This document shows, one piece after another, positions 1-64,000 of a DNA stretch of 64,000 nucleotides (within the stretch, counting starts at the first letter, position 1; each line of letters opens with the position of its first letter). The stretch lies in contig NZ_JANZYP010000005.1 in NCBI RefSeq assembly GCF_025506355.1, positions 62,001 through 126,000 on the forward strand, in the 5' to 3' direction. Under the pieces are notes generated by a model. That model saw only the letters and a list, made by a program, of their open reading frames with translations, had not been told where the DNA came from and did not search any database. The DNA is from Sphaerisporangium corydalis. GTDB taxonomy: Bacteria; Actinomycetota; Actinomycetes; Streptosporangiales; Streptosporangiaceae. A program made the position numbers and the translations under genes.

Positions 1-545
1 AGACCATCCTCTACGCGGCGAAGGAGCATGGGATCGATCCTGCGGCGCTGATGGCCACGCTCATTTATGAGAACCTGTGGCTTGAGCCGAAGACCGGGCC
101 CATTGCACACTTGTTGCCCGGGGACTCTCATGGCGTCGCTCAAATGCAGATACCGACTGCCGACAGGCTACTGCGTAGGTATTACAAGAACACCTTGGCC
201 AAGATATATAAGACGCCCGCAGAAATTAAGAACATGTTGATCGATAATATCCAGCTGTCTATCAGGTTGGCCGCCGCGTACATGAGGTACCTCAAGGAGA
301 CGTATCGCCTTCCTGACGGGCGAGGAGGTTCCCGTCCTCTCAATGACTGGAAGGCTGCCGTCGCCTATGCCATTACGCCTGAAGACTACGTCGCATGGAA
401 GTCCGGGAAAATAAAGCCCAAGTATCCTGAGTGGCAGAAGCGAGAGTCCTATGTATACGGATGGGTAGGAGATGCGGCACGGGAGTATTGGGCGTGCCTA
501 AAGGCACATTGCCATTATTATCTTCAGGATCAAGATCGGGATTAG
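1..545 (+). CDS. Lysozyme-like (SLT-type) protein, 5'-truncated by window edge
   Basis: The reading frame is open from the first complete codon at position 3, so the true start lies before the window and about 180 residues are visible. The first visible part has the layout of a lysozyme-like or lytic transglycosylase fold: a helix ending in a glutamate (LIYENLW) that would be the catalytic acid, then a GVAQMQIP stretch like the G-x-MQI motif of SLT domains. By family knowledge this would cleave peptidoglycan glycan strands, but the match is by motif only. Codon use is strikingly A/T-richer than the rest of the window (ATA, TTA and TTT codons occur), suggesting recent acquisition. A lipoprotein gene follows 9 bp downstream on the same strand, so the two may be co-transcribed. 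Confidence 0.6.
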   Translation, partial: TILYAAKEHGIDPAALMATLIYENLWLEPKTGPIAHLLPGDSHGVAQMQIPTADRLLRRYYKNTLAKIYKTPAEIKNMLIDNIQLSIRLAAAYMRYLKETYRLPDGRGGSRPLNDWKAAVAYAITPEDYVAWKSGKIKPKYPEWQKRESYVYGWVGDAAREYWACLKAHCHYYLQDQDRD

Positions 546-554
546 TTCGCTGCG

Positions 555-1028
555 ATGAAAACTCATCGGATCTTCCGGGTGGTATCAGAAATCACCCTGC
601 TTCTTGTGCTGGTCGCGGCGTGTACCTGGGGTGATAAACACTCGGAGGCGGGCGCCGGGGCCGTGCGCGAAGTGCAGGAGATCGGGGTCAAGATGGCGGA
701 TGTCAAGTCGGATTTCATCGAGTCCGACACCCTCGTGACCAGCCGGTACATGGTATTCGACCTTGAAGCACCTCGTGCGGAGGATGCCCTCAGAAAGGGC
801 GCCGACAATCTGCGGTCAAAGGGATGGCGAGTCGAGGTGGATCGTTTCCCGGGCTCGATGTACCTGATTTCCGACCAGCTTGGGGCGGCTGTTCTTCTGG
901 AGCCTTTGGAGCAAGCCTTCGCCACCGGAGTCAACGAGGAAGTAAAGCAGGCCGCTGAAGCCGCCCGTGCGAAAGCAGGCGATCCGGGCTCCCTTTTGTT
1001 CGTGTCCCTGGAAGCTCTGCGGTCGTAG
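555..1028 (+). CDS. Putative lipoprotein of unknown function
   Basis: 157-residue protein with a basic N-terminus, a hydrophobic stretch and a lipobox-like LVAAC around residues 19-23, so it is probably a lipid-anchored extracytoplasmic protein. The remainder is soluble and charged, with an alternating beta/alpha look and a VTSRYMVFDLEAP segment, and I recognise no family. It lies 9 bp after the lysozyme-like gene and shares its lower G+C, suggesting a two-gene accessory unit. A stem-loop follows at 1064-1101. Confidence 0.65.
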   Translation: MKTHRIFRVVSEITLLLVLVAACTWGDKHSEAGAGAVREVQEIGVKMADVKSDFIESDTLVTSRYMVFDLEAPRAEDALRKGADNLRSKGWRVEVDRFPGSMYLISDQLGAAVLLEPLEQAFATGVNEEVKQAAEAARAKAGDPGSLLFVSLEALRS

Positions 1029-1063
1029 TTCGGCTTGGCGCGGCGACGGGTCCTCCACACGGC

Positions 1064-1101
1064 GACGGGGTCACCCACGCGGATATGTGGGGGACCCCGT
1101 C
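1064..1101. terminator. Stem-loop between convergent genes
   Basis: GACGGGGTC (1064-1072) pairs perfectly with GACCCCGTC (1093-1101), and an inner CCCAC/GTGGG helix extends the stem across a small asymmetric bulge. It sits between the end of the lipoprotein gene (+) and the end of the phytase-like esterase gene (-), so it probably terminates one or both. No U-tract is present. Confidence 0.5.
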
Positions 1102-1235
1102 TGGTGTTCGCCAATTCGTGGGTGACCAAAGGATCTGCCGCTTTTCCGGCAACGGCGATCGGATACCCGCTGATTCTGGTCAGGACACCGCTTGCTGACG
1201 CACTTGTCCATCCCGCATGCGGGAGGGAGTGGTGG

Positions 1236-2519
1236 TCAGCGGAGCGGGCGGTTCGTCTTGATGACGAGGAGGCGGCTGGGGACGCCGGAGTCGATCAGTT
1301 TGCCGTCGGGGCCGAAGGTGCCGAGGCCGAAGTCGTTGTCGTTGGCGACCGCGAGGGTGTCCCGGTCGAGGAGGGCGACGCCCTCCAGCTTGCCGGGGAT
1401 GCCCGGAAGGGCGGCCAGGTCGACGGTGAGCTTCTTGGCCAGCGGCTTGACCGTCGCGGGCAGGGCCGACTCCAGGCTCGGCGTGGTCGCGGCGTCGTCG
1501 TAGGTGCCGCCGAGCAGGTCGGTGGCGCCGCGCAGGTCGGCGGTGTAGAGGCGGGCGACGTTGTCGGTGCGCTCCTCGACCAGCAGCCTGCCGTCGCCGA
1601 GCCCGATCACGGCGGAGATCTTCATCGCGCTCTGGTCGCCCTCGGCCTTGGGGTCGAACGTGGTCACGTCCTCGAAGACGTAGGCGTACTCGCCCACCGG
1701 CTTGCCGGTGCGCAGGTCGACGGCGAGGATCCGGGTGGTTTTGGACGACTTGCCGGTGGACTTGTTCGGGTTGGCCAGCGGGCTCTGCAGGCCGATGTAC
1801 AGCCGGTCGCCGGACACGCCGAGGCCCTCGAAGCCGCGGTTCTGCTGCCGCTTCAGGAAGATGGCCGGCAACGTCTCGTACACGGGGTAGCCGGTCCCGG
1901 TCAGGCCCAGACCCTTCGGTACGTACCGGGCCAGGATCCGCCCGTTGGACGCGACGCGCACCAGCGACGGGCTGTACTCGTCCACCAGCCAGAACTCGCC
2001 CCTGGCGGTGCGGATGATGTCCTCGGTGTCCAGCCCGTTCGGGTCGTAGGTGAGCGGCGTCGTGCCGTCCCAGGCGTACGGCTTCTCGTCCCGGCTCTCC
2101 TGGTTGGACCGCCCGGTGATCGGCTTGCCCGCCGAGGTCTTCAGGGTGATCGTCTCGACGACCTTCGCCCTGCCATGACCCGTGGAGACGCGCACGATCG
2201 CGGGCGCGAACTCCGGCACGGGGAACGTGCGCCGCTTCTCCCCGTCGACCTCCGGCTCCCCGTTGGGCCCCCGGTCGGTGACCATCCAGTACTCCCCGGC
2301 CCGCCCCGCCGGATACAGCCCGCTGCCGACCCCGCCCAGCTTGACGCCATGATCGTCGGTGACCACCCGCCGCTCGAACTCGGCCAACGCCGGCGCGGGC
2401 AACGTCACGTCACTGACGACGCGCGTCTTCCCATGGCCGGTCGCGTACACCGGCCCTGCCGCCGCGAACGCGAACGCCACAGCCACCGAAGAAGCCAGGA
2501 CAGCGGGTACAACTCGCAT
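1236..2519 (-). CDS. Secreted esterase-like / phytase-like beta-propeller protein
   Basis: About 427 residues with a cleavable signal peptide (hydrophobic core then PVYATG). The mature protein matches the actinobacterial 'esterase-like activity of phytase family' group: a GVGSGLYPA segment, WMVTDRGPNG, an FKPEA-like ATFDPKAEGDQS, and ETLPAIFLKRQQNRGFEGL are typical blocks of that propeller fold. It probably acts on a phosphate or ester substrate outside the cell, but the true substrate is unknown. A TTG lies directly before the ATG. I chose ATG 2519 because a GAAAGG ribosome-binding site then has normal 8-nt spacing. It stands alone between convergent and divergent neighbours. Confidence 0.75.
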   Translation of the reverse strand: MRVVPAVLASSVAVAFAFAAAGPVYATGHGKTRVVSDVTLPAPALAEFERRVVTDDHGVKLGGVGSGLYPAGRAGEYWMVTDRGPNGEPEVDGEKRRTFPVPEFAPAIVRVSTGHGRAKVVETITLKTSAGKPITGRSNQESRDEKPYAWDGTTPLTYDPNGLDTEDIIRTARGEFWLVDEYSPSLVRVASNGRILARYVPKGLGLTGTGYPVYETLPAIFLKRQQNRGFEGLGVSGDRLYIGLQSPLANPNKSTGKSSKTTRILAVDLRTGKPVGEYAYVFEDVTTFDPKAEGDQSAMKISAVIGLGDGRLLVEERTDNVARLYTADLRGATDLLGGTYDDAATTPSLESALPATVKPLAKKLTVDLAALPGIPGKLEGVALLDRDTLAVANDNDFGLGTFGPDGKLIDSGVPSRLLVIKTNRPLR

Positions 2520-2744
2520 CAAGGGTGCCTTTCATGCCTTCTAACCCGAACAGCGCCCAAATCTAGCCAAATCACCTGACCATCCGATGTCCTCAAGATG
2601 AACGCTCACCATCGTCCGGCCACGGGACACACGGGTTCGAGAGCGAACTTCTGGCCGGACCTCCTCGTCTAACGACATTGACCCATGCGGGAAGAGCAGG
2701 CCGATCTCAGGGGTCAACGGTCGCCCCCGATACCAGGAGTCCCC

Positions 2745-3254
2745 ATGAGCCCACAAGCTCGTTCGTGCGGAAAAGATTCCGTCGGTAGGTTATTGATCAT
2801 GGTGGTCTGTACGTTCTCCCTGGTGGCATGCATTGCATTACCTGGCGACCCCATGCCGCGACCAGTGGGAATCGGTCGTGCCGATGACGGGCGTATCAGA
2901 TTCATCGTCGCACTGTGTGCCGGTGAACGGCTTTCGTCTTTCCAGGTGACCGACCATCAGACGGAACAGCTCATCTGGGCGGTATCTCGCCCGGTCGACG
3001 CGATGGGCAAGGGCCGCCAGATCACGCTCGGCGACGTGAGAGGCTTCGAGGCCCTCGAAGTTCCGCTGCCGCCTGAACTGCCGGAGAACATCGACGCGAC
3101 GGCCCGGTTGGCGGATGGCCGGAGTTTCGGATCTGCCTTTGTGATAACCGAGATTTCCCCCGATCTCGCCGGCGCCCAGCGTGTTCTGGGCATCGAGAGA
3201 GTGGAAATTTCGGAAAATGAATTCTTCGAAGAGATCGATGATGGGTTCTGCTGA
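2745..3254 (+). CDS. Putative lipoprotein of unknown function
   Basis: 169 residues from ATG 2745, which has AGGAG 6 nt upstream. An in-frame ATG 20 codons earlier lacks a good site. A hydrophobic segment ends in SLVAC, a lipobox-like motif around residue 27. The body contains FIVALCAGERLSSFQV and an acidic C-terminus with a final cysteine. This resembles small secreted proteins of unknown function common in Streptosporangiaceae, but no named family is recognised. Its G+C is lower than the adjacent genes. Confidence 0.6.
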   Translation: MSPQARSCGKDSVGRLLIMVVCTFSLVACIALPGDPMPRPVGIGRADDGRIRFIVALCAGERLSSFQVTDHQTEQLIWAVSRPVDAMGKGRQITLGDVRGFEALEVPLPPELPENIDATARLADGRSFGSAFVITEISPDLAGAQRVLGIERVEISENEFFEEIDDGFC

Positions 3255-3283
3255 TCCGACAATGGTGACGCGCGGGCGCTTCG

Positions 3284-4000
3284 TCAGGTCGTCCAGATTC
3301 GCAGGGGGCCGATCGGGGTGAAGTTCTGGGACAAGGGGGAGTCGAGGTCGTCGGGGCGGTCGTAGGCGACCAGGGGGTGGGCGGGGAAGAGGGCGGTGGC
3401 CATGGTGACGGCGCCTTCCCAGGCGGCGGGCAGGTCGCAGCCGGAGGCGAAGACGTTGGAGACGCCGACCGCCTGGCCGCTGTCGTTCAGGACCGCGCCG
3501 CAGACGATGTCGCCCTCGATGCGGCCGGCCAGGAGGGCGACGCCGGGCTCGGTCAGTAGCGCGGCCGGGAACAGGCTCTCGTCCAGCCCGCTGAAATGGT
3601 TGGACTCCCAGTCCTGCAGCTTGATTTCCGTCGTGATCACCGCCCAAGAGATGGGGTCGCCGGTGACGGCGCGCAGGCGGTCGGCCGATGTGGCCGGGCC
3701 GGGTGGCCGCATGATCCACTGGGCGTCGAACAGGACGCGGAATCCGGCTCCCCGCAGGTCAAGGTCGGCGAAACTGTCCTTGACGGACGCTTCGGCTGAG
3801 TCATGGTCGATGGCCGCGAGTATCTCCTCCGAGGATGCCTCCGGGGCCAGGGTCACCGCGTCCGGATAGAGAACCGGCGTCCGCCGCGCGCTCGACCAGA
3901 AGGACTCCCCGAAAGTGCCAGGCATGCCATGCGCCCGGCACATCACCTCACACCACTCCGCATTGTTCCGCGCCGCCGCTGGCACCCACCTGTCACTCAT
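3284..4000 (-). CDS. Hypothetical protein with GNAT-like C-terminal region
   Basis: 238 residues, no signal or membrane segment, so cytoplasmic. The C-terminal half (from GVALLAGRIEGD through VGVSNVFA to PLVAYDRPDDLDSPL and FTPIGPLRIW) has the strand order of a degenerate acetyltransferase: internal beta hairpin, helix, then a 'Y-x-x-x-(D/E)-D-L' segment and a final 'G-PL-R-W' strand. The acetyl-CoA binding Q/R-x-x-G-x-G/A motif is not clear, so activity is doubtful. The gene stands alone, convergent with the lipoprotein at 2745-3254. The start is the first ATG, and the ribosome-binding site is weak. Confidence 0.6.
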   Translation of the reverse strand: MSDRWVPAAARNNAEWCEVMCRAHGMPGTFGESFWSSARRTPVLYPDAVTLAPEASSEEILAAIDHDSAEASVKDSFADLDLRGAGFRVLFDAQWIMRPPGPATSADRLRAVTGDPISWAVITTEIKLQDWESNHFSGLDESLFPAALLTEPGVALLAGRIEGDIVCGAVLNDSGQAVGVSNVFASGCDLPAAWEGAVTMATALFPAHPLVAYDRPDDLDSPLSQNFTPIGPLRIWTT

Positions 4001-4224
4001 ACCGAAATCATCCAGGCAGCCCTCATTCGCCGCATCATTTTTATCGCCGGTCGAGGGGAGGTGTTAACGCAGGGGACATCCGGGTGACATGGGTTGGTTA
4101 CATAGGTCGAGGTCACAGTGTGTGAGGGCGGGACATTATCTGGGGCGGGTGGCCGACCTACGCTGGCGGGAAGCTGTGTGATCTAGGTCCTGGCACAGCG
4201 GTCTCAGCTGCGGAGGTACCCCCC

Positions 4225-5679
4225 ATGATCCATCCGCGTCCCCTGGCCGTATCCCGACTCCGGTTCGTGTTCGTCGTTCTGGTCGCTCTGCTCGGGGCGA
4301 TGGTGGCGGTGGTGCCCAGGCCGGCGAGTGCCGCCTCGCTCACGGCGGTGAGCGGGTTCGGGTCCAATCCCGGCAACCTGTCCATGTACAGCTACCGCCC
4401 CGACGGGTTGCCCTCGGGGGCGCCGCTGGTCGTGGCGATGCACGGGTGTACGCAGAACGCGACCGACTACTTCGGGCACTCCGGCTGGCAGAAGTACGCC
4501 GACCTGTGGAAGTTCGCGCTCGTACTGCCCGAGCAGAAGTCCGGCAACAACGGTCAGTCGTGCTTCAACTGGTTCCTGCCGGGCGACACCGCCCGAGGGC
4601 AGGGCGAGGCGCTGTCGGTCAAGCAGATGGTCGACTACGCCGTGGCCAACTACGGCAGCGCCGCCTCCAAGGTGTACGTGACCGGGCTGTCCGCCGGTGG
4701 CGCGATGACCAGCGTGATGCTGGCCACCTACCCCGACGTCTTCGCCGGTGGCGCGGTGATGAGCGGCATCGCGTACGGCTGCGGCACCGACCAGGTCAGC
4801 GGCACGCTGTGCCTGTCGCAGAACAAGGGGTACTCGGCGCAGAAGTGGGGCGACCTCGCGCGTGCCGGATATCCCGGCTACAGCGGGACCCGTCCGCGGG
4901 TCGCCATCTGGCAGGGCACCAGCGACTACACCGTCTACCCGTTCAACGCCGACCAGCTGCGTGACCAGTGGACGAACGTGGCGGGCGTCTCCCAGTCGCC
5001 GACCGGCACGTCCAGCCTCCCCGGCGGCACCACGCTGAAGGAGTACGGGTCGGCGGTGAAGGTGTACACGATCAGCGGCATGGCGCACGGCCTGCCGGTG
5101 AGCCCCGGATCGGCCGCCGACCAGTGCGGCAGCACCGGCGCGTACTACATCAGCACCATCTGCTCGTCGTACTACGTCGCCACGACCTGGGGGTTGAACG
5201 GTGGTGGCACGACCCCGCCGCCGGGCGGGCCGTCCGCGCCGGGCGGGCTCGCGGTCACCGGCGTCACGGGAGCCAGCGTCTCGCTGTCGTGGAGCGCGGT
5301 CTCCGGGGCGGCCGGCTATCACGTGTACCGCAACGGCACCCGGGTGACCACGTCGGCGGTGAGCGGGACGACGTACACCGACGGCGGCCTGACGGCCGGC
5401 ACGGGCTACAGCTACGCGGTCAGCGCGGTGAACTCCGCGGGGACCGAGGGCGCGCGGTCGGGCACGGTCACCGGTACCACCACCGGATCGGGAGGCGGTG
5501 GCACGTGTGTGACGTCCAGCAACTACGCGCACACCACCGCGGGCCGCGCGCACGTCTCCGGGGGCCTCACCTACGCCAACGGCTCCAACCAGGCCATGGG
5601 CCTGTGGAACGTGGCGGTCACCCACACCCTCCGCCAGACGGCCACGAACTACTGGGTCCTCGCCGACGGTCAGTGCTGA
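4225..5679 (+). CDS. Extracellular PHB depolymerase family esterase with FN3 and C-terminal binding domain
   Basis: 484 residues. A signal peptide of about 37 residues ends at PASA. The catalytic alpha/beta-hydrolase domain follows: oxyanion region VVAMHGCTQN (about 69-78), lipase box GLSAG with nucleophile Ser156, acid in GTSDYTVYP, and His in GMAHGLPV. After a GGGTTPPPGGPSAPGG linker comes one fibronectin type III domain (SVSLSWSAV ... YHVYRNG), a Gly linker, and a C-terminal domain of about 55 residues beginning CVTSSNY, like substrate-binding domains of PHB depolymerases. By family it hydrolyses polyhydroxyalkanoate or related polyester or feruloyl esters outside the cell. GGAGGT lies 7 nt before ATG 4225. 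Short tandem repeats follow the stop codon. Confidence 0.9.
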   Translation: MIHPRPLAVSRLRFVFVVLVALLGAMVAVVPRPASAASLTAVSGFGSNPGNLSMYSYRPDGLPSGAPLVVAMHGCTQNATDYFGHSGWQKYADLWKFALVLPEQKSGNNGQSCFNWFLPGDTARGQGEALSVKQMVDYAVANYGSAASKVYVTGLSAGGAMTSVMLATYPDVFAGGAVMSGIAYGCGTDQVSGTLCLSQNKGYSAQKWGDLARAGYPGYSGTRPRVAIWQGTSDYTVYPFNADQLRDQWTNVAGVSQSPTGTSSLPGGTTLKEYGSAVKVYTISGMAHGLPVSPGSAADQCGSTGAYYISTICSSYYVATTWGLNGGGTTPPPGGPSAPGGLAVTGVTGASVSLSWSAVSGAAGYHVYRNGTRVTTSAVSGTTYTDGGLTAGTGYSYAVSAVNSAGTEGARSGTVTGTTTGSGGGGTCVTSSNYAHTTAGRAHVSGGLTYANGSNQAMGLWNVAVTHTLRQTATNYWVLADGQC

Positions 5680-5689
5680 TGGGCGGAAA

Positions 5690-5776
5690 CCGAGTGCCGG
5701 CGGCCGGAGGTTCAGTGTCGGCGGCCGGAGGTCCTGTCCTGGCGGCCTGAGGGTTCAGCGCCTGACGGAGGTCGCC
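5690..5776. repeat. Short tandem repeats (~21-22 bp) after PHB depolymerase gene
   Basis: Roughly four diverged units built on CGGCGGCCGGAGGTT-like sequence run from just after the stop codon toward the end of the convergent GNAT gene. The first unit resembles the sequence around the stop codon itself (CAGTGCTGATGGGCGG). See the finding on stop-codon-derived repeats. Confidence 0.55.
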
Positions 5777-5796
5777 TGCTCCGCCCCCGCCGCTGG

Positions 5797-6330
5797 TCAG
5801 CGGGGGTGGGGTGCGTCCAGGAGCTTGTAGAAGATGGTGGTCGAGCGGAGGGTGCCGGCGGTGTCCTGGGCGTAGGCGGGGATGGCGCCCGACTCGGTCC
5901 AGCCGCCGGTGCGGTAGAAGTGCTCGGCGGGGCTGCCGGTCTCGGTGTCCAGCAGGAGCAGGGTCAGGCCCGCGTCGGCCGCCGCCTGTTCCAGGGCGGC
6001 GAGCAGCCGCCGGCCGAGGCCCCGGCCCTGGGCGTCGGGGTGGACCATCAGCTTGGCCACCTCGCCGCGGTGCCGGCCGTTCGGGATGCGTTCCAGCTTG
6101 AGCTGGACGGTGCCGAGGACGCGGTCGTCGTCGCGGGCGACCCACACGATGAGGTGGCCCTCGGCCACGGCGGGCACGAGGTTCTCCCACCAGGTCACGG
6201 CGGCGTCCGGGGCGAGCGGGGCGAGGAATCCGACGGAGGCGCCGTCGTGCACCACGTCGGCCATCAGGCCGGCCAGCTCCTTGGCCGCACCGGCCAGCTC
6301 AGGGGGGGACGGTCGACCGATGTTCAGCAT
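5797..6330 (-). CDS. GNAT family N-acetyltransferase
   Basis: 177 residues with the full GNAT signature: acidic/hydrophobic beta4 (VLGTVQLKLERI), beta4-alpha3 with the acetyl-CoA pyrophosphate-binding motif VHPDAQGRGLGRRLL, and the beta5 LLLLDTETGSPAEHFY ending in FYRTGGW. The substrate is unknown, and related proteins acetylate amino acids or small amines. The ATG at 6330 has no Shine-Dalgarno sequence, but TACGCT lies 7 nt upstream, consistent with a leaderless transcript. It is divergent from kynU with 72 bp between them. Confidence 0.85.
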   Translation of the reverse strand: MLNIGRPSPPELAGAAKELAGLMADVVHDGASVGFLAPLAPDAAVTWWENLVPAVAEGHLIVWVARDDDRVLGTVQLKLERIPNGRHRGEVAKLMVHPDAQGRGLGRRLLAALEQAAADAGLTLLLLDTETGSPAEHFYRTGGWTESGAIPAYAQDTAGTLRSTTIFYKLLDAPHPR

Positions 6331-6402
6331 GGAGGAGAGCGTAACGTCTTCCCTGGTGACGGGCCCCTGCCGGTGGGGCCTCAGGCAAGAGGGCGCGGGT
6401 AC

Positions 6403-7587
6403 ATGACGGACTTGAGCGAGCGGGCGGCCGAGCTGGACGCCCGGGATCCGCTGGCGTATCTACGCGCGGAGTTCGATCTCGATCCCGGGGTGGTCTATCT
6501 GGACGGGAACTCGCTGGGCGCGCCGCCCCGCAGGGTGGCCGCCCGGGTGGGCGAGGTCATCCACCAGGAGTGGGGGCGGCGGCTGATCAGGTCGTGGCAG
6601 GAGACCTGGTGGACGGCGCCCGAGCGCGTGGGGGAGAAGATCGCCCCGCTGGTGGGGGCGGGCCCCGGGCAGGTCGTGGTGGCCGACTCGACCAGCGTCA
6701 ACATCTTCAAGGCCCTGGTCGCCGCGATCAGGCTGACCCCCGGGCGGGACGAGATCGTGGTCGACGCGGCCACGTTCCCGACCGACGGGTACATCGCGGA
6801 GTCGGTGGCCGAGATGACCGGCAAGGTGCTGCGCCCCGTGATGCCCGACGACCTCGGTGACGTGCTCGGCGACCGGACGGCGGTGGTGCTGCTCAACCAG
6901 GTGGACTTCAAGACCGGCCGCCTGTACGACATGGCCGCCGCCACCGAGCGCGTGCACGAGGCGGGGGCACGGGTGGTGTGGGACCTGTGCCACAGCGCGG
7001 GCGTGCTCCCCATCGAGCTGGACGCGCTGGGCGTCGACCTCGCCGTCGGGTGTACGTACAAGTTCCTCAACGGCGGCCCTGGCGCCCCGGCGTTCATCTA
7101 CGTGCCGCGCCGCCTGCAGGAGTCGTTCCGCCAGCCGCTGTCCGGCTGGGGCGGGCACCGGGACCCGTTCGCCATGACCCCGGACTACGTGCCGGACCCG
7201 GGGGTCGCGCGGGCGCGGGCCGGGACCCCCGACATCCTGTCGCTGCTCGCCCTGGAGGCCGCCCTGGAGGTCTGGGACGGCGTGGACCTCGCCGGCGTCC
7301 GGGCCAAGGGGCTGGCGCTGACGGGGTTCTTCATCGAGTGCGTCGACGAGCTGGCCGGGGACACGGTCGAGGTGATCACCCCGCGTGACCAGCGCAGGGG
7401 CCATCAGGTGTCGTTGCGGCACCCGGACGCGCGGGCGCTGGTGCCCGAGATGACCGCCCGCGAGGTGATCGGCGACTTCCGCGACCCGGACGTGCTCCGC
7501 TTCGGCTTCGCGCCGCTGTACAACGGGTACGCCGAAGCGCTGCGTGCCGCCCGCACCCTGGCGGACGTGCTGGCCACCTGGTCCTGA
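6403..7587 (+). CDS. kynU: Kynureninase
   Basis: 394 residues, normal length for bacterial kynureninase (about 400-420). PLP-dependent fold type I enzyme that hydrolyses L-kynurenine to anthranilate and L-alanine in tryptophan catabolism. Diagnostic segments: VYLDGNSLGAPP near the N-terminus, WDLCHSAGVLPIELD with the PLP-ring Asp, and CTYKFLNGGPGAPAF carrying the Schiff-base lysine. HRDPFAMTPDY and RAGTPDILSL follow as in the family. ATG 6403 has AAGAGGG about 9 nt upstream. No kynA or kynB is visible nearby, so the rest of the pathway, if present, is elsewhere. Confidence 0.94.
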   Translation: MTDLSERAAELDARDPLAYLRAEFDLDPGVVYLDGNSLGAPPRRVAARVGEVIHQEWGRRLIRSWQETWWTAPERVGEKIAPLVGAGPGQVVVADSTSVNIFKALVAAIRLTPGRDEIVVDAATFPTDGYIAESVAEMTGKVLRPVMPDDLGDVLGDRTAVVLLNQVDFKTGRLYDMAAATERVHEAGARVVWDLCHSAGVLPIELDALGVDLAVGCTYKFLNGGPGAPAFIYVPRRLQESFRQPLSGWGGHRDPFAMTPDYVPDPGVARARAGTPDILSLLALEAALEVWDGVDLAGVRAKGLALTGFFIECVDELAGDTVEVITPRDQRRGHQVSLRHPDARALVPEMTAREVIGDFRDPDVLRFGFAPLYNGYAEALRAARTLADVLATWS

Positions 7588-7617
7588 CGAGAGGCCCGGG
7601 CGCCTGGTCCTGACGAG
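7577..7617. repeat. 15-bp direct repeat spanning the kynU stop codon
   Basis: CCTGGTCCTGACGAG occurs at 7577-7591, where it contains the kynU stop TGA, and again perfectly at 7603-7617, a 26-bp period. The second copy is untranslated. It belongs with the other 3'-end duplications in this window. Confidence 0.75.
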
Positions 7618-7698
7618 GTGCCGTGATCAGCCGGGGACGCTCGCGGTCCCCGGCCGTACGGGGTCCCCGGCGCGGGCCGCGAGGCGGGAGCCGGCCGG

Positions 7699-8151
7699 TC
7701 AGTCGCCGATCGAGGTGCAGGGGCGGCTGCGGAGGTCGGTGACGTAGTCGTCGGGGGCGCCGGCCTTCTCGGCGGCGTCGGCGAGGATGCCCAGATAGCG
7801 GGCGGAGGGCAGGCCGCCCTCGTACTCGTCAAGGACGTAGAACCACGCGACGATCTCGCCGTCGAGGGTCGCCACCCGCAGCTTGACCTTGTGGTAGAGC
7901 CCGAGCGCGGCCCCCTCCCACTGGTCGAGGGAGGACTCGTCCCATTCGGGCACGTCGTAGAGGACCACGAAGACGTGGTCGTCGGGGTCCTCGGCGATGG
8001 AGGCGAGCGCGCCCTCCCAGCCGACGTCCTCGCCACCGAAGGTCAGGCGCCAGCCTTGCAGCCAGCCCGTCCCGCGCATGGGCGAATGAGGAGCCCTCTG
8101 AGCCATCTGCTTGGGGTCCATGTTGCTGCCATAGGCGGCGTAAACAGGCAC
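7699..8151 (-). CDS. Gamma-glutamylcyclotransferase-like (GGCT/AIG2 fold) protein
   Basis: 150 residues if translated from GTG 8151. The open frame extends further upstream, but the fold begins at VPVYAAYGSNMDP, the Y-G-S-N-x-x phosphate-loop motif that defines the GGCT-like fold, so I place the start there. SVYDVPEWDE-like and DGEIVAWFYVLDEYEGGLPS segments provide the catalytic-Glu strand region. Family members release 5-oxoproline from gamma-glutamyl peptides or related amides, and the actual substrate is unknown. No clear ribosome-binding site precedes GTG 8151, so it may be leaderless. Divergent from the flavoprotein gene at 8373. Confidence 0.8.
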   Translation of the reverse strand: MPVYAAYGSNMDPKQMAQRAPHSPMRGTGWLQGWRLTFGGEDVGWEGALASIAEDPDDHVFVVLYDVPEWDESSLDQWEGAALGLYHKVKLRVATLDGEIVAWFYVLDEYEGGLPSARYLGILADAAEKAGAPDDYVTDLRSRPCTSIGD

Positions 8152-8372
8152 GGTACACAAGAGTAATCCAAGATCGGTGCGCTGATCCGGCCAGGCGGGT
8201 CCAACACGCGTGTCGATCGTGGTGAGAGGCGTTCTTTCTTCCGGTGAAGGGCGTCGGCAGTCGTGGATTCGTAGGGGTTTTTGTCGGGGAATCGCGCTTT
8301 TTACCGGCCTTCGGGGCTTCTGATCAAGTATTGAACCCCGGGCACCCCGCGTCATGCGGGACAATAGGGTAT

Positions 8373-9767
8373 GTGACGAGGATTGTGATCATTGGCGGTG
8401 GACCCGGCGGGTACGAGGCCGCACTAGTGGCCGCGCAGTTCGGGGCCGAGGTCACCGTGGTCGAGCAGGAGGGCCCGGGCGGCGCCTGCGTGCTGACGGA
8501 CTGCGTGCCGTCCAAGACCATGATCGCCACGTCCGTCCGCAAGCAGGCCCTCCTGGACGGGACGTCGCTCGGCGTCCACTTCACCGGCGGCCTCGACGGC
8601 GACGTGGGCGGCATCCAGGTGGACATGCCGCTGGTCAACACGCGTGTGAAGGAACTGGCGCTGGCCCAGTCGAACGACATCGCGGCCCGGCTCACCGCCG
8701 AAGGCGTCAAGGTCGTGCTCGGCTCGGGACGCCTGGTCGACCCCCAGGTGGTCCGGGTGGGCGACCAGACGATCAGGGCCGACATCGTCATCGTGGCCAC
8801 CGGCGCGACCCCCAGGGTCCTGCCCGGCGCCGAGCCCGACGGGGAGCGCGTCCTCACCTGGCGCCAGCTCTACGATCTCGACGAGATGCCCGAGCACCTC
8901 ATCGTCGTCGGTTCCGGCGTCACCGGCGCCGAGTTCGCCGGCGCGTACCGCTCGCTGGGCTCGGAGGTCACGCTCGTCTCCTCCCGCGACCGCATGATGC
9001 CGAACGAGGACGCCGACGCGGCCGAGGTCCTGGAGAACGTCTACCGCAGGCGCGGCATGAACGTCATGGGCAAGTCGCGCGCCTCCTCGGTCAAGCGCAC
9101 CGAGCACGGGGTGGTCGTCACCCTTGAGGACGGCCGCACGGCCGAGGGCAGCCACTGCCTGATGACCGTCGGCATGGTCCCGAACACCTCCGGCATCGGG
9201 CTCGAAGAGGCGGGCGTCACGCTCGACCGCAACGGTTTCGTCCAGGTCGACAAGGTCTCCCGCACCTCCGCCCCCGGCGTCTACGCCGCGGGCGACTGCA
9301 CCGGCGTGCTGATGCTCGCCTCCGTGGCCGCCATGCAGGGCCGCATCGCCATCTGGCACGCGCTGGGCGAGGCCGTCCAGCCCCTGCGCCTCGCCACCGT
9401 CGCCTCCACGATCTTCACCGACCCCGAGATCGCCGCCGTCGGCATCTCCCAGCGGCAGATCGAGACGGGGGAGATCGAGGCCAACGTCGTCAAGCTGCCG
9501 CTGGCCACCAACGCGCGGGCCAAGATGCAGGGCTTCAACGACGGCTTCGTGAAGCTGTTCTGCCGCCCGCACACCGGCATCGTGCTCGGCGGCGTGATCG
9601 TCGCCCCCCGCGCGTCGGAGCTGATCCTGGCCCTGTCGCTGGCCGTGCAGCACCGGCTCACGGTCGACCAGATCGCGCACACGTTCGCGGTCTACCCCTC
9701 GCTGGCCGGCTCCATCACCGAGGCCGCCCGCCGCCTGATGCTGCCGGTCACCTCAGGCGGGATCTGA
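8373..9767 (+). CDS. lpdA: NAD(P)H-quinone dehydrogenase of the LpdA type (dihydrolipoamide dehydrogenase family)
   Basis: 464 residues from GTG 8373. Class I flavoprotein disulfide reductase: FAD-binding GGGPGGYEA at residues about 8-16, active-site disulfide CVLTDC (Cys-x4-Cys), NAD(P)-binding GSGVTGAEFA, and a dimerisation domain. In true dihydrolipoamide dehydrogenase the C-terminal motif is H-P-T with a catalytic His. Here the corresponding stretch is AVYPSLAGS, with Tyr instead of His. This is the pattern of mycobacterial LpdA (Rv3303c), a quinone reductase that does not act on lipoamide, so I infer the same role. No pyruvate or 2-oxoacid dehydrogenase genes are nearby. Its last 20 nt overlap the convergent pentapeptide gene. 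Confidence 0.87.
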   Translation: MTRIVIIGGGPGGYEAALVAAQFGAEVTVVEQEGPGGACVLTDCVPSKTMIATSVRKQALLDGTSLGVHFTGGLDGDVGGIQVDMPLVNTRVKELALAQSNDIAARLTAEGVKVVLGSGRLVDPQVVRVGDQTIRADIVIVATGATPRVLPGAEPDGERVLTWRQLYDLDEMPEHLIVVGSGVTGAEFAGAYRSLGSEVTLVSSRDRMMPNEDADAAEVLENVYRRRGMNVMGKSRASSVKRTEHGVVVTLEDGRTAEGSHCLMTVGMVPNTSGIGLEEAGVTLDRNGFVQVDKVSRTSAPGVYAAGDCTGVLMLASVAAMQGRIAIWHALGEAVQPLRLATVASTIFTDPEIAAVGISQRQIETGEIEANVVKLPLATNARAKMQGFNDGFVKLFCRPHTGIVLGGVIVAPRASELILALSLAVQHRLTVDQIAHTFAVYPSLAGSITEAARRLMLPVTSGGI

Positions 9768-11055
9768 CCCGCTGCAGCGCGTCCCGCCCGTGGTGGACGG
9801 CCGTCGCCACCCCGGCGAGCTGGTGGACGACCTGGGCCGCGCTCAGGGACCGCTTCGCCGCCTCGTAGGCGTCGAGGGCGCGGCGCCAGTCCTGGTCCAC
9901 GCCGCCGGTCGTCATGTGGTTGATCTTGTAGTCGAAGTCCAGCGAGTCGATCTCCTCGCCCAGCCGGATCACGTCCTCCTCGGCGGCCCGCCGCGCCGCG
10001 GTGAAGCGCGTGGCCCGCTCGACCCGGCGCCGGTGCGACAGCCCCCACAGGATGAGCGTGACGCTCAGCCCCACCCCGCTGAGGATCACCAGGACCAGCC
10101 CGAGGCCGCCCCCTGAAGTACTCGGCCGCGACTCGCCGAAGTCGCCGCCGGTGCGATCGCCGGTGTCGTTGACGGCCGGCAGGTCGGACGTGTGGCCCGT
10201 CGCGTCGTCCGGCACGTTCTCGGGCTCGCCGAGCGCGCCGGTGAGGTTGACGTCGTCGGCCTGGGTGAAGGACGCCCCCTCGACGGTCGCCCCGCCGAGG
10301 TCGGTGCCACGCATCTCGGCCTGGGTGAACTCCGCCTTGGTGAGGTTGGCGCCCTTGAACGTCGCGAACTGCAGCTTCGCCTGGCCGAGCTTGACGTCGC
10401 GCAGCTTGGCCCGGGTGAAGTCGGCGTTCCTGGCCTGGATCTGGCCGAGGGTGGCGTCGTTGAGGTCGGCGTCGACCAGCGTCGCGTCCGTCAGGTCGGC
10501 CTGGGTCAGCTCGGCCCTGGCCATGACCGCCTCGGTGAGGTCGGCGTGCGGGAACTCCGCCTGCCCGGCATGGGCGTCGGTGAGTACCGCTCCGCGCAGG
10601 ACGGCGTGCTTGGCGAAGACCTGGCCGAGGTCGGCGTCCGACAGGTCGGCGCCGGACAGGTCGGCGTACTCCAGGTGGGCCTGGGTGAAGTCCGCCTCCT
10701 TCATGGACGCGTTCCGCAGGATCGCCCCCGACAGGTCCTTCTGCGTGAAGTCGACCTCGTCCAGCTTGGCGTTGGTCAGGTCGGCGCAGCGCAGGTCGGT
10801 GGGGAGCGTGGCGCCGTCGGTGAAGTCCCTGCCGCGCAATTTGCGGCCCGAACCGGGCTTGCACGGCACCGCCGCCGTACTCCGCGTCGGCACCGCCGCC
10901 GTACTCCGCATCGGCACCTCCGCCGTACTCCGCGCCGGCGCCGTGACCGTCGTGGAGGACGACGCCAGGGCGGGTCCCGCCGCCGACGCGGGCATGGCCG
11001 GCGCGGCCAGGACGAACAGCCCCGAGATCAGGGCCAGGGGGATGGAACGACGCAA
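9748..11055 (-). CDS. Secreted/membrane pentapeptide-repeat protein with cytoplasmic tail
   Basis: 435 residues from TTG 11055, chosen because GAGGAGG lies 5 nt upstream and the signal peptide (RRSIPLALISGLFVLAAP ... ASAAG) then starts correctly. After three 8-residue RSTAxVPx repeats come about 40 pentapeptide units (A[D/N]LxD style: ADLTN, ADLSG, ADLSD, ADFTQ) to about residue 270, expected to form a right-handed quadrilateral beta-helix outside the membrane. A transmembrane helix (GLGLVLVILSGVGLSVTLILWG) follows, then a roughly 110-residue cytoplasmic helical tail. That tail (EEDVIRLGEEIDSLDFDYK, WRRALDAYEAAKRSLSAA) is clearly paralogous to the tail of the upstream gene at 11308-12690. Function unknown. 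Confidence 0.85.
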   Translation of the reverse strand: MRRSIPLALISGLFVLAAPAMPASAAGPALASSSTTVTAPARSTAEVPMRSTAAVPTRSTAAVPCKPGSGRKLRGRDFTDGATLPTDLRCADLTNAKLDEVDFTQKDLSGAILRNASMKEADFTQAHLEYADLSGADLSDADLGQVFAKHAVLRGAVLTDAHAGQAEFPHADLTEAVMARAELTQADLTDATLVDADLNDATLGQIQARNADFTRAKLRDVKLGQAKLQFATFKGANLTKAEFTQAEMRGTDLGGATVEGASFTQADDVNLTGALGEPENVPDDATGHTSDLPAVNDTGDRTGGDFGESRPSTSGGGLGLVLVILSGVGLSVTLILWGLSHRRRVERATRFTAARRAAEEDVIRLGEEIDSLDFDYKINHMTTGGVDQDWRRALDAYEAAKRSLSAAQVVHQLAGVATAVHHGRDALQRVRSRLR

Positions 11056-11224
11056 CGCGGCCTCCTCGACGATGTGCCGAGTGTGGCAGGTGAGCATATA
11101 CGCGGGGTTGCACCTTCCTTGCAGATCGCTTTCGCACGACCCGCCGAACCGCCCTCGCCTGATCGCCTTCCGTTCGCCGCGCTGAGTCGCCTTCGCGGCC
11201 CAGCGAGGGCCGTCGCGGACGTGA

Positions 11225-11260
11225 AGAGCCCCGGCGGGCCGGGTGGCCCGCCGGGGCTCT
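11225..11260 (-). terminator. Strong stem-loop terminator
   Basis: AGAGCCCCGGCGGGCC (11225-11240) pairs perfectly over 16 bp with 11245-11260 around a 4-nt loop. It lies just downstream of the 11308-12690 gene on the minus strand and before the pentapeptide gene, so the two paralogous membrane-protein genes are probably separate transcription units. Confidence 0.8.
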
Positions 11261-11307
11261 GTGGAACGGGTGGCCGTGGCGATCACCACGGCCCGAAGGA
11301 GCCTGGG

Positions 11308-12690
11308 TTACCAGTCGCCGCCGCCACCGAAGTCGCCGCCGCCGAAGTCCCCGCCGCCACCACCCCAGTCGCCGCCGCCACCGCCGCCGCCCCAGTCGCC
11401 GCCGCCACCGGATTCGGCGCCCTGGGCGAAGCCCGCGTCGTACCCGGAGCCGTAACCGCCGCCGCCCCAGCCGCCGAACGAGCCGCCGAGCATGGTGCCG
11501 ATCAGCATGCCAGTCATCAGGTCGCCGCCGAAGCCGCCGTAGTAGCCGGAGGCGTAGGGGGCGTAGGCCGGGCCGGCGTCCCAGTAGGGACGGCGCTGGC
11601 CGTCGACCATGACCTCGCGCATGTGCGGGTCGAAGCCCTGGTCCACGCGCTGCGCGTCGGCCGCGCAGGCGGGCACGTCGCGCGGCGCGCCGTTCGGCGG
11701 CGCCCACAGGACGTCGCGGACCGACGGGCCGTGCTGCGGGTTGAAGAAGCACGGCGCCCGGCGCTCGGGGACCGCCTCGTTGTTCACGCGCGCCTTGACG
11801 CAGGCCAGGGCGTAGCGCCCCTCTTCGAGCGCCGTCGTCACGCCGCGCAGGTCGTCGGCGCGCTTGACCGCCGCCAGCTCGTTCTTGGCCCGCTCGTAGG
11901 AGTCGAGGGCCTGCTGCCAGTCGCTCTGGGTCTGGGTCTGGTTGTCGGAGACCCTGACGTCGATGTCGAGCGCGGTGATCTCCTCACCGAACTTGGTGAC
12001 GTCCTCCTCGACGGTCTGCTTGACCGCGGCCAGCTCCTTGGCCTCACGGGCCTCGCGGTCGCGCCGCTTCTTGCGGGAGTAGAAGAAGATGCCGAGGCCG
12101 CCGGCCAGGGCGAGGACCAGGATGCCGATCAGGACGCCGCCGCCACCGCCGCTCGCGGCGCTGCCGGACGCCAGGGCACCCTTGGAGTCGCCCTTGACGG
12201 CCTTGTCGACGCGCTGGACGAAGTCGTTCATCCCCGTGACGACGTCCTTGTTGTTACTGGTCGCGAGGTTCGCGAGCGTCCCGGCCACGCCGGCCTTGCG
12301 GATGGCGCTCGACCCGGCGAACAGGGTGGTGCCGTCCAGGACCGCCACGGTGGCGCGCGGGCGCCCTTCCTTGGCGAGACTCTGTCCGAGGGTGTTGATC
12401 AGCTGACCGGCCGACGTGCCGTCGGTCACCGTGCCGTCGGCCAGGGCCGCGACGTAGATCTTGCTGCTCGCGCCCTTCACCGAGTCACGGATGTCGGAGA
12501 GCTGGCTGGAGCTCAGCGACGCGCCGGGAGCGGCGTAGACCGGGTCGCCGGCCTTCCACGCGGCCACGATCGCCGCCGGATCGGGTGGTGCCGCGGCCTG
12601 TGCCGCGGGCGACAGCGCGAGCAAGGTGAGCAGCCCGGCCAGCATCGCCACAAACGTGGCAGTGGCACGGCGCACCAATTGAGTGGTCAC
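11308..12690 (-). CDS. Signal-anchored membrane protein, TPM/Rv1476-like ectodomain, glycine-rich tail
   Basis: 460 residues from GTG 12690 (AAGGAGG 9 nt upstream). Signal peptide, then an ectodomain of about 130 residues (DPVYAAPGASLSSSQLSDIR ... RATVAVLDGT) resembling actinobacterial Rv1476/TPM-like domains. A transmembrane helix (VLIGILVLALAGGLGIFFY) follows, then a charged coiled cytoplasmic part (EAKELAAVKQTVEEDVTKFGEEI, WQQALDSYERAKNEL). After that comes a conserved block with paired cysteines (PCFFNPQHG, VPACAADAQ) and PYWDAGPAYAP, then a Gly/Trp/Asp/Phe repeat tail of GGGGDW and GGGDF units. By analogy to TPM proteins it may take part in membrane protein quality control, which is a weak inference. 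The coiled tail matches that of the downstream pentapeptide protein. Confidence 0.83.
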   Translation of the reverse strand: MTTQLVRRATATFVAMLAGLLTLLALSPAAQAAAPPDPAAIVAAWKAGDPVYAAPGASLSSSQLSDIRDSVKGASSKIYVAALADGTVTDGTSAGQLINTLGQSLAKEGRPRATVAVLDGTTLFAGSSAIRKAGVAGTLANLATSNNKDVVTGMNDFVQRVDKAVKGDSKGALASGSAASGGGGGVLIGILVLALAGGLGIFFYSRKKRRDREAREAKELAAVKQTVEEDVTKFGEEITALDIDVRVSDNQTQTQSDWQQALDSYERAKNELAAVKRADDLRGVTTALEEGRYALACVKARVNNEAVPERRAPCFFNPQHGPSVRDVLWAPPNGAPRDVPACAADAQRVDQGFDPHMREVMVDGQRRPYWDAGPAYAPYASGYYGGFGGDLMTGMLIGTMLGGSFGGWGGGGYGSGYDAGFAQGAESGGGGDWGGGGGGGDWGGGGGDFGGGDFGGGGDW

Positions 12691-12795
12691 GGCTATATGC
12701 CTCCTTCGCCCTACAGGACGAATGGGGGGTCCTCTAGGTTCCTCGATACACAACCGTATCTCGATCTGTGATGGAACCCGTTGGATCGAAGCCGT

Positions 12796-14541
12796 TCAGG
12801 CGTCCTTGATCTCGCAAATGGCCGCCCCGGCCGTGACCGTCTGCCCGACCGTCGCCACGAGACCCGTCACGATGCCCGATTTGTGCGCGGTGAGCGGCTG
12901 CTCCATCTTCATGGCCTCCAGCACCACGACGGCGTCACCGGCCTGCACGACGTCCCCGTCGGACGCGGCCACCTTGACGATCGTGCCCTGCATCGGGCTG
13001 ACCAGCGAGTCCCCGCTCATGGCCGCCGACGAGCCCTTGCCGCCGCCCGCGCGCCTGGCGGGCTTCTTCGGCACCGTCTGCCGGGCCACGGAGGGCGCGG
13101 CGGGCAGGACGACCTCAAGGCGCTTGCCGCCGACCTCGACGACCACGCGCTCCCGCTCGACCGGCTCGTCCGCGGAGATCTCCCCGGTGTAGGGCTCGAT
13201 CACGCCGGTGAACTCGGTCTCGATCCACCGGGTGTGCACCGAGAACGGCTCGCCGGTGAACGCCGGGTCCGACACGACCGTGCGGTGGAACGGCAGGACG
13301 GTCGGCATCCCGTCCACGACGAACTCCTCCAGCGCACGGCGTGACCGCGCGAGCGCCTCGGCCCGGGTGCGGCCCGTGACGATCAGCTTCGCCACCAGGG
13401 AGTCGAACGACTGCGGCACCGTCATCCCGGCCTCGTACCCCGCGTCCAAGCGCACGCCGGGGCCCGCGGGGGCCCGCATGGTCGTCAGCGTGCCGGGGGC
13501 GGGCAGGAAGTTGCGGCCGGCGTCCTCGGCGTTGATCCGGAACTCGATGGAGTGCCCGCGCACCTCGGGGTCGTCGTACCCGATCGGCTCGCCGTCGGCG
13601 ATGCGGAACATCTCGCGTACCAGGTCGATGCCCGTCACCTCCTCGCTGACGGGGTGCTCGACCTGCAGGCGGGTGTTGACCTCGAGGAAGGAGATCGTGC
13701 CGTCCTGGCCGACGAGGAACTCGCACGTGCCGGCGCCGACGTAGCCGGCCTCCTTCAGGATGGCCTTGGAGGAGCTGTAGAGCAGGTCGCGCTGCTCGTC
13801 GGACAGGAAGGGGGCCGGGGCCTCCTCGACCAGCTTCTGGTGGCGCCGCTGCAACGAGCAGTCGCGGGTCGAGATCACCACGACGTTCCCGTGTGCGTCG
13901 GCCAGGCACTGGGTCTCGACGTGGCGCGGCCGGTCCAGGTAGCGCTCGACGAAGCACTCGCCCCGCCCGAAAGCGGTCACGGCCTCGCGGACCGCCGACT
14001 CGTACAGGTCCGGGATCTCCTCCAGCGTGCGGGCCACCTTCAGGCCGCGCCCGCCGCCGCCGAAGGCCGCCTTGATCGCGATTGGCAGGCCGTGCTCGGA
14101 CGCGAAGGCCACCACCTCCTCGACGCCGGAGACCGGGTCGGGGGTGCCGGCGACCAGAGGCGCGCCGACCCGCTGGGCGATGTGCCGCGCGGCGACCTTG
14201 TCGCCGAGCGAGACGATCGCCGACGGCGGGGGCCCGATCCAGACCAGCCCGGCGTCGATCACCGCCTGGGCGAACTCGGCGTTCTCCGCCAGGAAGCCGT
14301 AGCCGGGATGCACGGCGTCCGCGCCGGACTCGGCCGCGATCCGCAGCAGTTTGCCCATGTCGAGGTAGGTCTCCGCCGGAGACTGCCCGCCGAGGGCGTA
14401 CGCCTCGTCCGTCATCCGCACATGAAGCGCGTCGAGGTCTTGGTCTGCGTACACCGCGACGCCGACCAGCCCGGCGTCCTTGCATGCGCGGGCGATCCGC
14501 ACCGCTATTTCGCCACGATTGGCGATCAGGACCTTCTGCAC
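12796..14541 (-). CDS. Acyl-CoA carboxylase alpha chain (biotin carboxylase + biotin carrier)
   Basis: 581 residues from GTG 14541 (AGGGA 8 nt upstream), matching the AccA family length of 580-600. N-terminal biotin carboxylase: [20 protein letters not shown]-grasp glycine loop [31 protein letters not shown] active-site block. A linker with [11 protein letters not shown] follows, then a C-terminal carrier domain with the biotinyl lysine in EAMKME at about residue 545. It carboxylates biotin with ATP and bicarbonate. The carboxyl group is passed to acyl-CoA by a beta chain, most likely the one at 46179-47777. The biotin ligase that would modify it is at 56667-57485. This makes malonyl- or methylmalonyl-CoA for fatty acid and polyketide synthesis. 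Confidence 0.95.
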
Positions 14542-14769
14542 CGAGGTTGTCCCTTTCCTCCAAAGGCCTTGCGCGCCTCCCACGGAGTGTAAGCGGCCTC
14601 TGATCTCCCGTGAGCCCCTACCCCCGGGCTTTCTCTGGGGGGTGGGGGTCGCCTGCGCAGGCCGGGGGCGATAACCGCTCGGTATAACCAGTGCGACTTA
14701 GGGGTCTGACGTCTAAGGTAGGGGCGTTTGGCTACCCCCTGTATGCAGACGATCCCGAAGGAGACCGGC

Positions 14770-15042
14770 ATGAGCCAGAGCTTGCTCGGCGGCGACCCCG
14801 CGGAAATGCAGAGCATGGCCGCTCAGTTCACGCAGCAGGCGGAGCAGGTGCGCCAGACGATGGCCGCCCTCGACCGTGAGGCCGCGAAGGTCGGCAGTGC
14901 CTGGACGGGGCCGGGGGCGGTGCGCTTCGGCAGCGCGTGGCAGAACTACCGGCAGGCGTTCCAGCGGATGTCCGAGGAGCTCACCGAGGCCTCTCGCATC
15001 ATCACCACCTACCGCGGCAACATTGAGTCCGCGACGCGGTAG
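14770..15042 (+). CDS. WXG100 family protein (ESAT-6-like)
   Basis: 90 residues from ATG 14770 (AAGGAGA 7 nt upstream). Two predicted amphipathic helices separated by SAWTGPGAVRF, where WTG fits the W-x-G turn of WXG100 proteins, and the length of about 100 also fits. WXG100 proteins are secreted as helical-hairpin dimers by type VII systems and recognised by the third ATPase domain of EccC. The only EccC-like ATPase in view is at 21373-26445, on the opposite strand about 6 kb away, so a functional link is inferred. No PE/PPE, EccB, EccD, EccE or mycosin gene is seen. It sits divergently from the carboxylase alpha chain. Confidence 0.87.
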   Translation: MSQSLLGGDPAEMQSMAAQFTQQAEQVRQTMAALDREAAKVGSAWTGPGAVRFGSAWQNYRQAFQRMSEELTEASRIITTYRGNIESATR

Positions 15043-15447
15043 TCGCGGGGACCACGACTTTCCCGCCGGTTCGCCCCTCTTTCTTCCTTCGCACGATTTT
15101 TCAGGGTCGGCCGCCGGGGAGATGGGGTGTCGCGAGGCCGGCGCCTCGCGTGGCGTCCGAACCGCTTGAACACCGAGGCCCGGTGGGGTGGTCTTTCCAC
15201 GCCGGGCTTTCGTGTGCCCGGGGTCTCCTCTGGCGTCCTGTCGGCTCGGGGGTGATCTCCTCGGGGCGTCCCGCCGGTCCAGAGCCGGTCCTCTCGGACG
15301 TGCCTGCGGCCAGCGCCGGTCCTCTCGGACGTGCCTGCGGTCCAGCGCCGGTCTCCTCGGGCGCCTTTGGGGCCGGTCTTTTCTTGGGCGTCCCGTCGGC
15401 CACGATGGGTCCGCCGCCAGTGCCCCCCGAAAACTGGAGTCCCGCCG
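15043..15447. other. 405-bp gene-poor spacer with 31-bp tandem repeat
   Basis: No gene is supported on either strand: open frames here are Arg/Pro-rich shadows without ribosome-binding sites. The 26-nt sequence starting GCCGGTCCTCTCGGACGTGC occurs at 15284-15309 and 15315-15340, with decayed flanking copies (GCCGGTCTCCTCGG at 15346 on), so a roughly 31-bp unit has been tandemly duplicated. Confidence 0.6.
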
Positions 15448-16128
15448 ATGAGGGTCACCGACCGACCTCCCACCACCGAGATCCGTCCACCTTCCGCGAC
15501 GCTCCCCCTTAGTGCGGGCGGCGGGCGCGGTGTGGGCGGTGTGGGCGGTGGCGGTACGGGGGCCGTGAGTGTCGCGGGCGGCGGGCACGACGTGAGCGGT
15601 GTGGACGGCGGGCGCATCGCGTGTCGAGGGCTGGTCGCGCGTCGAGGCCGGGTCCGGGTCCGGGGTCTCCGGGGGCGGTTCGCGGGCGGGCAGAGGGCGG
15701 GACGGCCGGGGGCCGGGCGGGGGGAGCGGGGGGCCACGGTCATCGAGCTGGCGCTGATCATGCCGGTCGTGCTGGTGGTCATCCTGCTGATCGTCCAGTT
15801 CGCGCTGGTCTTCCACGGCAGGCAGGTGGCGGACGCCGCGGCGCGCGAGGGCGCCAGGATCGCCCGAGGCGCCGGCACCGGTTCGAGCGGCTGGCAGGGC
15901 TCCGCCGAGGCCCGCGCGCGCGGCATCGTGAAGACGATCGGCCCCAAGATGCTCCAGAGGGTCGCCGTACGCGCCTGGGAGAAGGGCGACCAGCGAGGGG
16001 TCACCGTCGAGGGGGACGCCGTCGCCGTGGTCCCGCTGCTACCCGGCATGTCCTTCAAGATCACCTCAACCTTCGGCGGTCCCATCGAGTGCTTCCGGCC
16101 GGACGACGGCAGCGAGGGGTGCGAGTGA
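15448..16128 (+). CDS. TadE-like pilus assembly/minor pseudopilin protein
   Basis: 226 residues from ATG 15448. Alternative in-frame GTG starts exist at 15565 and 15592, and the first 90 residues are a Gly/Arg-rich low-complexity extension, so the true start is uncertain. The core has the TadE/prepilin layout: RGERGATVIELALIMP followed by a long hydrophobic helix (VVLVVILLIVQFALVF) and FHGRQVADAAAREGARIARG. Glutamate at +5 after the Gly is the prepilin-peptidase recognition feature of this family. It probably belongs functionally with the Tad operon 12 kb downstream. The stop codon lies inside the first unit of a 33-bp tandem repeat. Confidence 0.8.
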   Translation: MRVTDRPPTTEIRPPSATLPLSAGGGRGVGGVGGGGTGAVSVAGGGHDVSGVDGGRIACRGLVARRGRVRVRGLRGRFAGGQRAGRPGAGRGERGATVIELALIMPVVLVVILLIVQFALVFHGRQVADAAAREGARIARGAGTGSSGWQGSAEARARGIVKTIGPKMLQRVAVRAWEKGDQRGVTVEGDAVAVVPLLPGMSFKITSTFGGPIECFRPDDGSEGCE

Positions 16129-16256
16129 CCTGGGCGGCGCGCAAGGCGGGCGCGGCCGGTGACCTGGCGGGGCGTAAGGCGGCGCGGCCGGTGATCTGGG
16201 AGTCGCGCAAGGCGGTGCGGCCGGTGACCTGGGCGGCGTTCGGGGCGGCGCGGTCG
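16125..16256 (+). repeat. Four ~33-bp tandem repeats starting at the tadE-like stop codon
   Basis: Units begin GTGACCTGG or GTGATCTGG at 16125, 16159, 16191 and 16224 and share GGCGCGGCCG ends. The TGA of unit 1 is the stop codon of the preceding gene. The 16129-16391 spacer otherwise holds no gene. Confidence 0.8.
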
Positions 16257-16391
16257 GGGGCGCTGAACGGGATGTCGGCGTCTTCAGGGCGGTCGCGGGG
16301 AAGGCATACTTCCTGACCATCAACGGGTTCGGCGGGGGCGGTAAGAAGATCGCGGCCCCGCCGGTCCGCGGACTGTTCAGGGATTGAGGAA

Positions 16392-19300
16392 ATGGCCACA
16401 CCACCAGCGCGTGCACGCAGGACGGCGTCCGGCGCCCTGCTCGGCCTCCTCGCCGTCGTCGCACTGCTCGTGCTAGTAGGCGGCGTACCGGGCGCGCTGG
16501 TGTTCTTCGTCGGCTCCCCGCTTCCCGAGGGCGGGCTCTCACTGGACATGCTGGCCCGCCGCATCGGCCCGCGCGACGTCGTCGCCCTGCTGTCGGTGCC
16601 GGCCTGGCTGCTGTGGCTCCAGTTCGTGGTCTGCGTGGTGGTCGAACTGCGGTCGGGGATCCGGCGGTCGGGGGAGCCGCCCAGGCTCCCCCTCGCCCGC
16701 CTCACCCAACCCCTCGCCCACCACCTCACCACCACCGCACTGACCCTGTTCTCCCCCTCCACCTCCGCTGGCCCGTCCTCCACCGGTTTGTCCTCGACTG
16801 GCCCATCCTTCACCGGCTCGTCCTCCACGGGCTCGTCCTCGGCTGGCCCGTCCTCCACCAGTTCGTCCTCGGTTGGCCCGGCCGGAGCCGGGGATGGGCA
16901 CGGCGTCGCGACCCCGGCGGGCGCGGGATCGGCGCCGCCCGGCACCCCGTCCGTGCATGTCCCCGGATCCATCGGTTCCCCCGGATCGCCCGGCTTCGCT
17001 GGAGCGCCTGGGCCGGGGGGCGTCATGGGATCGCCCGGGTCGCCTGGTTTCGTGGGATCGCCTGATACGGGGGGTGTCGCGGGAGCGCCAGGATCGCCTG
17101 GCTTGGGGGGATCGCCGGGATCGCCTGGCTTCGGGGGAGCACCCGGATCGCTTGGTTTCGGCGGAGCGTCCAGTTCAGCCGGTGCCCCCGGATCGCCTGG
17201 TGTCGTGGGAATGCCCGGTTCGGGAGGCGCCCCCGGGGTGCCCGGTTTCGCGGGAGCGCCCGCAGGGGGTGTCGTCGGAGCGCCCGGGGGGTCTGGTCTT
17301 GGGGGAGTGCCCGGGACGCCGGGTGGGGCGGGGGTTCATGGGTCGGGGGCGGCATGGGGTGCGGGGGCGCCGGGGTTTCCGGCCGTTCCGAGCTCCTGGG
17401 CCATGCCGAACACGCCGTCCACCGATCCACCGCCCGACACCAGGGACATCCCGGCCGAGGAGGCACCGGGGACCTCCGGTCACCGGGACGACTCGCCCGC
17501 CCCGGCCGCCCTGACCCCGGCGGACGTCATGGCCCTCACGGCCCTCGTGGGAGAGCGGGCCGCCGGTTTCTACGCGCCCGGATCGCTCGCCGCCGCGGGG
17601 ATCCTCGCCGCGCTCGGGCAACGGCGCCGTGAACGCCTGTGGACCCGGACGTACGGCCGCATGCCTCCCGTGCCCACCGGAGAGGCGGCGCTCGCGGAGA
17701 TGGCCCTGATGATCGGCGCGGACCAGGCGGGCAGCAGGCTGCTGGACCTCGGGCTCCGCCACCTCGGCAAGGAGCTGGCCGCCAAGGGACGCACGCCGCC
17801 CACCGTCTACGGCGCGTTCCTCGCCCCGGCGCGCGTCGACCTGTGGATCCACCCCGCCGACGAGGACGTCCCCGCGCCGTGGACGGCCGTCGACGGCGGC
17901 CGGGTCTGGCGGCTGGACGCCCGCGAAGGGTCGTCGCTCACCGAGCAGGCCGTGGCCGGGACGGTCGCCCCGTACCCGGGGCTCGTGTCCATCGGCACCA
18001 ACGGGAACGGGCGGGTGCTGGTCGACCTGGAGACCGCCCGAGGGCTGATCAACCTCCGGGGTCCGCGGCCGGTCGTCGCGGCGGCCATCGCGGCGACCGC
18101 TGTGGAGCTGGCGACGAGCCCGTGGTCCGACCGTACGAGGCTGGTGCTGGTGGGGTTCGGCCCGGAGATGGCGATGATGGCCCCCGACCGCGTCATCGTC
18201 GCCGAGACCCTCGCCGAGGTCCTGCCCGAGATCTCCGCCTCCCAAGGGGCGGCCGGGGCCGGACGAGCGTCCCAAGGGACGGCAGGGGCCGGGCGGGCAT
18301 CTCAAGGCGGGGGCGCGCCCCAGGGGACGGCAAGGGTCGGAGAGGCGTCTCAAGGGGCGGCCGGGGCCGGACGGGCGCCCCAAGGTACGGCCGGAGGAGC
18401 GTCCCAGGAGACGGCCGGGGCCGGAGGGTTGTCTCAAGGGGCGGCCGGGGCGGGACAGGCGGCCGGGGAAGCATCCCAAGGGGCGGCCGGAGTCGGAGGG
18501 GTGTTTCAAGGGACGGCCGGGGCCGGGCAGGCGGCCGGGGAAGCACTCCAGGGGACGGCCGGGGTCGGAGGGGTGTCTCACGGGGTGGCCGGGGCCGGAC
18601 ATGTGCCCCAGGGGACGGCCGGGGGAGCATCCCAGGAGACGGCCGGGGGCGGAGGGGTATTTCAAGGGGTGGCCGGGGGCGGGCGTCCATCTCAGGGTGC
18701 GGCCTCGGAGGGGCCGGGTGTTTCGGGGACCGCGCGTGCGGGGCGCCATCGGGGAGGGCACGAGCCGCCAGACGGCGGGTGGGCCGAGGAGCCGACCCCC
18801 ATCTACCTGATCTCCGCCGTGCCGCCCACCCCTGAGGAGGCCGCGGGGCTGGCCGAGATCGCCCGTACCGCGACGTGGCCCGCGTCGGGGTATCTCGTCG
18901 CGGGGGACGGTGTCGAGGGCTCTGCGTGGACCTGGGAGCTCACCGAGCAGGGTCGCGCCGGCATCGCGGCCCTCGGGTTCGACGTGGCGGGACACCTCCT
19001 GCCCGGCTGGCAGTACGCCCAGGTCGCCGAACTCTTCCGCACGGCGGTACGCGGGAGGATGCCCCCATTGCCGCCGATCAGGACGAACGACACGGTCGCC
19101 GCCCAGATCCAGCCACCTGCCACCCCCGCCGACCGCCCCCCGCCGTTCCCCGACCCACCCAGAGACTCCACGGGACGCCCGCCGTCCCCGCCGTCCCCGC
19201 TGCCCTCTCGCATCGACGCCTTCCCGCCCCCTCAGCCGTCGAGACCCGCCGCCGAACGACCGACTCCGCCCTCGGTGACCGGCGCCGACCGGCCGGGCTT

Positions 19301-20207
19301 TTCGCCGTCGGGAACCGCCGCCGATCGGCCGGGCATTTCGCTGCCGGGAACCGAGTGGCAGGGCTTTCCGCTGACGGGAACCGGCGCCGAGCGGGCGGGT
19401 TTTCCGCCGTCGAGGACCGCCGGCGAGCGGCCGGTCTTCCGCCCGTCCGCCGAGGTGCTGCTGCTGGGGACGGTGCAGGTGCTCACCCCCAGACCGCTGG
19501 ACGAGGAACGGGTGTCGATCTGTTCCGAGCTGGTCGTCTACCTGGCGACGCACCCAGAGGGGGTCCGGCCGGAAGTACTCGGCGGGGTGCTGTGGCCGCG
19601 CGGCGTGAATCCCGTCATCCGGGACCTCACGATCGCGGGCGCGCAGGAATGGCTGGGCAAGGACGGCAACGGCCGGTACAACCTGTACGTCGACGTCCAG
19701 GGGCTGCTGCGACTCGGGCCCGAGGTGCGCGTGGACTGGCTGGTGTTCCGCGAACTGCTGCGGATGGCACGGCACGATCCCCTCAGCGGGGCCGCCGCCC
19801 TGGCCGACGCACTGGCGCTGGTACGGGGGCCGCTGGTGGCCGGGCATCCGGCCGGGCGGTACCTGTGGCTCAAAGTGGACCCGGTGGGCGCCGAGGTCGT
19901 CGCCCGGGTGTCCGACGCCGCGCACCAGTTGTGCGTACTGCGCATGGAGGAGGGGGACGCCGACGGCGCCATCGGGGCGGCGCTCACCGGACTGCGCGTC
20001 TCTGAGGGCGACGAGGTCCTCTGGCGCGACCTGCTGCGCGCCGCCCGCGCCACGGGGGACCGGGGGACACTCCACCTCTGGGTCGGGACCTTGCGCCAGC
20101 GCGCCGCCGCCTCCCAGCACTGGGGCCGCCTCGTCCCCCAGACCGAAGCCCTGATCGCCCAGCTCCTCACCCCCTCCCCCACCCAGGACCGCCCCACCAC
20201 CCGCTGA
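16392..20207 (+). CDS. Giant membrane BTAD protein with collagen-like and decapeptide repeats (LysM-less paralogue)
   Basis: 1271 residues, paralogous to the LysM/BTAD protein at 33936-36977. Layout: two N-terminal membrane helices (about 13-40, 62-84; WLQFVVCVVVELRSGIRR matches the paralogue), Ser/Thr-rich stretch (about 120-163), collagen-like Gly-x-y repeats (about 187-320; GSPGSPGFAGAPGPGG style), hydrophobic segment SLAAAGILAALG (about 396-407), and a conserved middle domain (VDLWIHPADEDVPAPW, VAPYPGLVSIG). A block of about 160 residues of 10-residue repeats (SQGAAGAGRA type, about 617-776) follows, then a Pro-rich repeat region and the C-terminal BTAD-like helical domain (about 1016-1260; LVVYLATHPEGV, LWPRGV). 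BTAD domains occur in SARP-type activators, but no HTH DNA-binding motif is obvious. The paralogue's third helix and LysM domain are absent. GAGGA precedes ATG 16392. Confidence 0.82.
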   Translation: MATPPARARRTASGALLGLLAVVALLVLVGGVPGALVFFVGSPLPEGGLSLDMLARRIGPRDVVALLSVPAWLLWLQFVVCVVVELRSGIRRSGEPPRLPLARLTQPLAHHLTTTALTLFSPSTSAGPSSTGLSSTGPSFTGSSSTGSSSAGPSSTSSSSVGPAGAGDGHGVATPAGAGSAPPGTPSVHVPGSIGSPGSPGFAGAPGPGGVMGSPGSPGFVGSPDTGGVAGAPGSPGLGGSPGSPGFGGAPGSLGFGGASSSAGAPGSPGVVGMPGSGGAPGVPGFAGAPAGGVVGAPGGSGLGGVPGTPGGAGVHGSGAAWGAGAPGFPAVPSSWAMPNTPSTDPPPDTRDIPAEEAPGTSGHRDDSPAPAALTPADVMALTALVGERAAGFYAPGSLAAAGILAALGQRRRERLWTRTYGRMPPVPTGEAALAEMALMIGADQAGSRLLDLGLRHLGKELAAKGRTPPTVYGAFLAPARVDLWIHPADEDVPAPWTAVDGGRVWRLDAREGSSLTEQAVAGTVAPYPGLVSIGTNGNGRVLVDLETARGLINLRGPRPVVAAAIAATAVELATSPWSDRTRLVLVGFGPEMAMMAPDRVIVAETLAEVLPEISASQGAAGAGRASQGTAGAGRASQGGGAPQGTARVGEASQGAAGAGRAPQGTAGGASQETAGAGGLSQGAAGAGQAAGEASQGAAGVGGVFQGTAGAGQAAGEALQGTAGVGGVSHGVAGAGHVPQGTAGGASQETAGGGGVFQGVAGGGRPSQGAASEGPGVSGTARAGRHRGGHEPPDGGWAEEPTPIYLISAVPPTPEEAAGLAEIARTATWPASGYLVAGDGVEGSAWTWELTEQGRAGIAALGFDVAGHLLPGWQYAQVAELFRTAVRGRMPPLPPIRTNDTVAAQIQPPATPADRPPPFPDPPRDSTGRPPSPPSPLPSRIDAFPPPQPSRPAAERPTPPSVTGADRPGFSPSGTAADRPGISLPGTEWQGFPLTGTGAERAGFPPSRTAGERPVFRPSAEVLLLGTVQVLTPRPLDEERVSICSELVVYLATHPEGVRPEVLGGVLWPRGVNPVIRDLTIAGAQEWLGKDGNGRYNLYVDVQGLLRLGPEVRVDWLVFRELLRMARHDPLSGAAALADALALVRGPLVAGHPAGRYLWLKVDPVGAEVVARVSDAAHQLCVLRMEEGDADGAIGAALTGLRVSEGDEVLWRDLLRAARATGDRGTLHLWVGTLRQRAAASQHWGRLVPQTEALIAQLLTPSPTQDRPTTR
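16950..17350 (+). repeat. Collagen-like Gly-x-y coding repeats inside the giant BTAD gene
   Basis: Diverged 9- to 18-bp units (GGATCGCCTGG / GGAGCGCCCGG types) encode Gly-Ser-Pro, Gly-Ala-Pro and Gly-Phe-x triplets over about 130 residues. Some interruptions break the strict triplet register. Confidence 0.8.
18240..18720 (+). repeat. ~30-bp coding minisatellite inside the giant BTAD gene
   Basis: About 15 units of roughly 30 bp (TCCCAAGGGGCGGCCGGGGC type) encode the decapeptide S-Q-G-[AT]-A-G-x-G-x-x. Units of 24, 30 and 42 bp are all multiples of three, so the frame is kept. The paralogue at 33936 has only about 30 ordinary residues at this position. Confidence 0.85.
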
Positions 20208-20331
20208 CCGCCCGACCACACACTGCACAGCGCCGCCGCCCCGCCGATGGTCCTCGCCTTCGGCTCGGGCGTTTTTCTTGGGCCTGGCGGCGTGCCTTGG
20301 CCTTGAGCGTGTGTTCGCCGGTGGACCGCCG

Positions 20332-21240
20332 CATACGGCGTCGGCTTCGCCGTACTTCATCTCGCCGTATCGGCGCCCACTTGTCGAACCCTGGGGGCCG
20401 GTAGGTGAACCGGAAGCCGGGTGAGCAAGAGGGGTCGGGCTTGTCGGCACCTATTGCGTGGGTTGGGGGATGTTGGTCCATGGGAAGGGGAGGTGGCGGC
20501 CGGTGGCCGCCTTCCGGTGGTATTCGGTCCTGTCGGCCCTCCAGTCCTGAGAGGCCCGGTTGGTCCTGAGGGGTCGATTCACGCCGGTGGTTGTTGGATT
20601 GCGAGTGTTGGGTGGGCAGGACTCGGTTCCCACGACATTGCTTGCCGGGTGGGCCAATTGAAGCCAGCGTCTTTCTTCACCCCTCCCCCAGAGGACACGT
20701 CCTCAGGGTTCCAAGAGTTCTCAGCGGACGGTGACCGGTCAGCCGCCGTATTGGGCGCCGAGTTCGCCGTACCACGTCCCACCGCATCGGCGCCGACACT
20801 GGTCACCAAGGCGGGGGTGGGGTGAGCTGGGGACGGATGCGGGGAGGTGGCGGCCAGTGGCCGTCTCCTTACCGGGGGTGGTCCGCCGTTGCCTCCAGGG
20901 TGATGTAGACATGGAAGGCGCTGCGCAGCAGGCGCGTTGGGTCCTGAGGGGTTCGGTCACCAGTCCTGAGAGGGTCGGTCCCGCTCGTGATTGGGGTGTT
21001 GGGTGGCGAGTGTTGGGTGGGCAGGACTCGGTTCCCACGACACTGCTTGCCGGGTGGGCCAATTGAGCCGAGAGTTTTTCCCCACCCCTTTTCTTCCCGG
21101 GGACATGCCCTCAACGGCTCAAAAGGTTTCAGCGGACGGTGGCCGGTCGGCCGCTGTACTGGGCGCCGAGTTCGCCGTACCACGTCCCGCCGCGTCGGCG
21201 CCAAGACTGGCTATCGACACGGGGTGGGGGTGACCTGGGA
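20332..21240. repeat. Tandem ~405-bp intergenic repeats between two convergent genes
   Basis: The 20208-21372 spacer has no supported gene. Blocks recur at a 405-408 bp offset: GCGAGTGTTGGGTGGGCAGG at 20601 and 21006, and CAGCGGACGG followed by GGGCGCCGAGTTCGCCGTAC at 20722 and 21130. The GCCGTAC...CGGCGCC part also has a more diverged copy near 20340-20390. So there are two clear copies plus a partial third. The far right (21295-21380) is a GGTTGGGCGGT-type simple repeat touching the end of the EccC-type gene. Confidence 0.75.
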
Positions 21241-21372
21241 GCACGACGGTGGGGCCAGGGGAGGGGAGCGGGGTGGTCGGTGGCGTCGGCAAGTGGTTTG
21301 GGTGGTCAGGGTGGTTGGGCGGTGGGTTGTTCGGGTGGTCAGGGTTGGGCGGTGGGTTGGGCGGTTGGTGGG

Positions 21373-24300
21373 TTAGGGGGTTAGGGCGGTTTGGATGGGG
21401 GTGGGGGTGCCGGAGATGACGAGGAGGCCGCGGCCGGGGGGGCCGCCTACGGCGCCGCGGGGGAGGCGGACGTTGAACAGGTCGCCGTCCGCGGGGCTCT
21501 GCACAGACAGGAGTAGTCCCGTGCGTGCCTTGCGCGCCTCGGCCACGAAGCCGCGGTAGGCGGTGGCGAGGTCACCGGTGGTCCCCGCGATCAGCAGGCC
21601 GTGCTCGCCGTCCCGGCCGCTGCGCAGCGTGCCCTCCAGGGCCAGGCCGAGGGGTGAGTCGGGGGACACCAGTTCGGCGTCGTCGACGATGACGACGTAC
21701 CGCTCGTGGCCGCCGAGCGCCCCCGGCAGGTCCCCGGCCTCGCCGTCCCCGCCGAGGACCGCCAGCACGCCGGGCTCGCCGGTCAGTTCCCGCAGCGGGC
21801 TGCGGCGCGGCGCCACCACGGCGACCGGGGTGTCCTGGGCGAGCAGCGAACGGGCGGCCGTGAGCAGCGCCGAGGACCGCCCGGACCGCGACGGCCCCGC
21901 GATCACCGCCGCGGGCCCCTGCGCCAGCAGGTCGACGCCCAGCGGGGTCAGGGAGTCGCCGCCCGCGCCGAGCAGCGCCCACAGCGGCGACGGTGGCTTG
22001 AAGGCGGGGGCGAGCTCCAGGGCCTGCGTGGAGGTGATGCGCATCGGCAGCGCGTCCACCTTCAGCAGCGAACCGGGCCCGGGGTGGCGCGCCGCCGCCG
22101 TGCGCGCGAGCGCCTGGAGGGCGGCCACCTGGGCGGGCCCGGACGGGTCGTCGCACAGCAGCGCGATCTGGCTCTCCACGACCCCCTGCTCGCCGACGGA
22201 GATCACCCGTCCCGGCGGCATGGACGACGGGAGGCTCCGGGGCGGGATCCCCGCCAGGCCGTAGTCCGACGGATCGGCCAGCCGCATGATCAGCCGGTCC
22301 TCGAACAGCGTCGAGATCTGGCCGAGCAGGCCGGACCGGTCGGCGGTCACCACGGCGCGCAGCCCGACCGCCGGCCCCTCGCGGAGCAACTGCATGAGCG
22401 AGTCGAGCAGCCGCCCGTAGTCGTAGCCCTCGAACGCGGCGGCGAACCCCTCCCAGCGGTCGAGCATCAGCACGAGCCACGGCATGCGCAGCGTCGTGTC
22501 GCCCGTCCCGCCGTACGCGGTCACGGCCCTGGCCTCGGCCAGGGAGGCGTACCCGGCCTCGGCCAAAAGCTGCTGCCTGCGCCCGACCTCCGCCCGTAGC
22601 CGGGTGAGCAGGCGTTCGACCCGGTCGAGCTGGTCGCGCGTGACGACCGCGCCGCAGTGCGGGAGCGCGACCAGCGGCAAGAGGGCGCCGGAGCCGCAGT
22701 CGATGGCGTGCAGGTGCACGTCCTCGGGGGAGGCGTGCGTGGCGATGGAGCCGGCCAGGGTACGCAGGGCCGTCGACCTGCCGGTGCGCGCCGTGCCGGC
22801 GATCAGCAGGTGGCCGCCGTGCGCGGGGTCGAGGACGAGCGGGCGGCGGTCCTGGGCCCACGGCAGGTCGGTGAGGCCGAACGGCAGCGGCGGCACCTCG
22901 TCCCCGCCGTACTCCGACTCCTCCAGCAGCGTCAGCTCGGGGAGCGGGGGGAGCCACGGGCTCGGCTGCTCCGGGACGCCGGCCATGCGGGCGGCGTCCA
23001 CGACGGCGTCCACGAGGACGGCGAGGTCGCTCGCGCCTCCGCCGGCGGCGCCCATCGTCCCGCCGGGCGCCGATCCCAGGCGCAGCGGGTGCCCGAGGTC
23101 GCGCCAGCCGACCTCGACGACCTTGGGCCCGGCGCTCCGGCGCGCGGCCTCCGGCACCCGTCCGCCGACCCTGGCGGTCTGGACGGCCTGCGCCGCACCG
23201 ACGCCCGACCGTACGTAGCAGCGGCCCGGGGTGGACTTGGAGATGTGCGCGGCCTCGGGGCCGGAGATGACGTCGGCCGACTCGGCGGGCTCGGTGACGC
23301 GCAGCGCGATGCGCAGGGAGGTGTTGGCCTGGATGTCGGCGGTCACCACGCCGCCGGGCCGCTGGGTGGCGAGGACGAGGTGGATGCCGAGCGAGCGTCC
23401 GCGCCGGGCGATGTCGACCAGGCCGTCCACGAAGTCGGGCAGTTCGGCCACCATGGCGGCGAACTCGTCGATGATCAGCAGGAGGCGGGGCAGGGGCGCG
23501 GACGCCGGGACCGCCTGCCTGGAGCCGAGCCCCCCGGCCCTGCCCCCTGTCGACGCGGAGCCTGCATGAGCACCCGGGCCTCCATAGGCACCCAGGCCCC
23601 CAAGAGAACCCGAGCGCCCGAGAGCGCCAGAGCCTCCGAGAGCGGCACCCGAGCCCCGGGACGCCAGCCCCGACGACCCGCCCGACGACCCGGACCCGCC
23701 CGACGACCCGGGCCCGCCGGAGGGACCGCCGAACGACCCCGACCCACCGGACGACCCCGACCCGCCAGATCCCGACCCACCAGACCCCGGCCCGCCCAAG
23801 GTGGCAGGACCGCCCAAGGTCGCGGCCCCGCCCGGCGACCCCGAACCGCCCAGCGTGGCCGGACCGCCCAGCGTGGCCGATCCGCCGAGGGTGGCCGGGC
23901 CGCCCAGCGTGCCCAGGGACGCGGAGCCGTCGTTCAGGCGGTCCCTGAGCTCCAGGTAGTCCTCGATGTCCTTGGCCCCGGTCGCGAGCAGCAGCCGCTC
24001 CCTGCGGCGGATCTCGGCCGCCAGGGAGGCGAGAGCCCGCTGGGTCAAATGCTCGTCCAGGTCGCTGACCATGCCGACGGTGTGCGGCAGCCGCACGCAC
24101 TCCTTGAACGCGGCGCCGCCCTTGTAGTCGATGAGCACGAACGTCATCTCGTCCGGCCGGTTGGCCACGGCCAGGGAGCAGATCAGGGTCTGGAGCAGCT
24201 CCGACTTACCCGCGCCCGTCGTCCCCGCGACCAGCGCGTGCGGGCCGTCCGTGCGCAGGTCCACGCTGAACGGCCCGTCGGGCCCGACGCCGATCGGCAC

Positions 24301-26445
24301 ACGGGTCGTCCGGCCTCCCGAGCGCCACCGCGCCGCGATCGTGCGGCCGGTCGGGACCAGTTCCAGCAGGTCGAGCAGGCGCACCGAGCCGGGGAGCGCG
24401 GCCGCCGCGTCGTCCCTGCTCACGTCGCGCAGGGGCGCGAGCGACCGTGCCAGGCGGTCGCACCACGCGGGCGAGACCTGGTCGGCGAGGATCTCGCCGA
24501 GCGCGTCCAGCCCGCCGCCGCGCAGCCGTACGAACCCCTCGGCGCCGCAGTCGACGACGGTCGCGCACTCCTCGGGGAGCAGGCGCTGGTCCTCGTCGAT
24601 GGCGATCGTGTAGACGCCGGCGCGCGGGCCCTGGCGGAGCACCTGGGGCATTCCGGGCAGGGCGCGCAGCACTTGGGCGCCGTCGAGGATGACCAGCACG
24701 TCGTACGGGCGGTCGTCGTAGGCCGCGAACAGGGGTTCCTCGTCGGGCTGGAAGGAGCGTCCCCATCCCTTCATCGACGGGAGCGAGCCGAGGGGGTGCC
24801 CTTCGTCGTCGCCGAGCCGCTCGCCGATCAGCGTGGCCAGCTCCGCCACCCGCTGGGCCGCGGCCTCGGGGTCGGCGCCGACCAGCGCGACGCACGAGGC
24901 GTCGCGGGGCGCGCAGTGCGGCAGCCAGCGCGCCCAGCCCCACTGCGCGGCGCCGTCGGCGTTGGCGGAGAGCACGACGACGGCGAGGTCGCGCGGGCTG
25001 TGCAGGGTGACGGCGGTGCCGACCAGCGACCGGGCGAGCCCGAGGGTGACCTCTCGCGGCCCGGTCATGCCGGCCACGCCGAGCCGCCGCATCGCCAGCG
25101 AGACCGGGACGGCCCCCGACAGCGGCGGCTCGGGCAGGGCGGTGTCGGGGGACGCGCCGCGCTCGGGCACGAAGTCGATCTCCGCGGGGAGGTCGGCCAG
25201 CCCGATGCGCAGGCGCAGCGCGTCGGGGTCGTGGCTCCTGCGCTCCCACAGCCGCCGCCGGGGGCCGGTGGCGGTCAGCAGCAGCTCGGCGGGGTCGGGG
25301 GAGGCGGCGCGGCGTTCGAGCTCGTTCACGGCCCTGGCCGTCTCCAGCGCGGCCTCGAAGGTCACCAGGCGTTCCTTGTACGCCTTGACGGCCTGCCGGT
25401 ACTGCCTGCGGCCGTGCCGCCGGTCGCTGATCCACTGCCCGATCATGATCAGGGGCGTCATCAGGGCAATCAGCAGGTAGTACCAGATCTGGAACACCGC
25501 GGCCATGGTCAGCCCGAGGACGGCGGGGAGGCACGCGGCGAGCAACTGCAGCCGCACGCCCTCGCCCCTGCCGGGTTCGGCCGGCACCTCGAACCGCTTG
25601 CGGCGCTCGGCGGGACGCAGCCGGGGCGGCCGGTTGTAGGCCAGGCCCCCTTCGGGCAGGACGTCCAGGTGGGCGTCGGGGGGCTCGGTGGCCTTCAGAA
25701 GCAGGACCGAGTTCCCGCAGGTGAGGGGGCTGCCGTCCGGCCAGCGGCGGGGGGCGGCGACCGGTTCGCCCGCCAGCCTCGGCACGGTGTGCGTCGCGCC
25801 GCTCGCCAGTGCGCCGATGACCTCGGCCTTCTCGGCGGCGCCCGTCACGGCCCGGCCGGCCGCCTTGCCCCGCGCCCGCCGCTTCGCCTTGCGCCGTGCC
25901 CTGCGCGAGGGCTTCGCCGGTGCCCTGCCGGGGGGTAAGACGGATCTGACCAGCACCTCGTCCGGTGTGACGCGCACCTCGGCCGCCTCTGTGGCGAGCT
26001 GTGGATCGGCGATGGACACCGCGCACGCGGTGTCGGACCCGATGACGTGCACGCCGAGGCCGAGCCGGTGCACCGCGCCCGCGCCCGGCCCGCCGACCAC
26101 CCGGATCTCGATGGCGCCGCCGGGCTCGGCCAGGAGCGTCGACACCGCCGACCGCTGGTCGAGCGCCACCAGGTCGCCGTCCCGCAGGGCCGCGACCATG
26201 GGCGCGTCCGGGTCGAGCCGCCGGCCGTCCACCCACAGCGACGGCACCTCTCGCCCGCGCGGGCGTGACTGCCCGCCGAGGCCGTACGGCGCGCGGGCGC
26301 GCGTCAGCCGCACGACGTTGCCGCGGTTCTCCGCCGGTGCGCCCTTCAGCGCGACGGCGAGGGCCGCGACCGTGGTCTCCTCGTCACCATCGACGACGAC
26401 GTCTCGATGGCCGTGCTCTGAGACCACGGTAAGCATGATCCGCAT
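21373..26445 (-). CDS. EccC/EssC-type FtsK/SpoIIIE ATPase (type VII secretion-like)
   Basis: 1690 residues, ATG 26445 with GGAGGAG about 8 nt upstream. Order: ubiquitin-like N-terminus (about 1-85), FHA-like domain (about 105-170; VIGSDTACAVSI), basic segment, two close membrane helices (about 302-336), and a conserved EssC-type region. Then come three FtsK domains. Domain 1 has a perfect Walker A GTTGAGKS (about 740) and Walker B LLLIIDEFAAM. Domains 2 and 3 have Arg in place of the Walker lysine (GTARTGRS near 1220, GPSRSGRS near 1520). By family it is the membrane motor of a T7SS and recognises WXG100 substrates; one candidate substrate is at 14770. A glycine-rich insert of about 135 residues splits domain 1 between Walker A and Walker B. 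A lipoprotein gene lies 99 bp upstream on the same strand. Confidence 0.88.
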   Translation of the reverse strand: MRIMLTVVSEHGHRDVVVDGDEETTVAALAVALKGAPAENRGNVVRLTRARAPYGLGGQSRPRGREVPSLWVDGRRLDPDAPMVAALRDGDLVALDQRSAVSTLLAEPGGAIEIRVVGGPGAGAVHRLGLGVHVIGSDTACAVSIADPQLATEAAEVRVTPDEVLVRSVLPPGRAPAKPSRRARRKAKRRARGKAAGRAVTGAAEKAEVIGALASGATHTVPRLAGEPVAAPRRWPDGSPLTCGNSVLLLKATEPPDAHLDVLPEGGLAYNRPPRLRPAERRKRFEVPAEPGRGEGVRLQLLAACLPAVLGLTMAAVFQIWYYLLIALMTPLIMIGQWISDRRHGRRQYRQAVKAYKERLVTFEAALETARAVNELERRAASPDPAELLLTATGPRRRLWERRSHDPDALRLRIGLADLPAEIDFVPERGASPDTALPEPPLSGAVPVSLAMRRLGVAGMTGPREVTLGLARSLVGTAVTLHSPRDLAVVVLSANADGAAQWGWARWLPHCAPRDASCVALVGADPEAAAQRVAELATLIGERLGDDEGHPLGSLPSMKGWGRSFQPDEEPLFAAYDDRPYDVLVILDGAQVLRALPGMPQVLRQGPRAGVYTIAIDEDQRLLPEECATVVDCGAEGFVRLRGGGLDALGEILADQVSPAWCDRLARSLAPLRDVSRDDAAAALPGSVRLLDLLELVPTGRTIAARWRSGGRTTRVPIGVGPDGPFSVDLRTDGPHALVAGTTGAGKSELLQTLICSLAVANRPDEMTFVLIDYKGGAAFKECVRLPHTVGMVSDLDEHLTQRALASLAAEIRRRERLLLATGAKDIEDYLELRDRLNDGSASLGTLGGPATLGGSATLGGPATLGGSGSPGGAATLGGPATLGGPGSGGSGSGGSGSSGGSGSFGGPSGGPGSSGGSGSSGGSSGLASRGSGAALGGSGALGRSGSLGGLGAYGGPGAHAGSASTGGRAGGLGSRQAVPASAPLPRLLLIIDEFAAMVAELPDFVDGLVDIARRGRSLGIHLVLATQRPGGVVTADIQANTSLRIALRVTEPAESADVISGPEAAHISKSTPGRCYVRSGVGAAQAVQTARVGGRVPEAARRSAGPKVVEVGWRDLGHPLRLGSAPGGTMGAAGGGASDLAVLVDAVVDAARMAGVPEQPSPWLPPLPELTLLEESEYGGDEVPPLPFGLTDLPWAQDRRPLVLDPAHGGHLLIAGTARTGRSTALRTLAGSIATHASPEDVHLHAIDCGSGALLPLVALPHCGAVVTRDQLDRVERLLTRLRAEVGRRQQLLAEAGYASLAEARAVTAYGGTGDTTLRMPWLVLMLDRWEGFAAAFEGYDYGRLLDSLMQLLREGPAVGLRAVVTADRSGLLGQISTLFEDRLIMRLADPSDYGLAGIPPRSLPSSMPPGRVISVGEQGVVESQIALLCDDPSGPAQVAALQALARTAAARHPGPGSLLKVDALPMRITSTQALELAPAFKPPSPLWALLGAGGDSLTPLGVDLLAQGPAAVIAGPSRSGRSSALLTAARSLLAQDTPVAVVAPRRSPLRELTGEPGVLAVLGGDGEAGDLPGALGGHERYVVIVDDAELVSPDSPLGLALEGTLRSGRDGEHGLLIAGTTGDLATAYRGFVAEARKARTGLLLSVQSPADGDLFNVRLPRGAVGGPPGRGLLVISGTPTPIQTALTP
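23525..23935 (-). repeat. Glycine-rich coding repeats inside FtsK domain 1
   Basis: About 135 codons of GPATLGG/GSATLGG, GSGSGG and SLGGLGAYGG units lie between DRLNDGS and ASAPLPRLLLIIDEF. In normal EssC/EccC proteins these flanks are joined by a short loop of about 10 residues, so this is an in-frame expansion. Confidence 0.85.
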
Positions 26446-26544
26446 GCGGCGTCTCCTCCGGGTCCGGCTCCCGCATCAACGTAGCGACGGGAGTTCGCCC
26501 GGTCCGGAGGTTTACGTCAACCAGACCCGCGGGTGCCCGTTGCC

Positions 26545-27144
26545 CTACTCCACTTTCTTGCCGTCGGCGTTGACGACGTACCACTTGCCGCCGGAATCGC
26601 TCTTGCCCTGACCGTTGTAGTCGCCGGGCTTGGTGTCGCCGCTGTAGTAGTAGAGCGGGTGCTTGTTGTACGTGACCTGCTTCTCACCCTGCTTGCGGGT
26701 CGTGGTCCCGAGAAGCGCGTCCTTCACGTCGGTGCCGGCCTGGGGCTTGTCCATCGTGACGAACGGCGGCCAGGTGACCGCGCAGGTGTCGTAGCAGTTG
26801 GAGGTGTTCTCGGTGTCCTTCTCGAAGATGTACAGCGTCCGGTCGTTCTCGGCAACCAGGATCTTGCCGTACGTCGAGTCGGCGAGCTTGATCTTCGCGT
26901 GCTCGGGTGTCGGGATGGGGGTGGCCATCGTGGAGTCGGTGACCGACGGGGAGGCGCCCGGGGCCATGGAGTCGGTGACGGTGCCGGAGGGTTCGGGGTA
27001 GGAGGAGTCCGTGCTGGACGGGGACTCCGTGGCGTTGACCGCCGCCCTGCTGTAGCTGGTCGCGGGCTTGCCGGCCCCGCCGCACGCGCCTACCAGCAGG
27101 ACGGTTGTGGCCAGCCCGACGCCGGACGCCAGGATTCTGTTCAT
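26545..27144 (-). CDS. Lipoprotein with secreted-repeat (Lipoprotein_15/COG4315) domain
   Basis: 199 residues from ATG 27144 (AAGGAGG 5 nt upstream). Lipobox LVGAC at about residues 17-21, a Ser/Thr/Pro-rich spacer, then the 'secreted repeat of unknown function' domain. The first unit is YGKILVAENDRTLYIFEKD with SNCYDTCAVTWPPF (paired Cys, W-P-P), and the second is KQVTYNKHPLYYYSGDTKPGDYNGQG with WYVV near the end. Such proteins are lipid-anchored at the cell surface, with unknown function. It precedes the EccC-type gene on the same strand. Confidence 0.88.
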   Translation of the reverse strand: MNRILASGVGLATTVLLVGACGGAGKPATSYSRAAVNATESPSSTDSSYPEPSGTVTDSMAPGASPSVTDSTMATPIPTPEHAKIKLADSTYGKILVAENDRTLYIFEKDTENTSNCYDTCAVTWPPFVTMDKPQAGTDVKDALLGTTTRKQGEKQVTYNKHPLYYYSGDTKPGDYNGQGKSDSGGKWYVVNADGKKVE

Positions 27145-27371
27145 GACCCCCTCCTTCTCAAGAGCTCCGCGCCCGGGTACCGGGCCGGACTATGTGTTTG
27201 TCTGGGGGGGACGTAGCTATCCTTCCCGCTTATCCGCTTTTCAGCACATCCGTGCTTGTTTCGTGGGTTCTCAGGCTAAAAGACCGATACAGCGGGACAG
27301 CCCGGTGGACGGCCTTCGCGGCGAATTGGCGTAAGCTCGGAGCTTCCTCCCGGCCGACTGTGGGCGGCGAC

Positions 27372-27510
27372 TGTGGATAACCTCCTGTCCTGTGGATAAC
27401 CGGCTGATGCCGTGACGGATTTCCACTCTTAAAACGGATATTTCGTTACAAATCACGCGAAAGTTCGGCCGGAGATAACGCGCTGTGCCTGTGGACAACG
27501 CTGTGGACAA
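27372..27510 (+). other. Cluster of four consensus DnaA boxes around an A+T-rich stretch
   Basis: TGTGGATAA at 27372-27380 and 27391-27399, and TGTGGACAA at 27490-27498 and 27502-27510, all in the same orientation. Reverse complements are TTATCCACA and TTGTCCACA, the actinobacterial DnaA-box consensus. Between the pairs lies an A+T-rich stretch (about 27420-27465, with TTAAAACGGATATTTCG), unusual here. A one-mismatch box (AGTGGATAA) is at 27821-27829. No dnaA or dnaN gene is present. Confidence 0.8.
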
Positions 27511-28044
27511 CTCGCCGCCCGGCTTCCCGATCCCCGCCCCATCCCCCGATCGGCCCGCCCGATCCCCCGTCCCCGCCGGGCCTCGCGCCCGATCCCGTCC
27601 GGCGTCCCGCCCGCTCGCGCGCCCGCCGGAGGGGCGCGGCCGAATCCGGGGACGATCCTTGCGCGGCGCATGGTTGGGATGGCGGCCGGCGGGGAAACCA
27701 GAGTGGTAAGTGAGGCTGAGGTTACGGTCGATACAAAAGGGAATATCAACGGAAATTTCGCTGTGGGCGATGTCACGGGGCAGGCGTGATTCTTGACGCT
27801 CCCGTTGACAGTTAATCGATAGTGGATAAGCATGGGTCCGGTTTCCATCCCCGCGCTTGGTGCAAGCTGCACGCAATGGCATGAGAATTCCGGAAGATAA
27901 CTTCACGACCTCCGTCCTACATATCCGTGACCATGCCGTCCCGCACCGTGGTCATGCGGTTCATCTCGGTCGGCCCCGCCGCTGACCGGTATCAGCGCAT
28001 GGTGAGGGTGTCGGCCCGGTCCCTGATTCGGGAGCCCCCCACTC
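27511..28044. other. Gene-free stretch upstream of the Tad operon
   Basis: No coding sequence is supported. The left part is extremely G+C-rich, and the right part (27700-27900) is A+T-richer and probably holds the Tad operon promoter. TTGACG at 27793-27798 and TTGACA at 27805-27810 could be -35 elements, but no convincing -10 at proper spacing is seen. Confidence 0.4.
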
Positions 28045-28746
28045 ATGAGGATCAGCGAGAAATCGGACCGCGACACCCGCGGGCCCGTGAACTCGGAGCG
28101 CCCGGGGACGCCGGGCGCGCTGTCCGGACCGGCCTCCCGCAAGCTCCCCGTGCCGCCCCGCGAGCGCAAGCCCGCCCTGGCCGCCCTCGCGCTGCTCCTG
28201 GTACTCGGCGGCGCCCTCGCCACCACCCTGCTGGTCATCCGCAGCGGCGACCGCGTGTCCGCCATCCAGATCGTCCAGCAGATCGGGCCCGGCCAGCCGG
28301 TGCTCCCCGAGGCGATGCAGGAGGTCCAGATCGCCGACACCGGCGTCGGGTACGTCTCCTGGTCCGCCCGCCAGCAGGTCGCCGCGACCTTCGCCCGGGT
28401 CACTCTGCTGCCCGGCACCCTGCTCACCGAGCAGATGGTCAGCCGGGCCAGTGACCAGCTCGGCCCCGGCAAGGTCACCCTCGGCCTCGCGCTCAAGGCC
28501 GGCCAGGTGCCCCTCGGCCTCCAGCGGGGCGACCAGGTCCAGGTGCTGTACGTCCCGGGCTCGGGCAGGGGCACGGCGCAGGGCAAGGTGCTCGCCCCGA
28601 CCGCGCTGGTCGACAGCGTCGGCACCAGCGAGGGGAGCAGCTCGGGCCTGGTGTCGATCATCGTCGACGCCACCGTCTCCCCGGCGATCGCCATGTACTC
28701 GTCGAGTGGTGAGATCGCCCTGGGCAAGCTGTCCGGAGCCGGCTGA
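28045..28746 (+). CDS. CpaB/RcpC-like SAF-domain protein of Tad locus
   Basis: 233 residues. Cytoplasmic N-terminus, one membrane helix (PALAALALLLVLGGALATTLLVI, about 42-65), then a SAF-like domain outside: VSAIQIVQQIGPGQPVLPEAMQEVQI, LLPGTLLTEQMVS and VTLGLALKAGQVP. This is the pattern of pilus-associated CpaB/FlgA-type SAF proteins. CpaB/RcpC assists Tad pilus assembly across the envelope. First gene of the Tad operon. The next gene starts 1 bp after its stop, so they are translationally coupled. GGGAG lies upstream of ATG 28045. Confidence 0.82.
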   Translation: MRISEKSDRDTRGPVNSERPGTPGALSGPASRKLPVPPRERKPALAALALLLVLGGALATTLLVIRSGDRVSAIQIVQQIGPGQPVLPEAMQEVQIADTGVGYVSWSARQQVAATFARVTLLPGTLLTEQMVSRASDQLGPGKVTLGLALKAGQVPLGLQRGDQVQVLYVPGSGRGTAQGKVLAPTALVDSVGTSEGSSSGLVSIIVDATVSPAIAMYSSSGEIALGKLSGAG

Positions 28747-28747
28747 C

Positions 28748-29647
28748 GTGGCACTCATCGCGCTCGCCGCCGACAAGGGGGCGCCCGGCGTGACCACCGC
28801 CGCGACGGCCCTCGGCGCCGTGTGGCCGAGGCCGGTGCTGCTCGCCGAATGCGACCCCTCCGGAGGCGACCTGGCGTACCGGCTGCCCGCCGTGGACGGC
28901 GGCGTGCTCAACCCCGGGCGGGGGCTGCTCAGCCTCGGGGCGACGGCCCGGCGCGGGCTGCGTCCCGAGCAGGTCCACGAGCACACCCAGAAGCTCGTCG
29001 GCGGCCTCGACGTGCTCACCGGCCTGACCAACGGCGAGCAGGCCACCGGCCTGACCTGGCTGTGGGGTCCGCTCGGCCGGGCGCTCGCCGCGCTGCCGGG
29101 CGCCGACGTGCTCGCCGACTGCGGCAGGCTCGGCGCCCACCCGCAGATGGGCGAGCTGATCGCCGAGGCCGAGCTCACGCTGCTGTTCACCCGCCCGAGC
29201 CTCGACCACGTGGCCCACCTCCGCGAACGGCTCATGCTGATCTCCGGGCAGGTCGGCGTGGTCGTGATCTCCGACCCCCGGTCCTACCGGGGTTCCATCG
29301 ACGAGGTGCGCCGCATCGTCGCCGCGACCGCCAGAGAGGTCGCCTTCGTGGCGGGCATGGCCTACGACCCGAAGGGCGCCGAGCTGCTCAGGGGCCAGTG
29401 GGGAGGCCGCCTGGACCGCTCCCTGCTCATCCGCACGGCACGCGAGCTGGCCGGCCGCCTGGCCGCGCGCGTCGCGCCGGGCCGTACGCCCGCGCGGCCC
29501 GAGGCGCGTCCGGACGGCGGCACGCCCCCGGCGGGCGTCGCCAAGACCGGGCTCACCCGGGGCCAGGGCGGCCTCGCCCGTGGCACGGGCGGCATCTCGC
29601 GCGGCCCGGCACGCTCGCAGGAGACGCGGGCGGAGCGATCCGAATGA
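28748..29647 (+). CDS. CpaE/TadZ-like ParA-superfamily protein with deviant P-loop
   Basis: 299 residues from GTG 28748. MinD/ParA-like fold: N-terminal ALAADKGAPGVTTAATAL takes the place of the KGGxGKTT P-loop, keeping the first 'signature' lysine but replacing the nucleotide-binding lysine with Val. LLAECDPSGGDLAYRL is the switch I/Walker A' region and VLADCGRLG the Walker B equivalent. TadZ/CpaE proteins localise the Tad machine at the membrane, usually as dimers. Loss of the Walker Lys suggests weak or no ATP hydrolysis. A basic Gly/Arg tail of about 60 residues ends the protein. The 4-nt ATGA overlap with tadA fits an operon. Confidence 0.82.
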   Translation: MALIALAADKGAPGVTTAATALGAVWPRPVLLAECDPSGGDLAYRLPAVDGGVLNPGRGLLSLGATARRGLRPEQVHEHTQKLVGGLDVLTGLTNGEQATGLTWLWGPLGRALAALPGADVLADCGRLGAHPQMGELIAEAELTLLFTRPSLDHVAHLRERLMLISGQVGVVVISDPRSYRGSIDEVRRIVAATAREVAFVAGMAYDPKGAELLRGQWGGRLDRSLLIRTARELAGRLAARVAPGRTPARPEARPDGGTPPAGVAKTGLTRGQGGLARGTGGISRGPARSQETRAERSE

Positions 29648-30951
29648 GCATCGACCACACCCTGGTGAAGCGGTTCCGGCAGGAGGTCGGCGACCGGCTC
29701 GCCCACCAGCGGCGCCTCGACCAGGCCAGTGGCCTGACCCCCATGTCCGGCGAGGACGAGCGCCAGTTCGCGCGGGCGCTGATCTCCCAGGTGCTGGAGG
29801 AGCACGCGCGCAGCGAGATCGGCTCGGGCCGCACGCCCCCTACCGCCGAGGAGGAGGAGGGCCTGGCGGCGGGCATCCACGCCGCGCTGTTCGGCGTGGG
29901 CCGGCTGCAACCGCTGCTTGACGACCCCGAGGTCGAGAACATCGACGTCAACGGCTGCGACCGCGTGTTCGTCGGTTACGCCGACGGCCAGGAGCTCATT
30001 CACGACCCGGTGGCCGAGACCGACGAGGAACTGGTCGAGCTCATCCAGATCCTCGCCGCCTACAGCGGCCTGTCCAGCCGCGCGTTCGACACCGCCAACC
30101 CGCAGCTCGACCTGCGGCTCCCCGACGGCTCGCGCCTCTCGGCGGTCATGGACGTCACCGTGCGCCCGGCGGTGTCCATCCGCAGGGCCCGCCTCGGCAA
30201 GGTGTTCCTCAGCGACCTGGTGGGCAACGGCACCCTCACCCCCGAGATCGGCCGCTTCCTGTCCGCCGCCGTCGCGGCCAGGAAGAACATCATGATCGCC
30301 GGGTCGACCAACGCCGGGAAGACGACCCTGCTGCGCGCCCTGGCCAACGAGATCCCGGCCCACGAGCGGCTGATCACCGTCGAGCGCGCCCTGGAGCTGG
30401 GGCTCGACCAGTTCTCCGAGCTGCACCCCAACGTGGTGGCGTTCGAGCACCGCCTGCCCAACTCCGAGGGCCAGGGCGAGATCACCATGGCCGAGCTGGT
30501 GCGGCGCTCGCTGCGCATGAACCCGAGCCGCGTCATCGTCGGCGAGGTGCTGGGCGACGAGATCGTCACGATGCTGAACGCCATGACCCAGGGCAACGAC
30601 GGGTCGCTGTCGACGATCCACGCCAACTCCTCGATGGAGGTGTTCAACCGCATCGCCACCTACGCGCTGCAGGCGCGCGAGCGGTTGCCGATCGAGGCCA
30701 CCCACATGCTCATCGCCGGCGCCATCGACTTCGTGGTCTTCATCGAGAAGCGCAACGACTACCACCAGGGCGGGCGGCTGCGCCGGTACATCGCCAGCGT
30801 CCGCGAGGTGGCCGGGGTCGACGGGCGGGTGCTGTCGTCGGAGATCTTCGCCTCGGGACCCGACGGCCACGCCGTGCCGCACGCCCCGATCGCCTGCATC
30901 GACGACCTGGCCCAGCACGGCTACGACCCGACGATGGGAGCCTGGTCATGA
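29644..30951 (+). CDS. tadA: Tad/CpaF-type secretion ATPase
   Basis: 435 residues. Hexameric VirB11/GspE-type ATPase powering Tad pilus assembly and retraction from the cytoplasmic face. Motifs: N-terminal domain with LFGVGRLQPLLDDPEVENIDVNG, RPAVSIRRA, Walker A GSTNAGKTT (about 220-228), ERALEL Asp-box region, Walker B PSRVIVGEVLGDE (about 294-306), and TQGNDGSLSTIHANSS His-box. The start overlaps the tadZ stop by 4 nt, and its own stop overlaps tadB by 4 nt. Confidence 0.95.
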   Translation: MSIDHTLVKRFRQEVGDRLAHQRRLDQASGLTPMSGEDERQFARALISQVLEEHARSEIGSGRTPPTAEEEEGLAAGIHAALFGVGRLQPLLDDPEVENIDVNGCDRVFVGYADGQELIHDPVAETDEELVELIQILAAYSGLSSRAFDTANPQLDLRLPDGSRLSAVMDVTVRPAVSIRRARLGKVFLSDLVGNGTLTPEIGRFLSAAVAARKNIMIAGSTNAGKTTLLRALANEIPAHERLITVERALELGLDQFSELHPNVVAFEHRLPNSEGQGEITMAELVRRSLRMNPSRVIVGEVLGDEIVTMLNAMTQGNDGSLSTIHANSSMEVFNRIATYALQARERLPIEATHMLIAGAIDFVVFIEKRNDYHQGGRLRRYIASVREVAGVDGRVLSSEIFASGPDGHAVPHAPIACIDDLAQHGYDPTMGAWS

Positions 30952-31859
30952 TCCCGCTCCCCGCCGGGCTGTTCGACCCCCTCGCGATCCTCGCGGGCGC
31001 GGTGACCGGCGGCGGCCTGTTCCTGTTCGGCCTGGCCCTGTACGGGCTGCGCGCCGGGCCGGCCACCCCCGACCGGGGCGCCAGGCGGCGCGAGGTCCTG
31101 CGCCGGCTGTCCACCCGGTCGGCGGTCGCGACCATCACCGGAGGCGTGGTGCTCGTCGTCACCGGCTGGCCGGTGATGGCGGCCGGCGCCGTCCTGCTCG
31201 TCCTGGCCTGGCGCGGCCTGACCGGCGGCGCGGCCGAGGAGCGTGGCTCCATGAGCCGGCTCGAAGGGCTGGCCGCCTGGACCGAGTCCCTGCGCGACAC
31301 CATCGCCGGCGCGGCCGGCCTCGAACAGGCGATCCCGTCGTCGATCAGGGCCGCGGCGCCGATGCTCCGCCCCCACCTCCGCGCGCTGGTCGACCGGCTG
31401 CACACCCGCATGCCGCTCGCCGACGCGCTGCGGATGTTCGCCGACGAGCTGGACGACCCGTCCGCCGACCTGGTGATCGCCGCGCTCATCCTGAACGGCA
31501 AGCTGCGCGGGCCCGGCCTGCGCGAGGTGCTCGGCGCGCTCGCGGTGTCGGCGCGGGAGGAGCTCGACATGCGCCGCCGCGTCGAGGCCGAGCGGCGGTC
31601 GACGCGCCGCAGCGTCCAGATCGTGGTCGGCACCGCCGTGGCGTTCGCCGCGCTGCTGGTCGTCTTCAACCCCTCCTACGTGGAGGAGTACGACTCGCTG
31701 CTCGGCCAGGCGGTGCTCGTCGTGGTCGCCGGGCTGTTCGGCGCCGGGTTCGCCTGGATGCGGCGGCTGGCCCGGTTCGACAAGCCCGCCCGCCTGCTCG
31801 GCCCGGCGTCCACCGCGCCGCTTGAGCGCGAGCTGGTGCCAGGAGGTGCCCATGGTTGA
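30948..31859 (+). CDS. tadB: TadB-like inner-membrane platform protein
   Basis: 303 residues: N-terminal membrane helices (LAILAGAVTGGGLFLFGLAL; a second pair near VVLVVTGWPVMAAGAVLLVLAW), a cytoplasmic T2SSF domain (LAAWTESLRDTIAGAAGLEQAIPSS, ELDDPSADLVIAALILNG), and C-terminal helices (VVGTAVAFAALLVVF, AVLVVVAGLFGAGFAW). TadB and TadC form the membrane platform that couples TadA to pilin insertion. Overlaps tadA by 4 nt and tadC by 8 nt. Confidence 0.92.
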   Translation: MIPLPAGLFDPLAILAGAVTGGGLFLFGLALYGLRAGPATPDRGARRREVLRRLSTRSAVATITGGVVLVVTGWPVMAAGAVLLVLAWRGLTGGAAEERGSMSRLEGLAAWTESLRDTIAGAAGLEQAIPSSIRAAAPMLRPHLRALVDRLHTRMPLADALRMFADELDDPSADLVIAALILNGKLRGPGLREVLGALAVSAREELDMRRRVEAERRSTRRSVQIVVGTAVAFAALLVVFNPSYVEEYDSLLGQAVLVVVAGLFGAGFAWMRRLARFDKPARLLGPASTAPLERELVPGGAHG

Positions 31860-32778
31860 GAACGTCTTCGCCGGAGCCGCGGTCGGGCTGGGACTGTTTC
31901 TGCTGTTCAGGGCGCTGTTCCCGCCGAGGCCCGGCCTGGTCGCCCGCCTGCTGGCCCTGGACTCCGCCCGCCAGGGCGACGACGCGCTGCGGATCCGGCT
32001 GATCAGCCCCGACGAGGACGTCAGCGCCTTCCGGCGCGGTGTCGGCGTGCGGCTCGCCCGGTTCTACGCCGCGCGCGGGTGGGAGGTCCGCTCCACCCGC
32101 GCCGACCTGGCCCTGGTCGGCCGGTCCTTCGAGGGGTACCTCGCGACCAAGATGCTGCTCGCGGTGTCCGGGCTGCTCGCGTTCCCGATCCTTCTCGGGT
32201 GGCTGCTGCTGATGGGGTGGGGCGTCTCGCTCCAGGTGCCGCTGTGGTCGGCGCTGGTCGTCGCGCTGATCTTCTTCTTCCTGCCCGACCTGCAGATCCG
32301 CAGGGACGCCGCCGTGCGCAGGCGCGACTTCCGCCACGCCGTGGGCGCGTTCCTCGACCTGGTCGCGATGAACCTCGCCGGCGGCCGTGGCGTCCCGGAG
32401 GCGCTGCTCATGGCGGTGTCGGTCGGCGACGGCGGCAGCGCGTCCAACTGGGCGATGGCCCGCATCCGCGAGGCCCTGTCCAACGCCAGGATCGTCGGCA
32501 TCACCCCCTGGCAGGCGCTCGGCCAGCTCGGCGACGAGATCAACGTCGACGAGCTGCGCGACCTGTCCGCCGCGCTGGGGCTGGTCGCCGACGACGGTGC
32601 CAAGGTCCGCGCCTCGCTCACCGCACGGGCGGCCACGATGCGGCGGCGCGAGCTGGCCGAGGTCGAGGGCCAGGCCGGCGAGCGCTCCCAGTCCATGCTG
32701 GTCGCCCAGCTCCTGCTCTGCGCGGGTTTCGTGATCTTTCTCAGTTTTCCGGCAGCGATGAAGATGTTGGGGTCCTAG
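31852..32778 (+). CDS. tadC: TadC-like inner-membrane platform protein
   Basis: 308 residues from ATG 31852 (AGGAGGT 5 nt upstream, inside the end of tadB). N-terminal helix, internal pair (MLLAVSGLLAFPILLGWLLLMGW / LWSALVVALIFFFLPDL), T2SSF cytoplasmic domain (HAVGAFLDLVAMNLAGGRGVPEAL, WQALGQLGDEINVDELRDL) and a C-terminal helix (LLCAGFVIFLSFPAAMKML). Partner of TadB. The pilin-like gene begins at the nucleotide after its stop. Confidence 0.92.
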   Translation: MVENVFAGAAVGLGLFLLFRALFPPRPGLVARLLALDSARQGDDALRIRLISPDEDVSAFRRGVGVRLARFYAARGWEVRSTRADLALVGRSFEGYLATKMLLAVSGLLAFPILLGWLLLMGWGVSLQVPLWSALVVALIFFFLPDLQIRRDAAVRRRDFRHAVGAFLDLVAMNLAGGRGVPEALLMAVSVGDGGSASNWAMARIREALSNARIVGITPWQALGQLGDEINVDELRDLSAALGLVADDGAKVRASLTARAATMRRRELAEVEGQAGERSQSMLVAQLLLCAGFVIFLSFPAAMKMLGS

Positions 32779-33015
32779 ATGTTCACACCTGCGTGGCTCA
32801 CCTACCTGGTCGCCGTACTCCACGTGCGGATCGACCGTGCCAGGACCGCCCCCTCGCGCGGAGCCTCCGCCGTCGAGTGGGTGATCATAACCGCGATCAT
32901 CGCCGGGGTGGCCCTCGGCCTGGCCACTCTGATCAAGACCCTGGTCACCCAGAAACAGGCCGAGATCCAGACCAACTTCGGCGGGGGTGGTGGCGGTACC
33001 GGCGGGAAGCCGTGA
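32779..33015 (+). CDS. Flp-type small pilin
   Basis: 78 residues. RGASAVEWVIITAIIAGVA has the class III prepilin signature: a Gly followed by five residues ending in Glu (G|ASAVE) and a hydrophobic assembly helix. A short charged segment (KTLVTQKQAEIQ) and a Gly-rich tail follow. This is probably the major Tad/Flp pilin, cleaved after Gly by a prepilin peptidase not encoded in the window. Starts directly after tadC and overlaps the next gene by 4 nt (GTGA). Confidence 0.85.
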   Translation: MFTPAWLTYLVAVLHVRIDRARTAPSRGASAVEWVIITAIIAGVALGLATLIKTLVTQKQAEIQTNFGGGGGGTGGKP

Positions 33016-33419
33016 CCAAGCGGCACCGTCCGGGGGCGCGTGACACGGGTTCGATGGCGGTCGAGACCGTCATGCTGGCGCCCGTCCTGCTGCTGTTCCT
33101 GATGTTCCTGGTCGGGGCGGGCCGGGTCGTCGAGGCGCAGGGCGAGGTCAACGGGGCCGCCAGGGACGCCGCCCGCGCCGCCTCGGTGCAACGCACGCTC
33201 GCGAGCGCCGAGACCGCCGCCAAGGACGCCGCCGCGTCCGCGCTGGACGACCAGTGCGGTCCCAAGGTCAGCCTGGCGGGCAGCGAGTGGAAGGAGGGCG
33301 GCACGGTACGGGCCAGCGTGACCTGCGACCTGAAGCTCGACTTCCTCGGCTTCGGGACGCTGAAGCAGATGAAGGGCACCTCGGTCGTCCCCCTGGAGCA
33401 GTTCCGGAGGGTCGAATGA
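33012..33419 (+). CDS. TadE-like minor pilin/pseudopilin
   Basis: 135 residues from GTG 33012. DTGSMAVETVMLAPVLLLFLMFLVGAG is a TadE-type N-terminal segment (Gly, then Glu at +5, long hydrophobic helix), with EVNGAARDAARAAS as in TadE proteins. Its C-terminal domain carries two cysteines (DDQCGPK, SVTCDLK) that could form a disulfide outside the cell. Overlaps both neighbours by 4 nt. Confidence 0.87.
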   Translation: MTKRHRPGARDTGSMAVETVMLAPVLLLFLMFLVGAGRVVEAQGEVNGAARDAARAASVQRTLASAETAAKDAAASALDDQCGPKVSLAGSEWKEGGTVRASVTCDLKLDFLGFGTLKQMKGTSVVPLEQFRRVE

Positions 33420-33907
33420 CGAGGGCCCGGGAAGTGCGGGGGATGAGGAGGGCCCGGAAGCATCGCGGGACGAGGGGGGCCCGGGAAGATCAAGGCTCGA
33501 TGTCGGTATTTGTGGTGATCTTCTCTGTGGTGGTCTTCATGCTGGCCGGCCTCCTGGTCGACGGCGGCGCGGCCATCAACGCCCGGCTGCGGGCCGCCGA
33601 CATCGCCGAACAGGCCGCACGGGCCGCCGCCGACCAGATCGACGTCGAGAACCTGCGGCTCACCGGCCAGGTGCGCCTGCTCGGCGACGAGGGCGCGGTC
33701 TGCGGCCGGGCCAGGCAGATCGTGCAGGCCCACGACGACGCCGACGTCAAGCTCGTCCGCTGCCAGACCGGCGCCGGGCAGGCGGACGTGACCGTCGCGG
33801 TGAGCGCCCACTGGGACGCGGTCTTCCTGTCCGCGCTCGGGTTCTCCGGAGCCGCCATGTCCGGCGTCGCGACCGCCGGCCCCGACCCCGGCGGCCAGCA
33901 GCCGTGA
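33416..33907 (+). CDS. TadG-like (TadE/G family) pilus-assembly protein
   Basis: 163 residues from ATG 33416, 4-nt overlap with the TadE-like gene. Basic N-terminus, then DQGSMSVFVVIFSVVVFMLAGLLVDGGAAI, the TadG N-terminal membrane segment, and LRAADIAEQAARAAADQID as in the family. A short extracytoplasmic domain contains a Cys pair (AVCGRA, VRCQTG). Last gene of the tight cpaB-tadG cluster, 28 bp before the LysM/BTAD gene. Confidence 0.85.
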   Translation: MTRAREVRGMRRARKHRGTRGAREDQGSMSVFVVIFSVVVFMLAGLLVDGGAAINARLRAADIAEQAARAAADQIDVENLRLTGQVRLLGDEGAVCGRARQIVQAHDDADVKLVRCQTGAGQADVTVAVSAHWDAVFLSALGFSGAAMSGVATAGPDPGGQQP

Positions 33908-33935
33908 CCGGCACCGAGATGAGGGAGGGAGAGGG

Positions 33936-36900
33936 ATGACCCCACGCAGACCACCGACGCGCCCGTCCGGCGTCACCCCCGCGGCGCCCCGGCGCATCCG
34001 GCCGCGGCGGACGTTCGGCGATGTGATCATCGGCATCGCGGCGCTCATCGCGCTGGCCGCGCTCATGGGCGGCGTCCCGTACGCGCTCCTCCGCCTCGCC
34101 GGCCCCCCGCTGCCCGAGGCCCTGCTCAACGGCGACCTGCTCACCCGGCAGATCAGCACGACCACGGCCGTCGCCATCCTGGTGCTCCTGGTCTGGCTCA
34201 CCTGGGCCCAGCTCGTCGTCTGCGTGATCGTCGAGGTGTACTCCGGGATCCGCAGGATCGGCATGCCCGTCCGCGTCCCGCTGTCCGGCGGCACGCAGGC
34301 GCTGGCCAACCGGCTGGTCTCGGCCGCGCTGACGCTGTTCACGGTGTCCGCCGTGGCGATCCCCATCGCCGGCATCGCCACCAGCCCGCCGCCCGCCCGG
34401 CCCTCGGTCGTGGCCGCGGCCCTGACCACGCCCGTCATCGACGACCAGGGCTCGCTCGACGTCGTCCGCCAGGTCAAGAAGGTGTACGTGGTCCAGCCCC
34501 CGCACGGGCGGCACCACGAGAGCCTGTGGGAGATCGCCGACAAGTGCCTCGGGGACGGGCGGCGCTATCCGGAGATCTACCGGCTGAACCAGCACAAGGC
34601 CCAGCCCGACGGCACCCGCCTGCAGATGGCCGACCTGATCAGGCCCGGCTGGGTGCTCGACATGCCGGACGACGCGCGGAACGTCCACGTCGTCCCGGTC
34701 GACGAGCGGCGGGAGACCATACTCAAGCACTACCCGGGCAAGCCCGCCGAGCTGGACGGCCGCACGCAGTTCATGCCCTCCGGCACCGCCGACGTGACCC
34801 GGCCGGGCGGCACGCACGACCTCGGCAAGCAGGGGCCGGCCGAGCGGACGCCCGGTGGGCGGGACCAGGGTCTTGGCCGGGATCAAGGTCAGGGGCGGCC
34901 CGAGGCCACCCAGCGGCCGGAGGCGGACCGGGACGGCACCAGCATCGTGCTGCCGCCGCCCGTGCCCTCCCAGCGCACCTACCACCTGCCCGCCGTGCCG
35001 AAGGTCCCGTCCGTCTCGGCCAAGCCGGCCGTCACCGCCTCCCCGCAGGGCACGGCCGAGGAGAAGCCGCAGAAGGCCGACCGCGCCGAGCGGCCGGAAA
35101 GGCTCGGGGCGCCGCAGCGGCAGGACAAGCAGGACCAGGGCGGCGGCCTCGACCTCGTCGACTACCTCGCGGGCGGGTCGCTGGCGGCGGCCGGGCTGCT
35201 GGCCGCGCTCGGGCGGCGCCGGCGCGAGCAGCTGTGGCACCGCGCGTTCGGCCACCGCATCCCCCGGCCGCGGGGCGACGCCGCCGGCGCCGAGGTCGCG
35301 TTGCGGCTGGGCTCCGACGCCCCCGGCAGCCGCATGCTGGACAACGGCCTGCGCCTGCTCGGCAAGCTCCTGGCCGAGCAGGGCCGCGTACCCCCGACGA
35401 TCTACGCCGTTCACCTTTCGGCGCGCGGGCTGGACCTGTGGATCCACCCGCCGGAGCAGGAGGCCCCTGAGCCCTGGGAGTCGCACGACGGCGGGCGCAC
35501 GTGGCGCCTGCTCGCCCACGAGGGCCGGGGCATCGACGAGCACGCCCTGGCCGACGTGCCCGCCCCGTACCCCGGCCTGGTGTCGCTCGGCGTCACCGAA
35601 TCCGGGCGCGTGCTGATCGACATGGAGGCGGCGCACGGCGTGATCGCCATCACCGGGCACCGCGTGCGCGACGCGCTCGCCGCCCTCGCGGTCGAGCTGG
35701 CGACCAACCGGTGGTCGGACCAGATGCGGATCACGCTGGTCGGCTTCGGCGTCGACCTCGCCACCATCGCCCCGCACCGCGTGCGGGTCGTGGGCAGCAT
35801 CGCCGAAGCCCTGCCCGAGCTGGAGGCCAGGGCGGAGGAGATCGCCGCCGCGGGCGCGCAGGTGCTGACCGGCCGCGTCCACGGCCGGGCCGCCGACCCC
35901 GTCTGGCCCCCGCACTTCCTGCTGTCCGCGATCGGGCCGGACGCCGAGGAGGCCGCCCGCCTGGCGAGACTCGGCCGTACGGGCGCCCGCACCGCCACCG
36001 GGTACGTCATCGCCGGCGACATGCCGCACGCTACCTGGACCTGGGAGATCACCGAAGAGGGCAAGGCGCGGGTGGAGGCACTCGGCGTCAGCGTCGCGGC
36101 CCAGCTCCTGCCCCGGCGGCACTACGACGCCGTGATCGAGCTGTTCCACACGGCCGGGCGCCGCGAGGGCGAGCCCGTGCGCGAGGACGAGGGGCCCCAC
36201 GAGTTCACCACGTCCCCCTCGATCAACGTGCGGATCCTCGGCCCGATCGAGATCGGGCCGGTGCCGCCGCTGGAGGAGGGCCGGGCCGAGCTGGCCTGCG
36301 AGCTGGTCGTCTACCTCGCCACCCACCTGGCCGGCGTGCATCCCGTGGTGCTCGGCGGGATCCTGTGGCCGCGCGGGGTGCAGGCCGTCGTACGGGACGC
36401 CACCATCGCCCGGGTGGCCGAGTGGCTCGGCACCGACAGCGAGGGCAGGCCCAACCTGCGCACCGACGACACCGGCCGGCTGCGGCTCGGGCCCGAGGTG
36501 CGTTCCGACTGGCAACTGTTCCGCGAGCTAGTCCGGCGCTCGCACAACGACCCGGGCGCGCGGGCCGTGCTGTTGGACAAGGCGCTGGGGCTGGTACGCG
36601 GCCCGCTGCTCAACGGCAGGCCGCGCGGGCGCTACGCCTGGCTGGCGGCCGACGAGCTGGAGTACGAGGTGGCGGCGAGCGTGGCCGACGCGGCCCACCG
36701 GCTGTGCGAGGTGCGGCTGGCGCACGGCGACGCCGAGGCGGCCGTGGCGGCGGTACGGGCCGGGCTGCTGCTCACCGCCGACGACGAGGGCCTGTGGCGC
36801 GACCTGCTCAGGGCCGCGCACGCGACCGCCGACCCGCTCAAGCTGCGGGCGGTCGTGGACGGGCTGCACCGGCGGGCCTCCTCCCACCCGTACGGCGGGG

Positions 36901-36977
36901 GGATGGCCCCGGAGACCGAGGCGCTCATCGACGAGCTCCTGCCGAGCTGGCGGCTGCACTCCATGCCGTCGGCATGA
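33936..36977 (+). CDS. Membrane LysM/BTAD-domain protein of the Tad locus
   Basis: 1013 residues. Three N-terminal membrane helices (about 26-52, 72-100, 128-148), then an extracytoplasmic LysM-like domain (about 183-245; HHESLWEIADKCLGDG, YPEIYRLNQHKA, IRPGWVLDMP) expected to bind peptidoglycan. A charged linker and a fourth hydrophobic segment (YLAGGSLAAAGLLAALG, about 408-424) follow, then a cytoplasmic middle domain (LDLWIHPPEQEAPEPW, VPAPYPGLVSLG) and a C-terminal BTAD-like domain (about 763-1008; ACELVVYLATHLAGVHP, ILWPRGVQ). BTAD domains are known from SARP-type activators, but no DNA-binding motif is evident. Proteins of this layout sit beside tad genes in other actinobacteria. Paralogue at 16392. 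GAGGGAGAGGG precedes ATG 33936. Confidence 0.87.
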   Translation: MTPRRPPTRPSGVTPAAPRRIRPRRTFGDVIIGIAALIALAALMGGVPYALLRLAGPPLPEALLNGDLLTRQISTTTAVAILVLLVWLTWAQLVVCVIVEVYSGIRRIGMPVRVPLSGGTQALANRLVSAALTLFTVSAVAIPIAGIATSPPPARPSVVAAALTTPVIDDQGSLDVVRQVKKVYVVQPPHGRHHESLWEIADKCLGDGRRYPEIYRLNQHKAQPDGTRLQMADLIRPGWVLDMPDDARNVHVVPVDERRETILKHYPGKPAELDGRTQFMPSGTADVTRPGGTHDLGKQGPAERTPGGRDQGLGRDQGQGRPEATQRPEADRDGTSIVLPPPVPSQRTYHLPAVPKVPSVSAKPAVTASPQGTAEEKPQKADRAERPERLGAPQRQDKQDQGGGLDLVDYLAGGSLAAAGLLAALGRRRREQLWHRAFGHRIPRPRGDAAGAEVALRLGSDAPGSRMLDNGLRLLGKLLAEQGRVPPTIYAVHLSARGLDLWIHPPEQEAPEPWESHDGGRTWRLLAHEGRGIDEHALADVPAPYPGLVSLGVTESGRVLIDMEAAHGVIAITGHRVRDALAALAVELATNRWSDQMRITLVGFGVDLATIAPHRVRVVGSIAEALPELEARAEEIAAAGAQVLTGRVHGRAADPVWPPHFLLSAIGPDAEEAARLARLGRTGARTATGYVIAGDMPHATWTWEITEEGKARVEALGVSVAAQLLPRRHYDAVIELFHTAGRREGEPVREDEGPHEFTTSPSINVRILGPIEIGPVPPLEEGRAELACELVVYLATHLAGVHPVVLGGILWPRGVQAVVRDATIARVAEWLGTDSEGRPNLRTDDTGRLRLGPEVRSDWQLFRELVRRSHNDPGARAVLLDKALGLVRGPLLNGRPRGRYAWLAADELEYEVAASVADAAHRLCEVRLAHGDAEAAVAAVRAGLLLTADDEGLWRDLLRAAHATADPLKLRAVVDGLHRRASSHPYGGGMAPETEALIDELLPSWRLHSMPSA

Positions 36978-37191
36978 GGTGGTGAGGGACGTGGTCCGGC
37001 GGCCGGTGGGGTCCTATGGCCCGGCGGACGGTGTGGTCTGCCGGACGGTGTCGAGAAGGTTTCGAGAAGAGGGAAAGGTGGCGGCGGCAGTGAAAGGGAT
37101 GGGTCGCGTGGGCCGGGAAAATTCCCGCGAGTCATACCGATACCCGCATAAAGGTGGTCCGATCTCCCGGCCCGTGGTTACCGTCGGCGGC

Positions 37192-37860
37192 ATGCGGATG
37201 CGGGCGGCCCTGGCCGCCGTCGCGCTGCTGGGCACGGGCTGCTCGGCCACCGGCGCGGAGCACACGTTCACCCCGGCGGGCGACGGCGGGTCCGCAGCGT
37301 CCGGCGCCCCGGCAACCCCCGGCTCGCTCGAGGCCCCAGGAGCCATGTCGACGCCCGGTGTCGAGATGGTCGAGGTCGCGCCCGGCATGACCGTGTCGAT
37401 CGAATGGCCCGCCGGGCTCGACGCCGCCCAGCAGCCCATGGTCAGGGCGTTCACCGACGGCTACGTGGAATCCTGGAAGGCCGTCGTCAGCCAGGGCAAG
37501 GACAGCGGCTACCTCGACGGCGTCGAGGACCAGGCCGGCCGCGACTCCTACGCGTGGGTGCGCGGCTTCGTGAACCGGCGCGAGTCGGCCACGGGGACCG
37601 CCAAGGTGTACGCGGTCCGGGTGGCCTCGGCCACCGGCCGGGGGGCCGAGGTGGACGCCTGCGTCGACGAGTCCGGGGTCCGGGTGACGGAGGTCGACAG
37701 CGGCCGGCCGATCGACGGCCAGCCCGCATGGACCCAGCGGCCCACCTCGGTGTACCTCCAGGTCGCGGCCGTGCGCAAGGGCGACGACGGGGCGTGGCGG
37801 GTCAGGACCTACCTGCACGCCTCCTACCCCCATGAGCGTGCGAAGGAGTGCCGCCGATGA
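37192..37860 (+). CDS. Putative lipoprotein downstream of Tad locus
   Basis: 222 residues from ATG 37192. The open frame extends 71 codons further upstream, but the signal sequence MRMRAALAAVALLGTGC with lipobox LGTGC fixes the likely start. The mature part (FTDGYVESWKAVVSQG, ... VRKGDDGAWRVRTYLH) resembles small NTF2-like lipoproteins of actinobacteria. It overlaps the next gene by 4 nt (ATGA), and the Tad cluster ends 215 bp upstream, so it may form part of the same locus. Confidence 0.72.
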   Translation: MRMRAALAAVALLGTGCSATGAEHTFTPAGDGGSAASGAPATPGSLEAPGAMSTPGVEMVEVAPGMTVSIEWPAGLDAAQQPMVRAFTDGYVESWKAVVSQGKDSGYLDGVEDQAGRDSYAWVRGFVNRRESATGTAKVYAVRVASATGRGAEVDACVDESGVRVTEVDSGRPIDGQPAWTQRPTSVYLQVAAVRKGDDGAWRVRTYLHASYPHERAKECRR

Positions 37861-38789
37861 GATCGCTGCTGCCGTTCGTCCTGGCCGCCTCGCTGACGGC
37901 CGCGCCGGCCATCGACCCCGGAGGCCCGCGCGGGGAGGGGTTCCAGGACGGCCGCACGAGCGGGGTGGTGCTGCGCGACTCCAAGATCGTGCTGAGCGGC
38001 AACGGCCTCGGCGCCAAGAGCGACGGGTACCGCGTCAAGCGTCCCTGCTGGTACGAGCCCGGCGACAAGGCCGACGACATGCTGAACCGGCAGCAGGACG
38101 TCCGGGAGGACTGGTTCCACACCCACCCGACCGGCACCGACAAGGATTTCGACCAGTTCCTCAAGCAGTACAAGGACAAGGTCGGGCAGGACGGCCGGTG
38201 GTGGGCCCCCGCGTACAACGCCGCCGACCCCGACGGCCTGGCGTGCGCCACCGGGCTGCCGGGCGCGGTGTGGGTGCCCGAGGGCGGCACACCGCCCGGC
38301 GGTATCACCCTTCAGGAGCTCTACGACCTCGCCAGGGCCGCGCTGACCGTGCCCGAGCCGAAGATCGAGCTCAGCCCGGACGTCAAGAGCTACGTGAACC
38401 TGCCGACGTGGGTGTGGCTGACGGGCATCGGCGCCACCACCCGCTCGGTGACGGCCGAACTCCCCGGCGTCATGTCAGCCACCGTCACCGCCACCCTCAC
38501 CGACGTTCAGATCGATTCGGGGACGACGGCCGGGCGGGCCGAGGTCAGGGAGAACTGCGGTCCCACGGGCCACCCCTACGTGAAGGGCGGCACCTTCACC
38601 TGCGGCGTCCGCTACTTGCGTGCCTCCGCCGACCAGTCGCGCGACGCCTACACCCTGACCGTCACCACCGTCTGGCCCGTAACGGGCGGCGCCGGCGGCT
38701 TCGCCTTCCAGCCCGTCCAGGCCCAGGCCGTCCGCGAAGTCCCGGTAGGCGAAGTCCAAACCACCGTCCGCGAAACCCCCACCTCCTGA
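37857..38789 (+). CDS. Secreted protein of unknown function, coupled to lipoprotein gene
   Basis: 310 residues from ATG 37857 (AAGGAG 8 nt upstream; the ATGA overlap with the preceding stop favours it over GTG 37848). Signal peptide MRSLLPFVLAASLTAAPA. The first third has PCWYEPGDKADDM and FKQYKDKVGQDGRWW-like aromatic-rich segments. The C-terminal part (SYVNLPTWVWLTG, ... YTLTVTTVWPVTG) looks like a beta-sandwich. This layout is common in proteins encoded beside actinobacterial Tad loci, but no named function is known to me. Confidence 0.72.
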   Translation: MRSLLPFVLAASLTAAPAIDPGGPRGEGFQDGRTSGVVLRDSKIVLSGNGLGAKSDGYRVKRPCWYEPGDKADDMLNRQQDVREDWFHTHPTGTDKDFDQFLKQYKDKVGQDGRWWAPAYNAADPDGLACATGLPGAVWVPEGGTPPGGITLQELYDLARAALTVPEPKIELSPDVKSYVNLPTWVWLTGIGATTRSVTAELPGVMSATVTATLTDVQIDSGTTAGRAEVRENCGPTGHPYVKGGTFTCGVRYLRASADQSRDAYTLTVTTVWPVTGGAGGFAFQPVQAQAVREVPVGEVQTTVRETPTS

Positions 38790-38808
38790 CCCGCTTACCG
38801 AACCCCAA

Positions 38809-38833
38809 AGCGAGGGGCTCACAGCCCCTCGCT
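38809..38833. terminator. Bidirectional stem-loop terminator
   Basis: AGCGAGGGGCT (38809-38819) pairs perfectly with AGCCCCTCGCT (38823-38833) around a 3-nt loop, between the convergent ends of the secreted-protein gene (+) and the coiled-coil protein gene (-). Confidence 0.8.
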
Positions 38834-38844
38834 CGGCTGTCACG

Positions 38845-39573
38845 TCAGTGGATCAGGTCGCTCGTGGCAGTCGCGGTCGGCTCGGGCGGAGTGGGGGACA
38901 CCGGTGCGGGGCTTTCCGGCACGGGCGGGATCGTCTGCTTGTCCGTGGGCTTGGGCGCCGGACGGTCGACGTTCTTGCAGTTCTTCTGCGCGATCGCCGC
39001 CTTCTGGATCTCGATTTTCAGCTCGACCGCGACTCGGGCGAGCTTCGCCAGCTTCCAGTCCTTTATCGCCGTCTTGTAGACCTTCCGATAAAACTCACCG
39101 CGGCCGGCGAGCTTCTCCTTGGATTTCATGTCGCTCTCGCGCTGAGCTTCGAGATCTTTGCGCCAGGCCAGTTCGTCGATGAGCCGGTTGAGCTCCAAAG
39201 CCAGGCCGACGCACTCCTTGTCCGCGGGATTCGCGGCCGTGTTCTGGCATTTCGCCAGCTCGTACTTGGCGTTGTTCAGGACGATCCCGGCCTGGTCCAT
39301 CGCGATGCGGAGCTTGTGCAGTTCTTCGGCAGAGATCGTCTGTGTCGCCTCCAGCTTCACCCCGTCCGCGTACTCGTCGGCGCTGAAGTCGTACTCCACC
39401 TGGGCCGTGTCCACCGCGTTCTGCTCCAGCTTGCAGACTTCCGCGTTGGCCGGGACATTCGGATACGGCGTGGTGGGGGTGATGGTCTCGGCCTGAGCCG
39501 CCGAGACCATCACTAAGATGGCGGCGAACACAGCGAGGAGCGCCGCGATCATCGCAAGCGGTTTCGCTTTCAC
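38845..39573 (-). CDS. Secreted coiled-coil protein of unknown function
   Basis: 242 residues from GTG 39573 (AAGGAA 6 nt upstream). Signal peptide ending VSAAQA, then a long helical, heptad-rich body (KLRIAMDQAGIVLNNAKYEL, ELNRLIDELAWRKDLEAQR) with spaced cysteines (VCKLEQ, AKCQNT, KECVGL, KNCKNV). A Pro/Thr-rich tail suggests cell-wall spanning. Its codon use is clearly A/T-richer than the Tad genes, so it may be acquired. No known family recognised. Confidence 0.65.
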   Translation of the reverse strand: MKAKPLAMIAALLAVFAAILVMVSAAQAETITPTTPYPNVPANAEVCKLEQNAVDTAQVEYDFSADEYADGVKLEATQTISAEELHKLRIAMDQAGIVLNNAKYELAKCQNTAANPADKECVGLALELNRLIDELAWRKDLEAQRESDMKSKEKLAGRGEFYRKVYKTAIKDWKLAKLARVAVELKIEIQKAAIAQKNCKNVDRPAPKPTDKQTIPPVPESPAPVSPTPPEPTATATSDLIH

Positions 39574-39785
39574 ATTGTTCCTTTCCCCAATCGGCTACGG
39601 GCTTCACACACGCTCGTCATTCGCAGCGCCCCCGCATTCGGATTGGGCCCGAGATCTGCGTTCTCCACCAACCTGGTGAAATCGCAGCACCATTAATACG
39701 CCCACGCAGTGCTGGCCGTCATACGTCACGGCATGGTCCGAGCAGTAGACGCGCTTCGCGCACGCGTGCTCGGGCTGTGTCTCTT

Positions 39786-39833
39786 CGGGGGCAAGCCCCC
39801 GAACCCCCGGCGAGGGGCCTGCCGGCCCCTCGC
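39786..39833. repeat. REP-like double palindrome
   Basis: Two adjacent perfect hairpins: CGGGGGC-AA-GCCCCCG (39786-39801) and GCGAGGGGCC-TGCC-GGCCCCTCGC (39810-39833), with a GAACCCCCG spacer. They lie in the 39574-40021 spacer, which otherwise contains no supported gene. Tandem palindromes of this kind are typical of dispersed intergenic elements, though a single copy is seen here. Confidence 0.55.
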
Positions 39834-40021
39834 GCTCCCCGGCGCGCGCGGGAGTGCGACGAACATGACGATGACCAGCCATACGAGACGCTAAGGAGAG
39901 TGCGGCGAGTCATCGTCGACCGTCTTCCGGAACTCGCGACGACCGGGATCACCCGGCACTGGACAGGTGCGTCAGGGAACGAAGATCCCCTATGTCCGCA
40001 CCATGTGATCCAGCGAGGCGA

Positions 40022-40240
40022 TCAGACGGGCAAGGCGAACCAGACGGCTTTTCCGGAGCGAGGATGAGCGCTGCGGGTGTGTAGCCGACGCACGCCGCAG
40101 TCTCCTCGGGAGAGGGTGACGACGGTGAACAGGCCCCGGCCCCGTTCAAGAGTTCCGATCTCGTTGGCGTCGATGTTGTCGAGACTAAGGCGAGGTAGTG
40201 GCTGACGAGGGAGGGCGAACGGCCTGCCGTCATGTACGCA
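40022..40240 (-). pseudogene. C-terminal remnant of an ATP-binding (HATPase_c, anti-sigma-like) gene
   Basis: On the minus strand the frame ending in TGA at 40022 encodes HDGRPFALPRQPLPRL, then TLERGRGLFTVVTLSRG and SGKAVWFALPV. These match the last third of the small HATPase_c proteins that actinobacteria commonly encode beside DUF5753/DUF397 pairs (G-R-G-L, W-G-x-R, G-K-x-V-W-F-x-L). The N-terminal ATP-binding part is missing: the homology stops near 40240, where the oppositely oriented DUF5753 gene begins. I infer a recombination scar. Confidence 0.55.
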
Positions 40241-40798
40241 AGCGGTTCGTACTTCGTGCTCGAAGATGACGCATCGGCGATCACTTTCGTGGCGCACAAC
40301 ATACCCGGACTACTGCAGACGCCTGAATACGCACACGCACTGATCGCAGCGACCTTGCTGGATGGTTCAACGGAGGAGGTACGACGACGCGCTGAGGCGC
40401 GGATAACACGTCAGCTACTCCTGAGCCGCGACAAGGTCCCAGCGATCACCGTGATCCTCGATGAAGCCATTCTGCGGCGGCACGTCGGTGGAGAATCGGT
40501 CGCCCTCGCCCAGCTTGATCGCCTGATCGAACTGTGTGATCATCCAGCGATCACCATCCATGTGATCCCGTTCGGCGTGGGGGGTCATACCGGCCTGGAC
40601 GGTGAATTCACCATCCTTGACTTTCCTGACGATGAGGGCCCGTCCGTCGCTCACCAGGAGGGACTGTTCGGAGATATCTTCGTTGAGGCACCCGGCGACG
40701 TCGCCCGCTATCGCAAGGCTGCTGATGCCGCGTGTCGCGCGTCTCTGGATCCTGAGGAGTCCCTGAGCCTGATCAAGAATGTGCGAAAGGCGATGTGA
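40232..40798 (+). CDS. DUF5753 (Scr1-type) protein lacking its N-terminal HTH
   Basis: 188 residues. The whole protein is the DUF5753 domain: HNIPGLLQTPEYAHALI, RITRQLLLSRDKVPAITVIL, DEAILRRHVGG, ITIHVIPFGVGGHTGLDGEF. In typical family members an XRE-type HTH of about 80 residues precedes this domain. Here an in-frame stop at 40196 blocks extension, so the HTH is absent and the protein cannot bind DNA in the usual way. It overlaps the DUF397 gene by 1 nt (TGATG), the usual pairing. Its start lies within the HATPase remnant on the other strand. Confidence 0.8.
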   Translation: MYASGSYFVLEDDASAITFVAHNIPGLLQTPEYAHALIAATLLDGSTEEVRRRAEARITRQLLLSRDKVPAITVILDEAILRRHVGGESVALAQLDRLIELCDHPAITIHVIPFGVGGHTGLDGEFTILDFPDDEGPSVAHQEGLFGDIFVEAPGDVARYRKAADAACRASLDPEESLSLIKNVRKAM

Positions 40799-41235
40799 TG
40801 ACCGACGACCAAGGCTGGATCACCAGTAGCCGGACAGGCAGTGGTCAGCAGTGTGTGCAGATGAAGCCGACTCCGGCGGGGATCGCCTTACGCGATTCCA
40901 AGAACCCCTCTGGTACGCGACTGCTGGCGGCCCCGGACGTCTGGCGATTATTTCTGGCGCACGCTCAGAGGGGCTTCTATGATCCGCCGTCTTCCTTGTC
41001 CGTACCAATCGGAGACGTAGCGAAGCCCGCACCCGGTGATCTTGATTTGGGGCGTGCGACGTGGCTGGATGATGTTCCCCGTGATGAGGGCCGCGTTCGC
41101 CTGTCGGTCGCGTTCGTTGATGGCCATGTAGCGGTGCGTTCTTTACCGTCCATGGAGACTCTTGTTTTCAATCCCGCGGAGTGGCTCGCGTGGCTGTTCG
41201 GTGCCAAGGCCGGTGAGTTCGACCATCTCGCATGA
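40798..41235 (+). CDS. DUF397 protein with two DUF397 segments
   Basis: 145 residues from ATG 40798, coupled to the DUF5753 gene through TGATG (GTG 40795 is an alternative). The first DUF397 unit is WITSSRTGSGQQCVQM with IALRDSKNPSGTRLL. After a linker rich in Pro/Asp, a second unit, VRLSVAFVDGHVAVRSLPS with LVFNPAEWLAWLFGAKAGEF, matches the C-terminal part of the family. Most DUF397 proteins are single-unit, 60-80 residues. These proteins pair with DUF5753 regulators in Streptomyces development (BldB/WhiJ-like systems), and the exact role is unknown. Confidence 0.8.
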   Translation: MTDDQGWITSSRTGSGQQCVQMKPTPAGIALRDSKNPSGTRLLAAPDVWRLFLAHAQRGFYDPPSSLSVPIGDVAKPAPGDLDLGRATWLDDVPRDEGRVRLSVAFVDGHVAVRSLPSMETLVFNPAEWLAWLFGAKAGEFDHLA

Positions 41236-41331
41236 GCTACGCCGATGGGTCGGACGTCCATGGACTTCGCCTGGATGCGCTCATGGCCGCTGCGCCGTCC
41301 GGGCTCGTCTGGGATGGGTTGTTCTGAGGGC

Positions 41332-41362
41332 TTGAACCCGCCGTAGCGGGAGGTCCTAGCGT
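41332..41362 (+). promoter_or_regulatory. MerR-type promoter with 19-bp spacer and dyad
   Basis: TTGAAC (41332-41337) and TAGCGT (41357-41362) are separated by exactly 19 bp, the hallmark spacer of MerR-regulated promoters. The spacer holds the dyad CCCGC-CGTA-GCGGG (41337-41350). The predicted start of transcription falls at the GTG at 41370, giving a leaderless mRNA. The regulator probably controls its own gene here. Confidence 0.8.
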
Positions 41363-41369
41363 TGTGGGT

Positions 41370-42143
41370 GTGATCGGGAGAGACGATGCGGGGCGCCGGT
41401 GGAGTATCGGTGAGGTGGCGCAGGCGAGCGGGGTTACCGTGCGCACGCTGCGGCACTACGACGAGATCGGCCTGTTGCGCGCGAGTGAACGTACCGCGTC
41501 GGAGCACCGTCGCTACACCGAGCGCGATCTGCGGCGGCTGTACCGGGTGCGTGCCCTGAGGGCGCTCGGGTTGTCGCTGGAGGAGATCGCGAGCGTGCTC
41601 GCCGACTCCACGGACGACCTCGCGGCCATGCGCGGCCTTCTGACCGCCCAGTTGCGCGGGCTGGAGGAACACGCCGCCCACATCGAGCAGCTCACGCGCC
41701 AGATTCGCGGGCTGCTGGGACAGATCGACAGCGGCTCGATGCCCGATCCAGACCGGTTCATGACTACCTTGGAGATGATCGCCGTGTTCGAGAACTCATT
41801 CACCACAGAGCAGCAGGAGCAGCTGGCCCAGCGCAGGACCGAACTCGGCCCGGAAGCCGTCGAGGCGGCCAAGACCGAGTGGAGCGGACTCGTCGAGGAG
41901 CTCCTGCGGCACGTACAGGACGGCGCCCCCGTGACCGACCCCAGGGTGCAGGCCCTGGTCGGGCGCTGGGACGCGGTGGGGAGCCGGTTCCACGGCGCCG
42001 GCGCCGGCGGCGAGCAGACCAAGGCCGCGGCGCAGCGCATGTGGCAGGAGAACAGCGAGGAGATCGGCCGCAGCCTGCCCTGGCCCGTCGACCGTATGCG
42101 CGACCTGGTCACCTACCTGGAACGCGCCCGCCAGTCCCGATAG
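41370..42143 (+). CDS. MerR family transcriptional regulator with TipAS-like effector domain
   Basis: 257 residues from GTG 41370. GTG 41364 is in frame too, but the promoter geometry favours 41370. N-terminal winged HTH: WSIGEVAQASGVTVRTLRHYDEIGLL, RRYTERDLRRLYRVRALRALGLSLEEI. A coiled-coil dimerisation helix follows (LLTAQLRGLEEHAAHIEQL), then a C-terminal all-helical domain (FTTEQQEQLAQRRTELG, TEWSGLVEELLRHVQDG, RWDAVGSRF) of the TipAS type, which binds drugs such as thiopeptides in Streptomyces TipAL. The effector here is unknown. No exporter gene is adjacent downstream. Confidence 0.9.
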   Translation: MIGRDDAGRRWSIGEVAQASGVTVRTLRHYDEIGLLRASERTASEHRRYTERDLRRLYRVRALRALGLSLEEIASVLADSTDDLAAMRGLLTAQLRGLEEHAAHIEQLTRQIRGLLGQIDSGSMPDPDRFMTTLEMIAVFENSFTTEQQEQLAQRRTELGPEAVEAAKTEWSGLVEELLRHVQDGAPVTDPRVQALVGRWDAVGSRFHGAGAGGEQTKAAAQRMWQENSEEIGRSLPWPVDRMRDLVTYLERARQSR

Positions 42144-42157
42144 TCGTCCACGTGGTG

Positions 42158-42315
42158 CAGGAGCCCGCTGGGCGGGCTCCTGTCGTCGTGGTCAGCGTGC
42201 GTTCTCGGCAGGAGCCCGGGCTGGGCAGGTTCCTGCCGTCGTGGTCAGCGTGCGTTCTCGTGCAGGAGCCCGGGCTGGGGCGGGCTCCTGTCGTGTCGGT
42301 CAGCGTGCGTTCTCG
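42158..42315. repeat. Three tandem ~54-bp units, each a terminator hairpin plus ogt stop-codon segment
   Basis: Hairpins at 42158-42182 (CAGGAGCCCGC-TGG-GCGGGCTCCTG, perfect), 42209-42235 (imperfect) and 42263-42290 alternate with the 16-mer TCAGCGTGCGTTCTCG at 42192, 42245 and 42300. The third 16-mer is the actual 3' end of ogt (its stop codon on the minus strand). The array thus fills the whole space between the MerR and ogt genes and gives three stacked terminators for both. Confidence 0.85.
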
Positions 42316-42911
42316 TGGGTGAGGAGCCATTCCTTGACCGGGGTGCCGTAGTAGTAGCCGCCGAAGCCGCCCGTCGAGGGGAGGACGCGGTGGCAGGGGA
42401 CGAACGGGGCGACGAGGTTCTGGGCGCAGGCCGTTCCGGCGGCGCGTGCGGCCGTTCTCGGCAGGCCGGCTCGTTCGGCGAGCTGGGCGTAGCTGACGGT
42501 CGTGCCTGCGGGGACGGTGCGCAGGGCCGCCAGCAGCCGCTGCCTGGTGGGCGTCCCGGGCTGGTCCACCTCGATCGTGTCCAGGGCGAACAGGTCGCCG
42601 TCCAGGTAGTCGCGTACCGCCTGGGCGGGCTTGCCGAGGTCCTCGACGGTTCGCAGGGGGAGCGCCTTGAGGTTCGCGGGCAGGCGGGCGTACATCTCGC
42701 CGGTGTCGGCGGTGAATCCGGCCGCGACGAGCACGATCCCGTGGACCAGAAGCGCCAGCGGACCGGTCGGGGTGGACAGGACCTGCGCGTCGATCGTCGT
42801 GGGGAGGGCCTGGGCGGTGGTCGTCGTGGGGAGGGCCTGGGTGGCGGTCGGGGTGGGCGGGAGCTCAGTGGGGGGTGTGGTGACGAGGTTGGTGGTGGTA
42901 GTGGTGTTCAT
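42300..42911 (-). CDS. ogt: Methylated-DNA--protein-cysteine methyltransferase
   Basis: 203 residues. O6-alkylguanine-DNA alkyltransferase: the alkyl group is moved irreversibly to the cysteine in PCHRV (VAPFVPCHRVLPSTGGFGGY near the C-terminus). The HTH segment TVSYAQLAERAGLPRTAARAAGTACAQNLV is intact. The first 45 residues are a Thr/Pro-rich repeat extension (TATQALP, TTAQALP), and the catalytic fold starts at AQVLSTPTGPLAL. It lies 105 bp downstream of the ada-alkA gene on the same strand, probably a shared adaptive-response unit. No Shine-Dalgarno sequence is apparent at ATG 42911. Confidence 0.93.
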   Translation of the reverse strand: MNTTTTTNLVTTPPTELPPTPTATQALPTTTTAQALPTTIDAQVLSTPTGPLALLVHGIVLVAAGFTADTGEMYARLPANLKALPLRTVEDLGKPAQAVRDYLDGDLFALDTIEVDQPGTPTRQRLLAALRTVPAGTTVSYAQLAERAGLPRTAARAAGTACAQNLVAPFVPCHRVLPSTGGFGGYYYGTPVKEWLLTHENAR

Positions 42912-43016
42912 GGCGGTTCGGGGTGATCGCTTGGCTTGTGCCAGGGGTCGGCCCCCTCGCTCCTTCCAGATGGTGTGAGTGTGGGGCCGGCGCCTTCGTC
43001 GGGTCGGCCTTCGGGT

Positions 43017-44744
43017 TCATTCGGCTGGTGTGGTGGTTTCCGAGTTCCACAGGTGGAGGGCGGCGTAGGCGCGCCAGGGGCGCCAGCGGTCGACGTCGTC
43101 CTCGTGGATGTCGAGTGCCTTCATGGCCCGGCGGAGGCCGAGGTCGCCGCCCGGCCAGGCGTCGGGGTCGTGGAGCGCCCGCATGACGATGTAGCCGGTG
43201 GTCCATGGGCCGATGCCGGGAATGTCCAGGAGGTGGCAGGCGGTCTCGGCCGGGTCGGCGCCGCTGTCGAGGTGGAGCTCGCCGGAGGCCACCTTCTCGG
43301 CGAGGACCCGGATCGTCGTGATGCGCCGCCCGGTGAGCCCGAGCCCGGACAGGTCCGCCTCCGCCAGCCGCTCCGCCGTTGGGAACAGCAGCCATGGTGC
43401 GCCGTCGTCGCGACCTTCCTGGTCACGCGCGTCGCCTCCGGTGGCGGGGGTGCCGGCGTGCAGGGGTGTCGGCCCTTCCGGGCCGGAGGGGGTGGCGGGG
43501 GTTCCGGAGGTGGTGGCGGGGGTTGCAGAAGGGGTGGCGGGGGTTCCGGCGCGGGTGGTGATGCGGCCGAGCAGGGTGCGGGCGCCGGCGACGGAGACCT
43601 GCTGGCCGACCACGGCGCGGATCGCCAGCTCGAAGCCGTCGAAGGCGCCGGGTACCCGCAGGCCCGGATGGCGTTCGACCAGGGGCCGCAGGGCGGTGGC
43701 GCTCAGCGCGCCGGCGATGGCCTCGGGGTCGGAGTCGAGGTCGAGCAGGCGGCGGCACCGGGCGACGATCCTCGCCAGGTTGCGGGTGTCGTCGAGGGTC
43801 ACCGACAGCTTGACGTGCCCGGCCGCGGGGGTCAGCGTGATGTGACCTCCTGGTACGGCCCGCCGGTATCCGGCCGGGCTCACCTGCTCCAGGCCGGGGA
43901 TGGCACGGGCGGCCAGGAAACCGAGCAGGCTCGCCGCGTCGTACGGCGGCCGGTAGGTCAGCCGCAGGGTCAGCGTCGCCGGCTCTCCTTGGCCGAGGCC
44001 GCCGTCCGCGGGGGCACCCGGCCGGGCGAGCGGGCCCGTGGACGTGCGCGGGCTGGGGAGCGGGCCCGTGGACGTGTGCGGGCTGGCGAGTGGGCCCGTA
44101 GATGTGCGCGGGCTGGGGAGCGGGCCCTTAGACGTGCGCGAGCTGGCGAGTGGGCGCGAGGAGGTGAGGGGGCCGGCGGAGGTGCGGAGGTCGCTGGGGG
44201 CGAAGCCGTAGGCCTCCTTCATGGTGGCGTTGAACTGCCGCACGCTGCCGAACCCGGCCGCGAACGCGACGTCGGTGATCGGCAGCGGCGTCTCGGTCAG
44301 TAGCTGCTTGGCGAGCAGCAGCCGCCGGGTCCTCGCCACCGCCAGGGGACCCGCGCCGAGCTGGGCGGTGAACAGCCGCAGCAGGTGGCGCTCGGTCACG
44401 TGCAGGCGGTCGGCCAGCCCAGCGACGCCGTACTCGTCGGCCACCCCGTCGTCGATCATCCGGAGTGCCCGGCCGACCACGTCGGCGGCGACGTCCCAGC
44501 CGGGATCCCCGGGACTGAGCTCGGGGCGGCACCGGCGGCACGGCCGGAAACCCGCCGCCTCGGCGGCGGCCGCGTGGCGGTAGAAGCGGACGTTCTGCCG
44601 GGCCGGCGTGCGGGCGGGGCAGATGGGGCGGCAGTAGATGCCGGTCGAGGTGACGGCCGTGTAGAACCGCCCGTCGAACCGCAGGTCCCGGGAGCTGGCG
44701 GCCCGGTAACAGGAGTCGAAGTCGAGGGTCTGGTGTGGAGTCAC
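43017..44744 (-). CDS. Ada-AlkA fusion: methylphosphotriester sensor/AraC activator plus 3-methyladenine DNA glycosylase
   Basis: 575 residues from GTG 44744, where TAACGT 7 nt upstream suggests a leaderless start. N-terminal Ada zinc domain with four cysteines (YCRPICPAR, FRPCRRCRPE), the first being the methyl acceptor. Next, an AraC-type double HTH (GVAGLADRLHVTERHLLRLF, ITDVAFAAGFGSVRQFNATMKEAYG), then a linker of 10-residue repeats (RTSTGPLPSP, about 195-235). Then comes AlkA N-terminal domain (LTLRLTYRPPYD) and HhH-GPD glycosylase (LLDIPGIGPWTTGYIVMRALHDPDAWPGGDLGLRRA) with the catalytic Asp. A second Pro/Thr/Gly-rich insert (TPATPSATPATTSG) splits the glycosylase domain. It removes alkylated bases and senses methylated DNA to activate repair genes, probably including ogt. 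Confidence 0.92.
   Translation of the reverse strand: MTPHQTLDFDSCYRAASSRDLRFDGRFYTAVTSTGIYCRPICPARTPARQNVRFYRHAAAAEAAGFRPCRRCRPELSPGDPGWDVAADVVGRALRMIDDGVADEYGVAGLADRLHVTERHLLRLFTAQLGAGPLAVARTRRLLLAKQLLTETPLPITDVAFAAGFGSVRQFNATMKEAYGFAPSDLRTSAGPLTSSRPLASSRTSKGPLPSPRTSTGPLASPHTSTGPLPSPRTSTGPLARPGAPADGGLGQGEPATLTLRLTYRPPYDAASLLGFLAARAIPGLEQVSPAGYRRAVPGGHITLTPAAGHVKLSVTLDDTRNLARIVARCRRLLDLDSDPEAIAGALSATALRPLVERHPGLRVPGAFDGFELAIRAVVGQQVSVAGARTLLGRITTRAGTPATPSATPATTSGTPATPSGPEGPTPLHAGTPATGGDARDQEGRDDGAPWLLFPTAERLAEADLSGLGLTGRRITTIRVLAEKVASGELHLDSGADPAETACHLLDIPGIGPWTTGYIVMRALHDPDAWPGGDLGLRRAMKALDIHEDDVDRWRPWRAYAALHLWNSETTTPAE
44028..44160 (-). repeat. 30-bp coding repeats in the Ada-AlkA linker
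   Basis: About four and a half copies of GAGCGGGCCCGTGGACGTGC-type 30-bp units run through the linker between the AraC and AlkA parts and encode RTSTGPLPSP-like decapeptides. Confidence 0.85.
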
Positions 44745-44914
44745 ACGTACGACGTTATGCCCTGCTCAGCTCGCGCCACTAGCGGGAATCGGACCTCGCC
44801 GTGGGAGGCGCCGCGCGGTCTCCCGACGATGGTCGAGAGGCTGGAGACCAGCCCCGGAGAGGATGATCGTGCCGGGTCCTGGAGAGGTTCGCCCCGATTC
44901 GGAGGGGGTGGGTG

Positions 44915-45862
44915 TCACTTGGTGGAGATGCCGACGCCTAGGTCGAATTCGCGGTAGACGCGGGCCCAGAAGCCGTCGCGGAGCCAGACGCGGGCCTCGG
45001 GGTAGGGGCGCAGGGAGTGGCCCAGTTCCTTTTCGGCCTCGATCAGCAGTTCGGTGTCGATGACCGTCGGCAGGAGCGGGCCCGGGAGCAGGTCGCGGAT
45101 GTTGTCGCGGCCGCGGGTCAGTATCCACTTCTGCGCGACGTGCTCGCCGACCTCCTCGACCCTCGGACGGCTCGGTCCCAGCTTGGTGACCTGCCCGGGG
45201 TGCTTGACGGCCGGTTTGGCGTTGAGCGAGGTGCGCCCGGCGAACACCTGGGCGGGCGAGGGAGGGGCGGGCGCGGCGGCGGCCACGACCTGGGCGGCCC
45301 GGTTGAAGTAGGGGCGCAGGAAGTCGGAGCCCAGCTCCTCGACCGTGTCGGACTCCCAGACGAGACGTTCGGCTTGATTCGTTCCATAGGGAGGCTCGAC
45401 GCCCCACAGGTGGATGCGCACGCCGAATGTCTGGGCGGCCTCGACGGCGGGGACCATGTCCTCGTCGCCGGCGATCAGCACGGTGTCGCTCACCGCGTGG
45501 TGGCGCGCGAGGGCTTCGAGGTCGCTCCGGATCTGCGCGTCGACGCCCTTCTGCTGCCCTCGGGCGTTGAGGTTGCCGAGGCGCACCTTGACCCACGGGA
45601 GCTGCGCGATCACCCGCTGGTCCACGGTGGGCACCCGGTCGCGCGCGGCGTCGTACCAGTAGACGCGCAGCAGCTCACCGGGGATGCGTTCCATGGCGTG
45701 CTTCTTGAGCGCCTGGATCAGCTCGTCGGCGGCGACGCGATATTCCTTGCGCTCCTTGGCACCCAGGATGACCTCGCCCGCCGCGGCGTAGAGATACCCC
45801 ACGTCCACGAGAACGGCGTATTTCGCCGCCACTGGATGCGGTGTGAGGTCCGGGATTGCCAT
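44915..45862 (-). CDS. NYN (PIN-like) domain protein
   Basis: 315 residues, ATG 45862 with GGAGGAG just upstream. NYN domain (PIN-like nuclease fold) in the first 165 residues: YAVLVDVGYLYAA (first acidic residue), RVYWYDAARD, GVDAQIRSDLEALAR, DTVLIAGDEDMVPAVEAA (acidic pair) and GVRIHLWGV. Family members bind Mg2+ and are thought to cleave or process RNA. The C-terminal half is a linker plus a second conserved region (YFNRAAQ ... LGHSLRPYPEARVWLRDGFW), resembling an OST-HTH-like module, though this is uncertain. No adjacent partner. Confidence 0.87.
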   Translation of the reverse strand: MAIPDLTPHPVAAKYAVLVDVGYLYAAAGEVILGAKERKEYRVAADELIQALKKHAMERIPGELLRVYWYDAARDRVPTVDQRVIAQLPWVKVRLGNLNARGQQKGVDAQIRSDLEALARHHAVSDTVLIAGDEDMVPAVEAAQTFGVRIHLWGVEPPYGTNQAERLVWESDTVEELGSDFLRPYFNRAAQVVAAAAPAPPSPAQVFAGRTSLNAKPAVKHPGQVTKLGPSRPRVEEVGEHVAQKWILTRGRDNIRDLLPGPLLPTVIDTELLIEAEKELGHSLRPYPEARVWLRDGFWARVYREFDLGVGISTK

Positions 45863-45965
45863 GCTCTCCTCCAGGCCTCGGTCCTAGGCGATGATCGGCT
45901 GACTATATTCCCCCATTTCTAGATAGTCCCAACTCTTAGCGCGCTTGACACCCACTTCCAAAGAT

Positions 45966-46169
45966 CTAATGGGGCTGTGAGCTCGCTCGCCAGGCCCCCG
46001 GACCCGTGGGGAACGCCCTTCTCATCTGATGTGCTGGGTTACGCCACGTATCCCGGTTTCGGGCGGTTTTGGCGGGGGTTGTCGCCCTTGTCGCGACAGC
46101 GATGACGAGCGCGGCGACCTCCTCCGGAGTGGCGGCGCCGTGAATGATCCTCAGATAGGGCTGGTCCAT
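45966..46169 (-). CDS. Acyl-CoA carboxylase epsilon subunit
   Basis: 67 residues. Typical small actinobacterial AccE: LRIIHGAATPEEVAALVIAV at the N-terminus and the C-terminal WRNPAHQMRRAF ... GPGAWRASSQPH signature with two tryptophans. It stabilises the alpha-beta carboxylase complex. It starts 9 bp after the beta-chain gene on the same strand, so they are co-transcribed. Confidence 0.9.
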   Translation of the reverse strand: MDQPYLRIIHGAATPEEVAALVIAVATRATTPAKTARNRDTWRNPAHQMRRAFPTGPGAWRASSQPH

Positions 46170-46178
46170 GGACGCCTC

Positions 46179-47777
46179 CTACAGCGGGATGTTGCCGTGC
46201 TTCTTGGGCGGCAGGCTCTGGCGCTTGTTCCGCAGCACCCGCAGCGCCCTGACGATCTGGATCCGGGTGTCCGACGGCCTGATGACCGCGTCGACGTACC
46301 CGCGCTCGGCCGCGAGGTAGGGGTTGGCGAGCGTGTCCTCGTAATCGGTGATCAGCCGGGCCCGTTCGGCCTCGGGATCACCCGCAGTCGCAAGCTCGCG
46401 CCGGTACAGGATGTTGACCGCGCCCTGGGCGCCCATGACCGCGATCTGCGCCGTCGGCCACGCCAGATTGATGTCGGCGCCGAGGTGCTTGGAGCCCATG
46501 ACGTCGTACGCGCCGCCGTACGCCTTGCGGGTGATCACCGTGACCAGCGGGACGGTCGCCTCGGCGTACGCGTAGAGCAGCTTGGCGCCGCGCCGGATGA
46601 TCCCATTCCATTCCTGGTCGGTACCCGGGAGGAAGCCGGGCACGTCCACGAATGTCAGGACCGGAATATTAAAGGCATCACAGGTGCGGACGAATCGCGC
46701 GGCCTTTTCGGAGGCGGCGATGTCGAGCGTGCCGGCGAAGCTCATCGGCTGGTTGGCCACCACTCCCACCGAACGCCCCTCCACCCTGCCGAAGCCGACG
46801 ACGATGTTCGGCGCGAACCCCGCGTGGATCTCCAGGAATTCACCGTCGTCCAGGACGTGCTCGATCACCTGGTGCATGTCGTACGGCTGGTTCGCCGAGT
46901 CGGGGATGAGAGTGTCCAGCTCGCGGTCGGCGTCGTTGACCGCCATGTCGGCCGGCGAGTCGAACGCCGGGGCGTCGTCCATGTTGTTGGACGGCAGGTA
47001 CGACAGGATCGCCCTGGCGAACTCCAGGCAGTCGGCCTCGTCCACCGCCTCGTAGTGCGCGACGCCCGACTTGGAGTTGTGGGTGTGCGCGCCGCCGAGC
47101 TCCTCGAACGTCACCTCCTCGCCGGTGACCGTCTTGATGACGTCGGGCCCGGTGATGAACATGTGCGACTTCTCCCGCACCATGAGCACGAAGTCGGTGA
47201 GCGCGGGGGAGTACACGGCCCCGCCTGCGCACGGCCCCATGATGAGCGAGATCTGCGGGATGACGCCGGAGGCGTGCACGTTCCGCTTGAAGATCTCCGC
47301 GTACAGGCCGAGCGAGACGACGCCCTCCTGGATGCGCGCGCCGCCGGAGTCGTTGATGCCGACGACCGGGCAGCCGGTCTTCAGGGCGTGGTCCATGACC
47401 TTGACGATCTTCTCGCCGAAGACCTCGCCGAGCGAGCCGCCGAAGACCGTGAAGTCCTGCGCGAACACCGCGACCGGACGGCCCGCGACCGTGCCGTAGC
47501 CGGTCACGACGCCGTCGCCGTACGGACGCTCGGCCTCCATGCCGAAGCTGGACGAGCGGTGGCGGGCCAGCTCGTCGAACTCGACGAACGACTCCTCGTC
47601 GAGGAAGGCGACCAGCCGCTCGCGGGCGGTCATCTTGCCCCGGGCGTGTTGCTTCTCCACCGCGCGCGAGGGGCCCGCGTGGGCGGCCTCGTCCAGGCGC
47701 CGCTCCAGGTCAGCGATCTTTCCCGCCGTGGTGTGGAGATCGATGCCCTCGACGTGCGGGACGGGCTCAGCGCTCAT
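46179..47777 (-). CDS. Acyl-CoA carboxylase beta chain (carboxyltransferase)
   Basis: 532 residues from ATG 47777 (an upstream in-frame ATG at 47804 is less likely because family similarity begins at [18 protein letters not shown]). Crotonase-fold carboxyltransferase: [41 protein letters not shown] (first oxyanion hole), [16 protein letters not shown], and [27 protein letters not shown] (second oxyanion hole). It transfers the carboxyl from biotin to acetyl- or propionyl-CoA. The alpha chain is 31 kb away at 12796. Divergent from the ABC exporter genes with 74 bp between. Confidence 0.95.
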
Positions 47778-47851
47778 TCCCGTAGGGTAGCCCGCCGGTT
47801 CCATCTCCGGTCACCCGGAACCGGTATAGCGGCCGCCATTAGAGTGATGAC

Positions 47852-48670
47852 ATGACCGATTTCGCCGGCGGGCCCGGCTCGGCCGCCTCAGCGGGCTCCG
47901 CCGGCCACCCCGAAGCGGTCCGCACGCGGGGCCTGTACAAGAGGTTCGGGCAGCAGGTGGCGGTCGGCGGGGTCGACCTCGTGGTGCCCCTCGGCAGCTT
48001 CGCCGGGCTCGTCGGGCCGAACGGCGCCGGCAAGACGACCACCCTCAGCATGATCACCGGGCTGCTGATGCCCGACGGGGGGTCGGTCGAGGTCGGCGGG
48101 ATCGACGTGTGGCGCGACCCGGTCGCGGTCAAGGCGCACGTCGGCGTCCTCCCTGAGGGGCTGCGGCTCTTCGAGCGGCTGTCGGGGCGCGAGCTGCTCT
48201 CCTACAACGGCCAGATCCGGGGCATCCCCAAGGAAGAGGTCACGCGCCGCGCCGAGGAGCTGCTGCGCGTCATGGACCTCGCCGACTCGGCGGACAAACT
48301 GGTCGTCGACTACTCCACGGGCATGCGGAAGAAGATCGCCCTGGCCGCCGCGCTCCTGCACAACCCGAAGGTCCTGTTCCTGGACGAGCCCTTCGAGGGC
48401 GTCGACCCGGTCAGCGCCAACACGCTGGTGGAGGTGCTGCGGCGCTACACCGCCTCCGGGTCGACCGTCGTGTTCTCCAGCCATGTGATGGAGCTGGTCG
48501 AGCGGCTCTGCGACTGGGTGTCGGTGATGAACCACGGCCACATCGTCGCCCAGGGCACCCTCGCCGAGGTACGCGGCGACCACACGCTCAACGACGCCCT
48601 GCTCCACCTGGTCGGCGCGCGCGGCAACGGCGAGGAGGGCCTGTCGTGGCTCGGCTCCTCGTCCGCCTGA
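47852..48670 (+). CDS. ABC transporter ATP-binding protein
   Basis: 272 residues: Walker A GPNGAGKTTT (about 54-63), Q-loop replaced by VGVLPEGLRLFERLSG, signature DYSTGMRKKIALAAAL (a Y-S-x-G-M variant), Walker B VLFLDEPFEGVD, and H-loop VVFSSHVMELVERL. CcmA/NatA-type exporter ATPase. It partners the permease starting 49 bp downstream. The substrate is unknown. The first 22 residues are a Gly/Ala/Ser-rich lead. Confidence 0.92.
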   Translation: MTDFAGGPGSAASAGSAGHPEAVRTRGLYKRFGQQVAVGGVDLVVPLGSFAGLVGPNGAGKTTTLSMITGLLMPDGGSVEVGGIDVWRDPVAVKAHVGVLPEGLRLFERLSGRELLSYNGQIRGIPKEEVTRRAEELLRVMDLADSADKLVVDYSTGMRKKIALAAALLHNPKVLFLDEPFEGVDPVSANTLVEVLRRYTASGSTVVFSSHVMELVERLCDWVSVMNHGHIVAQGTLAEVRGDHTLNDALLHLVGARGNGEEGLSWLGSSSA

Positions 48671-48719
48671 CCGAAGGGGCCCGCGTGGCCCGCGACCGTC
48701 TATGCGTGAGGGGATCGTC

Positions 48720-50276
48720 GTGGCCTGGCTCTTCGTCCGCCTGAAGTTGCGCCTGATCGCCGGCAACCTGCGCGGCGACACCATGCGCCAGGTCGGCTTC
48801 GTCTTCACGTTGATCGCGGCGGTCTCCGTCGCGCTGGGCGGGCTGCTGCTGATGAGCCTGCTGCGGCTCGCCCCCGCCGACCTGGCGCTCGACGCCGGCA
48901 TGGTGCTGTTCACCGTCCTGACCCTGATCTGGGTGATCGGCCCGCTGCTCGTGTTCGGCGTCGACGAGACGCTCGACCCGGCGCGGCTGACCCTGTTCCC
49001 GCTGACCGCCCGGCAGATGGCCGTCGGCATGTTCGCCGCGTCCGCGACCGGTCCGTGGCCGCTGGCCACCCTGTTCTTCCTCGTCGGCGCGGTCGTGGGC
49101 CTGTCCAGGAGCGTGACCGGCCTGCTGATCGGGCTGGTGGCCGCCGTGCTGCAGGCCGCGTTCTGCCTCGTCGCCTCGCGGGCCGTCACCACCGCCCTGT
49201 CCCGGCTGCTGCGCACCCGCAGGGGCCGCGACCTGCTGGCCGTGGGCGTCGTCTTCGTGATCCTGCTCACCCAGGTCCCCAACCTGCTGCTGAACCAGGG
49301 CTTCGGCGGGGTCCCCCGGGAGTTCCTGTCCAGCCTGGCCTCGGTGGTGCGGTGGGGTCCGCCGGCGATGGCCGCGCACGCCATCGCGGACGGCGGCCTG
49401 TACGGGCTGGCCGAGGTGGCCGCCGTCGCCGCGGCGGTGCTCGTCCTCACCTGGGCGTGGATCGCCGCGCTGCGCAAGGCCATGGTGACCGCCGACTCCT
49501 CCACGCAGCTCGGCTCGGTGCGCCGCAGCAGGTTCGACGGCCTGCTGCCCGCCGGCCCGCTCGGCGCCGTCGTCGCCAAGGAGCTGAAGTACCTGCGCCG
49601 CGAGCCGCGCGGCCGTATGGGGTGGATGGCGGCCATCGGGTTCGCGGGGATCTTGATGTTCTCCCTGAGCTCAGGGCCCGGAGGGCTGTCGGGATCGGCC
49701 CTGGCCGTCGCCCCCGCGTGCATCGGTGCGCTGATGATCGGGCTCCAGGCGGCCAACGCGTTCGGCATCGACGGGCGCGCCCTGTGGATGAACGCCATCG
49801 TGTACTCCTCGGCCCGCGACCTGCGCACCGACTTCGCGGGCCGGCACCTGGCGGTCGGCCTGGTCGCGGTCCCGCTGCTCGCTGTGCTGTCGGTGGCCGC
49901 CGCGCTGTTCGCCGGGCACCTGCCCTGGGCGCTGCCCGCGCTGCTCAGCTCGACCGGGCTGCTGCTGGTCGCCCTCGGGGTCGGCGCCGTCACCAGCGTG
50001 ATCCTGCCCTACACCTATCCCGAGCGGATCAACGCGTTCACCAGCGCGGCGCCGGGCCAGGGAGGGGTGGCGTTCGCCGGGTCGTTCGGCGCCATGCTCG
50101 GCACGACCGTGCTGGCGCTCCCGCTCGTGCTCCCGGTGTTCCTCGGCCTGTCCTGGATCGCGGTGCTGGGCATCCCGTACGGCCTGGCGGTCTGCTACGG
50201 GGGCCGGCGGCTCGCCGCCACCATCGGTTACGCCCGGCTTCCCGACCTCCTCGGCGCCGTCTCCCGGCCGGCGTGA
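48720..50276 (+). CDS. ABC exporter permease protein
   Basis: 518 residues from GTG 48720 (GAGGGGAT 4 nt upstream; an ATG at 48702 is in frame but has no ribosome-binding site). About 10-12 hydrophobic helices in two bundles, including QVGFVFTLIAAVSVALGGLL and LAVGVVFVILLTQVPNLLL, separated by a cytoplasmic loop with LKYLRREPRGRMGWM. This layout is typical of large actinobacterial transporter proteins paired with a NatA-like ATPase. Role inferred from the adjacent ATPase gene. The stop codon lies in the first unit of a 23-bp tandem repeat. Confidence 0.85.
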   Translation: MAWLFVRLKLRLIAGNLRGDTMRQVGFVFTLIAAVSVALGGLLLMSLLRLAPADLALDAGMVLFTVLTLIWVIGPLLVFGVDETLDPARLTLFPLTARQMAVGMFAASATGPWPLATLFFLVGAVVGLSRSVTGLLIGLVAAVLQAAFCLVASRAVTTALSRLLRTRRGRDLLAVGVVFVILLTQVPNLLLNQGFGGVPREFLSSLASVVRWGPPAMAAHAIADGGLYGLAEVAAVAAAVLVLTWAWIAALRKAMVTADSSTQLGSVRRSRFDGLLPAGPLGAVVAKELKYLRREPRGRMGWMAAIGFAGILMFSLSSGPGGLSGSALAVAPACIGALMIGLQAANAFGIDGRALWMNAIVYSSARDLRTDFAGRHLAVGLVAVPLLAVLSVAAALFAGHLPWALPALLSSTGLLLVALGVGAVTSVILPYTYPERINAFTSAAPGQGGVAFAGSFGAMLGTTVLALPLVLPVFLGLSWIAVLGIPYGLAVCYGGRRLAATIGYARLPDLLGAVSRPA

Positions 50277-50402
50277 GCCGCCTTCTCAGACCGGCGCGAG
50301 GCGCCTGTTCGAACCGGCGCGAGGCGTCTCGCGGCCGGTCGTGAGATACCTTCGGGGCCGGTCGTGAGGGGTCTCCGGGGCCGGTCGTAAGGGGTCTTCC
50401 CG
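50268..50402. repeat. Six ~23-bp tandem repeats starting at the permease stop codon
   Basis: Units start CCGGCG or CCGGTC at 50268, 50291, 50314, 50335, 50358 and 50381 (lengths 23, 23, 21, 23, 23, 22). The first contains the stop TGA of the permease gene. The array ends about 75 bp before ppc and may affect its leader. Confidence 0.85.
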
Positions 50403-50477
50403 CCTGGTCACATTGGTCTAGTCCACTGGGTGAGACCGGTGTCCGATCGGTCGGGCGGACTGGATACCCTTCGTGGT

Positions 50478-53237
<2,760 letters not shown>

Positions 53238-53246
53238 CCGGCGGCC

Positions 53247-54230
53247 TCACGGTCGCTGGGAGGCGATCCGGTCGGCGCCCGCGTAGATGTTGAAGCGTTC
53301 GCCGCGGAGGAAGCCGATGAGGGTCGTGTCGAATTCTCTGGCGAGGTCGACGGCGAGGGACGAGGGGGCCGAGACGCCGCAGACCATGGGGAGGCCGGCG
53401 GTGACGGCCTTCTGCATGATCTCGTAGCTGGTCCTGCCGCTGACCAGGAGGAGGGACGAGCCGAGGGGCAGGCGTCCGGACATCAGGGCCCAGCCGACGA
53501 GCTTGTCCACGGCGTTGTGGCGGCCGACGTCCTCGCGCAGGGCGAGCAGGGTGCCGTCCGGGGTGAACAGGCCGGCGGCGTGCAGGCCTCCGGTCTTGCC
53601 GAAGATGCCCTGCGCCTTACGCAGCCGGTCCGGCAGCGCGTACAGGACCTCGGCCGGGACCGGCGGGAACGCGCGCGCGAGTGCCTCGTCCGGCTGGCGC
53701 GCGGGCGCCTCGTCCGGCGGGGCGGGCGTCTTGTCCGGCGGGGTGGTGGGGAGGCGGGTGCGTAGGGCGTCGAGGCTGGCGGTGCCGCAGACGCCGCAGG
53801 CGCTGGATGTCATGAAATGTCGGTGCATGGTGGGGAGGTCGGGGAGGGTCTCGCCGTGCAGCCGTACCGTGACGGTGTTGTAGCGGGCCTCGGGGGGCAG
53901 GTCCTCGTCGGTGCAGTAGGCGATGGAGGCGATGTCGTCCGGGCCCACGACGCCCTCCCCCCAGAGGAACCCCGCCGCCAGCTCGAAGTCGGCCCCGGGG
54001 GTGCGCATGGTGATCGCCAGGGTCCGGGTCGTGCCGCCGGCGGCGATGCGGATCTCCAGCGGCTCCTCGGTCGCCAGGTCGTCCCGCCGGTCGCGCGCGG
54101 CGGCGCCGGACACCTCACGCACCCGCACCCGGGTCGTCGGCCCCGGCCGCACCCGCCCCACGCCCTGTTCGTCCAGGGTCATGGCGGTCTGGGTTGTGGT
54201 TGGGGGGTCGGGGACGTGGCGGGTGGTCAT
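53247..54230 (-). CDS. fdhD: Formate dehydrogenase accessory sulfurtransferase FdhD
   Basis: 327 residues, ATG 54230 overlapping the upstream fdhF-like stop by 4 nt (ATGA). FdhD takes sulfur from a cysteine desulfurase and transfers it to the Mo-bis-MGD cofactor. Key motif SSACGVCG (Cys-x2-Cys, about residue 146), then LREDVGRHNAVDKLVGWAL, LLVSGRTSYEIMQKA and SAPSSLAVDLA as in the family. A Pro/Asp/Glu-rich insert (PPDKTPAPPDEAPARQPDEA) follows the CxxC segment and is absent from most homologues. Convergent with ppc, 9 bp apart. Confidence 0.95.
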   Translation of the reverse strand: MTTRHVPDPPTTTQTAMTLDEQGVGRVRPGPTTRVRVREVSGAAARDRRDDLATEEPLEIRIAAGGTTRTLAITMRTPGADFELAAGFLWGEGVVGPDDIASIAYCTDEDLPPEARYNTVTVRLHGETLPDLPTMHRHFMTSSACGVCGTASLDALRTRLPTTPPDKTPAPPDEAPARQPDEALARAFPPVPAEVLYALPDRLRKAQGIFGKTGGLHAAGLFTPDGTLLALREDVGRHNAVDKLVGWALMSGRLPLGSSLLLVSGRTSYEIMQKAVTAGLPMVCGVSAPSSLAVDLAREFDTTLIGFLRGERFNIYAGADRIASQRP

Positions 54231-56440
54231 GGGGTGGCCTTCCGCAGGGTGACGACGGCGTTGTAGTCGGGGATGCGGGCGTCGGGGGAGCGGCGGCTGA
54301 CGTCCAGGAGCGTGTTGCCCTCGGGCCAGTGGATCTGCAGGTTGCCCGGGGTCAGCGGCGCCCGCAGCACGCGGCCGGTGAAGTGCCCGGCGGCGCCGGT
54401 CAGCTCCACCTCGGCGCCGTCGGGCAGCCCGAGCCGGTCCGCGTCGTAGGGGCTCATCAGCACCGCCTCGCGGGTCGCGCCGTTGAAGCCGTCGCGCCGC
54501 TCGTGCACCATGCTGTTGAACTGCTTGCCGCGCCGGGTGGCCACCATGAACGAGCCGTCGGGGCGCTCCAGCGCGGGCGGCTCGACGGCCGAGAAGTGCC
54601 CGAGCCCGTCGGCGGTGGGGAAGTGCCCGCCGGGGCACAGGTGCCGCCCGCCGTACTGCACGTTGTCGCCGAACCGGGAGAGCGCGGCGATGCCCGCGTA
54701 GAACGGCACGGCGTCCTCGATGTCCTGCCTGATCTGGGGGGTGCCCCCGGGGTAGCGGAGCCGGTCGGCCAGCTCCGGGCGCGTGCGGGCCGCCAGCTCG
54801 GTGAAGATCTTCCACTCGGGCCACGCCTCGCCGGCCCGTGGCCCGTCCACCTCCGGGGAGAAGATGACGCGCCGCTCGGTCGAGGTCTCGGTCACCCCGC
54901 CGGCCATCTCGTACCGCGTCTGGGCGGGCAGCAGCAGGACGTCGCCCTCGGACTCGACCAGCATCTGGCTGGACAGCACGATGTCGATGTGGACCCGCAG
55001 CGACAGCCGGGACAGCGCGTCGCGGCAGTACGCGGGGTCGGGCAGCACCTCCAGGAAGTTGCCGCCGGAGGAGATCAGCACGTCCAGCTCGCGCTCGTGG
55101 GCCGCGTCGATCATGTCGGTGGCGGTGAGGCCGGGGGTGACGGGCACCTCGAAGCCCCACTTCTCGCTGAACTTCGCGGCGTTCTCCGGGGTGATCGGCA
55201 GGCCGCCGGGGAGGCCGGTGGCGTACGCGCCCATCTCGGCGCCGCCCTGCACCCCGCTGTGCCCGCGGATCGGCATGAGCCCGCAGTTGTCCCGCCCGAC
55301 GAAGCCCCTGGCCAGCGCGAGGTTGACGATCGAGCGGACGTTCTCCTCGCCGTAGGAGTGCTGGGTGATGCCCATCGACCACACCAGTACCGCCGACTTG
55401 GCCTCGCCGAGCAGCTTGGCCAGCTCGTACATGCGCTCCCGCGTGGAGCCGCTGAGCGTCTCCAGCGCCTCCCACGACTGCGCGGCGACCGACCGTCGTA
55501 CGTCCTCGAAGCCCGAGGTGTGCGCGTCGACGAACTCCTTGTCGACCCAGTCGTTCTCGATGAGGTGCTTGAGCACGCCGTTGAGGAAGCCGATGTCGCC
55601 GCCGACGTTCACCCCGAAGAAGTCGTCGGTGATCTTCGTGCCGAACAGGGCGGACTCCATGTTGGACGGCACCCAGTAGCGGTCCATTCCCGGCTCGCGG
55701 TAGGCGTTGACCATCGCGATGCGGGTGCCCTCCTTCTTGGCGTGGTACAGGTACTTCATCGCGACCGGCTGGTTGTTCGACGGGTTCGAGCCGATGAAGA
55801 CGATCAGGTCGGAGCCGATCCAGTCGGTGTAGGAGCAGGTGGTCGCGGCGGCGCCGATGGTCTGCTTGAGCGCGACCGTCGAGGGCGAGTGGCAGATGCG
55901 GGCCGCGTTGTCGACGGAGTTGGTGCCGAGCGCCCGCATGGCTTTCTGCGCCGCGAAGTAGTTCTCGTTGGGGACGCCGCGGCTGGTCAGGTAGGCGCCG
56001 ATCCTGCCGCCGCGCACGTGGGTGGCGGCCAGGGTCAGCGCGTCGTCCCAGCCGACGCGGGTGAAGCCGGGCTCGCCCTGGCGGCGGAGCATGGGGTGCG
56101 CCAGCCGGCCGAGGTCGCGTAGCTGCGCGCTCCTGAGCTTGGCGAGCGGCGCCACGTCGGACAGCACCGAATGGTCCAGCGGGGACATGGTGTTCAGCTT
56201 GAGCAGGCGCAGGCGGATGTTGCACAGGTGGATCTCGTCCATCGTCCAGTCGCGCATGCCCCGGGTGCCGAGGGCGCAGCCGTCGCAGGTGCCTTGGGTG
56301 AGGATGCGCCAGGCGTACCGGCGGTTGCCTTTGACCGACCGGAACGCCTTCCACAGTTCCAGGTAGTTGTTGGGCTTGCGTTCGCCGATGCCGAAGGGCT
56401 TCCAGCTCGCCCAGTTCCGAGGGTCCAGACGCTTGCTCAC
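54227..56440 (-). CDS. FdhF/YdeP family molybdopterin oxidoreductase
   Basis: 737 residues from GTG 56440 (AGGTGA 8 nt upstream). Molybdopterin bis-MGD enzyme of the FdhF/YdeP group: TQGTCDGCALGTRGM near the N-terminus, VGWDDAL, YLTSRGVPNENYFAAQKAMRALG, CHSPSTVALKQTIG, FIGSNPSNNQPVAMKY, MPIRGHSGVQGGAEMG, and a C-terminal cofactor-binding domain (RRGKQFNSMVH, ... LPDGAEVELTGAAG). The substrate is not established: relatives are annotated as formate dehydrogenase-like or acid-resistance proteins. It works with FdhD, encoded in overlap downstream. Confidence 0.93.
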   Translation of the reverse strand: MSKRLDPRNWASWKPFGIGERKPNNYLELWKAFRSVKGNRRYAWRILTQGTCDGCALGTRGMRDWTMDEIHLCNIRLRLLKLNTMSPLDHSVLSDVAPLAKLRSAQLRDLGRLAHPMLRRQGEPGFTRVGWDDALTLAATHVRGGRIGAYLTSRGVPNENYFAAQKAMRALGTNSVDNAARICHSPSTVALKQTIGAAATTCSYTDWIGSDLIVFIGSNPSNNQPVAMKYLYHAKKEGTRIAMVNAYREPGMDRYWVPSNMESALFGTKITDDFFGVNVGGDIGFLNGVLKHLIENDWVDKEFVDAHTSGFEDVRRSVAAQSWEALETLSGSTRERMYELAKLLGEAKSAVLVWSMGITQHSYGEENVRSIVNLALARGFVGRDNCGLMPIRGHSGVQGGAEMGAYATGLPGGLPITPENAAKFSEKWGFEVPVTPGLTATDMIDAAHERELDVLISSGGNFLEVLPDPAYCRDALSRLSLRVHIDIVLSSQMLVESEGDVLLLPAQTRYEMAGGVTETSTERRVIFSPEVDGPRAGEAWPEWKIFTELAARTRPELADRLRYPGGTPQIRQDIEDAVPFYAGIAALSRFGDNVQYGGRHLCPGGHFPTADGLGHFSAVEPPALERPDGSFMVATRRGKQFNSMVHERRDGFNGATREAVLMSPYDADRLGLPDGAEVELTGAAGHFTGRVLRAPLTPGNLQIHWPEGNTLLDVSRRSPDARIPDYNAVVTLRKATP

Positions 56441-56666
56441 CGGACGTTCACCTGTTCCTTGTCCCTGCCGCCGGTCATTCGAGCGGCATATTCATAGCAT
56501 CACCTTTCACCCCGTTTTGACGAACCGTGGCCCTTGGCGGAGACCCCGCGCGCCCGCAGGGGGTGTTGGTCACTCACAGTCAAAATTATGGTGGCGCTAC
56601 GTAGTGTTCGCTGCTCGAGCCGGTTGGCGGGTACCGCCACTCCACGGGAAGGAGGAGGATGGGGGC

Positions 56667-57485
56667 GTGCTTGACTCGCCGTACACCGATCTCGACCGGC
56701 CGCCGCTCTCGGAGGCGGCGCTGACCCGCGCCGTCGTGCGCCCGGGTGGCCTGTGGTCGCGCCTGTCCGTCGTCGACCGCACCGGGTCGACCAACGCCGA
56801 TCTTGCGCAGGCCGCGCGTGAGGGGGCGCGCGAGGGCGCGGTCCTGATCGCCGAGCTGCAGCTCGCCGGGCGCGGGCGCCTCGGCCGCGAGTGGACCGCG
56901 CCCGCGCGCTCGGGGCTGACGTTCTCCGTGCTGCTGCGCCCCGAGGTCCCCCCGGCCCGCCAGGGCTGGGTGACGCTGCTGGTGGCGCTCGCCGCGGCGT
57001 CCGCCGTCCGGCGCCTGGCGGGCGTCGACGTACGGCTGAAGTGGCCGAACGACCTGCTCGTCGGGGAGCGCAAGCTCGCCGGGGTGCTGGCCGAGCGGGC
57101 CGAGGACGCGGTCGTGGTCGGCATGGGGCTGAACGTGTCGGCGCGGGCCGAGGAGCTGCCCGCCCCCACCGCCACCTCGCTGGTGATCGAGGACGCCGAG
57201 TGCGCGGACCGCGATCCGCTGATGCGGGCCGTGCTGCGGGAGATCGAGGCGCACTACCGCGACTGGGTCGCCGCCAAGGGCGACGCCGACGCCTCCGGGC
57301 TCCGGGCCGCGTACGTCGCGGCGAGCGCGACCATCGGCCAGGACGTCCGGGTCGAACTGCCCGGCGAGCGCGTGCTGTCCGGCACGGCCACGGGCGTGGA
57401 CGCCTCGGGTCATCTCGTCGTGCACGCGGACGGCACCGACCACGCGCTCAGCGCGGGCGACGTCGTCCACGTCCGCCGCCGGTAA
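56667..57485 (+). CDS. birA: Biotin--[acetyl-CoA-carboxylase] ligase
   Basis: 272 residues from GTG 56667 (GGAGGAGG upstream). Class I (no N-terminal HTH) biotin ligase: STNADLAQAAREGAREG, AELQLAGRGRLGREW biotin/ATP loop, LKWPNDLLVGERKLAGVL, VVVGMGLNVS, and a small SH3-like C-terminal domain. It biotinylates the EAMKME lysine of the carboxylase alpha chain (12796-14541). A 226-bp divergent spacer separates it from fdhF. Confidence 0.94.
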   Translation: MLDSPYTDLDRPPLSEAALTRAVVRPGGLWSRLSVVDRTGSTNADLAQAAREGAREGAVLIAELQLAGRGRLGREWTAPARSGLTFSVLLRPEVPPARQGWVTLLVALAAASAVRRLAGVDVRLKWPNDLLVGERKLAGVLAERAEDAVVVGMGLNVSARAEELPAPTATSLVIEDAECADRDPLMRAVLREIEAHYRDWVAAKGDADASGLRAAYVAASATIGQDVRVELPGERVLSGTATGVDASGHLVVHADGTDHALSAGDVVHVRRR

Positions 57486-57511
57486 CGGCCGCTGGGCGCT
57501 GCGGGCGACGG

Positions 57512-57563
57512 TCACGCCTCCGTCCAGGTTCGCTGCGGACGGCGATCACGCCTCCGTCCAGGT
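57512..57563. repeat. 18-bp direct repeat, 34-bp period
   Basis: TCACGCCTCCGTCCAGGT occurs at 57512-57529 and 57546-57563 between the convergent birA and tetR-type genes. No hairpin or gene is seen in this spacer. Confidence 0.7.
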
Positions 57564-57571
57564 CTCACCAG

Positions 57572-58153
57572 CTATGACGGCCGGGTCGCCGCCTTGACCA
57601 CGTCTTCGGCGAGCGCCACGGCGACCGGAGTCGCGCCCCCGCCGCCGAGGACGGGCGCGTTCGAGTTCACCCCGTCGATGATCAGCGTGATCCTCTCGGC
57701 GAGCGCGTACGGGTCCGCCGCCCCGGCCTGCCTGGCCAGTTCGCGCAGGTGGGCCTGCCTGCCCGTGTAGTGGGCGAGGACGACCGCGTGGACCGGGTGG
57801 CCGGCGTCGGGGAACTCCGAGTGCGCGTTGCGCAGCGGGCAGCCCCGGAAGCCGGGGGTCAGGGCCTGCTCGGCGACGCCGCCGACGACGGCGATGAGCT
57901 GCGCCGCCGGGTCGCCGGGGAACCGCCCGGCCGCCCGGCCGACGATCGCCGCCCACTCGCGCGTGCAGCGCTCCAGGTAGGCGACCACCAGTTCGTCCTT
58001 GCTCCCGAACTCCCGGTAGAGCAGGTTCTTGCCGCAGCCGCACTCGTCGATGATCTGCTGCAGCCCGACGGCGCGTACGCCGCGGTCCTGGAAGAGCCGC
58101 GAGGCGATGTCCAGGATGCGGGCCCGCGCGCCCGGTTCAGGCTTTCGTGCCAT
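57572..58153 (-). CDS. TetR family transcriptional regulator
   Basis: 193 residues from ATG 58153 (GGAGG 7 nt upstream). N-terminal HTH: ARILDIASRLFQDRGVRAVGLQQIIDECGCGKNLLYREFGSKDELVVAYL. The C-terminal effector domain (GGVAEQALTPGFRGCPLRNAHSEF, ERITLIIDGVNSNA) matches TetR regulators that often control oxidoreductases. Divergent from the SDR gene. The shared 159-bp spacer contains three copies of a 14-bp palindrome that it very probably binds. Confidence 0.92.
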   Translation of the reverse strand: MARKPEPGARARILDIASRLFQDRGVRAVGLQQIIDECGCGKNLLYREFGSKDELVVAYLERCTREWAAIVGRAAGRFPGDPAAQLIAVVGGVAEQALTPGFRGCPLRNAHSEFPDAGHPVHAVVLAHYTGRQAHLRELARQAGAADPYALAERITLIIDGVNSNAPVLGGGGATPVAVALAEDVVKAATRPS

Positions 58154-58178
58154 GAGATGCCTCCGCCGCCAGCATAGC

Positions 58179-58283
58179 GGACCGATCGGTCCCGTACGGC
58201 CCTGCCCGGCGTCGCGAAGTGGTTGACATGGGCCGCCATCGATGGCGATGATACGGACTGATCGGTCCGGGACTGATCGGTCC
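58179..58283. promoter_or_regulatory. Three TetR-type operators in the divergent tetR-SDR spacer
   Basis: A perfect palindrome GGACCGATCGGTCC lies at 58179-58192, next to the regulator gene. GGACTGATCGGTCC copies, one base off perfect, lie in tandem at 58255-58268 and 58270-58283 near the SDR start. TTGACA at 58223-58228 with GATGAT at 58247-58252 (18-bp spacer) forms a likely SDR promoter whose start site would lie inside the first tandem operator. Confidence 0.82.
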
Positions 58284-58312
58284 GTAATCGAGCCAATATC
58301 GAAGGAGCACCC

Positions 58313-59104
58313 GTGGACCTGCGACTCTCCGGGAAGACCGCCGTCGTCACCGGCGGCAGCAAGGGCATCGGCCTGGCCGTCGTCCAAACCCTGATCGCCG
58401 AGGGGATGCGCGTCGTCACCGGCTCGCGGACCGTCACCGCCGCGCTCAGGGAGACCGGCGCGGTGCCCGTGATCGCCGACCTGTCCACCCCCGAGGGCCC
58501 GATCGAGCTCGTCGAGCGGGCGCTGGCCGAGCTCGGCGGCATCGACGTCCTCGTCAACAACGTGGGCGTCGGCGACACCGACGACATCAGCAAGGGCGCC
58601 CTGCTCACGCTGCTCGACCTGCCGGACGGCGCGTGGCGGCACACCTTCGACCTGCACTTCTACAGCGCGCTCCGCGTCACCCGCGCCGCCCTGCCCAGCC
58701 TGATCGAGCGCCGGGGCACGGTCGTGAACGTCTCATCGGCCGGCGCCCGGCTGGTCAGCGCGGGCCCGGCGGACTACAACGTCTCCAAGGCCGCGCTCAA
58801 CGCCCTCACCAAGGTCGTCGCCGAGCAGTTCGGCGGCCAGGGGGTCCGCGCGGTCACCGTGGCGCCCGGCCCGGTCCGCACCGGCGTGTGGACCGACCCC
58901 GACGGCCTGATCGCCCGGCTCGCCCGCGAGAACGGCGTCACGCACGAGGAGTTCGCCGAAGGCCTGCTCGGCACGCTCGGCGCCAGCACCGGGCGGATCA
59001 GCACGCCCGAGGAGGTCGCCCGGCTGATCGCCTTCGTGGCCTCCCCGAACAACATCACCGGCGCCGAGTACCTCGTCGACGGGGGCGTGATCAAGAGCGC
59101 CTGA
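58313..59104 (+). CDS. SDR family oxidoreductase
   Basis: 263 residues from GTG 58313 (AAGGAG 5 nt upstream). Classical short-chain dehydrogenase: nucleotide-binding TGGSKGIG (about 13-20), NNVGVGD (N-N-x-G), catalytic Ser in NVSSAGARLV, YNVSK (Tyr-x3-Lys), and PGPVRTG. The G-S-R segment after strand 2 (VVTGSRTV) suggests NADP(H), which is an inference. The substrate is unknown. Expression is probably repressed by the divergent TetR protein. Confidence 0.93.
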   Translation: MDLRLSGKTAVVTGGSKGIGLAVVQTLIAEGMRVVTGSRTVTAALRETGAVPVIADLSTPEGPIELVERALAELGGIDVLVNNVGVGDTDDISKGALLTLLDLPDGAWRHTFDLHFYSALRVTRAALPSLIERRGTVVNVSSAGARLVSAGPADYNVSKAALNALTKVVAEQFGGQGVRAVTVAPGPVRTGVWTDPDGLIARLARENGVTHEEFAEGLLGTLGASTGRISTPEEVARLIAFVASPNNITGAEYLVDGGVIKSA

Positions 59105-59216
59105 CCGGTCGGCGCGTCAAGGCCGGCCCAACGGAACGTCCCGGCTTGGCGGAGTATCGGCCCTGTCGGAAAGATGGGGCAGACGTGGAGGAGATCGTCG
59201 TGCCACGATTTGCCCC

Positions 59217-59729
59217 ATGGGTCTCCCTGAACATCATCTGACGGCGGGGGAGCGGGTCGTCCACTCGTTCCACCCCCACTGGAAGCGCTTGATACTGCCC
59301 TTCTTCGCGCTGCTCCTTGTCATCGCCGCCTCCAGCGCGGCGTTCATCTTCATCCCCTCGGACTACGAGTACTCCGGCATCGCCTGGATCGCGATCGCCG
59401 TGGTCTCGGTGGTCGCGCTGATGCTCTGGTCGTTCATCCCCTACCTGCGGTGGAAGACCACCTCGTACACGCTCACGACCCACCGGTTCAACATCAGCAC
59501 CGGCATCCTGAGCAAGTCCGACGACGACATCCCGCTGGCCAAGGTCAACAGCGTCAGCTCCGACCAGACGTTCGTCGAGCGGATCCTCGGCTGCGGGACC
59601 CTGGTGGTGGAGTCGGCCTCGGACAAGGGCGAGATCGACCTCAAGGACATCCCGAAGATCCAGGCGGTCCGGGCTGAGCTGTTCAGCCTGGTGGAGGACG
59701 CGGCCGACGGAGAGATCGACGGCCGGTGA
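59217..59729 (+). CDS. PH-domain (bPH2) membrane protein
   Basis: 170 residues. N-terminal AGERVVHSFHPHWKRLILPF, two membrane helices (FFALLLVIAASSAAFIFI; WIAIAVVSVVALMLWSFI), then a bacterial pleckstrin-homology-like domain (RWKTTSYTLTTHRFNISTGILSK, DIPLAKVNSVSSDQTFVERILGCGTLVVESA). Such proteins are common in actinobacteria, with unknown role. Its stop is 3 bp before the adenylate cyclase start, suggesting co-expression and possible membrane recruitment. Confidence 0.9.
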   Translation: MGLPEHHLTAGERVVHSFHPHWKRLILPFFALLLVIAASSAAFIFIPSDYEYSGIAWIAIAVVSVVALMLWSFIPYLRWKTTSYTLTTHRFNISTGILSKSDDDIPLAKVNSVSSDQTFVERILGCGTLVVESASDKGEIDLKDIPKIQAVRAELFSLVEDAADGEIDGR

Positions 59730-59732
59730 GAT

Positions 59733-60755
59733 ATGCCCCGAACGTGGCGTAACCTCCTGAAGGTGCGTGACACCGGGACCGTGGGCCGTCCGACGGCCGA
59801 GCAGATAGAACGGCTGTTCGTGGGCTCGGCGCCGCGTCTCACCCGGGGTGAGATCGCGGCGCAGGCCGGGGTCTCGCCCCAGCTCGCACAGCGGATCTGG
59901 CGCGCGCTCGGGTTCGCCACGCCCGCCGACGACACGCCCGCGTTCACCGACGCCGACCTCGCGGCGCTCCGCCGGGTGGCCGGCATGCTCGGCGGCGAGC
60001 TGATCGACGAGGAGACCGTCGTCCGCATGGCCCGCGCGCTCGGGCAGACCACCGCCAGGCTCGCGCAGTGGCAGTCCGAGATCATGATCGGCGCCATGCT
60101 CGACACGTCGGGGCCGCCGAGCGACGCGGAGCTGGCCGGGGTCCTCGAGGCCTCCCGGCTGCTCCTGCCGGACTTCGAGAGCCTGCTCGTCCACGTCTGG
60201 CGCGCCCAGCTCGCCGCGGCCGGCACCCGGCTGCTGGCGAACACCGACCTCGACGCCGACATGGTGCCCGGCCGCCTGACGCTGGCCGTCGGGTTCGCCG
60301 ACCTGGTGTCGTTCACCCAGCTCGCGCGCGAGCTTGACGAGCAGGGCCTCGCGGAGCTGGTGGAGACCTTCGAGGGCCGGGCCTCCGACGTGATCGCCTC
60401 GCACGGCGCCCGCCTGGTCAAGACCCTCGGGGACGAGGTGCTGTTCACCGCCCCCACGGCCGAGACCGCCGCGCGCGTCGCGCTGGAGCTGGTCGACGCG
60501 ATCCGCGACGAGGGCCGTGAGGTGCGCGTCGGCCTGTCGTACGGGCCGGTGCTGCCGACCATGGGCGACGTCTTCGGCACGACGGTGAACCTCGCCGCCC
60601 GGCTGACCGCCATCGCGCGCCCGTGCACGGTGCTCGTCGACCCTCAGGTTGCCGCCGCTGTGGAGGGCCGCGACGGGCTCGCGGTCCAGCGGATGCGCCG
60701 GCGTCCGGCGCGCGGCCTCGGGATGGTCCAGCCGTCCGTGCTCCGCCGCTCTTGA
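59733..60755 (+). CDS. Class III adenylate cyclase
   Basis: 340 residues. N-terminal helical regulatory region of about 180 residues (LTRGEIAAQAGVSPQLAQRIWRALG resembles an HTH-like segment), then the cyclase homology domain: VGFADLVSFTQL with the first metal Asp, LVKTLGDEVLF with the substrate-defining Lys and second metal Asp, and FGTTVNLAARLT. By family it makes cAMP from ATP, and the Lys supports adenine preference. The setting beside birA and near carboxylase subunits matches the cya neighbourhood I recall from Streptomyces. Soluble itself, it is linked to the membrane PH protein by its operon. Confidence 0.92.
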   Translation: MPRTWRNLLKVRDTGTVGRPTAEQIERLFVGSAPRLTRGEIAAQAGVSPQLAQRIWRALGFATPADDTPAFTDADLAALRRVAGMLGGELIDEETVVRMARALGQTTARLAQWQSEIMIGAMLDTSGPPSDAELAGVLEASRLLLPDFESLLVHVWRAQLAAAGTRLLANTDLDADMVPGRLTLAVGFADLVSFTQLARELDEQGLAELVETFEGRASDVIASHGARLVKTLGDEVLFTAPTAETAARVALELVDAIRDEGREVRVGLSYGPVLPTMGDVFGTTVNLAARLTAIARPCTVLVDPQVAAAVEGRDGLAVQRMRRRPARGLGMVQPSVLRRS

Positions 60756-60839
60756 CGCGCCCCGCCGCCGGTCAACATTCTGAACGCCTGAACTGTGCAG
60801 ACGCACGTCGATACAGCTTGACAGATGGAGGAACGCACC

Positions 60840-61925
60840 ATGCCGTACGAAGTCCAGGGTGTGATCGCGGCGGGCAAGGGCGAGGCCGTGTCGGTGCAGA
60901 CCGTCATCGTCCCGGACCCGGGGCCCGGCGAGGCGGTCGTGAACGTGCAGGCCTGCGGCGTCTGTCACACCGACCTGCACTACCGCGAGGGCGGGATCAA
61001 CGACGAGTTCCCCTTCCTGCTCGGCCACGAGGCCGCCGGGGTCGTCGAGGCCGTGGGGGCCGGTGTCACCGGCGTCGCCCCCGGTGACTATGTGATCCTG
61101 AACTGGCGCGCCGTCTGCGGCAACTGCCGCGCCTGCCTGCGGGGCCGCCCGTGGTACTGCTTCGCCACCCACAACGCCGCCCAGAAGATGACGCTCGCCG
61201 ACGGCACGCCGCTCAGCCCGGCGCTCGGCATCGGGGCGTTCGCCGAGAAGACGCTGGTCGCCGCCGGGCAGTGCACCAAGGTCGACCCGGACGCGCGGGC
61301 CGCCGTCGCCGGGCTGCTCGGCTGCGGCGTGATGGCCGGGCTCGGCGCCGCGATCAACACCGGAGGGGTGTCCAGGGGCGACTCGGTCGCCGTCATCGGG
61401 TGCGGCGGCGTCGGCAACGCGGCCATCCTCGGCTCGTCCCTCGCGGGAGCCGGGCGGATCATCGCGGTGGACGTGGACGACCGCAAGCTCGACCTGGCCG
61501 GCCAGTTCGGGGCGACCCACACGGTCAACTCCAAGACCACCGACGCGGTGGAGGCCATCCGCGAGCTCACCGGCGGCCACGGCGCCGACGTCGTGATCGA
61601 GGCCGTCGGCCGCCCGGAGACCTACAAGCAGGCCTTCTACGCCCGCGACCTCGCCGGGACCGTCGTGCTGGTGGGCGTGCCGACCCCGGAGATGACGCTG
61701 GAGCTGCCGCTGCTGGACGTCTTCGGCCGAGGCGGGTCGCTGAAGTCCTCCTGGTACGGCGACTGCCTGCCGAGCCGCGACTTCCCCATGCTGATCGACC
61801 TCTACCTCCAGGGCCGGCTCAACCTCGACGGGTTCGTGTCGGAGACCATCGAACTGGACCAGGTCGAGGAGGCCTTCGCCAAGATGCACCGCGGCGAGGT
61901 CCTGCGCTCGGTGGTGGTCCTGTGA
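60840..61925 (+). CDS. mscR: S-(hydroxymethyl)mycothiol dehydrogenase
   Basis: 361 residues from ATG 60840 (GGAGG upstream; an in-frame ATG five codons earlier is less well placed). Zn-dependent class III alcohol dehydrogenase using mycothiol instead of glutathione; it oxidises S-hydroxymethylmycothiol in formaldehyde detoxification. Catalytic zinc ligands in [11 protein letters not shown] and GHEAAG, structural-zinc cysteines in [17 protein letters not shown], and NAD-binding [10 protein letters not shown]. Ends EVLRSVVVL. It overlaps the MBL hydrolase gene by 4 nt. Confidence 0.95.
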
Positions 61926-62545
61926 CGATCGGAAAGCTCGTGACGTCGGGGACCTTCACCCTGGACGGCGGCACGTGGGACGTCGACAACAACGTCTGGC
62001 TGATCGGCGACGACAGCGAGGTCGTCGTGATCGACGCGGCGCACGACGCGGCGGGCATCCAGGAGGCGGTCGGCGGGCGCCGGCTGAAGGCGATCGTCTG
62101 CACCCACGCGCACAACGATCACATCAACGCGGCCGGGGCGCTGGCCGACGCCACCGGCGCGCCGATCCTGCTGCATCCCGCCGACGCCGTGCTGTGGGAG
62201 ATGGTGTACGGGACGGACCGGGGGTACGAGCCGCTCGCGGACGGCGACCTGATCGAGGTGGCGGGCACCGCCCTGCGCGTCCTGCACACGCCCGGCCACG
62301 CCCCCGGGGCGGTCTGCCTGTACGCGCGGGACCTGGGCGCGGTCTTCACCGGCGACACGCTCTTCTCGGGCGGGCCCGGGGCCACCGGGCGGTCGTACTC
62401 GTCGTTCGACACGATCATCGACTCCATCCGGGACCGGCTTCTGGGGTTGCCTCCGGGTACCGTCGTGCACACCGGCCACGGCGACTCGACGAGCATCGGC
62501 GCCGAGCTCCCCGACCTGGAGAAGTGGATCACCCGAGGCCACTGA
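61922..62545 (+). CDS. MBL-fold metallo-hydrolase, mscR partner
   Basis: 207 residues from GTG 61922, 4-nt overlap with mscR. Metallo-beta-lactamase fold: [13 protein letters not shown] (HxHxDH), [29 protein letters not shown] and [11 protein letters not shown] metal-binding blocks. It resembles glyoxalase II-type thioesterases. In actinobacteria this gene regularly follows mscR, so it probably hydrolyses formyl-mycothiol or related thioester, which is inferred. Confidence 0.92.
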
Positions 62546-62692
62546 CCTGGGCAGGGACCCGACCTCGCCTCGCGGGCGGCGCACGGCGCCCGCGGGCGGG
62601 GGGTGGCGGCGCGTACCCGGCCGCCTTGTCGATCACCGACCGGCATGGTGAGGGCACCGTGGGTGTAGCGCACATCACATAGGCAAGCCTTA

Positions 62693-62726
62693 GCAGGGTA
62701 GGCTACCTTAGGTATGCCTAACCTTC
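62693..62726 (+). promoter_or_regulatory. Overlapping IdeR/DmdR-type iron boxes upstream of bfd
   Basis: Against the actinobacterial 19-bp iron box (TTAGGTTAGGCTAACCTAA), the sequence TTAGGTATGCCTAACCTTC (62708-62726) matches at 14 of 19 positions by my count, and GCAGGGTAGGCTACCTTAG (62693-62711) at 13. Both end 22-55 bp before the bfd start. Iron-dependent control of bfd-bfr is therefore likely. Confidence 0.72.
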
Positions 62727-62747
62727 CCCTGAAAGGTCCGCCGCCCC

Positions 62748-62927
62748 ATGTATGTATGTGTCTGTCAGGCTGTGACCGAGAACGAGGTCCATGCCTGTAT
62801 CGCGGCGGGCGCGAGCAGCGCGCGGGAGATCCGCGACAGCACGGGCGCCGGCAGGGACTGCGCGACATGCGTCAGGAAGATATGTGCGATGCTGAAGCGA
62901 TCTAAGGAACTTGTCGCGACGGCATAG
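62748..62927 (+). CDS. bfd: Bacterioferritin-associated ferredoxin
   Basis: 59 residues. Four cysteines of the Bfd [2Fe-2S] fold: MYVCVCQAVTENEV (Cys4, Cys6; C-x-C) and RDCATCVRKIC (C-x2-C at 38 and 41), plus GASSAREIRDSTGAG as in the family. Bfd donates electrons to bacterioferritin to release stored iron. The bacterioferritin gene starts 15 bp after its stop. ATG 62748 gives the conserved start; the overlapping ATG at 62752 is out of frame. Confidence 0.93.
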   Translation: MYVCVCQAVTENEVHACIAAGASSAREIRDSTGAGRDCATCVRKICAMLKRSKELVATA

Positions 62928-62942
62928 AAACCGAGGTCCACC

Positions 62943-63431
62943 ATGCAGGGGGACAAGGACATCATCGCTCTGCTGAACGAGCAGCTGACGTCGGAACTCA
63001 CCGCGATCAACCAATATTTCCTGCACGCCAAGCTGCAGGAGCACTGGGGCTACACCAAGCTCGCCGCCTACACCAGGGCCGAGTCGCTCGACGAGATGCG
63101 GCACGCCGAGGTGCTCACCGACCGCATCCTGTTCCTTGAGGGCCTGCCCAACTACCAGCGCCTGGGCACCCTGCACATCGGGCAGACGGTGAAGGAGCAA
63201 CTGGAGTCCGACCGCCAGCTCGAACTGGAGGTCGTGCAGCGGCTGCGTCCCGGCATCCAGCTCATGCGCGAGCGGGGCGACGTGACCTCCGCCCGGATCT
63301 TCGAGGCCATCCTCGAGGACGAGGAGCACCACATCGACTACCTCGAGACCGAGCTCGCCCTGCTGGACACCCTGGGCGAGGGCCTCTACCTCCAGCGCTT
63401 CGTGGAGCTGCCGAGCAACTCCGGCTCCTAG
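62943..63431 (+). CDS. bfr: Bacterioferritin
   Basis: 162 residues, typical length. 24-mer iron-storage protein with haem. All dinuclear ferroxidase ligands are present at their canonical positions: Glu18, Glu51, His54, Glu94, Glu127 and His130. Met52 is the haem ligand. GAGGT lies 5 nt before ATG 62943. Co-transcribed with bfd under the iron boxes, followed by a strong terminator. Confidence 0.97.
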   Translation: MQGDKDIIALLNEQLTSELTAINQYFLHAKLQEHWGYTKLAAYTRAESLDEMRHAEVLTDRILFLEGLPNYQRLGTLHIGQTVKEQLESDRQLELEVVQRLRPGIQLMRERGDVTSARIFEAILEDEEHHIDYLETELALLDTLGEGLYLQRFVELPSNSGS

Positions 63432-63463
63432 CGCCACCGGCGCCACACCGCGCGCACACGACA

Positions 63464-63492
63464 CGGCCCGCCGGACCCCGTCCGGCGGGCCG
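63464..63492 (+). terminator. Strong terminator after bfr
   Basis: CGGCCCGCCGGAC (63464-63476) pairs perfectly with GTCCGGCGGGCCG (63480-63492) around a CCC loop. The rest of the 63432-63857 spacer contains no supported gene. A minus-strand frame there is Arg/Gly-rich with GDTPEG repeats and is probably non-coding. Confidence 0.82.
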
Positions 63493-63779
63493 TCGGCGTC
63501 CTCGGGCATCCTTCAGGCGGCGTCCTCGGCCGGCCTCCTCTGTGGGGCCGTAGGCGGCCTCCCGAACGCCGCTCATCGCCTTCGCTCCGTCTCCTCGCGT
63601 GTCTTCCGTTTTCTCCGTACGGACCCCCTCCCGGCCCTCCGGCGTGTCGCCCAGGGTCCTTCGCAGGCCCTCCGGCGTGTCCCCGGCGTGTCGCGCCCGT
63701 CGCGCACCGATGCCCTTGGCACGCTTGGGGTACCAGGCAGTGCGGGCGGGCTCATCCACGTTTCTCCGTCTTTGCCCAG

Positions 63780-63807
63780 GTCAATTGCTGGGTCAACGAC
63801 GAGTCAA
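63780..63807 (+). promoter_or_regulatory. GTCAA direct repeats upstream of the response regulator gene
   Basis: GTCAA occurs at 63780, 63792 and 63803, 11-12 bp apart, i.e. on one face of the helix. Direct repeats with this period are typical binding sites of OmpR/PhoB-type response regulators, so autoregulation is possible. TACGAT at 63846-63851 lies 6 nt before ATG 63858, suggesting a leaderless start. Confidence 0.5.
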
Positions 63808-63857
63808 ACCGCGCGCTGTACCCGGGAAACGATCGCCTAAGGTCCTACGATCGCTTT

Positions 63858-64000
63858 ATGACCTGCGTACTTCTCGCCGAGGATGACACCTCGATCTCCG
63901 AGCCCCTGGCGCGCGCGCTGCGCCGAGAGGGCTATCAGGTGGAGGTGAGCCCTGATGGCCCGCAGGCCCTGGAGAGGGCTCTGTCCGGGGGCGTCGACCT
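63858..64000 (+). CDS. Response regulator, receiver-domain N-terminus (3'-truncated by window edge)
   Basis: 47 residues visible: MTCVLLAEDDTSISEPLARALRREG is the acidic-pocket start of a CheY-like receiver (Glu-Asp-Asp), followed by a helix and SPDGPQALERALSGGVDL leading to the phospho-Asp strand, which lies beyond the window. The output domain is not visible; an OmpR/PhoB-type DNA-binding domain and an adjacent histidine kinase are expected but unseen. Confidence 0.9.
   Translation, partial: MTCVLLAEDDTSISEPLARALRREGYQVEVSPDGPQALERALSGGVD

Follow-up and report, generated by a model that had tools for sequence, protein, structure and literature searches.

Four exact DnaA boxes in one orientation lie between an eccC-like type VII secretion ATPase gene and a Tad operon in Sphaerisporangium corydalis, and arrays of such boxes recur at the same place in relatives from nine genera. 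The array is probably a real control site, because many relatives carry a similar layout at this position, and the recurrence of boxes, place, orientation, and spacing in these relatives far beyond chance points to selection. The best explanation, which we hold with about even confidence, is a conserved DnaA-binding control array that would regulate the eccC-side promoter and also titrate some DnaA. Judged from its sequence, the array is a further case of the known extra-oriC DnaA-box clusters, with a conserved geometry of its own; it consists of consensus boxes that are clustered beyond chance and lie outside oriC. Among the matches listed from the open-licence PMC literature, none describes an array at the eccC/Tad locus.

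Sequence and Surroundings of the Array

The window analysed here is the whole 64,000-nucleotide (64 kb) stretch of DNA. Box A at 27372..27380 and box B at 27391..27399, the best-conserved box of the array, both read TTATCCACA, and box C at 27490..27498 and box D at 27502..27510 both read TTGTCCACA. All four boxes are exact matches to TTRTCCACA on the minus strand, and they are the only exact matches in the window. The pitch is 19 bp from A to B and 12 bp from C to D, and the distance from the second box to the third is 99 bp. An earlier note on this DNA had described four exact boxes in one orientation, arranged as two close pairs of 19-bp and 12-bp pitch and clustered beyond chance, and the coordinates and counts bear out each of these points. 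Dinucleotide-preserving shuffles of the window (n = 100) gave a mean of 0.23 exact boxes, and none of the 100 reached four. Boxes with up to one mismatch number 7 in the window versus 5.9 expected, a count near expectation, so what stands out is the exactness and the closeness of the boxes. The whole assembly (9.48 Mb in 162 contigs) contains 63 exact boxes versus 22 matches to the backward-read pattern, and 63 randomly scattered boxes would be expected to form a cluster of four within 130 bp about 7e-9 times. A 961-base segment around the array matched nothing in a plasmid search.

The two box modules are separated by a stretch that includes a central block, TAAAACGGATATTT, at 27430..27443 on the plus strand, which was followed in alignments of 11 genus genomes and of 40 loci. 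The block is mostly conserved in Sphaerisporangium as TAAACCGGAT, and the alignment of 40 loci revealed no conservation of the block or of the inter-module sequence between genera. The middle of the array had been called A+T-rich, which holds in a relative sense in this genome, where it has 52% G+C over 90 bp and the intergenic region has 63%; among the 11 genus genomes the G+C content of the middle spans 51–62%, and the description does not extend to the genus.

The eccC-like gene (21373..26445, minus strand) encodes a protein of 1690 aa with FtsK/SpoIIIE domains (Pfam PF01580), which also matched the NCBIfam models EssC, EccCa, and EccCb with scores below their cut-offs. A small lipoprotein gene (Lipoprotein_15, Pfam PF03640; 26545..27144, minus strand) is the nearest leftward gene in most Sphaerisporangium. 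It lies between the array and eccC in 9 of the 11 genus genomes and was not found there in the other two, G004 and G007. To the right, the Tad operon begins with a gene at 28045..28746 on the plus strand that gave no Pfam or NCBIfam match; from its position we take it to be SAF/CpaB-like. It is followed by a TadA-type ATPase gene (28822-30951) and then by genes for T2SSF, TadE, and Tad proteins. The neighbouring gene occurs in eight named relatives, seven of them Sphaerisporangium and one Nonomuraea.

Both flanks of the array carry their own conserved promoter-like blocks in the genus. The block on the Tad side (27805..27838, plus strand), seen in the alignment of 11 genus genomes, features TTGACAG...AGTGGATAAGCATGGGT, that is, TTGACAG and then ATAGTGGATRAGCATGGGTC, and we infer that it is the promoter of the Tad side. 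A near-match to a box at 27821 (AGTGGATAA), which had been linked to the array, falls within this right-hand block, which is common to all 11 genus genomes. The site is within one mismatch of a box in just three of the 11 (this genome, G005, and G009) and thus has not been kept up as a DnaA box. Reading it as part of the array went too far, and it is rejected as a fifth box.

Conservation Across Streptosporangiaceae

The absence of the boxes from relatives with this locus had been named beforehand as grounds for refutation, and the array proved to be conserved. Each of the 11 genus genomes, this one included, possesses the first Tad gene, and each carries three or more one-strand boxes of the same orientation upstream of it, in the interval that separates eccC from the Tad operon. 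The alignment of these genomes shows no variation in the TGTGGA core of box B. Box D is variable, being kept in some genus members, degenerate in others, and not evident in most other genera. Additionally, a box on the opposite strand, exact or with one mismatch, is located just upstream of the array in five of the 11 (G001, G005, G006, G008, and G010).

The search of the family covered 160 genomes with a three-row profile of the first Tad gene, and 118 matched. The 75 strong loci comprise 64 strong matches outside the genus and the 11 genus members; 34 weaker, deeper loci were also taken, and 12 genomes with only very weak matches were left out of the upstream comparison. The 75 strong loci contain 81 exact boxes in the 1.4 kb that precede the first Tad gene, versus 0.5 expected from shuffles, and the upstream regions of the 34 deeper loci contain 0 versus 0.15 expected. 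An array was scored where at least three one-strand boxes with up to one mismatch, one or more of them exact, lie within 145 bp. By this definition, an array at the same place is found in 11 of 11 genus members, in 35 of the 75 strong loci (0 expected from shuffles), and in none of the 34 deeper loci. Because 40 of the 75 strong loci lack a scored array and all 34 deeper loci lack an exact box, neither gene set needs the array.

The 35 positive loci are distributed over g1 (11 of 11), g6 (7 of 7), g29 (7 of 7), g25 (3 of 5), g38 (2 of 4), g52 (2 of 2), and g45, g53, and g16 (1 of 1 each). No array was scored in the examined members of g59 (6), g55 (4), g20 (5), and g30 (2), in g4 (0 of 7), or in several genera of one or two genomes. 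Edge cases of the definition are G081, whose array lies beyond the 1.4 kb limit, and G034, which has only 750 bp of upstream sequence; G047 and G129 feature the A-B pair alone. The distribution was also read off a tree of the first Tad protein for 107 of its 109 rows (G157 and G112, whose starts could not be estimated, are omitted). The array occurs throughout the 25 rows of g1, g6, g16, g38, and g52 (23 with the array and 2 with the pair only), which are joined at a fork with a support of only 90/37, and it is patchy in the second part of the tree (g25, g29, g45, and g53). This pattern suits an old array with several losses, and independent gains are also possible.

A different motif, AGATCTTCACG, followed by a GATGAAACGCTTTC-like stretch, is present upstream of eccC in G156 and G146 (g59), G062 (g53), G079 (g20), and partly in G039 (g30). 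This motif is possibly an alternative regulatory site.

Spacing and Orientation of the Boxes

The geometry was counted mechanically in the 75 strong loci over 2 kb of upstream sequence with up to one mismatch allowed. The strand reading towards eccC holds 157 of the 183 boxes and 77 of the 84 exact ones. A same-strand pair at exactly 19 bp occurs in 24 loci, and the next commonest short spacings are 12 bp (13 loci) and 32 bp (12 loci). A same-strand pair at 97–102 bp occurs in 26 loci, and the two spacings are found together in 20 of the 75, which belong to six genera (g1, g6, g25, g52, g38, and g16). The arrays of g29 are built otherwise, with spacings of 12, 20, and 32 bp and then mostly 110–111 bp. 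When boxes were placed by hand, the A-B pitch was 19 bp in 25 of 26 loci and the B-C distance was 97–102 bp in 24 of 27 and 88–89 bp in 3; these counts partly reflect selection, since the loci were chosen from alignments for having the arrangement, and the mechanical counts are the fair ones. Both hand counts leave out the loci of g29, g45, g53, g51, and g4; the A-B count also leaves out G001, G003, and G008, in which box A is unrecognisable, and the B-C count G047 and G129, which are without box C. The gap between 88–89 bp and 97–102 bp hints at helical phasing, as read from few independent events.

The 19-bp pair was also searched for across the family, with this one spacing in the pattern. 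Among 315 family genomes there are 42 matches in 39 genomes and 11 of 62 genera, and the backward control gave 0. The matches are divided into 29 at the eccC/Tad locus, 9 elsewhere, meaning that no eccC or Tad-gene match lies within about 1.5 kb, and 4 that are unassigned. In a sample of the class, the pair is found in 10 of 394 genomes, 48 of which belong to the family, and in only 1 of the 346 outside it. In two g25 genomes, a 19-bp pair at another locus (L186 in G105:C71 and L188 in G140:C26) has a TGTGGGC half-box between its boxes, and one ORF near L186 resembles a membrane transporter, judged by eye.

A Second Cluster at the EamA Locus

The only other short stretch of the assembly with four exact boxes is C115:65968-66087 (L063, L212, L219), where two head-to-head box pairs lie 99 bp apart. 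An exact head-to-head pair is found in 8 of the 11 genus genomes. Seven of these eight pairs, including that of this genome, are located between the same EamA gene and a neighbour that is 94–97% identical, and in these seven genomes a second pair, either exact or with one mismatch in one box, lies 98–100 bp away; the eighth pair (G008, L217) is at a different place. The middle of the cluster is partly conserved around CATTTCNGCATCT. The distance from the array edge to the probable EamA start, taken here as the second Met of the ORF, is 85–86 bp in six of the seven and about 125 bp in the seventh. The eccC/Tad array and the EamA cluster have in common two modules about 99 bp apart, and their box orientations differ.

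Distance to the eccC Start

In 25 of 28 loci outside Sphaerisporangium, 87–112 bp separate the first box from the estimated eccC start; the exceptions are G062, G060, and G124. The set consists of 29 loci with an array or partial array minus G129, in which the eccC start could not be placed. Gene starts were estimated from protein alignments, and the lipoprotein starts of G006 and G010 were extrapolated; the estimated eccC start carries an ATG in the examples aligned. The whole eccC/Tad intergenic region outside Sphaerisporangium ranges from 538 to 1951 bp. In Sphaerisporangium, the first box with up to one mismatch lies 193–292 bp from the lipoprotein start, and in the two genomes that yielded no lipoprotein gene it lies 283 and 377 bp from eccC. 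The tight distance of the first box is lost in this genus, though 11 of 11 members retain the array.

Relation to Known DnaA-Box Clusters

Clusters of DnaA boxes named H69, H24, and D78 were reportedly described in Streptomyces coelicolor by Smulczyk-Krawczyszyn et al. in 2006; D78 is said to have the highest affinity, and its deletion is said to have an effect. The array resembles these clusters in being a group of consensus boxes outside oriC in a filamentous actinomycete, and it differs from them in its 19-bp pair, which is so rare in the class outside the family (the 346 genomes presumably including Streptomyces). Extra-oriC clusters are described as dampening initiation in S. coelicolor and B. 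subtilis in the available passages of PMC5742627, PMC10950094, and PMC4585315, with those of PMC5295017 more guarded on B. subtilis. The B. subtilis clusters are likewise groups of boxes outside the origin, and the removal of six leads to early initiation according to the accessible text of PMC5295017; however, a paper on them by Okumura et al. (2012), as listed there, calls them oriC-proximal in its title, whereas the array lies 1.06–1.89 Mb from dnaA in the relatives measured. The datA, DARS1, and DARS2 loci of E. coli are also non-coding DnaA-binding loci at conserved chromosomal places (PMC5010248), but datA is described as acting on DnaA activity with IHF, and DARS2 with IHF and Fis, and the array is known from sequence alone. 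Double-box targets of E. coli, such as those upstream of purH and polA, share with the array the close box pairs upstream of a gene (PMC11317965, in the part available). They differ from it in that two modules about 99 bp apart are present here, and the neighbours are also different, namely a type VII secretion-type ATPase at the array and an EamA transporter at the second cluster.

Possible Function of the Array

In the preferred reading of a control array, DnaA would bind the close box pairs cooperatively, and the two modules would form one bridged or wrapped DnaA complex. This complex would set the output of the leftward promoter, serving eccC or, in Sphaerisporangium, the lipoprotein gene and eccC, by the level of free active DnaA. 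Some DnaA would be retained by the array as well, making it a minor titration site, because its boxes are nearer to the consensus than those at the expected oriC of this organism: the array has four exact boxes, versus none downstream of dnaA and one upstream. Two observations favour control of the eccC-side promoter, namely the near-constant eccC distance outside Sphaerisporangium and the comparable placement of the second cluster. Titration is favoured by the presumed strength of the boxes, by the persistence of the array in Sphaerisporangium at other distances, and by the two-module layout that both clusters share. The two outputs are compatible, and titration may be an additional effect. 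The suggestion of a DnaA-controlled promoter for the Tad and eccC genes gains from the 87–112 bp distance on the eccC side; regulation of the Tad side is disfavoured by the separate conserved block found there and by the wide variation in the distance to the array.

The 12-bp pitch of boxes C and D, which is also present among the boxes around dnaA, argues for the control array, and E. coli DnaA is described as preferring box pairs 2–3 bp apart, as C and D are (available text of PMC11317965). Promoter control is weakened by the loss of the tight distance in Sphaerisporangium and by G124, G060, and G062, which also break it, and the constant eccC distance could reflect a constrained promoter beside an independent element. 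The opposite-strand box of some genus members also counts against a control array, as do the strong and deeper loci that lack an array.

More broadly, and as a tentative proposal that we would sooner doubt than assert, part of Streptosporangiaceae may possess a lineage-specific DnaA control system of at least two loci (eccC/Tad and EamA), in which modules about 98–100 bp apart form looped or wrapped complexes that adjust a nearby promoter while also buffering free DnaA, and the type VII secretion/Tad pilus locus thereby follows the hyphal replication state. To our knowledge, DnaA regulation is thinly mapped beyond a few model bacteria. Should DnaA act at the array, a filamentous actinomycete would have a secretion and pilus locus coupled to its replication state. 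The two-module design of about 99 bp, which occurs at two unrelated loci of the genus, would then offer a direct way to test how an extra-oriC DnaA complex is built.

It is a real possibility, at clearly less than even confidence, that the site titrates, inactivates, or reactivates DnaA in the manner of D78, a B. subtilis cluster, or datA/DARS, and so times initiation, with the adjacency to eccC being incidental. The exact boxes of the array, compared with the one-mismatch boxes downstream of dnaA and the single exact box upstream, are in keeping with such a role, as is the persistence of the array in genus members where the nearest leftward start is farther off and at no fixed distance. Additionally, since two genus loci share the two-module layout of about 99 bp with different box orientations, the layout looks like a property of the DnaA complex and not of one promoter, and the S. 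coelicolor and B. subtilis clusters are described as repressing untimely initiation (passages of PMC5742627, PMC10950094, and PMC4585315). However, the second cluster, and the array itself outside Sphaerisporangium, lie close to one start codon, and in the relatives measured 1.06–1.89 Mb separate the locus from dnaA. If the array had a general timing role, that role would also have to be dispensable, because whole genera (e.g., g59) have neither the array at the locus nor a 19-bp pair anywhere. In B. subtilis, the effect is strong only after six clusters are removed, and the accessible part of PMC5295017 reports that no clusters with a significant role were identified there.

It is improbable that a different DNA-binding protein, reading TGTGGATAA, uses the boxes as its sites. 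The recurrence of the 19-bp pair with an extended CTGTGGAWAAC core would fit such a protein, as would the frequent form of box A, TGTGGAAAA, which departs from the DnaA consensus by one base. These features are outweighed by the 12-bp pitch of C and D, found again among the boxes around dnaA, by the enrichment of exact boxes on the dnaA contig (7 versus 2.0 expected, Poisson p 0.004), and by the available text of PMC4285127, which gives TTGTCCACA as the high-affinity box for both S. coelicolor and M. tuberculosis.

dnaA and the Origin Region

The host DnaA is canonical, having relatives with a solved structure and the C-terminal helix-turn-helix DNA-binding domain. In this assembly dnaA is on contig C75 and the window on contig C108. 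The array and dnaA are 1.89 Mb apart in G003, 1.56 Mb apart in G006, 1.76 Mb apart in G008 on the assumption of a circular contig, and 1.06–1.40 Mb apart in six g6 genomes, which gives 1.06–1.89 Mb over nine long-contig relatives (G008 only if circular) and confirms the earlier note in placing the array far from dnaA. We expect oriC downstream of dnaA, where the place of dnaN is assumed from the usual gene order. The genome-wide scan and comparison with oriC that had been proposed found, beside the 63 exact boxes of the assembly, only one-mismatch boxes downstream of dnaA, some of them at 12-bp pitch, and one exact box upstream.

A relic or accessory replication origin, which had also been suggested, is very improbable and is rejected. 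Several boxes around a relatively A+T-rich middle would suit an origin in this genome. However, dnaA is elsewhere, and the array has no A+T-rich unwinding element, its middle having 51–62% G+C across the genus and a sequence that is unconserved between genera. A chance cluster, for which nothing speaks except the shortness of the motif, can be dismissed almost entirely on the roughly 7e-9 clusters expected from 63 random boxes and is refuted by the conservation of place, orientation, and spacing in relatives.

Two further groups of exact boxes were observed in the assembly. Three exact boxes at C75:238181-243251 are located 32–39 kb from dnaA, and two of them are 55 bp apart. Three exact copies of TTGTCCACA at C79:103228-103318 recur with a 41-bp period and are perhaps a tandem repeat.
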